Origin: an uncultured Bacilli bacterium
Lineage (GTDB): Bacteria; Bacillota_I; Bacilli_A; RFN20; DUOF01
Length of the DNA stretch: 33,527 nucleotides
Direction: 5' to 3'
Assembly: GCA_944363575.1 (NCBI GenBank)
Contig: CALVUJ010000010.1
Location: 83,817 to 117,343 of the forward strand
How positions within the stretch are numbered: position 1 is the first letter of the stretch; each line of letters begins with the position of its first letter. The position numbers were made by a program, and so were the translations under genes. Positions 1-33,527 of this stretch are shown in pieces. The notes beneath the pieces were generated by a model that did not search any database, was not told the DNA's origin, and saw only the letters and a list, made by a program, of their open reading frames with translations.

Positions 1-1953
1 AATTTTATTAGGTATAGCGATAGGGTAGAGAGTTCTTTTAAAAAGTATGAGAAAGTTAAAGAATTAGTTTTTAAGTATAAAGATAGTAGAGATAGAGTTA
101 GGGAATTAAAAAAAGAGAGAAATGAATTATTAGTAAAGGTTAATGAGTGTGATAATAAGCTTAATGTTTTTAGGGCAAAGATTAATGATTGTAATATGCT
201 AGTTTCTTTTATTAAGCGGTTTAAGAATAATGAATACAAGTATGGTGAGTATGATGGCTATTTTAAAGTTTCTTTATTAAAAGGGTATGAAGAGATTATT
301 AAAGGGTGTAATTTAGAGAGTTCTAATTTTATTGATTACTTGAGGTATTTTATGTTGTGGTTTAAAGATGATTTGAAGTTTAATGAAAGGTATTTGAAGT
401 TTATTAATAGTAATAAAGAATTGTTGGATAATTATTGTAAAGAAAGTTTAGGTAGTGTTGAGGTTTATAAAGAAGAGAGTTTAAAGGTTAGTGGGGAAAA
501 AGATTTATTTTATAAGAAAATTAGGGAGTTAGGTAAGGTTATTAGTGGGGAGATGAGTGGTAAAGAAAACGAGTTTAGGGTTATTGATGATTATTTTGAT
601 GAATATTTTAGTAAAGTGATTGTGATTAATAAGAGACCTTTAGATGATGAGAAGTGTTTAGAGGTTATTTTAGAATATATTAGTGCAGAAAAAGAGAAGT
701 TTTTGAGAGAAGAGAAGAAGTATTTAGAGTATAAAGATATATATAAGGATGTTACTAATTTTATTAGTGAGCATAAAGAGGAGTTATTAGAGAGTACTCG
801 GGTTAAGTATACGAAATATCTTTTAAATAATAATGCGAATGTTTATAGTATTACTTGTAATGCTAATTCTAAGTATTTAGAGGAGAAGAATGAGTATTTA
901 AAGAAGTTAGGTTTAGGTAATATTGAGTTAAAGAATATTGATTTTGATGTGGTTATTATTGATGAGGTTAGTAAGGCTAATGGGGTAGAGTTGTTAATTC
1001 CTATTTTATATGGTAAGAGTATTATTTTGGTTGGTGATCATCGTCAGTTACCACCTTTATTTAAGTATAGGGAAAAGATGTTTGAGGATGTTAGTAAAGA
1101 GTTATTGATGAAGTATGAGAGTTTAGTAGAGAATAGTTTGTTTAAGGAGTTGTTTAAGAAAGCTCGTTTTAATAAGTATATGTTAGTTAATCAATATCGT
1201 AGTCATGAGCAGATTATGGATATCGTGAATATTTTTTATGATGATAAGTTAAGGCTAGGGAATAGTAAGGAGCAAAATGAGGCTAAGAGGCATTATTTGA
1301 ATGTTAGTAGTAATGGTTATAGTTTGTTTGAAGAAAACATTCATACTTATTGGTTTAATTCGCATTATGATAGTAATCGTTATGTTAGTTATGAAAAGAA
1401 AAGGAAGAAAGGGAGTATTGTTTCGACATCTTTTTATAATGAAGAGGAAATTTATTTAACGGGGAAAATTTTAAAGGCTTTAGATAAAGGGTATAAAGAA
1501 TTAATTGATACAGGTGAGCTTAAGGAAGCTTGTAGTGTTGGGGTTATTTCTTTGTATGGAGATCAGGTTAGTGAGTTAAAGAAAGAAGTTAGTAAGATGA
1601 AGTTTGAGGCTTTGAATTTCAATAAGAATAAGGTTTCAACAGTAGATGAGTTTCAGGGTAAGGAAGAAGATATTATTATTGTTAATTTTGTTAGGAATAA
1701 TCCTTTGTTTGAGGCAGGGGATTTTGTTAGGAAATTTGAGAGAATTAATGTAGCGTTATCAAGGGCTAGGAAGATGCTTATTATTGTAGGGAGTAAGCCG
1801 TTTTTTACTAGTTTAAATGTGAAGATGGAGAGTATGGATGATGATAGTGAAGTGACTACACGTAAGATTTATAAAGAGATTTATGAGCGGGTAATTGGAA
1901 AAATTGATGAACCTAATATTTATTTTAAAGAGGTGGTTAATGATGAAGATTAA
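1..1953 (+). CDS. SF1 DNA2/UPF1-like helicase, C-terminal part (5' end outside window)
   Basis: The reading frame is open from base 1, so the start and Walker A lie upstream. About 650 residues are visible. The first half is lysine/glutamate-rich and probably coiled coil. It is followed by a helicase core: a DEAG-like Walker B (VVIIDEVSKA, encoded near 950-980), the GDHRQLPP motif III, the NQYRSHEQI motif IV, then FQGKEEDIIIVNFVR and RINVALSRAR, which are motifs V and VI of AAA_12 superfamily 1 helicases such as DNA2, UPF1 and RecD-like proteins. Expected activity is ATP-dependent translocation on or unwinding of nucleic acid. Its stop overlaps the next gene by 11 bases, so the two are translationally coupled. 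Serine is almost always AGT, as in the rest of the operon. Family is confident; biological role is unknown. Confidence 0.85.
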   Translation, partial: NFIRYSDRVESSFKKYEKVKELVFKYKDSRDRVRELKKERNELLVKVNECDNKLNVFRAKINDCNMLVSFIKRFKNNEYKYGEYDGYFKVSLLKGYEEIIKGCNLESSNFIDYLRYFMLWFKDDLKFNERYLKFINSNKELLDNYCKESLGSVEVYKEESLKVSGEKDLFYKKIRELGKVISGEMSGKENEFRVIDDYFDEYFSKVIVINKRPLDDEKCLEVILEYISAEKEKFLREEKKYLEYKDIYKDVTNFISEHKEELLESTRVKYTKYLLNNNANVYSITCNANSKYLEEKNEYLKKLGLGNIELKNIDFDVVIIDEVSKANGVELLIPILYGKSIILVGDHRQLPPLFKYREKMFEDVSKELLMKYESLVENSLFKELFKKARFNKYMLVNQYRSHEQIMDIVNIFYDDKLRLGNSKEQNEAKRHYLNVSSNGYSLFEENIHTYWFNSHYDSNRYVSYEKKRKKGSIVSTSFYNEEEIYLTGKILKALDKGYKELIDTGELKEACSVGVISLYGDQVSELKKEVSKMKFEALNFNKNKVSTVDEFQGKEEDIIIVNFVRNNPLFEAGDFVRKFERINVALSRARKMLIIVGSKPFFTSLNVKMESMDDDSEVTTRKIYKEIYERVIGKIDEPNIYFKEVVNDED

Positions 1954-2908
1954 GGCTGTTTCTTTTAGTGATTTTAAGTGTGTAATAGAAGTTTATGAAA
2001 AGGAGAAGATGGATCTTTTTGTTTTTTTGTTAGTTAAAGTTATTGAGAAGGGTAGTGTTAAAACGTTTAAAGAAGTTTTGTTAGATTTAGATATTACGGA
2101 TGCTTTGCTTTATTTGTTTCAAAATAATTTTTATTATTTATTAGATAATAATTTGATTGTTAGTAAGAGTGATAGTGAGGATATTAGTGAGATTGTAGTT
2201 AATGATGTGAGTCTTAGTGATTTTGGGAAGTTATGTCTTAATAGTGGGTATGTTCCTAAGTACAAGGAGAGTATTAGTAAAAGAATTATTTACAATCCTT
2301 ACAAGGAAGAGTTTGTTAGTGATAATGTGGTTGTGGAAGATAGTAATGTAGTAGTTTATTCTTATGAGTTAGATTTTTTAAAGTTAATTAATAAGTATAA
2401 GAATGAGTTAGTGAATGTTAGTGATGATTTTGTGCTTAATTATCGTGAATTAGAAGCAAGTCCTTATTATTTTGAAGTTAAGAAGATTGATGATAAAAGT
2501 AGGGAGTGTTTAGAAAATAATAAGGTTATAGTAAATGATGATAAAGTTATTAATGATGATAAGAAAGAGTTTTTAAGTAGTAATTTTAAGTGTAAGTTAT
2601 TTTATGGAGTGGAGAGTAAGTTAGTTAATAGTGATTATTATTTACTTGTTAGTGAAGATGAGAAGTTTAAGGTTCAGGGTAATAAGGTTTATATAGAGGA
2701 TATTGTTAGTGATTTTAGGAATTTTTCTTTTGTAGATTTAGGTGAGTTAGAGAGTATTGGGTATAATGTTTGTAGGGATGAAGTTGGTTCTTGTATAGAG
2801 AGAATTAAATTGAAGAATTATAAGGGAGATATTAAAAAATATTTACTTAGAAATAAGGATAAGTATAAGGATAGTAGAGTTATTGATGAGATTATTGATT
2901 TGTTGTAG
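1943..2908 (+). CDS. hypothetical protein in helicase/DnaJ-like operon
   Basis: This is a 321-residue protein without signal peptide or membrane segment that I do not recognise. The chosen ATG sits six bases after an AGGTGG ribosome site inside the end of the helicase gene; another in-frame ATG lies one codon upstream at 1940. The first 60 residues look helical. A segment ending in SLSDFGKLCLNSGYVP faintly recalls the winged-helix-like accessory subunits found beside large helicases, but this is only an impression. It is acidic and rich in aspartate, serine and lysine. Coupling to the helicase upstream and the DnaJ-like gene twelve bases downstream suggests the three work together. Confidence 0.75.
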   Translation: MKIKAVSFSDFKCVIEVYEKEKMDLFVFLLVKVIEKGSVKTFKEVLLDLDITDALLYLFQNNFYYLLDNNLIVSKSDSEDISEIVVNDVSLSDFGKLCLNSGYVPKYKESISKRIIYNPYKEEFVSDNVVVEDSNVVVYSYELDFLKLINKYKNELVNVSDDFVLNYRELEASPYYFEVKKIDDKSRECLENNKVIVNDDKVINDDKKEFLSSNFKCKLFYGVESKLVNSDYYLLVSEDEKFKVQGNKVYIEDIVSDFRNFSFVDLGELESIGYNVCRDEVGSCIERIKLKNYKGDIKKYLLRNKDKYKDSRVIDEIIDLL

Positions 2909-2920
2909 GGGGTGTGAAGG

Positions 2921-4351
2921 ATGGATAGTTATGATATTTTAGGTGTTAGTAGTAATGCATCAAATAAGGAAATTGAAGTAGCATATGAAGATTTAAAGAA
3001 AAAGTATGATCCTTTTTTTAATACATCCATTCATGCTTATAAGAAATATAGGGAGATTTTAAGGGCTTATGAGAATATAAAAGATGAAAAGAGAAGGGAA
3101 ATGTATTCTTTAAAGGATGATGATAGAGAGGTTGTTTTAGGTAAAGAAGAGTATCTTTTATATGATTATAATGAGGTTAAAGAGGAAGTAAAGATTGATT
3201 TTAGTAAGGTTAGTGAGATAGGTAGTGTTTATTATGAAGATGTGATTGTTGAGAGAGATCTTAGTTATTTATATTATTTATTAAATTTAAAGGTTAGTGT
3301 TTGTTATGAGAAAATAGTTAAGTGTGAAGAGTGTAAAGAGTTTGTGAAGTGTCCTGTTTGTGAGGGGAAGAAAGTTGTATGGTATGAGGAGAGAATGGTT
3401 TGGTGTCCTAAATGTCATGGTAAGGGGGAAGTTAGTAGCCATTGCTTAGAGTGTGATGATAAAGGTGTTCATTTAGTTAAAGATATGGTTTCTTTTTATG
3501 TTGATAGTGATATGAAAGAGTTTAAGGGGCAAGGTAACGAGTATTTTGATGGGTTTAAGTCAAATGTTAGAGTTAGTTTTAATTTTTATGATAAAGATAA
3601 TATTAAGGTAGAGGATGATACTATTTTCATTAAATATTATTTAAATAAAAGGGAGACTAAAGAAGGGGTTAATAAAGAGTTTGTTAGTGAAGATGGGGCT
3701 TTTAAGTTAGAGGTTTCTCCGTTTGTAGAAAATGAGTATAAGAAAGAAATTGTTTTTAAAGGAAAGAAATTAGTATTTGTTTTTTACAATGATTTATATA
3801 TGGGCGAAGATAAGAAATATTATTTGTTTGTTAATAGAGATAAGGAGTTTGTGTATTTTAATGATGATTATAGTTTGGTTAGTTTGAAGAAAGATGATGA
3901 GTATTTTAGGGAAGTAAAGTTGAGTAATGAGGTTATTATTGAGGATTATGGTGAAGTAGGTAAGTATGGGGGGAAGAATGGTAATTTAGTTGTTGAGGTT
4001 AGGTATTGGAAGAAGGATTTACAGTATGTTAAGGATGTAAAAGAGATAGAGACTAGTAGAGTTTTTAATTTGTTAGGTGGTAAGGTAGGTAGTGTTTATC
4101 ATTTTGGGTTTAAGGGTAGTAACTATTTATTAAAAAGAGATGATGGTTATTATTTGTTGAGTGGTAATAGTAAGTTTAAAAGAAAGCTTAAAGATTATTT
4201 TTTGTTTAGGGTTATTGGTGTGCTTTTATGGGTTTTGATACCGTGTCTTATGTTGTTTATTCCTTATAGTTTTGCGTTTTATATTAGTTTAATAAGTAGT
4301 CTGGTTGTTTATTTTGTGATTGTTAATTTGTTAATGGAAGTGGAGGTGTAA
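2921..4351 (+). CDS. membrane-anchored DnaJ-like zinc-finger protein with degenerate J domain
   Basis: The 476-residue protein starts with a J-like domain (MDSYDILGVSSNASNKEIE, about residues 1-65), but the HPD tripeptide that stimulates Hsp70 is replaced by YDP at 29-31. Residues 135-178 carry four CxxC motifs (CEEC, CPVC, CPKC, CLEC), two of them followed by DnaJ-type glycines, matching the cysteine-rich region of type I DnaJ. A beta-rich C-terminal region follows, then two hydrophobic segments in the last 50 residues, so the protein is probably tethered to the membrane with the J and zinc domains in the cytosol. It lies 12 bases after the hypothetical gene and 2 bases before the surface-protein gene. 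Loss of HPD suggests an adaptor role and not a standard Hsp70 co-chaperone; this is inference. Confidence 0.8.
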   Translation: MDSYDILGVSSNASNKEIEVAYEDLKKKYDPFFNTSIHAYKKYREILRAYENIKDEKRREMYSLKDDDREVVLGKEEYLLYDYNEVKEEVKIDFSKVSEIGSVYYEDVIVERDLSYLYYLLNLKVSVCYEKIVKCEECKEFVKCPVCEGKKVVWYEERMVWCPKCHGKGEVSSHCLECDDKGVHLVKDMVSFYVDSDMKEFKGQGNEYFDGFKSNVRVSFNFYDKDNIKVEDDTIFIKYYLNKRETKEGVNKEFVSEDGAFKLEVSPFVENEYKKEIVFKGKKLVFVFYNDLYMGEDKKYYLFVNRDKEFVYFNDDYSLVSLKKDDEYFREVKLSNEVIIEDYGEVGKYGGKNGNLVVEVRYWKKDLQYVKDVKEIETSRVFNLLGGKVGSVYHFGFKGSNYLLKRDDGYYLLSGNSKFKRKLKDYFLFRVIGVLLWVLIPCLMLFIPYSFAFYISLISSLVVYFVIVNLLMEVEV

Positions 4352-4353
4352 GG

Positions 4354-6822
4354 ATGAGTAAGGTTAAATATGTTTTGATTGGGTGTTTAGTTTTTCTTAT
4401 ATCTTTATTTCTTTTTAATGATAGAGTAGAGGCTAAAGTTAGTGAAAACAGTTCTTTTAAAATAGAGGTTGGTAGTGATAAATTGCCTGTTTATTATTCT
4501 TTGGAGAGTGCTGTAGAAGGTGAGAGTACAACTGTTAAGGAAAGGATGCATTTTTTAGTTACTTTAACAGGGGTTAGCGATACTTCAAAAAGTTATAGGT
4601 GGACGCATCAATTGTGTTATAAAATTGTTGGTGGAGAAGAAGTGTGTGAAGTTGATGTGATGGGTAAGGACCAAGAGGGAGATAATGGTATTGATATTAC
4701 TAGTGAGGGAGTTTATTCTTATTATTTTTCAGATGATGATATGGCTTTTTATAGTGATACATTAGAGTTTGAATATATTACTTTTAAAAATAGTTTTGTT
4801 AGTTTAGAAGAAGGAAGTAGTGAGAGTTTTTCTTTAGATGATATTACTTTTTTGAGTGATGAAATTGATTATAAGTATGTTTTTGATATTAATATTAGTT
4901 ATGCAGAAAATGAAGGAAGAAAATATGTTAAAAATTATTATAGTAGTGATGATGATAAAGTGTATGTAGGGGCTACTTTTTTAAACAATATCGGGTCTAG
5001 TTTAAGTTTAGATGGAGCTCCAACATATAAGATTGTTAATGAAGTGTGTGTAGGAGATAATTTGTGCGTAAGTGAATCTTTTGATAAAGTTAATAATGAG
5101 CAGATTGATATTACCCCTTATATTGGCAATATTACCTTTTATTATTCAAGTGATAAATTATTGTATGTTAATAATGAGATTAATTATAAGTTTGCTAGTT
5201 ATAAGACAACTTTAGTGTGTTTAACTAATTGTGAAGGTAGAAGGATTAGTAGTGAAATTGTTATTAATGAAGATACTTACTATTTTGATTATACTGATCC
5301 TGTGATTGATAGTAGTAATACGAGTATACCGGTAGTGGAGGAGTATGTTAAAGATGTTGAAATAAAGATTAGTTATAATGATAGTGATAGTGGGATTGAT
5401 AGCGATTTATTATATTATTCATTAGCACAGTCTTTTTATGGTGATTCATGTGTTTGGGTAACGAATACTACGAGTAAACCATATGAAAATGGTGTGAGTT
5501 TTAAGATTGGTGAAGGGCTTAGTGGTACTTGGTGTTTTAGGTATCAAACATATGATAAGAATGGTAATTATTATGTGAGTGATTATTATGTTTATAAGTT
5601 TGATAATAGTGGACCTAGTATGAGTTTAGAGAATAGTTATGATAGTAGTAAGTATTATAATGATGTAGAGTTAAGTCCTGTTTTTAGTGATGTTTATGTG
5701 GGAGTTAAGGAAACTTATTATTTATGGAGTAGGGAGGTTATTAGTGAGAGTGATTATTATTTAGTTAAAGAGAATGGTGCTTTATATAGTGATGGTGTTA
5801 ACATGGATAGTTTAGAGGATGGTAGTTATTACTTGTATTTTTTAAGTTATGATAATTTAGATAATTATAAGTTTTATGATGTTGGTCAGTTTAATCTTGA
5901 TACGATAGGGTTAAGTAGAAGTGATATTGAGTTTAGTGTTTATGATGTTAGTGATGATACTTATAGTAGTATAGGTAAGATAGAGATTAGGGTTAGTGAA
6001 ATGGCTAATGATGAGGAGTTTAAGTGTGGCTTCTTTAATAGTAGTAAAGTGAACATTAGCGATTTAGTTTTTTCTTGTTATAATAATCAAAAGATGAGTA
6101 TTCCTACGGGATTAGAGGGAGAGTATTCGCTTTGGGTATATGTTCATGATAGGGCTAGTAACTATTCTTTATTTTCTTTAATGGATAATTTAAAGGTTGA
6201 TACAAGAGGTCCTGTTGTTAGTAGTGAGATTTTATATGATGATGATTCGTATAGATTAGTTAATGAGATTAGACTTAGTTTAGAGGATTTGAGTTCTGTT
6301 AATGTGGTTAAGTATGGGTGGTTTTTGACTTCTGTGAATGTTATTAGTAGTGATTTGGTTAATGATTATAATGAGGTTATTAATTATCCAAAAGATTTAT
6401 ATGGAGAGTATAAATTGTATATTAGAGCATTAGATAATTTAGGGAATGAGAGTTTTATTTCTTTAGATAAAGTATTTAAAATAGATACGATGAAAATTAA
6501 TATTAGTTTAGTAGGAGAAGATACGATTACTATTTTAAAAGGGCAAAATTATCGTGATTTAGGGGCATATGCGTATAAGGGTCAACTTGGTAGTACCCGT
6601 GATAGCGAAGTAACAGTTAGTGGTGAAGTTGACACCTCTAAAGCTGGTATTTATTATCTTACTTATGAAAGTGGAGAAGGAGATTTATTAGTTAAGGTTA
6701 CTCGTAAGGTTGTTGTTAAGGATGATGCATGGTTAGTAGTTACAAGTATTAGTTTATTTACTTTGGGTTTGTTATTTGTTTGTGTAAGGTTATTTTTTAG
6801 GAAAAATAAGGAGCATGTATAA
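4354..6822 (+). CDS. large surface protein with tandem Ig-like repeats and DUF5011-like domain
   Basis: The 822-residue protein begins with a signal peptide (MSKVKYVLIGCLVFLISLFL, cleavage probably near EAK) and ends with one hydrophobic anchor and a short basic tail (FFRKNKEHV), giving a type I membrane topology with nearly everything outside. From about residue 320 to 715 there are roughly four repeats of 85-95 residues. Each has a pattern like G-x-Y-x-L-Y/W-x-x-x-x-D followed by a K/N-x-D-T-x-G-P linker, typical of bacterial Ig-like modules. The last 80 residues before the anchor resemble DUF5011 (ILKGQNYRDLGAYAY, then AGIYYLTY). Several cysteine pairs could form disulfides. Start is the ATG right after the upstream stop. 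Role unknown; adhesion or envelope sensing is plausible. Confidence 0.8.
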   Translation: MSKVKYVLIGCLVFLISLFLFNDRVEAKVSENSSFKIEVGSDKLPVYYSLESAVEGESTTVKERMHFLVTLTGVSDTSKSYRWTHQLCYKIVGGEEVCEVDVMGKDQEGDNGIDITSEGVYSYYFSDDDMAFYSDTLEFEYITFKNSFVSLEEGSSESFSLDDITFLSDEIDYKYVFDINISYAENEGRKYVKNYYSSDDDKVYVGATFLNNIGSSLSLDGAPTYKIVNEVCVGDNLCVSESFDKVNNEQIDITPYIGNITFYYSSDKLLYVNNEINYKFASYKTTLVCLTNCEGRRISSEIVINEDTYYFDYTDPVIDSSNTSIPVVEEYVKDVEIKISYNDSDSGIDSDLLYYSLAQSFYGDSCVWVTNTTSKPYENGVSFKIGEGLSGTWCFRYQTYDKNGNYYVSDYYVYKFDNSGPSMSLENSYDSSKYYNDVELSPVFSDVYVGVKETYYLWSREVISESDYYLVKENGALYSDGVNMDSLEDGSYYLYFLSYDNLDNYKFYDVGQFNLDTIGLSRSDIEFSVYDVSDDTYSSIGKIEIRVSEMANDEEFKCGFFNSSKVNISDLVFSCYNNQKMSIPTGLEGEYSLWVYVHDRASNYSLFSLMDNLKVDTRGPVVSSEILYDDDSYRLVNEIRLSLEDLSSVNVVKYGWFLTSVNVISSDLVNDYNEVINYPKDLYGEYKLYIRALDNLGNESFISLDKVFKIDTMKINISLVGEDTITILKGQNYRDLGAYAYKGQLGSTRDSEVTVSGEVDTSKAGIYYLTYESGEGDLLVKVTRKVVVKDDAWLVVTSISLFTLGLLFVCVRLFFRKNKEHV

Positions 6823-6831
6823 AATTTGTTG

Positions 6832-6860
6832 TTGGCAAGGTAGTAATTTAATGATAGAAT
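6832..6860 (+). promoter_or_regulatory. sigma-A type promoter before the transglutaminase-like gene
   Basis: TTGGCA (6832-6837) and TAGAAT (6855-6860) are separated by 17 bases. They lie in the short gap after the Ig-repeat gene, about 30 bases before the GTG start. This suggests that the helicase operon ends at 6822. Confidence 0.5.
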
Positions 6861-6888
6861 AATACTGCAGTTAAAAGAGGGATGTTTT

Positions 6889-8505
6889 GTGGCTATTGTT
6901 AAAATGAATCAAAAAATAGAAAAGGATCTTGATAGAAAAGTAGATGATGGTGAAAAGATTGTTTTAGAGTTTGAGGGTAATGATACATCTAAGGTTTTTG
7001 ATTTGGAATATGTAAAGAACTATTTAAGTAATAGTGATAGTTTAAATTGTGATTATGATATTGTTTATGTTTTTGATGAAAAGTTTATTGTGGACACTGA
7101 TATGTGTAAGGAATTAGAAAAAATTGATAATTATTTAAGAGAAAGAGGAAAAGAGTTACTTGTTAGATCAAAGGAAGATATTGCAAGTGCTTATGGGTTT
7201 AGGCTTACTTTAAATGCGAATAGGAAATTAGATGAGGTAGCTAATAAAATTAAGAATGCGACAACTTGTATTGACGGAAGAGAAAGATCTTTATCAACTT
7301 ATGAGAAGTTTATGTTGGTTTATGAATACGTTACTGATTATGTTTATAATGAGGGTGATGATTATTCACATGAGACTACTAGCCACTGGATTCCTGTTAT
7401 TGAGGGAGATAAGATTGTTTGTGTAGGTTATGCTTCGTTATTAAAGGCTTTATGTAATAGGGTGTTTGATGATAAAGATTTAGTGGCTTTTAATCAAACA
7501 GTTACTATTTATAATGATAATGAAGAAGTGGTAGGTAGTCATGAGAGTAATTATGTGTATTTAAAAGATGATAAATATGGGATAGATGGTTTTTATTATG
7601 TGGATGCTTGTTGGGATGCCGTTAGTGAACATAGTAATGATAAGCCTTTTTCCTATTGTTGTATTCCTTTGAAAGATGTTTTAAATGAGAGAAGTTGTAT
7701 TTTAAAGATTAAAGATGGAATGGTAATGTATTATTTGAAAAAACAGTTGGGTGATTTTGAAGAGTTAGATAAAGAGATTGAAATATTATTTTCAAATAAC
7801 GTTTTTATAAAGAGTAATAATAAAGATTTTTTGAAATATTGTTTGAATAATTTTAATGTTAAGCTTAATGAATATGATGTTTTTAAGGAATTAGAGAAGT
7901 TATTTTCTTTTAATGAGAGCATTGATAAAAAGACGAAGTCGATTGTTAATAAGTATAAAAAAGTTTTGAAAAGATATGAGAATGTGAGAGTGCCTAAGTT
8001 ATTTATGAATGAGTTAATTAAGAATTTAGGGATTGAAAAGGAAATTAAGTTATTGAATGAAGGTTATATTGATGAAAAGGTAATTGTTAAAATTGGGGAT
8101 GCTTTTTTGAATAATTCAGAGATGTTAGATGGTATTTTGAATATTAATAATGAATATGAGATGGGAGAATTTAATTTTAGTGAATTTATTATTAATATTG
8201 CGACGATGAGTGATATGGATAATAATAAAATGAAGAATAGTTATGTTAAAAGAAAAGAGATTGATGAGGGGAATAAAAGTATTTTCTATGATGAGATATT
8301 AAAGAAAGGTGATGTAAGATCTATTCCTTTGGAGGCTATTAGTAATTCTTTTAGAATTGTAGGAGAGAAGAAAGGTTTAGTAGGTAAAGAGTTAGATGAA
8401 TATGTAGATAGAAGGCTTTTAAGTTCTGTAGAGAAATTTAAACTTAATTTTAATTATAATAAATGTGTTCATTGTTTTGGAAATGTTTGTAGTTTTAGGA
8501 GATAA
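6889..8505 (+). CDS. cytosolic transglutaminase-like cysteine protein
   Basis: The 538-residue protein has no signal peptide. A transglutaminase-like fold is indicated by an ordered Cys-His-Asp triad: C178 in KIVCVGYASLLKAL, H218 in SHESNYVYL, and D239 in YYVDACWD, matching the family's CxGYA, HxWN and DxxWD patterns. The Trp of HxWN is Ser here. Such proteins are usually cysteine proteases or amidases, less often crosslinking enzymes. The C-terminal half is helical and charged and ends with a CVHC...C cluster that might bind metal. Start is GTG at 6889, preceded by AGAGGGA at good spacing; the next in-frame ATG is five codons later. It has its own promoter. The substrate cannot be told. Confidence 0.7.
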   Translation: MAIVKMNQKIEKDLDRKVDDGEKIVLEFEGNDTSKVFDLEYVKNYLSNSDSLNCDYDIVYVFDEKFIVDTDMCKELEKIDNYLRERGKELLVRSKEDIASAYGFRLTLNANRKLDEVANKIKNATTCIDGRERSLSTYEKFMLVYEYVTDYVYNEGDDYSHETTSHWIPVIEGDKIVCVGYASLLKALCNRVFDDKDLVAFNQTVTIYNDNEEVVGSHESNYVYLKDDKYGIDGFYYVDACWDAVSEHSNDKPFSYCCIPLKDVLNERSCILKIKDGMVMYYLKKQLGDFEELDKEIEILFSNNVFIKSNNKDFLKYCLNNFNVKLNEYDVFKELEKLFSFNESIDKKTKSIVNKYKKVLKRYENVRVPKLFMNELIKNLGIEKEIKLLNEGYIDEKVIVKIGDAFLNNSEMLDGILNINNEYEMGEFNFSEFIINIATMSDMDNNKMKNSYVKRKEIDEGNKSIFYDEILKKGDVRSIPLEAISNSFRIVGEKKGLVGKELDEYVDRRLLSSVEKFKLNFNYNKCVHCFGNVCSFRR

Positions 8506-8568
8506 AAGTTAGTGATTTTAATGAAAAAAGGCTAGTTACGTGATAATATTTTATTGGAGAGTGATAGA

Positions 8569-9762
8569 ATGTTATTATCGTTTCAAGTGGATGGATATAA
8601 GTTGTTTGATCAAAAAGTGTGTTTTTCAATGCATGCGTTAGGTAAGTTTAAGAGATTGCAAGAAAATGTTTATACTCAAAAAATAGGTAGCAAGAATTAT
8701 CATGTGTTGAAGAGTGCGGTTATATATGGGCCTAATAATTCGGGTAAGACGACATTTATTAAGGCTATAGGAGCTTTAAAGCGTATTGTAGAAGATGAGT
8801 GTATTAATGAGATTACAAAAGATAATTTGAATTTTAATTTTTTTGATAATAGAAGAAATATTAATTATGAAATAGAATTTATTAGTGAGAGTAATCATTA
8901 TGTATATGAATTATCTTTTAGTGAGAAAAATGAGATAACTAATGAAGTTTTATTTGTTAATGGGAAAAAGATTTTGGATAGATATGGAAAGAATTGTAAA
9001 GATATTAGTCAGGTTATAGAGTTGTTGGGGCATTATAAAGATAAGCTTATGGTTACTTGTTTGCCTAAAAAATATATGATTTATTATGAAGAATTTAAGA
9101 TTTTTTTTAATAAGTTATTAATCCTTCAGTATACCGAAAATAATGTTCAGCCTACTTTAGATATGTTAAATGATATAAAGTATAGTAAAGATTTTATGGA
9201 GTTAATATCGCATTCAGATACGAATATTAAAAAAATGAAAATTAATAAAAATATTGATGCAGAAACTTTTTCTTATGTTCCTAAAGATGTAGCAGAGTAT
9301 TTGAAGTTAGAGTCTACTTATGAAAAGAATGGGAGGAGTTTTACTTTTCCTTCTATTTTAGTTGATTCAGTGGGTACTAAAAAGTTAATAGTGTATGCTA
9401 GTTATATATTGAAGGCTTTAAGAGAAAAAATGACTTTAGTTGTGGATGAGTTGGATTCTAGTTGGCATACTTTACTTACGCGTAATATTTTTGCTTTGTT
9501 TAATAGTGTTAGTAATTCTAGGGCACAGATTATTGCTTCTTGTCATGATTTACTTCTTTTAGATGATGAGCATATGTTTAGGAGAGATCAAATATGGTTT
9601 ACTTATAAAGATAAGCAAGGGACTTATTTTTATAGTTTAGCTGATTTTAAGTTGGATGCTAGTGAGAAGCAAGGGATGGTTATGGCTAATTATTTAAAGG
9701 GTAAATATGGGGCTTTACCATATCCAATGATGGGAGAAGTTTTTGATGATGAGAGTAAGTAA
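8569..9762 (+). CDS. AAA_21-type ATPase of an AbiL/RloA-like defense pair
   Basis: The 397-residue protein starts MLLSFQVDGYKLF, the usual opening of AAA_21/OLD-like ATPases (MLLSFxVxNFxSF). Walker A is GPNNSGKT at about residues 54-61, Walker B is TLVVDELDSS near 300, and IIASCHDLLLL near 340 is the sensor or H-loop of ABC-type ATPases. The open frame extends upstream to a TTG at 8554, but the ATG at 8569 is seven bases after GGAGAG and fits the family. The next gene overlaps it by 17 bases. Paired with an RloB-like TOPRIM protein, it matches the AbiLi/RloA partner, expected to sense infection and control the toxin-like partner. PARIS (AriA/AriB) has the same logic but a larger DUF4435 partner. 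Confidence 0.8.
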   Translation: MLLSFQVDGYKLFDQKVCFSMHALGKFKRLQENVYTQKIGSKNYHVLKSAVIYGPNNSGKTTFIKAIGALKRIVEDECINEITKDNLNFNFFDNRRNINYEIEFISESNHYVYELSFSEKNEITNEVLFVNGKKILDRYGKNCKDISQVIELLGHYKDKLMVTCLPKKYMIYYEEFKIFFNKLLILQYTENNVQPTLDMLNDIKYSKDFMELISHSDTNIKKMKINKNIDAETFSYVPKDVAEYLKLESTYEKNGRSFTFPSILVDSVGTKKLIVYASYILKALREKMTLVVDELDSSWHTLLTRNIFALFNSVSNSRAQIIASCHDLLLLDDEHMFRRDQIWFTYKDKQGTYFYSLADFKLDASEKQGMVMANYLKGKYGALPYPMMGEVFDDESK

Positions 9763-10330
9763 TATTAGAAGAAATAATTTGAATTATCAAAAAGAAGATC
9801 TTTATTTAGTAGTAGAAGGAGAGGTTGATGAAATTTTTTTAAATAAGATTATTTCTTTTATGTCTACGAAGTATAATGTTAGGGTTAGGGTTGCTAATGG
9901 TAATGGTAATATTCCAATACATGTAAATATTTTAAAGAAGATTTATAGTTATTCTAAGATTGTAGTGTTGTATGATTTAGATGCTAGTATTAATAAAGAA
10001 GATTTAAAGAGATTTTTAAAGAATAAGCAAGTTATTTTAAAAGATGAAGATATCTTTTTTGTTAATCCTTGTATAGAATATTTAATTATTTTAACTAAGG
10101 AAGTTAATTTTAATAAGTTTAGAAATAAAAGAGATTATCAAGAGTTATTTAAAAAATATTTTATGGTTAATGATTATGCTGGGCATATTCCTCAGGTTGA
10201 AGAGATTGTGGAGCAACTTACGATTACTGATTATAATAATTTTGTTGATAATTTAAAAAAAGTTTCTAGTAATGATAATGTTTTGCCATCTACGAATTTT
10301 TTAAAGTTTGTGGAAAAAATAAAAAAATAG
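9746..10330 (+). CDS. RloB/AbiLii-like TOPRIM nuclease partner
   Basis: The protein has 194 residues. YLVVEGEVDEIFLNKI supplies the TOPRIM glutamate, IVVLYDLDAS the acidic DxD, and FFVNPCIEYLIIL matches the 'NPcfElWlll' signature of RloB. These are the expected features of a small TOPRIM RNase or DNase toxin. The frame extends to a TTG at 9743; ATG 9746, eight bases after GGAGA inside the ATPase gene, is chosen, with ATG 9749 as the alternative. Translational coupling to the ATPase is typical of AbiL/RloAB and PARIS operons. Length (about 195) favours RloB over DUF4435. Its AGT-rich, G-biased codon use matches the host, so the pair is not a recent arrival. Confidence 0.72.
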   Translation: MMRVSNIRRNNLNYQKEDLYLVVEGEVDEIFLNKIISFMSTKYNVRVRVANGNGNIPIHVNILKKIYSYSKIVVLYDLDASINKEDLKRFLKNKQVILKDEDIFFVNPCIEYLIILTKEVNFNKFRNKRDYQELFKKYFMVNDYAGHIPQVEEIVEQLTITDYNNFVDNLKKVSSNDNVLPSTNFLKFVEKIKK

Positions 10331-10361
10331 TATTTATACTTTAATTTTATTGGAATTCCCA

Positions 10362-10390
10362 TTGAAGAAATAAAAATGATTTAATATAAT
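10362..10390 (+). promoter_or_regulatory. promoter of the M48 protease gene
   Basis: TTGAAG (10362-10367) and a perfect TATAAT (10385-10390) are 17 bases apart, about 24 bases before the GTG start. Confidence 0.6.
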
Positions 10391-10413
10391 AAGAAAAAGA
10401 GAGGTGCGTTTAA

Positions 10414-11556
10414 GTGATTTTTGATATTAAGATTGGAGAATTACTTATTATGTCCTTATTTTTTGTTACATCTTTTAGTTGTATACTTACATATTTTTGT
10501 TGTGCGAAATCTTTGAATATTTTAGAAAAAGATAAGTCTGTAGGAAAAGCAGTGAATAAATTAAGAATTTTTGATCAGTATATTTTATCTAAATTGAATT
10601 TGATTGTTGCTCTTTTTTATTTTTGGATTAGTTATTTATTTGTTGATAGTGTTAATGATTCTAATTATGTTTTTTGCTTAGCGTGTCTTTTATCTTTTGT
10701 TTTAACACTGGTTACGACTTTTGTTTCGCGTTTGTGTTATTGTTATACATGTAATGCATTGTTAGATACTAAGTTGGATGAGATGGAATGTTTAGTTATC
10801 AATTTTAAGAGATTATTGATGATACATCTTCCTTTTTTTATAATTAGTTTTGTGCTTCCTACAATATATTTGATAAATATAGATGTTTTTTATTGTAATA
10901 TAATAAGTGTAATTTCTTTGATAATTATCTTAGTTATTTGGGTAATGTTAACTCCTAAAATTATGGTTTTTAACAATAGTGCTAAAGAGATTGATAAGAA
11001 TTCAATGTTAAGATATCGCTTGTCACAGTTATTAGATGCGCATGGTATTAAAAAATATAAACTGTATTATTGGGATACTAGTCGTAGCAAGGAGTCTAAT
11101 GCGATGGTAAGTGGGATTAGGACATGTCATTTATTTATTTCTTCTACTTTAATTGAAGAGGTAACTTTACCTGAACTTGAAACGGTTATTACTCATGAGA
11201 TAGGGCATATTAAAAGTAGACATTTAATAAAAATGTTGATTGGTAAGCTTTTTGTTGTTTCTCTATTGATTGCAATGATTGTTATTCCTAGGTTTGTTGA
11301 TGTTGATAAAAGTTTATTTTATCTTTTAATGGTTTTAATTGTTTGCTTGTCACTAATTATTGGAAGTGGTGTTGAAAGGAAGTACGAAAGTGAAGCGGAT
11401 AATTATGCAGCTTGTTATAATGATCCTGAATTATTTGCTTCTGCACTTCGTAAAATTGTTAAGTATGAAGATGAGAAAAAAGGAAAGATTGATGAGTTAT
11501 TTCAATCGCATCCTGATATTAAGGAACGTATTGAAAATATAAAGAAGAATAATTAG
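10414..11556 (+). CDS. M48-family membrane zinc metalloprotease (HtpX/Ste24-like)
   Basis: The 380-residue protein has about five hydrophobic segments in its first half and one or two more around residues 270-310. The zinc site is VITHEIGHIKSRH, with H261, E262 and H265, and the third ligand is E325 in ERKYESEADNYA, both diagnostic of M48 peptidases. Its catalytic domain should face the cytosol, where HtpX-type enzymes clear misfolded membrane proteins; that role is known for the family and not shown here. GTG start follows GAGAGGTG by about eight bases. It ends with a polar tail (ELFQSHPDIKERIENIKK), the common 'shPp.eeRI' M48 ending. The stop overlaps the stop of the opposing small gene. 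Confidence 0.88.
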   Translation: MIFDIKIGELLIMSLFFVTSFSCILTYFCCAKSLNILEKDKSVGKAVNKLRIFDQYILSKLNLIVALFYFWISYLFVDSVNDSNYVFCLACLLSFVLTLVTTFVSRLCYCYTCNALLDTKLDEMECLVINFKRLLMIHLPFFIISFVLPTIYLINIDVFYCNIISVISLIIILVIWVMLTPKIMVFNNSAKEIDKNSMLRYRLSQLLDAHGIKKYKLYYWDTSRSKESNAMVSGIRTCHLFISSTLIEEVTLPELETVITHEIGHIKSRHLIKMLIGKLFVVSLLIAMIVIPRFVDVDKSLFYLLMVLIVCLSLIIGSGVERKYESEADNYAACYNDPELFASALRKIVKYEDEKKGKIDELFQSHPDIKERIENIKKNN

Positions 11557-11765
11557 TTTTTTGATATTTTGTCATAAAATAAAGATATAAGAGAAATAAT
11601 AGATCCTATGATAAAAAGATAAGTGTAAGGATTTTTAACGATTAAAAAGATGTTTTCTATTAAAGAAAAGCCAATGTTTGTGTATGATAAGTAGATGATA
11701 ATGATAGTTAGTCCTAGAGATGATAGGATAAGGCCTAATAAGTAAAAAAGTATTCTATATAACAT
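11553..11765 (-). CDS. small two-span membrane protein
   Basis: A 70-residue protein, nearly all hydrophobic: a first segment about residues 5-25 (ILFYLLGLILSSLGLTIIII), then a short loop and a second segment about 47-65, ending in a charged tail (YDKISKN). The ATG at 11765 is six bases after AGGTG; a GTG three codons further upstream is less likely. It reads divergently from the HAD gene and converges with the M48 gene, sharing bases 11553-11556 at the stops. The RxLFFLLGLxILSLG-like opening recalls the first helix of YitT/YczE membrane proteins, but the rest is too short. Function unknown. Confidence 0.65.
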   Translation of the reverse strand: MLYRILFYLLGLILSSLGLTIIIIYLSYTNIGFSLIENIFLIVKNPYTYLFIIGSIISLISLFYDKISKN

Positions 11766-11806
11766 TGTTATCACCTATACTAATATATGAGGAGGATTGT
11801 TTGAGT

Positions 11807-12625
11807 ATGATTGAGCCAAAGGTTATCTTTGTAGATCTAGATGGTACAATTTTGAAAAATTATCATGAAATTGAAGAAAATAATTTAAGGGTACTTAAAG
11901 AGATTAATAAGAATAAAATGCCTGTTTGTATTGTTACAGGTCGTTCTTATAATCGATGTAAACATTTTTATGAGCAACTTGAGTTATCTACACCTTTGTG
12001 TGTTTTTAATGGTTCATATGTTTTTGGGCCTACTGATGATAATTATCCTAATTTTGTAGGTGGGGTTGATAAGGAAACTTTGATTTACTTTTTAAAGATT
12101 ATTACTAATTTATATACTTCAGTGGTTTGTGATTTAGAAGATGTTATGTATGTAGAGAGATTTGATAAACACGATGATATTTTAGTGGTTTTAGAGGGGT
12201 GTAATGTTGTTGAAGGTTCTTTAGAAGAAAACTTACCTACGAATCCTTACTCAGTTATTTTACAAGCTAAAGATATGGAATCTAAGGCTCGTATTTTTGA
12301 GATTATTCAGTCTTTTCCTAATTTGAAAGTTAGTACATGGAATTTGAAAGATTATCCTTTAATTTTAGAGATTACTTATCATAAAGTTAATAAAGGAAAA
12401 GCTGTTAAGCATATTTGTAAGTATTTAGGTTATACGATGAAAGATGCACTTTGTTTTGGTGATTCTTTTAATGATCGTGATATGCTTATTAGATGTGGTT
12501 GGGGTGTTGCGATGGCTAATGCTCCTTTGGAAATTAAGATAGTAGCGGATGATGTGACTGAGTTTAGTGCTGTAGATGGTGGAGTAGCTAAATATCTTGA
12601 AAAGCATATTCTAAATAAAGAATGA
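11807..12625 (+). CDS. Cof-type HAD hydrolase
   Basis: A 272-residue haloacid-dehalogenase-like phosphatase. Motif I is VIFVDLDGTIL, with nucleophile D10 and acid/base D12; motif II is IVTGRS; the lysine of motif III is in HKVNKGKAV; motif IV is CFGDSFNDRDML, followed by GVAMANA, the signature of Cof/YidA-type enzymes with a C2B cap. Such enzymes dephosphorylate sugar phosphates, FMN or pyridoxal phosphate with low specificity. The start is uncertain: AGGAGG at 11790-11795 is 5 bases before TTG 11801 and 11 before ATG 11807; ATG is preferred because the protein then begins MIEPKVIF. The gene ends in TGA and meets the opposing phosphohexomutase with one base between stops. Confidence 0.85.
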   Translation: MIEPKVIFVDLDGTILKNYHEIEENNLRVLKEINKNKMPVCIVTGRSYNRCKHFYEQLELSTPLCVFNGSYVFGPTDDNYPNFVGGVDKETLIYFLKIITNLYTSVVCDLEDVMYVERFDKHDDILVVLEGCNVVEGSLEENLPTNPYSVILQAKDMESKARIFEIIQSFPNLKVSTWNLKDYPLILEITYHKVNKGKAVKHICKYLGYTMKDALCFGDSFNDRDMLIRCGWGVAMANAPLEIKIVADDVTEFSAVDGGVAKYLEKHILNKE

Positions 12626-12626
12626 T

Positions 12627-14264
12627 CTATTTTAATAGTGTGTTTAAATTGTTGCTTAGGTCGTTGAATTTGTTTAAGGCAGTATTTTCATTAACAGAGT
12701 GAATACTATAGTATATTTTGTATTTTGGCTCAGTTCCTGATGGGCGTATAGCAATAAAAGAATTATCTTCTAGAATAAACTTTATAACATTACTTTTAGG
12801 GAAATCTTTGTATCCTTTTAAGTAATCTTGGGCTTCTTTAATTTTATAGTTTCCTATTTCTTTTAAGTTGCTTTTTCTTAAGTTATTCATGATGGAGTTA
12901 ATTATTTTTGGCCCTTCTAGAGTGTCTAAAGAATAAGAAATGACAGTATCATAATAATAACCATATTCTTTATAAAGTTCGTTTAGTCTATCTATTAGAG
13001 TTTTGTTTTGGTTTTGATAGTAGCAAGCCATTTCACTGATGATTAAAGCTGCTTGTAAAGAATCTTTATCTCTAACGATTGGAGATAGGGCACAACCATA
13101 GGATTCTTCAATAGCGAAAAGGAAAGGGTTAGTGTCCTCTAATTTAGTAATTAATTCACCAATATATTTAAAGCCAGTTAAAGTTTGCTTAAAGGTTACT
13201 TGGTGCTTTTTAGAAATAGCTTCAATAAGAGATGTTGTTACAATACTTGAAATTACTAAATGTTTAGGAGTAACTTTTTGATAGTTTAAAAGATAGTCAA
13301 GAATAAGTGCACCTGTTTGATTGCCTGTTAAAAGCTTGTATTCATGTTGATGGAGAACGGCTATTCCTATACGATCTCCATCAGGATCAGTTGTTAAAAT
13401 AAGGTTAGCTTTTATTTGTTTTGCTAGTTTAATAGATTCTATATAAGCATCTTTATTTTCAGGGTTAGGTGATAAAGTGTTCGTAAAATAAGGGTCAGGA
13501 GTGCATTGGCTTTCTACTAAATTTAAATCATATCCTAAACTAGTTAAAATTGTTTTTATTCCTTTTAAAGCGGATCCATGTTGAGGGGAATAAACTATTT
13601 TAAAATTATCTTTATTTACTTCATTTATACTTAATTTCATTATTTCTTTATAATATTCTTTATCAAATTCGTTAGATAATGTAGTGATTAAAGAGGTGTT
13701 TTCTTTAAATGTGTATGAGAGAATATCCTCTATTTTATTTATTTCCATGATTAATAGACTATTTTTATAATCGGTTAATTGCCCTCCGTTTTCATCATAA
13801 ACTTTATAGCCATTATATTCTTTAGGGTTATGAGATGCCGTAATGATAATTCCTCCGATAGCATTTAGTTTGCGAATGGCATACGATATTTCTGGAGTAG
13901 GTCGTAAGTCATCAAAAAGATAAACTTTTATTCCTTTACTAGATAATAATGAAGCACAATCTAAACAAAATTTGCGAGAATTCAAACGATTATCATGTCC
14001 AATAACTATGCCATTAAGTAGTTTGTTTTTATATTGGTTCGTTAAGTAATTAGCGTATCCTAAAGTGGCTTTTCTAATGGTGTAAATATTTAGTTTATTA
14101 GTTCCTAAGCCCATGATTCCACGCATACCAGCAGTGCCAAAGGATATATTGTCATAAAAAGATTGTTTGATTTCTTCTTCTTTCATATCTTGTAATTCTT
14201 TTTTTAATTCTTTAGGTAAATTAGGGTTTTTTAACCATTTATTGTATTGTTCTTTATAATTCAT
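12627..14264 (-). CDS. pgcA: alpha-D-phosphohexomutase (phosphoglucomutase/phosphomannomutase)
   Basis: The 545-residue length and all four family motifs are present: substrate loop FGTAGMRG near residue 42, the phosphoserine loop TASHNPKEYNGYK (S144), the magnesium loop DPDGDR (293-298), the sugar loop EESYG, and the phosphate-binding RPSGTEPKYKIY near the C-terminus. It interconverts hexose 1- and 6-phosphates, feeding glycolipid or polysaccharide synthesis. Size and motif spelling match PgcA-type Bacilli enzymes, more than GlmM. It starts after AGGAGG and overlaps the upstream pseudouridine synthase stop by 11 bases, so the two form an operon. Being on the other strand, its coding sequence is much less G-biased than its neighbours. 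Confidence 0.92.
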   Translation of the reverse strand: MNYKEQYNKWLKNPNLPKELKKELQDMKEEEIKQSFYDNISFGTAGMRGIMGLGTNKLNIYTIRKATLGYANYLTNQYKNKLLNGIVIGHDNRLNSRKFCLDCASLLSSKGIKVYLFDDLRPTPEISYAIRKLNAIGGIIITASHNPKEYNGYKVYDENGGQLTDYKNSLLIMEINKIEDILSYTFKENTSLITTLSNEFDKEYYKEIMKLSINEVNKDNFKIVYSPQHGSALKGIKTILTSLGYDLNLVESQCTPDPYFTNTLSPNPENKDAYIESIKLAKQIKANLILTTDPDGDRIGIAVLHQHEYKLLTGNQTGALILDYLLNYQKVTPKHLVISSIVTTSLIEAISKKHQVTFKQTLTGFKYIGELITKLEDTNPFLFAIEESYGCALSPIVRDKDSLQAALIISEMACYYQNQNKTLIDRLNELYKEYGYYYDTVISYSLDTLEGPKIINSIMNNLRKSNLKEIGNYKIKEAQDYLKGYKDFPKSNVIKFILEDNSFIAIRPSGTEPKYKIYYSIHSVNENTALNKFNDLSNNLNTLLK

Positions 14265-15231
14265 TTATTGTTTCCTCCTTAAATAATTTTATTAAAATAT
14301 CTTTTTGTTCTTTTTTTAGGGGTGCTTTAAATTCTTTATTTTCTAGATACTTTAGTTTGTTAGGCATTTTTAAAAACTTTATTTTGTAAGAATGTAAAAA
14401 TTGATATTTATAATGATATGTTTCATAGAAACTTTTGTTTTCTTTATAATCACCATATTTTTCATCATTAATAAGAGGATGATTAAGTGAGGATAGGTGT
14501 ACTCTTATTTGGTGTGTTCTTCCTGTTAGAAGCCGTATTTTTAATAATGAATATTGTTGATTGTTAGTAATTTTTTGATATTTTGTTATAGCTTCTAGTC
14601 CTTTATTATCTATGGTTACTAGTTTCTTTTTTTCATCTTTTAATAATGGTTTATTAATAGTGCCAGAATCTAGTGTGTTTCCTTTTACAAGTGCTAGATA
14701 ATATTTTTCTATGTTTTCTTTTTTCTTGAATAATTCTAAGAATAATTTTGAAGTTTCTAGATTTTTACTAGCGATGATTAGCCCGCTGGTGTTTCTATCT
14801 AGTCGATGTACACAAGTTGGGGTATATAAAGAATTTGGCTCATATTCTTTTTTACTCATCAAATAATTTAAAATCATGTTATTTAGGGTATTAGCTTTTT
14901 TATTTTCTTCTCCTTCATGAACTAATACATTAGCATCTTTATTAATTATTAAAATATTTTCATCTTCATATATTATATCTAAATTTATTTTTTCTTTTTC
15001 TATTTTTTTAGGAGTGTTAAAGGTTTGTAATAGTTCATCTTTTATATAAATTTCTATCAAATCATTTTCTTTTATCAAATAATTTATATCTGCTTTTTTT
15101 CCGTTTACTTTTATGTCTTTTTTTCTAAATAATTTATATATAAAACTTAGAGGAGCATTATTTAAATATTTGCGAATATATTTGTCTATTCTTTGTCCTT
15201 GATCGTTATTAGTTACTTTTAAAGACTTCAT
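14254..15231 (-). CDS. RluA-family 23S rRNA pseudouridine synthase
   Basis: A 325-residue enzyme with an N-terminal S4 RNA-binding domain (about residues 1-65, RIDKYIRKYLNNAP through DIKVNGKKADINYLI) and a pseudouridine synthase domain. The catalytic Asp is D145 in VHRLDRNTSGLIIASK; GRTHQIRVHLSSLNHPL is the conserved second motif. It converts uridines to pseudouridine, probably in 23S rRNA; RluC versus RluD specificity cannot be assigned from motifs alone. The ATG follows GGTGATT with usual spacing, and an extended -10 promoter lies just upstream. It is the first gene of a two-gene operon with pgcA. Confidence 0.92.
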   Translation of the reverse strand: MKSLKVTNNDQGQRIDKYIRKYLNNAPLSFIYKLFRKKDIKVNGKKADINYLIKENDLIEIYIKDELLQTFNTPKKIEKEKINLDIIYEDENILIINKDANVLVHEGEENKKANTLNNMILNYLMSKKEYEPNSLYTPTCVHRLDRNTSGLIIASKNLETSKLFLELFKKKENIEKYYLALVKGNTLDSGTINKPLLKDEKKKLVTIDNKGLEAITKYQKITNNQQYSLLKIRLLTGRTHQIRVHLSSLNHPLINDEKYGDYKENKSFYETYHYKYQFLHSYKIKFLKMPNKLKYLENKEFKAPLKKEQKDILIKLFKEETINEL

Positions 15232-15249
15232 TAGTAAATCACCAATTTT

Positions 15250-15258
15250 ATTATAACA
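15250..15258 (-). promoter_or_regulatory. extended -10 promoter of the rlu-pgcA operon
   Basis: Read on the minus strand the sequence is TGTTATAAT, an extended -10 (TGnTATAAT), about 20 bases before the ATG of the pseudouridine synthase gene. No good -35 is seen. Confidence 0.5.
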
Positions 15259-15302
15259 AGATTATTTTTTATTTCATATATTATTAACTTTTTAATTATT
15301 GA

Positions 15303-15330
15303 TTGAAGTTTTGTTATTTTATGATAGAAT
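15303..15330 (+). promoter_or_regulatory. promoter of the CvpA-like/surface-protein operon
   Basis: TTGAAG (15303-15308) and TAGAAT (15325-15330) are 16 bases apart, 22 bases before the chosen ATG at 15353. A transcript starting near 15337 would exclude the longer frame beginning at 15299. Confidence 0.5.
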
Positions 15331-15352
15331 GTATATGCAAGGAGTTTATGAG

Positions 15353-17152
15353 ATGAGTTTAGTAGAACGTTGTTTAGTTTGGATTATAAGTTTTTTAATT
15401 TTCTTACTATTGCTTTTTATTGGATATAAGGTTAGTTATAAACTTGGGATAAAAAAGGCTTTGTATAGGACGACATATATTTTGTTGTGTGTTGTAATGG
15501 CTTTTGTGTTTGCTCCATGGGTTAATAATGAATTGCTTAGTTATGATTTGTCTAATTTTAATATTACTTTGTGTTATAAAGATAAGTGTTTTACTACTTT
15601 GATTGATTATATAGAGGAAGTTATTGTTCATAGTGATTTTTTAAATGATATGTATAAGTATTTTCCTAGTTTGAAAGATTTATTTATGGATTTTCCACAG
15701 GTTATATTAGTGCCTTTAGTGTATGTGGTTTTATTTTTTGTGTTTTTGATTGTTTGGTTGCCATTATATTTATATTTGAGTTATAAAAGAAAAAGAAGAA
15801 TATTGTATGAGAGAAAAGATAATAGGAGTCATCGAATATGGGCAGGTGTGCTTGGAAGTGTTCAAGTTATTTTTGTTGTGAGTGTGTTGTTTGCTCCACT
15901 TAATGGGGTTAGTCGTATTTATCAAAATTCTACGAACGATACTTTAAAAAATAAGAATGGTACTTTATGTGATGAAAGAAAAGAATTTGAAAAGTATCGA
16001 TTTTATTGTGATATTTTAGAGATTTATGATTCTACTGTTTTTGCTAACATTGGTGGGAATAATAGCATTAGTGATTATACTTTTAATGCTTTAACAAGAA
16101 TTTCTTATGAAGATGAGTATACTAGTATGTCTGAAGAGGCTACTTTAATTATTAAAAGTGGGATTATTTTAAATAATTCTGGTTTATTAGATAGTTTGTC
16201 AAGTGATAGTAGTACAATTCCTGCCTCTGTTTTAGTTAAGAATAATCTTACTAGTGAGGATATAGATATTATTGCAGAAACACTTAGTAGTTCTAAATAT
16301 AGTGCGGATGTTGTGGAAGAACTTGGGATAGTTGTTGTTAATACTTTGAATGATATGATGAAAGTTGTTTTGCAAGATTATAGTTTTGATATTGGTTTGT
16401 CTTTGAGTGGTGAAGAATTAGTTAAGGAAATTAAGATTGGTTTGAATGCATTGACTGTTTTGGGGTCTAGTGATTTGTTAGATGATTTATTAAGGGCAAA
16501 AGATAGGATTGAGGATTTTGTAGAAAATTGTCCTGAAAATAGAAAAAATGATCGTGTTGTGTTGTCGTTTTTGTTGGATTTAGCTAATTTGCTGGATTTA
16601 GATCAATTTGAGATGTTTTGTGAGTATTTGTTTGAGTCAAAGATTTTTAGTGATGTTATTCCATATATTCTTGATTATGCTTTTAAAAGTATTGGGTTTA
16701 ATTTTTTAGTTGTTGGTGGGGATGTTTTAGATCAATTTTATAATGTGATGGATTTTGTGAAATTATTAAAGAAGTATCAAACACCAGATATTTTAGAGTT
16801 TGTTCAATTTTTGAATGATGATGAAATGATTTTAATGGGGGAAATTTTGGATTATATGGTAAATTCTAGTGATGCACGAGGGGTGATACTTAATTTATTA
16901 AATTTGATTTTTGGAAATATGCAGTATTCTCCTGATGATGTTATAAGTATTAGTGATTGGAATAAGGAAGTTTATTATATTAGGGATATTTGTGTAGTAG
17001 CTAAAAAAGTAAGAGATGGTGGAAGTGTTAGCAGGGAAGATATTGCTTACTTTTTAAGTAAACGAAATGAGTCTCAGAGTATTAAGTTTTTTATTGATGT
17101 TTTGCAACTTAATCTTGATTATTTTATTAGCATAATAGGGAGTGGTGAGTAG
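15353..17152 (+). CDS. multi-pass membrane protein with CvpA-like N-terminus
   Basis: The 599-residue protein has four hydrophobic segments in its first 190 residues (near WIISFLIFLLLLFIGYKVSY, YILLCVVMAFVFAPW, LVPLVYVVLFFVFLIVWLP and GVLGSVQVIFVVSVLFAPL), then about 400 acidic, helical residues. The fourth segment preceded by HRIWAGVLGS resembles the basic-glycine 'RllGallG' element of CvpA-family proteins; this is a weak resemblance. ATG 15353 lies eight bases after AAGGAG; the open frame starts earlier at 15299 but that region holds the promoter. The stop is immediately followed by the next ATG, so the two genes are coupled. Function unknown; envelope or secretion role inferred from context. 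Confidence 0.72.
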   Translation: MSLVERCLVWIISFLIFLLLLFIGYKVSYKLGIKKALYRTTYILLCVVMAFVFAPWVNNELLSYDLSNFNITLCYKDKCFTTLIDYIEEVIVHSDFLNDMYKYFPSLKDLFMDFPQVILVPLVYVVLFFVFLIVWLPLYLYLSYKRKRRILYERKDNRSHRIWAGVLGSVQVIFVVSVLFAPLNGVSRIYQNSTNDTLKNKNGTLCDERKEFEKYRFYCDILEIYDSTVFANIGGNNSISDYTFNALTRISYEDEYTSMSEEATLIIKSGIILNNSGLLDSLSSDSSTIPASVLVKNNLTSEDIDIIAETLSSSKYSADVVEELGIVVVNTLNDMMKVVLQDYSFDIGLSLSGEELVKEIKIGLNALTVLGSSDLLDDLLRAKDRIEDFVENCPENRKNDRVVLSFLLDLANLLDLDQFEMFCEYLFESKIFSDVIPYILDYAFKSIGFNFLVVGGDVLDQFYNVMDFVKLLKKYQTPDILEFVQFLNDDEMILMGEILDYMVNSSDARGVILNLLNLIFGNMQYSPDDVISISDWNKEVYYIRDICVVAKKVRDGGSVSREDIAYFLSKRNESQSIKFFIDVLQLNLDYFISIIGSGE

Positions 17153-18397
17153 ATGAAAAAAGGTGTTTTTTTTATTGCTTGTTTGGCTTTTTTCGCTTTT
17201 TTTAGTTTTGTGAAAGTTGAAGCTTATGAAAGTGTTTGTAAGGGAACTAGTATTAATGTAGTGGGTGGAGAAGCGTATTATGATTGTGAATATAAGGCTA
17301 TTTATTTACATGAAGATCAGGAAAATTCTTCTTATTTAGTAGCTAATAAGGCTAATGGGACTAGGTATAAATTGTTATATGCAGGGTTTATTGATGGTGC
17401 TTATACGTTTTATAGTAATGGTTTTAATTATCTTGCGAAAGTATATGATAATCGAGGTATGTTTGAATCTGGTGAGGATATGTGGAGTGATTTGAGTATT
17501 AATGGAGTGGTTATGTATAGTGGCCATTTTAAGGATAATTTTTTCATTGATCAGAGTCATGAAGAAAGGATAAAAACTTATAATGAGAAGGGAACATATT
17601 TGATTCGTAATTTTATTGGTGGCGAGATTGTTAAGGTGATTAGGGTGGTTATTCCAAAGGATATTGATTTGTCTGTTGAAGAGGTTTTATATGGAAGTAA
17701 TGTTATTAATGGTGAAAGTTTAATGTATGATGAAGATGCTTCTATTACATTTAAGTTGGCAGAGGGGAAATATGGTTATAATAGGAGTGCAGAGGTTACT
17801 ATAAATGAATGTCGATTTAATTTTTTGTTTGAAGATGTTACAGTAATTAGTGATAAAGGGGAATGCTTTGTTAATAATGGAGTTAATAACGTTTCTTTAA
17901 AATTGGAAAATGGGGTAGGTATGAGTAAAACTTTTTCTTATCAATTTAATCTTTATAGTGAAACTATTAAAATTGAATTAGAGGATAGTGTTTCAACTGT
18001 AGTTACCAATAGTAGAAGAATAGTTATTAAGTCTAGTCCTGGATTGGGTAATACATTAGATGAATCGTATAATTTATATTACTGGTCTACAAGTCCTGAT
18101 GATAAATTAACATATGAAGATTTTATGAGTAATTATGATAAGAGTGAGAATAAAGGGAGTTATACTTCTAATAAGGGTGTTATTTTGCGTGATACTGAAG
18201 GAACTTATTATTTATATGCGTTAGCAAAGGATAGCGAGTCTTTTGCTGTTGTTAGATCTGATGAGTATGTTTTGGAGAAGGGAAATAATGTTAGTAAAGT
18301 TATAGGTATGGATGTTGTTTTTGTTGTGGCTATGTGTTTTGTTGCAATGGTTCCAATAGGTGTGTATATAATAATTAGGGGTAAGGATACGGAATAA
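17153..18397 (+). CDS. secreted, C-terminally anchored surface protein with Ig-like module
   Basis: The 414-residue protein has a signal peptide (MKKGVFFIACLAFFAFFSFV, cleavage likely near VEA) and a C-terminal hydrophobic segment (near VVFVVAMCFVAMVPIGVYII) followed by a short charged tail, giving a type I topology. Residues about 310-375 (NLYYWSTSPDDKL ... GTYYLYALAKDSE) resemble the repeat unit of the Ig-like surface protein at 4354-6822 (YYLWSR ... GSYYLYFLSYDNLD). Four cysteines near the N-terminus and mid-region could pair. The start directly abuts the upstream stop, with GTGGTGAG as ribosome site. I do not recognise a named family. Confidence 0.72.
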   Translation: MKKGVFFIACLAFFAFFSFVKVEAYESVCKGTSINVVGGEAYYDCEYKAIYLHEDQENSSYLVANKANGTRYKLLYAGFIDGAYTFYSNGFNYLAKVYDNRGMFESGEDMWSDLSINGVVMYSGHFKDNFFIDQSHEERIKTYNEKGTYLIRNFIGGEIVKVIRVVIPKDIDLSVEEVLYGSNVINGESLMYDEDASITFKLAEGKYGYNRSAEVTINECRFNFLFEDVTVISDKGECFVNNGVNNVSLKLENGVGMSKTFSYQFNLYSETIKIELEDSVSTVVTNSRRIVIKSSPGLGNTLDESYNLYYWSTSPDDKLTYEDFMSNYDKSENKGSYTSNKGVILRDTEGTYYLYALAKDSESFAVVRSDEYVLEKGNNVSKVIGMDVVFVVAMCFVAMVPIGVYIIIRGKDTE

Positions 18398-18444
18398 TTA
18401 ACTTTTAATTAGTTTATTCATATATTATGTTAGGTGAAAGTAAT

Positions 18445-19365
18445 ATGAATAAAAAGGTAGTGCTTATTGGTGGAGGTCATGGGTTATCTAATTTGGTTAA
18501 AGGTTTTAAAGATGATAATAGTTTGGATTTGACGATTGTTGTTTCTTCGGCGGACGATGGAGGGCATACTGGTAAAATAAGAAAGGAGTTTAAAATAGGT
18601 GCTGTTGGGGATTTAAGGATGGTTTTAAGTGAGTTAATTAAAGGAGATAGTTCCTTAAAAGAAATTTTTGATTATCGTTTTAATTTGTTGCATGGGGTAA
18701 GTAAAGTTAGTTTGGGTAACCTTATGATTACTTCTTTATGGTTAAAATATAAAGATATTGATAAAGTTATAGATTATTTTAGAATAAAGGAAGGAATTAG
18801 GGCTAAAGTCTTTTTATCTAGCAATAATCCAGTTACTTTGTGTGCGAAGTGTGGCAATGATGAAGTTATTGAGTGTGAGCATTTTATTGGGGAGAGTAAT
18901 CAAAAAATTGTTGATTTATATAGTGATGTTAAGGCTGAGTGTAATAAAGAAATGTTAGATGAGATTAAGCAGGCAGATATGATTGTGTTGGGTCCTGGTA
19001 GTTTGTATACAAGTGTAGGGGCAGTGTTGTGTATAGAAGAAATTAAGAAGGCTATTAATAGCAGTAAGGCTTCTTTAGTGTATGTGTGTAATATTATGAC
19101 TCAAGATGGGGAGACTAGAGGGTATAGTGTAGAGGAACATGAAAATGCATTATCTAGTATTATGGGAAGAAAAATAGATAGAGTTATTGTTAATAATGGA
19201 AAAGTAAGTGATGATGTGCTTGAAAGATATAAAAAGGAAAATAGTGAGTTTGTTTCTTGTAGAGAAGTTAAGGATTATTATGAATTTGGTGATTTGGTGG
19301 AGATAGTGGATGGTAAGGTTAGACATAATAGTGCTTTAACTAAAAAAATAATCTTGAGTCAATAA
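18445..19365 (+). CDS. yvcK: YvcK/CofD-family gluconeogenesis factor
   Basis: A 306-residue protein with the YvcK pattern: GGGHGLSNLVKGF nucleotide loop, SSADDGGHTGKIRKEF (family ADDGGSSGRLR), GAVGDLRMVL, LGPGSLYTSVGAVL and NIMTQDGETRGYSVEEH. YvcK binds UDP-sugars and is needed for gluconeogenic growth and envelope shape in Bacillus and Listeria. ATG 18445 is eight bases after AGGTG; the longer frame from 18427 has no ribosome site. The usual neighbours RapZ/YvcJ and WhiA are absent, so the gene stands outside its classic operon. Confidence 0.9.
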   Translation: MNKKVVLIGGGHGLSNLVKGFKDDNSLDLTIVVSSADDGGHTGKIRKEFKIGAVGDLRMVLSELIKGDSSLKEIFDYRFNLLHGVSKVSLGNLMITSLWLKYKDIDKVIDYFRIKEGIRAKVFLSSNNPVTLCAKCGNDEVIECEHFIGESNQKIVDLYSDVKAECNKEMLDEIKQADMIVLGPGSLYTSVGAVLCIEEIKKAINSSKASLVYVCNIMTQDGETRGYSVEEHENALSSIMGRKIDRVIVNNGKVSDDVLERYKKENSEFVSCREVKDYYEFGDLVEIVDGKVRHNSALTKKIILSQ

Positions 19366-19394
19366 TAGACAAAAAATATATATGGTGTTATAAT
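19366..19394 (+). promoter_or_regulatory. promoter of acpP-yqeY-tRNA-Trp
   Basis: TAGACA (19366-19371), a 17-base spacer and TATAAT (19389-19394) with an extended TGT upstream form a near-consensus promoter 18 bases before the acpP ATG. It should drive acpP, yqeY and the tRNA to the terminator at 20170. Confidence 0.7.
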
Positions 19395-19411
19395 CTTTTT
19401 GAGGTGTTAAT

Positions 19412-19636
19412 ATGAACTATTTTGAAGAATTTAAAAGTATTATTGGGGCTAAAACAGGGGATGCTAGTAAGATTACGATGGATTCTAATTTAAAGGAATT
19501 AGGGTTAGATTCTTTGGATTTAGTGGAGATTATTTTAGATGGAGAAGATAGATTAGGTATTAAGTTTGAGAATGAAGAATTATTGAAATTTGTTACTGTT
19601 GGTGATGTTGTTAAAAGTGCGGAGAGTAAGAAATAA
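19412..19636 (+). CDS. acpP: acyl carrier protein
   Basis: The 74-residue acidic protein carries the phosphopantetheine site in LKELGLDSLDLVEIILDGED, with S34 as attachment residue, and has the usual four-helix length. GAGGTG lies shortly before the ATG. It carries acyl chains for lipid or lipoate metabolism. No fatty-acid synthase genes are nearby, so what loads it cannot be told from the window. The stop overlaps the ATG of yqeY by one base. Confidence 0.93.
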   Translation: MNYFEEFKSIIGAKTGDASKITMDSNLKELGLDSLDLVEIILDGEDRLGIKFENEELLKFVTVGDVVKSAESKK

Positions 19637-20064
19637 TGCTGTTTCAAGATATTAAAAAGGCTAATGTTGAGGCTTTAAAGAATAAAGATAGTAATGCTAG
19701 AGCTATTTACTCCGTTTTAATTAATAAGTGTATGCTTTTAGAGATTAATAAAAGAGAGAAAGGCGAAGAATTAAAGGATGAGGATGTTATTTCTTTGATT
19801 CAAAAGACTATTAAGGAATTAGATGATGAAATAGAGAATTTTAAGAAGGTTAATAATACTTCTAGGGTTGAGCTTTTAAGTGGGCAAAAAGAATATATTG
19901 GAAAATTTTTGCCAGTAATGTTGAATGATGAGGAAATTAGTAGTATTATTAACGGGCTAGAAGATAAATCTATTCCTAGCATTATGAGGTATTTTAAAAC
20001 TAATTTTGCGGGTAAGTGTGATATGGGCAAGGTTAGTCAAATTGCTAAAAATTATCAAGGGTAA
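19636..20064 (+). CDS. yqeY: GatB/YqeY domain protein
   Basis: A 142-residue helical protein matching YqeY: an N-terminal LFQDIKKANVEALKNKD and the middle LLSGQKEYIGKFLPVMLNDEEI, then a C-terminal FAGKCDMGKVSQIAKN (family GxxDMGkvmk). The domain also ends the tRNA amidotransferase subunit GatB and is thought to bind tRNA; the free-standing form has no settled function. It begins inside the acpP stop (TAATG) and is followed 13 bases later by tRNA-Trp. A weak hairpin (AAGGG/CCCTT, 20057-20074) sits at its stop. Confidence 0.88.
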   Translation: MLFQDIKKANVEALKNKDSNARAIYSVLINKCMLLEINKREKGEELKDEDVISLIQKTIKELDDEIENFKKVNNTSRVELLSGQKEYIGKFLPVMLNDEEISSIINGLEDKSIPSIMRYFKTNFAGKCDMGKVSQIAKNYQG

Positions 20065-20077
20065 TATTGCCCTTTAT

Positions 20078-20151
20078 AGGAGCATAGTTCAATGGTAGAA
20101 TAACGGTCTCCAAAACCGCTGATGAGGGTTCAATTCCTTCTGCTCCTGCCA
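20078..20151 (+). tRNA. tRNA-Trp (CCA anticodon)
   Basis: The 74-base cloverleaf has acceptor strands AGGAGCA and TGCTCCT, anticodon loop CTCCAAA giving anticodon CCA, T-arm GAGGGTTCAATTCCTTC, and an encoded 3' CCA. It reads UGG only. Together with genes ending in TGA this supports the standard bacterial code. It is cotranscribed with yqeY. Confidence 0.95.
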
Positions 20152-20169
20152 TTTATTGTGTTATATAGG

Positions 20170-20193
20170 ATCTCCCATATAGGGAGATTTTTT
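20170..20193 (+). terminator. intrinsic terminator after tRNA-Trp
   Basis: A seven-base perfect stem, ATCTCCC and GGGAGAT, with a five-base loop is followed by a run of T. It closes the acpP-yqeY-tRNA unit. Confidence 0.85.
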
Positions 20194-20274
20194 ATTGGTA
20201 TTTGTATTATTTATTAATGTTTTTATTGTAGAAGTGTGCTCTATTTATTGAGCAATAAAAAAGTTTAAATTTAA

Positions 20275-20799
20275 TTATTTGTTAGTTTCTAAAAGTATCT
20301 CTATTTTTTTGCATTCTTCTTTTGGAAATTGACGATATTTTACTCCACATGAATCAAATAATTTCTTTGAAGCGATTGTTTCATTAGAAGAAGCGTATTT
20401 ATCAGATAAATAAATGACTTCTTTTATTCCTGATTGTATAATTTCTTTAGCACATTCATTACAAGGGAATAAATCAACATATATTTTAGCATTTTCAAAG
20501 TCTTTTCTATTTCCACGATAATTTAAAATAGCATTTCTTTCAGCATGAACAACATACAAGTATTTTGTGCCTAAAGGATTTCCTTCTCGTTCCCAAGGGA
20601 AGTTATCATCTTCATATCCGTTAGGGGCTCCATTATACCCAATAGATAAAATCCTGTTGTCAAGGTTGACAATACAGGCACCTACTTGGGTGTTGGGGTC
20701 TTTGCTTCTTTGTGCAGAGAGTTTAGCTATAGCCATAAAATAAGTGTCCCAAGTTAAATAATCTTTTCTTTTTCTTCCTAAAATAACATTATTATCCAT
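20275..20799 (-). CDS. comEB: dCMP deaminase (ComEB-like)
   Basis: A 174-residue zinc deaminase: H85 and E87 in [10 protein letters not shown] and C113/C116 in [10 protein letters not shown] form the zinc and proton-shuttle site, and [20 protein letters not shown] is the conserved dCMP/tRNA-deaminase family opening. It converts dCMP to dUMP, the substrate of thymidylate synthase, and the divergent neighbour is a ThyX-like protein, so the pair covers dTMP supply. The frame extends two codons further up to an ATG at 20805, but that ATG is part of the ribosome site GGAGGATG; ATG 20799 has six-base spacing. About 80 gene-free bases separate its stop from the tRNA terminator. Confidence 0.92.
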
Positions 20800-20823
20800 A
20801 AACATCCTCCATTACTTTTTTTG

Positions 20824-20832
20824 ATTATAGCA
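20824..20832 (-). promoter_or_regulatory. extended -10 promoter of comEB
   Basis: Read on the minus strand the sequence is TGCTATAAT, a perfect extended -10, about 25 bases before the comEB ATG. No clear -35 is visible. Confidence 0.5.
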
Positions 20833-20914
20833 TAGGATGGTTTGCTAGTACATAATTAAATAATGTTTATATGTTTGTGATATTTTTGACTTGTGTTAGG
20901 TATGAAATTAGTTC

Positions 20915-20942
20915 TTGACAATTAATTTTAATGTTATAAAAT
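20915..20942 (+). promoter_or_regulatory. promoter of the thyX-like gene
   Basis: A consensus TTGACA (20915-20920) is followed 16 bases later by TAAAAT (20937-20942), about 45 bases before the ATG. It lies in the divergent spacer opposite the comEB promoter. Confidence 0.65.
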
Positions 20943-20987
20943 GAAGTTGTGATGTATTAAAAAACGTGAAAAAAAGAGGTGTTATAT

Positions 20988-22181
20988 ATGGAGAAATTTA
21001 ATATTAAAATCAGTATTTTGCCAAACATTTATAGAAAAGAAGATGGTATTTTTGATAGAGAAAATGCTTTAAATTTAAGTGGTAAAATAGCAGGTGTTTG
21101 CTATGATAAAGAAGGGTTTGAGCACTTAGAAAACGAGCCGATTGAAAAAACGACAAAAAGAATAGAGAGAACTCTAACTGGTGGGCATCATAGTGTATAT
21201 GATCATGTTAATATAAGTTTTAATATTAGTGGTTTACCTAAAATATTAGCCATGGTTTTAAATAATGAACATCAATATACAACTAGTGAAAAAAGTGCTA
21301 GATATACACCAGTAGAGGTTAGAGGTGATTCGATTATCACTAGTGATGAAGTAAATTTATATAATAAATGGATGGAAATTTTTAAAGTAAAAATTAAAGA
21401 AAATTATGGATATATTTATGATGATAGTAAAATTGTGAAACTAGCACAAGAAAATGCTAGGTATATGGTTACGGTGTTTATGCCTACAGAAATGATATAT
21501 ACGACATCTTTAAGACAAATTAATTATATTGCTTCTTGGATGAATGATTATATTAAAGGAGCTAATAAGGAAGATGATTTTGAAAGAAAATTATCTATTG
21601 TTATGGAAGAATTTGTAAATGAATTAAAGCGATTAGATGTGTTTGAAGAAAGGTTAAATCGTAATGAAAAGAATAGAAAACTTAGTTTATTTGGTGATTG
21701 TTTAGGTGAAGAAGAATATTTTGGTAGAGTGTATAACACAACATATGAAGGGACATTTGCTCAGTTAGCACAAGCACATAGACATAGAACATTAGACTAT
21801 AAAATGGAAAGATTAGAAAATAAAAAGTATTATATTCCACCAATTATTAGAGATGATAAAGTTTTAGTTGAGGAATGGATGAAGGATATTTTATCGCTAA
21901 GGAATATTCATCCTCAAGGAGAAATAGTTTTAATTAATGAAAAGGGAAAATACGAAGATTTTATTTTGAAGTGTAAAGAAAGGTTATGTAGTGCTGCTCA
22001 ACTTGAGATTGCACAGCAAACGGCTGAGACATTGAAGAAATATGCGACAAGAACGGGAGATAAATTTATCGTAGAAGATATTAAAAATTATTTGAGGGGA
22101 GCAAGGTGTACATTCCTAGATTATAGTTGTCCTAAAGATTGTGGTTTTAAAGAAGGAAAAACACTTACAAGAAGAATTTAA
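20988..22181 (+). CDS. thyX: ThyX-like flavin-dependent thymidylate synthase, long form
   Basis: At 397 residues it is longer than common ThyX (about 220-300). The first half holds GGHHSVYDHVNISFNISG, the usual 'HxSPxEHxxxxFxi' element, then NEHQYTTSEKSARYTP, a variant of RHRxxSxNExSxRY, and a helix ending in TTSLRQINYIASW. The second half repeats parts of the pattern: TFAQLAQAHRHRTLDYKM supplies an RHR triplet, and AAQLEIAQQTAE follows near residues 335-350. The C-terminus is cysteine-rich (CTFLDYSCPKDCGFKEG). ThyX makes dTMP from dUMP with FADH2 and methylene-tetrahydrofolate. ATG 20988 is six bases after AGGTG. Codons are A-richer (CCA, ACA, GCA) than in most + strand genes. The ThyX family call is good; retained activity is less certain. 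Confidence 0.8.
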   Translation: MEKFNIKISILPNIYRKEDGIFDRENALNLSGKIAGVCYDKEGFEHLENEPIEKTTKRIERTLTGGHHSVYDHVNISFNISGLPKILAMVLNNEHQYTTSEKSARYTPVEVRGDSIITSDEVNLYNKWMEIFKVKIKENYGYIYDDSKIVKLAQENARYMVTVFMPTEMIYTTSLRQINYIASWMNDYIKGANKEDDFERKLSIVMEEFVNELKRLDVFEERLNRNEKNRKLSLFGDCLGEEEYFGRVYNTTYEGTFAQLAQAHRHRTLDYKMERLENKKYYIPPIIRDDKVLVEEWMKDILSLRNIHPQGEIVLINEKGKYEDFILKCKERLCSAAQLEIAQQTAETLKKYATRTGDKFIVEDIKNYLRGARCTFLDYSCPKDCGFKEGKTLTRRI

Positions 22182-22196
22182 TTAAGTGATAGAAAG

Positions 22197-22222
22197 CTAC
22201 TGATAGTATCAGTAGTTTTTTT
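22197..22222 (+). terminator. intrinsic terminator after thyX
   Basis: A perfect eight-base stem, CTACTGAT and ATCAGTAG, with an AGT loop is followed by seven T. It ends 16 bases after the thyX stop. Confidence 0.9.
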
Positions 22223-22232
22223 ATTAATCATT

Positions 22233-22241
22233 TGTTATAAT
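22233..22241 (+). promoter_or_regulatory. extended -10 promoter of the MBL-fold gene
   Basis: TGTTATAAT is an extended -10 placed directly after the T-tract of the thyX terminator, 22 bases before the ATG at 22264. Any -35 would overlap the terminator and is poor. Confidence 0.5.
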
Positions 22242-22263
22242 GAATATTGAGGTGACGTGTAGA

Positions 22264-22866
22264 ATGATAGATGTTAATTATCATAGTTCAATTAGAATAG
22301 GTGATGTTTATGTTGATCCTTATGGGATTAGAGAAAAGAGGAGTGACGCTAAGTATATTTTTATTACACATAGTCATTATGATCATTTGTCTTTTGAAGA
22401 TATAGATAAAGTTATTAATAAAGATACGATTATTATTGGTACTCAAGATGTTATTAGTGAAGTTAGTAAAAAGTATAAAAATGGTGTTTTAGTAGTGGAG
22501 AGAGATCATGAGTATGAACTAGATGATATAAGTTTTTCTACTTTTCCATCATATAACATTAGTAAGCCATTTCATCCTTTAAGTAATGGTTGGGTTGGGT
22601 ATGTTTTAAATATTGGTAATGTTTTGTATGCGATAGTAGGTGATAGCGATTTGACTAGTGAACTTAAAAAGGTTAAGTGCGATGTATTGTTTGTGCCAAT
22701 TGGGGGAACATATACGATGAATGCTAGGGAAGCTAGTGAATTAACGAATATTATTAGGCCTAGGTTAGTAATTCCTGTTCACTATAATGCGATTGTTGGT
22801 AACAAAAATGATGAAAAAGAATTTATAGATGGTTTAAAGAATATCGAATATAAGGTTTATTTATAA
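22264..22866 (+). CDS. MBL-fold metal-dependent hydrolase (UlaG-like)
   Basis: The 200-residue protein has the metallo-beta-lactamase fold: HSSIRIGDVYVDPYG opening, metal motif THSHYDHLS (HxHxDH), metal Asp in IVGDSDLT, and a late His in IPVHYNAIVG. The short length and opening match the UlaG/YtnP-like 'UPF0173' hydrolases, whose substrates range from lactones to cyclic phosphates and RNA. ATG 22264 follows AGGTG by nine bases; the open frame upstream to 22240 overlaps the promoter. Two isolated-gene features, its own promoter and the terminator just before it, suggest a single-gene unit. Confidence 0.87.
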   Translation: MIDVNYHSSIRIGDVYVDPYGIREKRSDAKYIFITHSHYDHLSFEDIDKVINKDTIIIGTQDVISEVSKKYKNGVLVVERDHEYELDDISFSTFPSYNISKPFHPLSNGWVGYVLNIGNVLYAIVGDSDLTSELKKVKCDVLFVPIGGTYTMNAREASELTNIIRPRLVIPVHYNAIVGNKNDEKEFIDGLKNIEYKVYL

Positions 22867-22879
22867 AAAGGTTGTTTTG

Positions 22880-22908
22880 TTGGAAATTATGGTTGTTTAT
22901 TGTATAAT
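22880..22908 (+). promoter_or_regulatory. promoter of the Sel1-repeat gene
   Basis: TTGGAA (22880-22885) and a perfect TATAAT (22903-22908) are 17 bases apart, 30 bases before the ATG. Confidence 0.65.
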
Positions 22909-22937
22909 TTTGTTAGTTTGAGGAATAAGGTGAGATA

Positions 22938-24506
22938 ATGGCTAAGTTTAGAAGTAAATATGAATCAATGATTTTTGAAAATATTGAAGAAATAATGGAT
23001 TTGGCTTTAGATGGTGATGCAACTTCACAATATTATTTGGGTATTTATTATGCGAGTCCAGAGTGTGAAGAGTATGATTTGAAGAAAGCTTTTAGTTGGT
23101 TTTATAAGTCTGCAGAGCAAGGGTTTGTTAGTGCACAGTGTAATGTTGGGGTTTGTTATGCGAATGGTATTGGTGTTGAGCAGGATTTTTCGAAGGCTAT
23201 TTATTGGTTTGTAGAGGCTGCGAAACAAAACGATGAAACGAGTATTTTTAATTTAGGATTAAGTTATTTTAATGGTAATGGTGTTTCTCAAAGCTATGAA
23301 AAAGCCATTTATTGGTATAAAAAAGCGATGGAATTAGGTAATGAGCATGCTGAATTTGTTTTAGCATTATGTTACTTAAATGGTACAGGTATAGAGCAAG
23401 ATTCTAAGAAGGCACTTAAGCATTTTGCTAATGCGGCTAGAAATGGGCATGTTGAAGCATGTTATAATTTAGGTTATTGTTATGAGTATGGAATAGGAAG
23501 TAAACCTAATTTAAATAAAGCTTTAGATTATTATGAGTTGGCAGCTAAACAGGGTAATGATTATGCGATAGGTAGATTAGGGTTATATTATCATGATAAT
23601 AAATATTACAAAGAAGCTTTTGATTGTTTTGAGATATCGGCGAAAAAGGGAAATATGAAGTCAACTTATTATTTAGCTAAGTGTTATGAAAGTGGGTTAG
23701 GTTGCGTAGCTAATCCAGAGTTGGCATTTAAATTATTAAAGATTGTATCAAGTGAAGGAGATAATGATGCTTTATATGATTTAGGGCTATGTTATTTGTA
23801 TGGTATAGGTTGTGAAAAAAACGAGAAAGAAGCTTATATTTGCTTTAATATTTGTAAGGATGAAGGTGTTATTGAGGCTAATAGTGCTTTAGGATATTGT
23901 TGTTTAAATGGGATTGGTACTGAAAAGGATTATAGTAAAGCAGTATCTTTGTTTGTAGATGGCGTTAATATGGGTGATTCTGTTAGTCATTACAATCTAG
24001 CGTTTTGTTATGCAAAAGGGTTAGGTATTGTTAAGGATGATGGAAAAGCTTTTGATTTGCTTAAAATATCTGCGGAGATGGGTGATTTTTATTCACAATA
24101 TTATTTAGGTAAGTGTTATGAGTTTGGTAATTATTGTAATATTGATTATAAGTTGGCTAAGTATTGGTATAAATGTTCTTTAAAAAATGAGTGTGATGAT
24201 GCTTTGATTTGTTTGGGTGACTTATATATGGATGGTAAAGGTGTGAAGGTTAATTATAAGAAAGCTAATAAATTATATAAGGTTGCTTATGAGAAGGGTG
24301 CTAGAGATAGTGAGATTTATTATGGCGTTTCTTGTTTGTTTAATAATGAGTTTAAAGAAGGATATGAATTATTAAATAAATATCGTGATAGTGATAATTA
24401 TATGGCTCTTTCTTTTTTAGAAATTTGTGATAGATATGGTGTTGGTACAAGTGTTAGTGAGAAAAAGGCTGATGAGTGTAGGAAAATGTTAAAAAAAGCA
24501 CGGTAG
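22938..24506 (+). CDS. Sel1-repeat (TPR-like) protein
   Basis: The 522-residue protein is almost wholly built of about a dozen 36-residue Sel1-like repeats, with the recurring pattern A-x-x-x-L-G-x-x-Y-x-x-G-x-G-x-x-x-x-x-x-K-A-x-x-W (for example NLGLSYFNGNGVSQSYEKAI). A few units are shortened or degenerate near residues 210-235 and at the C-terminus. There is no signal peptide or membrane anchor, so it is expected to be cytosolic, forming a curved helical scaffold for protein partners. AAGGTGAG precedes the ATG. Such proteins act as adaptors in signalling or stress; no partner is visible here. Confidence 0.9.
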   Translation: MAKFRSKYESMIFENIEEIMDLALDGDATSQYYLGIYYASPECEEYDLKKAFSWFYKSAEQGFVSAQCNVGVCYANGIGVEQDFSKAIYWFVEAAKQNDETSIFNLGLSYFNGNGVSQSYEKAIYWYKKAMELGNEHAEFVLALCYLNGTGIEQDSKKALKHFANAARNGHVEACYNLGYCYEYGIGSKPNLNKALDYYELAAKQGNDYAIGRLGLYYHDNKYYKEAFDCFEISAKKGNMKSTYYLAKCYESGLGCVANPELAFKLLKIVSSEGDNDALYDLGLCYLYGIGCEKNEKEAYICFNICKDEGVIEANSALGYCCLNGIGTEKDYSKAVSLFVDGVNMGDSVSHYNLAFCYAKGLGIVKDDGKAFDLLKISAEMGDFYSQYYLGKCYEFGNYCNIDYKLAKYWYKCSLKNECDDALICLGDLYMDGKGVKVNYKKANKLYKVAYEKGARDSEIYYGVSCLFNNEFKEGYELLNKYRDSDNYMALSFLEICDRYGVGTSVSEKKADECRKMLKKAR

Positions 24507-24520
24507 AATGGTATTTTAAA

Positions 24521-24549
24521 TTGATATCTTATAATAAAAAAGGTAAAAT
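24521..24549 (+). promoter_or_regulatory. possible promoter of the rnr-smpB operon
   Basis: TTGATA (24521-24526) and TAAAAT (24544-24549) are 17 bases apart, but they would leave a leader of only about 12 bases. A perfect TATAAT at 24530-24535 without a clear -35 is the alternative. Confidence 0.4.
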
Positions 24550-24568
24550 GATATTATAGGATGTGGTT

Positions 24569-26725
24569 GTGTTGTTAAAAGAAGAAATTATTGAGGCAAT
24601 GAGTAGTAGAAAATATAAACCAGCGGAAGAAAGTGCTTTCGTTGAGTTTTTTTCTAATTATGATAAAGAAGAAGTTTTAGAAGCTCTTAGAGAATTACAA
24701 GAAGATTATACTATTATGGTAAGTAGTAAAGGTAACTTGATATTAGCTAGTAGTAAGGGTTATTTTAAGGGCGTTGTTACTGGTGTTTTTGATGATCATA
24801 TTTATGTTAAAATTGATAAGTATGATAGGGATCTTAAGATTGATAAGAATCGTAAGGAGATCGTTTTACCTAAAGATGAAGTTTTGATTCATTTGGCAGA
24901 GAATGAAGAGTTTGTGAAGGTTATTAATCGCAATATGAAAACGTTAGTTGGGGAGATTTGTATGGAGGAGACTAGTAAGGGTAATTACGAGTATTCTATT
25001 ATTCCTCAAAGCAAGAAAATTAATTTAAAATTAAAGTTAGATAAGAGTGATTGTGCTAATTTAGTTAATGGGCATAAAGTTGTGTATGAGTTAGTTTCTA
25101 CGAAGCTTGGGATAGTACCAATAGTTAAGAAAATTATAGGGTATAAAGATGATCCTAGAGTAGATATTTTATCGTATGTTATAGAAGCTGATGCTCCAGT
25201 AGATTTTAGTGAAGAGTGTTTAAAAGAAGCAGAAGAAGTTTCTAGAGATGTTAATGAAGATGATTTAAGAGTAAGAGAAGATTTTAGAAATCGTATGATT
25301 TATACAATTGATGGGGCAGATGCGAAGGATTTTGATGATGCAGTAGAAGTTTATAAAAGAGATGATGGAGGATATCATATTGGTGTTCATATTGCAGATG
25401 TTTCTTCTTTTGTTAAAAAGGATGGTAATATTGATAAGGATGCAGTGGAAAGAGGGACTTCTATTTATCTGATATATTCAGTTATTCCTATGCTTCCTCA
25501 AATATTATCTAATGGTAAGTGTTCTTTAGTACCTCATCAAGACCGTTTAACAATGAGTTTTTTAATGAATATTGATGAAAAGGGTAATTTAGAAGATGGT
25601 GAGATTAAATTAGGGGTAATTAATTCTAAAAAAAGATTTACTTATGATGAAGTTAATAAAATAGTAGAAGATCATGATCCTGTAACTATTGAGAAAAATA
25701 AAGAGTTTGTGGAGATGCTTACTAATATGGTTGAGGCTTCTAAACTTATTAGAGCGAGGAGAGATGAAAGAGGGCAATTGGAATTAGATATTCCTGAAGC
25801 TAAAGTTTTAACTGATGATAATGGGCATCCAATTGATATTAAATTGAGATATCGTGGGTTAGCAGAAAAGGCAATTGAAGACTTAATGATTTTAACTAAT
25901 GAGTTTGTAGCATCCACTTTTTATAATATGAATCTTCCTTTTATGTATCGTGTACATGAGGCTCCTAGTGAAGAGAAAATAGAGAGATTTATGCATACTG
26001 CTAAAAGTATGGGACATAAAGTTCGTAATTTAAAGAATGGATATCATTCAAACAATGTTAGAGAAATATTAGAGGGTGAAGAAGATGACTTGAAGAAAAC
26101 GGTATTATCGTCATTACTTCTTCGTAGTTTACCTAAGGCTTATTATGGGCCTGAGAACATTGGGCATTTTGGGTTAGCAAGTGATGCGTATATGCAAGTT
26201 ACTTCTCCAATTAGAAGGTATCCTGATTTAGTGGCACATCGTTTAATTAAGAGTTATTTATTTGAACTTGGAAATTTTGAAAAGTTAAATTTTGATGAAA
26301 TTTTGAATTATTTATATGTAACTGGAGAAACAACTTCAATGCAAGAGAGAAGAGCCGAACAACTTGAAAGAGATGTTACTAAAATGAAAATGGCGGAGTA
26401 TATGGAAGATAAAGTTGGACAGGTTTTTGTTGGAAAGGTGTCAGGGTTTACGGAAAAAGGTATGTTTATTCAACTTCCTAATACTATTGAAGGATATGTT
26501 AAATTTGAGTATTTGATAGATGATACTTATGTTTATGATCGAGATAGAATGTTAGCGTTTGGTAAAAGAACTAATAGATTATATAAAATAGGTGATGAAT
26601 TTAAGGTAAGGGTTGCAAGAGCAAGTAAGAGTGAAGCTATCATTGATTTTTCTCCTAGTGAATATAAATTAAGTAAGAATAGTAGTGTTAATAAAAAAAA
26701 TAAGAGAAGGGACAGAAAAAGATAA
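24569..26725 (+). CDS. rnr: ribonuclease R
   Basis: About 718 residues, the usual RNase R/VacB length. An N-terminal winged-helix-like region and cold-shock domains (VTGVFDDHIYVKIDKYDRD) precede the RNB catalytic domain, with metal-binding aspartates in TIDGADAKDFDDAVEV, then HIADVSSFV, the QVTSPIRRYPDLVAHR motif, and a C-terminal S1 domain (GQVFVGKVSGFTEKGMFIQL) ending in a lysine/arginine-rich tail. It is a processive 3'-to-5' exoribonuclease that degrades structured RNA and the non-stop mRNAs released by tmRNA-SmpB. The start is uncertain: GTG 24563, GTG 24569 and TTG 24572 are in frame; 24569 is best spaced from AGGATG. Its stop abuts the smpB ATG. Confidence 0.95.
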   Translation: MLLKEEIIEAMSSRKYKPAEESAFVEFFSNYDKEEVLEALRELQEDYTIMVSSKGNLILASSKGYFKGVVTGVFDDHIYVKIDKYDRDLKIDKNRKEIVLPKDEVLIHLAENEEFVKVINRNMKTLVGEICMEETSKGNYEYSIIPQSKKINLKLKLDKSDCANLVNGHKVVYELVSTKLGIVPIVKKIIGYKDDPRVDILSYVIEADAPVDFSEECLKEAEEVSRDVNEDDLRVREDFRNRMIYTIDGADAKDFDDAVEVYKRDDGGYHIGVHIADVSSFVKKDGNIDKDAVERGTSIYLIYSVIPMLPQILSNGKCSLVPHQDRLTMSFLMNIDEKGNLEDGEIKLGVINSKKRFTYDEVNKIVEDHDPVTIEKNKEFVEMLTNMVEASKLIRARRDERGQLELDIPEAKVLTDDNGHPIDIKLRYRGLAEKAIEDLMILTNEFVASTFYNMNLPFMYRVHEAPSEEKIERFMHTAKSMGHKVRNLKNGYHSNNVREILEGEEDDLKKTVLSSLLLRSLPKAYYGPENIGHFGLASDAYMQVTSPIRRYPDLVAHRLIKSYLFELGNFEKLNFDEILNYLYVTGETTSMQERRAEQLERDVTKMKMAEYMEDKVGQVFVGKVSGFTEKGMFIQLPNTIEGYVKFEYLIDDTYVYDRDRMLAFGKRTNRLYKIGDEFKVRVARASKSEAIIDFSPSEYKLSKNSSVNKKNKRRDRKR

Positions 26726-27187
26726 ATGGATAAAGGGATTAAAAACATTTGCTTTAATAAGAAAGCTAGTTATGATTATTTTTTAGAGAATAACATTGAG
26801 GCTGGTATTGTTTTAGAGGGTAGCGAAATTAAGTCTATTAGAAATGGAAATGTTAATTTAAAAGATAGTCATGTTCAAATTAAAAATGAAGAAGCATATA
26901 TTATTAATATGCATATTTCTTCGTACTCTAATGGGAGTGTTTTTAATCCAGATCCAACACGAACGAGAAAATTATTGCTTAATAAGCAAGAGATTAGGAA
27001 GTTAAGTATTAAAGTTAAGGAAAAGGGTTATACGATAGTGCCTACGAAAGTGTATTTGAAAGATGGTAAAGCAAAGGTGGAGATTGCGTTAGCTAAGGGT
27101 AAGAAAAATTATGATAAAAGAGAAGTAGAGAAAGAGAAGAGTATTAATAAATCTATTAGAATGGCTCTTAAGGAAAGTAATAGGTGA
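26726..27187 (+). CDS. smpB: SsrA-binding protein SmpB
   Basis: A 153-residue SmpB with the beta-barrel tmRNA-binding signatures [37 protein letters not shown], the [13 protein letters not shown] loop and [13 protein letters not shown], then a basic helical tail that enters the ribosomal A site. It delivers tmRNA to stalled ribosomes. It begins directly after the rnr stop and ends in TGA. The tmRNA it serves is encoded about 1.8 kb downstream. Confidence 0.96.
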
Positions 27188-27191
27188 TAGT

Positions 27192-27512
27192 GTGTTAGTA
27201 GCGGTAAAACATTTTTTAGAAGAACATCAAGAAATGATGATTGTTATTGATGAAGAGAAAATTTTTATTAAAGAAGATGGAGTAGAGGTTATTGATTCAA
27301 GCAAGAATGAGAGATTAGATACTTTGATGGTTTTATTTTCTTTAAAAGATGAATGGGAACATTCTAATAGTGAAACTCCAATGTTTTCTGTTTTTTTTGA
27401 TGATGGTAATAATAGTAGTTGTTATGATTTTGATTTAGATAGTTTGCCTAGTAACTGGTTTATTTTTTATACTTATTTAGTTAGATTGGTTGGTAGTAAA
27501 TATGCAGTATAG
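27192..27512 (+). CDS. small hypothetical protein after smpB
   Basis: An acidic 106-residue cytosolic protein of no recognised family. It alternates short hydrophobic strands and charged segments (MMIVIDEEKIFIKEDGVEVI, then FSVFFDDGNN) and ends in an aromatic helix (SNWFIFYTYLVRLVG), as a small alpha/beta domain would. The GTG start follows AGGTGATA four bases after the smpB stop, and its last codons overlap the next gene by 11 bases, so it sits in the rnr-smpB operon and is coupled to the metallopeptidase-like gene. TTG or ATG alternatives further in are less well placed. Confidence 0.65.
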   Translation: MLVAVKHFLEEHQEMMIVIDEEKIFIKEDGVEVIDSSKNERLDTLMVLFSLKDEWEHSNSETPMFSVFFDDGNNSSCYDFDLDSLPSNWFIFYTYLVRLVGSKYAV

Positions 27513-28896
27513 CGATGTTTTAGAAAAAATAAATAGCAAGAAAGGCGAGATTGCAAGAGCTATTGCAATGGCTTACGCTAATGGTGATGTGAAGAAGTTT
27601 GAAGAATTATACCCTTCAGTTTATTTAGCAATTAAAGAAACGAAAGAGGATATTTTTAATAGTGATAAGACGAAAAATGGATATGCGTTGAAGGTAGATA
27701 GTTTGTTTAGGGAAATTAATGAAATAGTAGGTTTTGATACCTTTGCTTTTGTTTCCAAAAAGGCTTGTTTATCAAATACGGTTATAAAAAATGATTATTA
27801 TATGAGTGATGTTAAAAATAATTATTGTGTTGATATTTATAAACATAATAGAAATAAATATATAAAATATGGTATTTCACTGGATACGCTTATGAAAATT
27901 TATAGTGAAAAAGGTTATGAAGAAGTTGTTAGACTTAATAATTTAATGGAAAAAGCAAATAAGTTAATTGTAGCATACAATTTTAAAGATTATTTATGTA
28001 CTTTTTATGAATTTACTACTTTAAATAATTATAGTTTTGGTTTGATTAATTTTATGAATAAATACAATATTAAGTCTTTTGATGATGTTTTGGAATTTAG
28101 AAAAGAATTAGTTTCCTTTATAAGTAATAGGGATAATCCTTTAATGGAAGAGACAATTGAGAGAAATAAAAATAAAGTTTATAATCGTTTAGGTAAAGAA
28201 ATAAGCAGTAAAGAAGCTAATAAAATTATAAAAAAGATTGATTTTTTGTTGAAAAATAGTTTTATTAAAGACATTGTTATGAAAAAAGAAGTAGCATCGT
28301 TTTTTAAAAAATACGGGTACAAGCCTACTTTGCATAATATTAGTGGTTTTGTGAATGTCTACCTTAATCTTTCGCTGAGTTGGGGGGTGTGCACTATATT
28401 AAAGATGAGTGATACTTTTGATAATTTTTGCTTTTTTAATACTAAAACATTAGATAGCCGTGATGAAGAATTGAAAAATTCGGTTATAATACATGAATAT
28501 ATTCATAGTGTTGATAATATTTTTTGTAAAAATAAAAATTTGTTTTCCAAGTTTAATTTTTTAAATGAAGCACTTACGGAGTATATAGCAGGGGAAAGTG
28601 TAAAATATTTAGAAAAAAACATTTTAAATGATGGAATTAATTCTAAGGAAAAAGGAGCAAGTAGGTATGATTTTATGTTGTTTTTGTTAGATAAATTAAT
28701 AAAAAGTAATGTGTGGGAAGATTTGTTTCATTGTAAGATTTATAACGATTGCAGTAATTTTGAAAAAAAGTATGGAAAAGATATGTTAAAAAAAATTAAT
28801 AAAGCTTTTGGTGTTGTTTATCAAAGTTATGATTTAAAGACTGGTGGAAATTTGTTGGATAGTTTATTGATTAAAGTTAGTAGTAGAAGTGTTTAA
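27502..28896 (+). CDS. HExxH zincin-like protein of unknown family
   Basis: The 464-residue cytosolic protein has a gluzincin-type metal site: H331-E332 and H335 in VIIHEYIHSVD, followed 21 residues later by E356 in LNEALTEYIAGE (NExxxE). The first 300 residues are helical and lysine-rich with no known domain. ATG 27502 is chosen because the frame upstream (to TTG 27490) is inside the coupled small gene and has no ribosome site. It lies between smpB and ssrA and may be part of the rnr-smpB transcript. A zinc endopeptidase is the likely activity; no family name can be given. No signal peptide or anchor is present. Confidence 0.7.
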   Translation: MQYSDVLEKINSKKGEIARAIAMAYANGDVKKFEELYPSVYLAIKETKEDIFNSDKTKNGYALKVDSLFREINEIVGFDTFAFVSKKACLSNTVIKNDYYMSDVKNNYCVDIYKHNRNKYIKYGISLDTLMKIYSEKGYEEVVRLNNLMEKANKLIVAYNFKDYLCTFYEFTTLNNYSFGLINFMNKYNIKSFDDVLEFRKELVSFISNRDNPLMEETIERNKNKVYNRLGKEISSKEANKIIKKIDFLLKNSFIKDIVMKKEVASFFKKYGYKPTLHNISGFVNVYLNLSLSWGVCTILKMSDTFDNFCFFNTKTLDSRDEELKNSVIIHEYIHSVDNIFCKNKNLFSKFNFLNEALTEYIAGESVKYLEKNILNDGINSKEKGASRYDFMLFLLDKLIKSNVWEDLFHCKIYNDCSNFEKKYGKDMLKKINKAFGVVYQSYDLKTGGNLLDSLLIKVSSRSV

Positions 28897-28924
28897 AGAA
28901 GATTGTTAATTGTTAGAATTATTG

Positions 28925-28954
28925 TTGAATTTTTTTGGTGATTGTTAGTATAAT
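28925..28954 (+). promoter_or_regulatory. ssrA promoter
   Basis: TTGAAT (28925-28930) and a perfect TATAAT (28949-28954) are 18 bases apart. Transcription would begin about 18 bases before the mature tmRNA 5' end, leaving a short leader for RNase P to remove. Confidence 0.65.
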
Positions 28955-28978
28955 ATGAATGTGTCTTTGTGCACATAT

Positions 28979-29341
28979 GGGGCCGTTTTGGTTTCGACAG
29001 GTATTTGAGGGTAAAGATGGCAGTCGGGTGATTACGTTACAATCGCAAGCCAGATAAATGGCAACTATAACTATTCATACGCATATTAGTCTTGGACTTT
29101 AATCTTCAATAGCGAAGATGTGCGCGTTACCTAAGGTTTTTTCTTGGCTTTAGTCATAACGTTATATACAAGGAATAAGATTTGATGATTTCTATAAGTC
29201 AAATACGAAAATATTATAGGATAGTTATCTAATGGATGGTCTTTGTCCTAATTGGATAATGAACAATAAGTAAAGACTAAACTGTAGATATCTTTATTTG
29301 ACGGTATTTGGACAGGGGTTCGATTCCCCTCGGTTCCACCA
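28979..29341 (+). ncRNA. ssrA: transfer-messenger RNA (tmRNA)
   Basis: The 363-base RNA starts GGGGCCGTTTTGGTTTCGACAG and ends with a T-arm (GGGGTTCGATTCCCCT) and CGGTTCCACCA, so GGGGCCG pairs with CGGTTCC as acceptor stem and CCA is encoded. The most likely tag frame resumes at GCA 29045 and stops at TAG 29087, giving ASQINGNYNYSYAY. That ending differs from the usual ALAA/AVAA and recalls Mycoplasma tags ending in YAFA. The frame is inferred: the other two frames close after shorter or less tag-like peptides. rnr and smpB, which act with it, lie just upstream. Confidence 0.95.
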
Positions 29342-29385
29342 TGTGAGTTTTAATGGATTGAGACCGTTAAAATAGTCTCTAGATT

Positions 29386-29415
29386 GCCTTTTTAGGGTTA
29401 ATAGAGGCTTTTTTT
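29386..29415 (+). terminator. intrinsic terminator after ssrA
   Basis: GCCTTT pairs with AGAGGC (one G-T pair) around an AT-rich loop, followed by seven T. A second stem, GAGAC/GTCTC (29360-29379), lies just before it. Confidence 0.7.
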
Positions 29416-29440
29416 GTGATTGTTTTAAGAAGATATAAAG

Positions 29441-29482
29441 TTGAATTTTATTATATAAGTCAAATATAATTTGTGATATAAT
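29441..29482 (+). promoter_or_regulatory. promoter(s) of the small-TM/DUF4393 operon
   Basis: Two overlapping options are seen: TTGAAT (29441-29446) with TATAAT (29465-29470) 18 bases on, the same spacing and hexamers as the ssrA promoter, and an extended -10 TGATATAAT (29474-29482). Either would give a short leader for the ATG at 29500. Confidence 0.5.
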
Positions 29483-29499
29483 TGCAATGAGGTGGAAGT

Positions 29500-29658
29500 A
29501 TGGAAGAGTGGATGATTGATTTGATCATAGGTTTAGGTAATTTAATTGTAGGTTTTGTAGGAGGTTTTTTAACAAAAACTTATTCAGTTAAAATAAAGCA
29601 ACAAGTTAAAGGTAACAATAATAAACAAAGTGTAGGAGAGATTAACAATGGTAAATAG
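29500..29658 (+). CDS. 52-residue single-span membrane protein with Q/N/G-rich tail
   Basis: A short gene. AGGTGG lies four bases before ATG 29500, and the frame runs 52 codons to TAG 29656-29658. Residues 5-24 (MIDLIIGLGNLIVGFVGGFL) form one hydrophobic, glycine-rich span. The tail, TKTYSVKIKQQVKGNNNKQ and then SVGEINNGK, is basic and rich in Q, N and G. Its stop overlaps the start of the DUF4393 gene by 11 bases, implying coupled translation and a joint function. QQVKGNNNKQ in the tail resembles QKLKGDGNTQ at the start of that neighbour. I know of no named family; membrane tether or adaptor is inference. Confidence 0.7.
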   Translation: MEEWMIDLIIGLGNLIVGFVGGFLTKTYSVKIKQQVKGNNNKQSVGEINNGK

Positions 29659-30394
29659 TATTGAACAAAAGTTAAAGGGTGATGGAAATACACAAAATAA
29701 CATAACAGTTAACGGTAATGTAATTATGGGAGTCAGTGAAGAAAAAGTGCTAGAAATGATAAATGTGTATTGTTATACATGTAAAGATCAAATTATAGAA
29801 ATTGTTAGAGAAGCTATAGAAAACGTAAAAGATGAAAACAGAGTTGCTCCTGATAAGAGAATTTTTGTTCCTGCAATACAGAATTTATCTTATAGTATGG
29901 ATGATACGGTCATCAAAGAAACTTATAAAAAGCTTTTAAAATCTTCAATGGACGTTAATCAATCAGGTAAAGTTCATCCTTCTTTTCTTAGTATAATAAA
30001 TCAGCTTAATTCTGATGAAGTTAAAATATTAAATTTATTTCCTACAGAAGTTTCGATAAACAAGCCATTAATAAGTATGAGGGCTAAAATTGAAGGAAAA
30101 AAAGGTGATGGTTTTTTGATAGTTTCAAATTTTACTGATATTGGTTATGGTGTGTGTGATAATCCACACAACATTAGTGGATATATAGACAATTTGGAAA
30201 GATTAAAACTAATTGAGATACCTCCATATGGGACTTTGATAGATAAAGAAATTTATAATCCATTAAAAAATCATCCAGCAATCCAAATTATAGTTGAAGA
30301 AAATTCTAGTCAACATCTTGTTACAGAATTTGATGAACGATATTTTAGACTAACACAATTTGGAAGACAATTTTTGGAATGCTGCGTTAAATAA
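29648..30394 (+). CDS. DUF4393/Abi-alpha family protein
   Basis: A 248-residue protein with the DUF4393 (Abi_alpha) pattern: RIFVPAIQNLSYSMDDTVIK, YKKLLKSSMDVNQSG, KVHPSFLSIINQLNSDEVKIL, then a C-terminal winged-helix-like part with GYIDNLERLKLIEIPPYGTL and FRLTQFGRQFLECC. The family is linked to abortive infection, but its mechanism is not established. The first 30 residues hold an N/G/Q-rich segment (EQKLKGDGNTQNNITVNGNV) shared in style with the small membrane protein upstream. AGGAGAG lies eight bases before the ATG, inside that gene. A gap of 77 bases separates it from the GHKL gene. Confidence 0.82.
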   Translation: MVNSIEQKLKGDGNTQNNITVNGNVIMGVSEEKVLEMINVYCYTCKDQIIEIVREAIENVKDENRVAPDKRIFVPAIQNLSYSMDDTVIKETYKKLLKSSMDVNQSGKVHPSFLSIINQLNSDEVKILNLFPTEVSINKPLISMRAKIEGKKGDGFLIVSNFTDIGYGVCDNPHNISGYIDNLERLKLIEIPPYGTLIDKEIYNPLKNHPAIQIIVEENSSQHLVTEFDERYFRLTQFGRQFLECCVK

Positions 30395-30471
30395 GGCTTC
30401 TTTAGCTTTTCAAATGATAACTTTTTGATGATAAATAACATTTAAAATATTATGTTAGGGGAGTGGTAAAT

Positions 30472-32379
30472 GTGATTAAAGCTTATGTAGAAGACATTAT
30501 AAGAAATTTAGGTAAAGATGTTAAATTTATACAACCTATTTATGAGGCAATAACCAATTCTTTAGAGGCTAATGCTACTAATATCGAAATAGTGTTGCAT
30601 CCTGATAATGCTTTGTTTGGTGAAGGAAAACTTGATGGGTTTGAAATAATAGATAATGGTGAAGAGTTTACTAAAAAAAATATAGATTCATTTTGTAGAT
30701 TGTGGTCAGATAATAAATTATCTATCGGGTGCAAAGGAAGCGGTAGATTTACATGGTTAGCGGTATTTGATAAAGTAAAAATAGAAAGTCTAATTAAAGA
30801 CACGGGTGAACTAGTAAATATAGATTTTGATAAAAATTTTGATGTAGTATCTTCTATAAATGTATCTGATACAGAAGTCAGTGAAAATAAAACAAAGATT
30901 GTGTTTTCTAATGTTTCTAACAGATATTTTGGATATAAAGGCAATGATTTAAGAATTCTTGCTGATCCACACGAAATATCAAGAAAGATATTGCAATATT
31001 TGTTAGTGAAACTTTTTTTATTGAAGAAAAGAAACAAACAATTCAAAATTACAGTAAGAAAGGAACAGGATTTAGCTGTTATTGATTATAATTCTATTCC
31101 TGATTTGGAAAAAATAGAATTTAGTATGAATAGTAAGATAAACGATGAGCAGTACCCTTTTGAAGGATATTATATTTTTAATAAAGATAACAGTAACAAT
31201 AAAGAATTATGCTTATGCGCTAATTTAAGATCAACAAAAACATATTATAATGATCAGACAGGAATTGCTGGCATTATACCAGGAAGAGATTCAGTTTTGA
31301 TGTTAGTCTGTTCTGATTATTTAGATGATAAAGATAATGATTCAAGAAACAATTTAATTGATTTAGTTGATTTGGATGAACCAAATTTAATGTATCCTTT
31401 AACTCTTAAAGAAATATTTTATGAATCAAAGAGACAATTGGAATTGTTGATTAAAAATAAATATCCTATGATTGAAGATGATAATATTAGAGCTGTAGAA
31501 GAAGCGATAAATGATAGGCCATACTTGAAAAAGTATATAAACAATAATAAAGATGTATTGAAGTCTAAAGAAAAATTAATTTCTACAGCCTTAAAACAAT
31601 TCAATGATGAGAAAGAAAAGGTAAAAAGAAATTTTGATAAATTGCTTGAAGAGAAAAAAATAGATTCTTCTGTTTTTGGTAGAACAATTAATGATATAAG
31701 TGAGATGGCGTATTATGAATTAGGCGAATATATTTTATATAGAGAGACTATAATAAATGCGTTAGAAAAATCAACAAAAAATATACAAACAAAAGAAAAG
31801 TTTATACATGATGTTTTTATGCCGATGAAAACAGATTCATTTCATGCAGATAAAGACAAACACTATTTAACAAATTTATGGTTGTTGGATGACAAGTTTA
31901 TGACATATTCTTATGCGGCATCAGATAAAACGGTTAAACAAATAATAGAAAAGATAAAAGAGAAAAATGAAAAAAAATATAAACAATCCAACAGACCAGA
32001 CTTATCGATATTTTTCAATAGAGAGGATTCGATTAAGGATTTATTAATGGTTGAGTTCAAAGGACCGAACGCAGATTTAGATGAAAAAAATAAGTCATTG
32101 ACCGAGTTGCCAACGGATATAAGAATTATAAGGGATAACATAGAAAATTTAGCTACAGTTTGGGGATATATCATAACATCAATAGATAAAGATTTTGCTT
32201 ATTCAATTGAGGCTGATGGCAGATTTAATAATTTATTTAGTACACAGGGAGAGAGTAAATTATACTACCATTATAACAAAACGCTGGATGCACACATTTA
32301 TATAATTGATTTAGATATAATTTCTAGTGATGCAAAAGCACGAAATGCTACATTCTTAGATATTTTAAAGAAAAAGTAA
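30472..32379 (+). CDS. GHKL ATPase with C-terminal PD-(D/E)XK-like nuclease domain
   Basis: A 635-residue protein. The N-terminal Bergerat-fold ATPase has the N box with E25 and N29 (EAITNSLEANA), G1 IIDNGEEF at 59-66, and G2 GCKGSGRFTWLAVFD at 86-100, as in MutL, MORC and Hsp90. A helical middle (about 330-430) precedes a conserved stretch NLWLLDDKFMTYSYAASDK, and then a restriction-endonuclease-like site: D510 in PDLSIFF and E528-F-K530 in LMVEFKGP. GTG 30472 is eight bases after AGGGGAG; the frame upstream to 30463 falls in that site. Related MutL/MORC-like ATPases linked to restriction are described (Iyer and colleagues, 2008). An ATP-gated DNA clamp that cuts is expected; specificity is unknown. 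Confidence 0.8.
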   Translation: MIKAYVEDIIRNLGKDVKFIQPIYEAITNSLEANATNIEIVLHPDNALFGEGKLDGFEIIDNGEEFTKKNIDSFCRLWSDNKLSIGCKGSGRFTWLAVFDKVKIESLIKDTGELVNIDFDKNFDVVSSINVSDTEVSENKTKIVFSNVSNRYFGYKGNDLRILADPHEISRKILQYLLVKLFLLKKRNKQFKITVRKEQDLAVIDYNSIPDLEKIEFSMNSKINDEQYPFEGYYIFNKDNSNNKELCLCANLRSTKTYYNDQTGIAGIIPGRDSVLMLVCSDYLDDKDNDSRNNLIDLVDLDEPNLMYPLTLKEIFYESKRQLELLIKNKYPMIEDDNIRAVEEAINDRPYLKKYINNNKDVLKSKEKLISTALKQFNDEKEKVKRNFDKLLEEKKIDSSVFGRTINDISEMAYYELGEYILYRETIINALEKSTKNIQTKEKFIHDVFMPMKTDSFHADKDKHYLTNLWLLDDKFMTYSYAASDKTVKQIIEKIKEKNEKKYKQSNRPDLSIFFNREDSIKDLLMVEFKGPNADLDEKNKSLTELPTDIRIIRDNIENLATVWGYIITSIDKDFAYSIEADGRFNNLFSTQGESKLYYHYNKTLDAHIYIIDLDIISSDAKARNATFLDILKKK

Positions 32380-32390
32380 TACACTAACTG

Positions 32391-32423
32391 AGTCTGTCAG
32401 GATATATCTTGATGGACTTTTTT
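32391..32423 (+). terminator. intrinsic terminator after the GHKL gene
   Basis: AGTCTGTCA pairs with TGATGGACT (nine pairs, two of them G-T), extended by a few pairs in the GGATATATCT loop, and a T-run follows. It sits between convergent genes and its T-tract overlaps the stop of the opposing endonuclease gene. Confidence 0.8.
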
Positions 32424-33527
32424 ATATAAAAGATTCTTTTATTATTTTTAAAATATAACTTTTATCTAACCAGAAGCAATATTTTGTATATTTAGTTAAA
32501 CCAGTGAATTTGTCTTGCACTGGTAAATCATATCCTTTTCCACTTTTATTTATCCCTGTTTGATCGTGTGGTCTAACATGACATACATGATTTAGTTTGC
32601 TCGTAGGTAAATTGGTTTGATAATACCCTTTTGAATCTATTCCCTTAACGATATTTCCAGATGATATGGTTTCAATTGTTTTTTTCCAAGTTTCTTTTAC
32701 TTGATTATCTAATACTAGAAGTGGCATATTCCAAAACTTGATTTTGTCAAAGTAATATATTCCATTTTTCTTTTTGAATACAACAAACATATATTTGGTT
32801 GTGTTGAATTTTTCTCTTAAAGTGCTAGTTTCCCATTTTTCTTTTACAATTTCTGTGTATTTAAAAGTAGGGAAAGACATGTGCTCTTTTATTGTGCCAT
32901 TTTCTTCTATTCTAACAGTTTTTAATTCTAAGTTAGCCTTTTGGAATTCATCAGTTTTGTTTATGTTTCCATTAATGCCAAGCATTGATGCTACCAGAAT
33001 GTTGAATCTATTTTTCATTTTTGAACTATTTTTTATATTGAATTTATCAAATAATTCATTTTCAGACATTCCATAATATTGACTAAGTCTAGAGTCCATA
33101 ATCATTTCAAAAGTAGAATTTTTAAGTTCTTCAAATGAGACAATAGACGCACATTTTTCTCCTATAAAGTTTCTTTTTATGATTGTATTCATATAAGATT
33201 GCTTTAAGCAGTATGCTCGTTGCTTAGCAAGCTTATCTGATGCGGGTTGTTGTCTGTAACTACTAGCAGAATCAGCACCTTTAGTGCAAGCACCTAAATA
33301 CATAGTGTCAGCTTCCGACAATGTATCTGCAAGTCCGTTATTTATTTTGTCACTAATTTTTTTCCAGTCTTGTTTAATTATTTCTAAATCTTCGCCAGAA
33401 AAAGTATGTAAAATGGATTCAATCATGCGGAAATTAAAATCATTTCTATCTTCATATAAGTAGAACATTAAAAGCAAAGAGGCATTCTTTTTCCAGAAAG
33501 AACTCTCTTCAAAAGGAATATTGTATT
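32422..33527 (-). CDS. Sau3AI/MutH-family type II restriction endonuclease (5' end outside window)
   Basis: About 367 codons are visible and the frame stays open to the window edge (upstream residues IPFEESSFWKKNASLLLMFY are in frame), so the apparent start at 33477 is not real. Recognised segments are EADTMYLGACTKGAD, AKQRAYCLKQSYMNTII, then GINGNINKTDEFQKANLELK with KEHMSFPTFKYTEI, which match the Sau3AI/LlaKR2I family with its MutH-like modules. Family members cut at GATC. Probably about 120 N-terminal residues, with the main catalytic centre, are missing. The visible module seems to keep a D...ExK arrangement (DEFQKANLELK). A partner methyltransferase is expected outside the window. It faces against the + strand genes and has non-host codon use. 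Confidence 0.87.
   Translation of the reverse strand, partial: YNIPFEESSFWKKNASLLLMFYLYEDRNDFNFRMIESILHTFSGEDLEIIKQDWKKISDKINNGLADTLSEADTMYLGACTKGADSASSYRQQPASDKLAKQRAYCLKQSYMNTIIKRNFIGEKCASIVSFEELKNSTFEMIMDSRLSQYYGMSENELFDKFNIKNSSKMKNRFNILVASMLGINGNINKTDEFQKANLELKTVRIEENGTIKEHMSFPTFKYTEIVKEKWETSTLREKFNTTKYMFVVFKKKNGIYYFDKIKFWNMPLLVLDNQVKETWKKTIETISSGNIVKGIDSKGYYQTNLPTSKLNHVCHVRPHDQTGINKSGKGYDLPVQDKFTGLTKYTKYCFWLDKSYILKIIKESFI

Follow-up and report, generated by a model that had tools for sequence, protein, structure and literature searches.

The Abi-alpha protein of E. faecalis (EF2833) is encoded by a single gene and has been shown experimentally to act in abortive infection (Abi), with premature lysis (PMC6356687). 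Its discoverers suggested that it disturbs holin timing or lowers the membrane potential, action at the membrane being put forward as speculation only (PMC6356687). Other Abi proteins, PdpSau and AbiP, are membrane-anchored (PMC10127798). In the bacterial amyloid signaling motif (BASS) systems, a membrane-type Bell protein bears the motif C-terminally and an NLR bears it N-terminally, the two genes being adjacent or overlapping, and the membrane protein with the C-terminal motif has been proposed to be the killer in these Bell/NLR pairs (PMC7889193). The BASS3 peptide VDLRDAKGVQVGDGNVQINRF (ORT49035.1) aggregates like amyloid (PMC8086366).

The locus described here encodes a membrane mini-protein (A) and a soluble Abi_alpha-family protein (B) that share a short motif. 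The combination of a soluble Abi protein with a membrane anchor that has the same motif, which a previous sequence-only reading had put forward as an undescribed arrangement, is recurrent, and no description of it was found in the literature searched.

The A/B gene pair and its neighborhood

The window, that is, the whole stretch of DNA analyzed (33,527 nucleotides from an uncultured Bacilli bacterium), contains two ORFs that overlap by 11 nt on the forward strand. ORF A (29500-29658) encodes a 52-residue single-span membrane mini-protein (MEEWMIDLIIGLGNLIVGFVGGFLTKTYSVKIKQQVKGNNNKQSVGEINNGK), identified by hydropathy, helix prediction and homologs. ORF B (29648-30394) encodes a 248-residue protein that starts with MVNSIEQKLKGDGNTQNNITVNGNVIMG, has the motif-bearing N-terminus IEQKLKGDGNTQN and lacks the hydrophobic N-terminal extension usual in its family. 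The assignment of B to Abi_alpha comes from matches to Pfam PF14337 (Abi_alpha, formerly DUF4393; E=5.3e-48, 164 bits against a cut-off of 29) and PADLOC PDC-S47 (E=1.2e-43), together with an AlphaFold2 (AF2) model; the Pfam domain covers residues 47-246 (29786-30385, forward strand). A putative ribosome-binding site of B, AGGAGAG, was read from the sequence within A (29634-29640), and a candidate site for A, GAGGTGG, at 29489-29495, both on the forward strand. On the same strand, a consensus scan placed a promoter-like site, TTGAAT-18-TATAAT, 5' of A (29441-29470; 10/12 matches), which is weak evidence because 12 sites of this kind occur in the region around A, where shuffling gives a mean of 7.9 (sd 2.6).

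The ssrA gene (tmRNA 28979-29341) is located just upstream of the pair; a role of ssrA as an island attachment repeat was considered and not retained, the gene being present in a single copy in the assembly and the contig stopping at the window end. On the other side, B is adjoined by a gene for a GHKL-type ATPase (30463-32379), which is followed on the opposite strand by a gene for a Sau3AI-family endonuclease (32422-33477; NF040973, E=1e-111). Within this segment (30463-33477), the C-terminus of the ATPase weakly matches VRR-NUC, and no methylase was seen near the two genes before the contig end, which coincides with the window end. Elsewhere in the window (8554-10330), an AAA ATPase (GPNNSGKTT) is followed by a small protein starting with YLVVEGEVDEIFL, a pair that we take to resemble the RloA/RloB- or OLD-type defense pairs.

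Predicted topology and structure

A single segment of A, residues 6-24 (29515-29571, forward strand; Kyte-Doolittle window mean 2.01), exceeds the hydropathy cut-off, and the protein has no Pfam match. The net charge is -2 before and +5 after this transmembrane (TM) segment, so the C-terminal tail is predicted to be cytosolic; the same prediction holds for the A tails of all nine pairs discussed below, since a net positive charge immediately follows the last TM segment in 9/9. The structure prediction for A consists of a helix (residues 3-28) followed by low-confidence coil. For B, modeled by AlphaFold2 with 46 relatives, the overall pLDDT is 88, whereas residues 1-28 including the motif stay below 50 and are predicted to be disordered, with neither a helical nor a beta fold for the monomeric motif. 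The earlier claim that both shared segments sit in flexible tails is thus borne out at the level of prediction, in the coil of A after residue 28 and in residues 1-28 of B. The only hit of the B fold in a PDB search was a weak match to 3h35 (the uncharacterized ABO_0056). The maximum 19-residue hydropathy of B is 0.75, compared to a median of 1.06 in canonical Abi_alpha proteins. Judged from profile matches and hydropathy, B is a split variant of Abi_alpha, with the motif at its start and the canonical hydrophobic extension missing.

The motif shared by A and B

The motif copy of A, QQVKGNNNKQS (29599-29631), was delineated by pattern match, matrix and alignment, and that of B, QKLKGDGNTQN (29666-29698), by pattern match, matrix, alignment and AF2, both on the forward strand. 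The sequence-only reading had produced a gap-free alignment of these segments in which Q, K, G, N and Q are the identical residues, and both this alignment and the two ORFs are confirmed; at the DNA level, the copies are identical at 21/33 positions. Searched as a DNA pattern, Q-x-h-K-G-x-x-N-x-Q occurs twice in the 1.13-Mb genome, both times here and at a distance of 67 nt. A single match was found in 391 further genomes from the phylum, and the reversed control gave 0 matches; because the two window copies themselves served to define the pattern, only their adjacency is informative. A 13-column matrix built from unrelated phage proteins ranks the window segments 1 and 2 among the 12,319 13-mers of window ORFs, a ranking that is partly circular because these phage proteins were found with patterns modeled on the same segments. 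The alignment of the A tail with the B N-terminus is modest when taken alone (p=0.017, composition-preserving shuffle), and relatives were therefore needed. Their evidence, given below, makes the match convincing: by recurrence, it is correct and more than chance.

Split and canonical Abi_alpha loci

About 120 Abi_alpha loci were examined in total, including 80 found by scanning 84,980 species genomes, 46 from viral contigs and a few additional ones from plasmids, phages and the phylum and order of the window. Other searches were uninformative: scanning genomes with only the window protein as the query found no relative, tblastn searches of phages returned no matches to ORF A or to short peptides of the motif, and a viral search with a pattern for QVGIQNNY yielded chance matches only. 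Nearly all Abi_alpha proteins have an N-terminal extension without the motif that contains a moderately hydrophobic segment (e.g. GKALGTVAKTVNVALAPLSALVWGYD) rather than a clear TM helix, as reflected in the above median of 1.06.

Five further B proteins of this family have a short, motif-bearing N-terminus. They come from Spirochaetales (L087, B 46% identical to that of the window), Clostridia (L088, where the B gene is broken by a stop or frameshift, and the split-type pair L119), Oscillospiraceae (the split-type pair L133) and the same order as the window (the split-type pair L220). All five are coupled to a directly upstream gene for a single-span protein of 48-73 residues that carries the motif in its tail and is a homolog of window A. 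Among non-redundant canonical loci, by comparison, any TM mini-ORF lies upstream in 3/115 and one with the motif in 0/115 (Fisher p=4e-6 for upstream TM mini-ORFs, the comparison group being the four split loci in that set). Homologs with freely varying tails and no co-variation between the two genes had been named in the sequence-only reading as grounds for refuting the motif idea; this test was run, and the idea was not refuted. An alignment of eight sequences was dropped because these are too diverse.

Locus L005 (1153-2178) encodes a weakly Abi_alpha-like protein with an N-terminal fusion of two TM helices plus a KQTVKSNSGTITN stretch, and this could be the A/B pair in one-gene form; with an Abi_alpha match under the family cut-off, this candidate natural fusion is not leaned on here.

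A second effector family

A profile search in the order of the window led to L221, where a gene for a TIR protein (289-1101) lies upstream of a pair (1304-2307) on the reverse strand (reverse-complement coordinates), the pair encoding a TM mini-protein of 66 residues and a protein of 268 residues. The 268-residue protein has the same N-terminal module followed by a different C-terminal domain, LPO_1073/Vpar_1526 (NF045477, E=3e-42), for which no published function was found in the literature searched; in the sample of the window's phylum, this family gave one sub-threshold match with a broken frame. In L119 and L221, the alignable part of the B proteins comprises the motif and the helices after it (31% over 147 columns, E=2e-17), and the TM partners of the two loci show 49% identity across 43 residues; the N-terminal motif module appears to have been swapped between Abi_alpha and LPO_1073 effectors.

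Locus L223 is a P2-like plasmid prophage of E. coli (NZ_CP148400.1) with a pair at 3743-4855, in which the first gene encodes a two-TM protein of 81 residues containing SQSVGDNSTAVQARGD and the second an LPO_1073 protein containing KQQIGNNSYAIQAGNN. The pair, present in 6/5,426 E. coli genomes, is flanked by the genes for the replication endonuclease and the portal protein, an interval of P2 that has been described as an anti-phage hotspot (PMC9122126), and is a candidate anti-phage system in E. coli. A related pair of a TM mini-protein and an LPO_1073 protein (L225, 2750-3858) is located 3' of a replication-type gene in another P2-like prophage. The neighbors vary from locus to locus and often are defense genes (TIR in L221, Pycsar-type TIR in L133), so the pair looks self-contained.

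Phage gene pairs with the motif

Many proteins with Q-x-[IV]-x-G-[DN]-[GN]-N-x-Q are encoded in viral contigs, some of the matches being due to chance. Six pairs of adjacent phage genes have a common motif (L015, L016, L043, L051, L075 and L086), and the motif is carried by 12/80 neighbors of phage motif ORFs versus 1/2,520 ORFs in loci not chosen for the motif. The partner is a TM protein in three of these six pairs (L016, L075 and L086); other motif partners are XRE regulators and ORF6C-type proteins.

Several further observations concern phage proteins. Adjacent soluble and membrane genes with the motif or a variant in both are located at L016:6844-7990, L075:6299-7448, L086:2579-3655 and L085:8353-9375, and those of L075, L085 and L086 adjoin an XRE-type gene. 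A 61-residue single-span protein ending in ITQGIEGNNNSQEINK (L054:1150-1335, reverse strand) has a C-terminal motif, with no motif-bearing neighbor seen. Proteins of ~96-111 residues in which the motif is present twice, at an 18-residue distance (GDGNIQ...GNNNIQIGA), were found in L020, L021, L023, L026, L028, L030, L033, L035, L036, L044, L050, L055 and L081.

Motif matching within pairs

The motif drifts between loci, and both copies of one locus drift together. The tail and N-terminus variants are KGNKNIQ/KGNDNVQ in L088, GNQVGIQNNYG/GTQVGVQNNYG in L119, TTQIGIQ/TTQIAVQ in L133 and GSTGIQAGG/GSTAIQAQG in L225. In L119, L221, L223 and L225, matches to the strict motif are poor for both the tail and the N-terminus, and these variants were accordingly grouped by position and pair similarity. 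When partners are permuted among the nine pairs, 23/362,880 permutations reach the summed alignment score of the cognate pairs (p=6e-5, a value partly due to the ancestry that A and B share), and among the six Abi_alpha pairs alone 4/720 do. Window A places its own B at rank 4 of 9, three B proteins of other loci scoring higher. Given this rank and the contribution of co-inheritance, the matching is support for, not proof of, pair-specific recognition, and within-pair specificity is best described as a trend. The view of the sequence-only reading that the shared segment is one motif, as opposed to a freely varying low-complexity linker, holds up, given its recurrence in homologous pairs and the matching variants within them.

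Proposed function of the pair and rival explanations

We consider it likely that A and B constitute a two-gene abortive-infection unit in which A is an in-trans membrane anchor, B is the Abi effector and a homotypic motif joins them. B would be an Abi-alpha effector whose membrane-associating N-terminal segment has been replaced by a disordered Q/G/N motif, and A would supply the membrane part in trans, by means of one TM helix and a cytosolic tail with the same motif. Tail-to-tail homotypic association would dock and cluster B (or cluster A through B) at the inner membrane, and phage infection would result in premature lysis or loss of membrane integrity, as for the single-gene Abi-alpha of E. 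faecalis. Direct binding between A and B, killing at the membrane and the phage trigger are the parts of this scheme that we infer. The motif probably acts by homotypic assembly and probably docks the defense protein B onto the membrane. The least certain part of the model is the nature of the assembly; a cross-beta (BASS/RHIM-like) polymer is a real possibility, if somewhat short of probable.

Instead of forming an amyloid, the motif could be a short beta-structured oligomerization tag (e.g. a turn of a trimeric beta-helix) that holds A and B in a defined small complex, which would be compatible with docking. Such a tag would suit the tandem arrangement of copies at an 18-residue distance in Mu-like phage proteins, the XRE regulators with coiled coils among the partners and the weak similarity of one relative to the Gp5_C beta-needle (E=0.012, below the cut-off), but the motif resembles a published amyloid-forming BASS3 peptide and the monomeric form has no predicted helical or beta fold, which leaves the tag rather doubtful. 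A mere low-complexity linker or coincidence is very improbable: although both segments lie in Q/N/G-rich, predicted disordered tails and the window pair alone yields p=0.017, the motif recurs in every motif-bearing Abi_alpha found, in the LPO_1073 pairs and in phage gene pairs, and the pattern is rare in the genomes searched.

The roles of the two proteins could also be distributed differently. If B were the sensor or trigger and A the executioner, phage-sensing B would assemble and cluster the A helices, and the membrane would be permeabilized. This reading is consistent with a polarity like that of the Bell/NLR pairs (PMC7889193) and with the association of A-type proteins with two unrelated partner families; however, A is hardly more than a helix and a tail, and canonical Abi-alpha is active as a single gene without A, so the B domain is probably the effector and an executioner role of A appears unlikely. 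Even lower is the probability we assign to A as an inhibitor or antitoxin-like partner that silences B at the membrane before infection: a regulator could well be small and tightly coupled, but the size and single TM segment suit an anchor equally well, and canonical Abi-alpha needs no partner.

Comparison with known systems

Seen as an anchor and its docked effector, the pair suggests a role for unannotated TM mini-ORFs 5' of some Abi genes, and such defense units can be missed when the small first gene is overlooked. Whether signaling amyloids function in bacterial pathways independent of NLRs has been raised as a question (PMC7889193), which the window pair and the E. coli version in the P2 hotspot make directly testable. 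More tentatively, a widespread NLR-free homotypic (BASS3-like amyloid) motif could connect dedicated membrane mini-proteins with phage regulators and with interchangeable cytosolic phage-defense effectors (Abi-alpha, LPO_1073 and others), forming minimal two-gene membrane signalosomes.

With regard to the motif itself, the RHIM-like look noted in the sequence-only reading stands in part. The similarity to BASS3/RHIM-like sequences is real in that the GDGNxQ[IV] core appears to be common to the motif and the BASS3 peptide ORT49035.1, which the phage-motif matrix scores at 15.5 (p=1e-4 versus its own shuffles; AEB69175.1 is not matched). The motif differs from BASS3 in having Q four residues before G rather than two, and the strict RHIM tetrad (I/V)Q(I/V/L)G is absent in the window copies (KQSVG, TQNNI), whereas phage relatives do have IQIG or IQVG.

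Compared to Abi-alpha (PF14337; EF2833; PDC-S47), the window pair has the conserved C-terminal domain in B and a defense or prophage context, but canonical systems consist of one gene with a hydrophobic N-terminal extension, in place of which the window has the motif and a separate TM mini-protein. PdpSau and AbiP likewise combine a membrane helix with a cytosolic Abi domain; in these proteins, however, the helix is in cis, the domain is another one and there is no shared motif. The LPO_1073/Vpar_1526 (NF045477) pairs of L221, L223 and L225 have the same layout, a TM mini-protein and an N-terminal motif, and differ in a C-terminal domain unrelated to Abi_alpha. As in the Bell/NLR pairs of BASS, the A and B genes overlap and the motif is at the C-terminus of the membrane protein and the N-terminus of the soluble partner. 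Unlike those pairs, A has no Bell domain, with its 52 residues forming one helix and a tail, and B is an Abi_alpha protein, there being no NLR (NACHT/NB-ARC plus repeats) and the neighbors encoding a GHKL-type ATPase and a Sau3AI-family endonuclease. The pair therefore looks BASS-like in layout, outside the Bell/NLR family, and resembles a minimal, NLR-free variant of the Bell/NLR arrangement.
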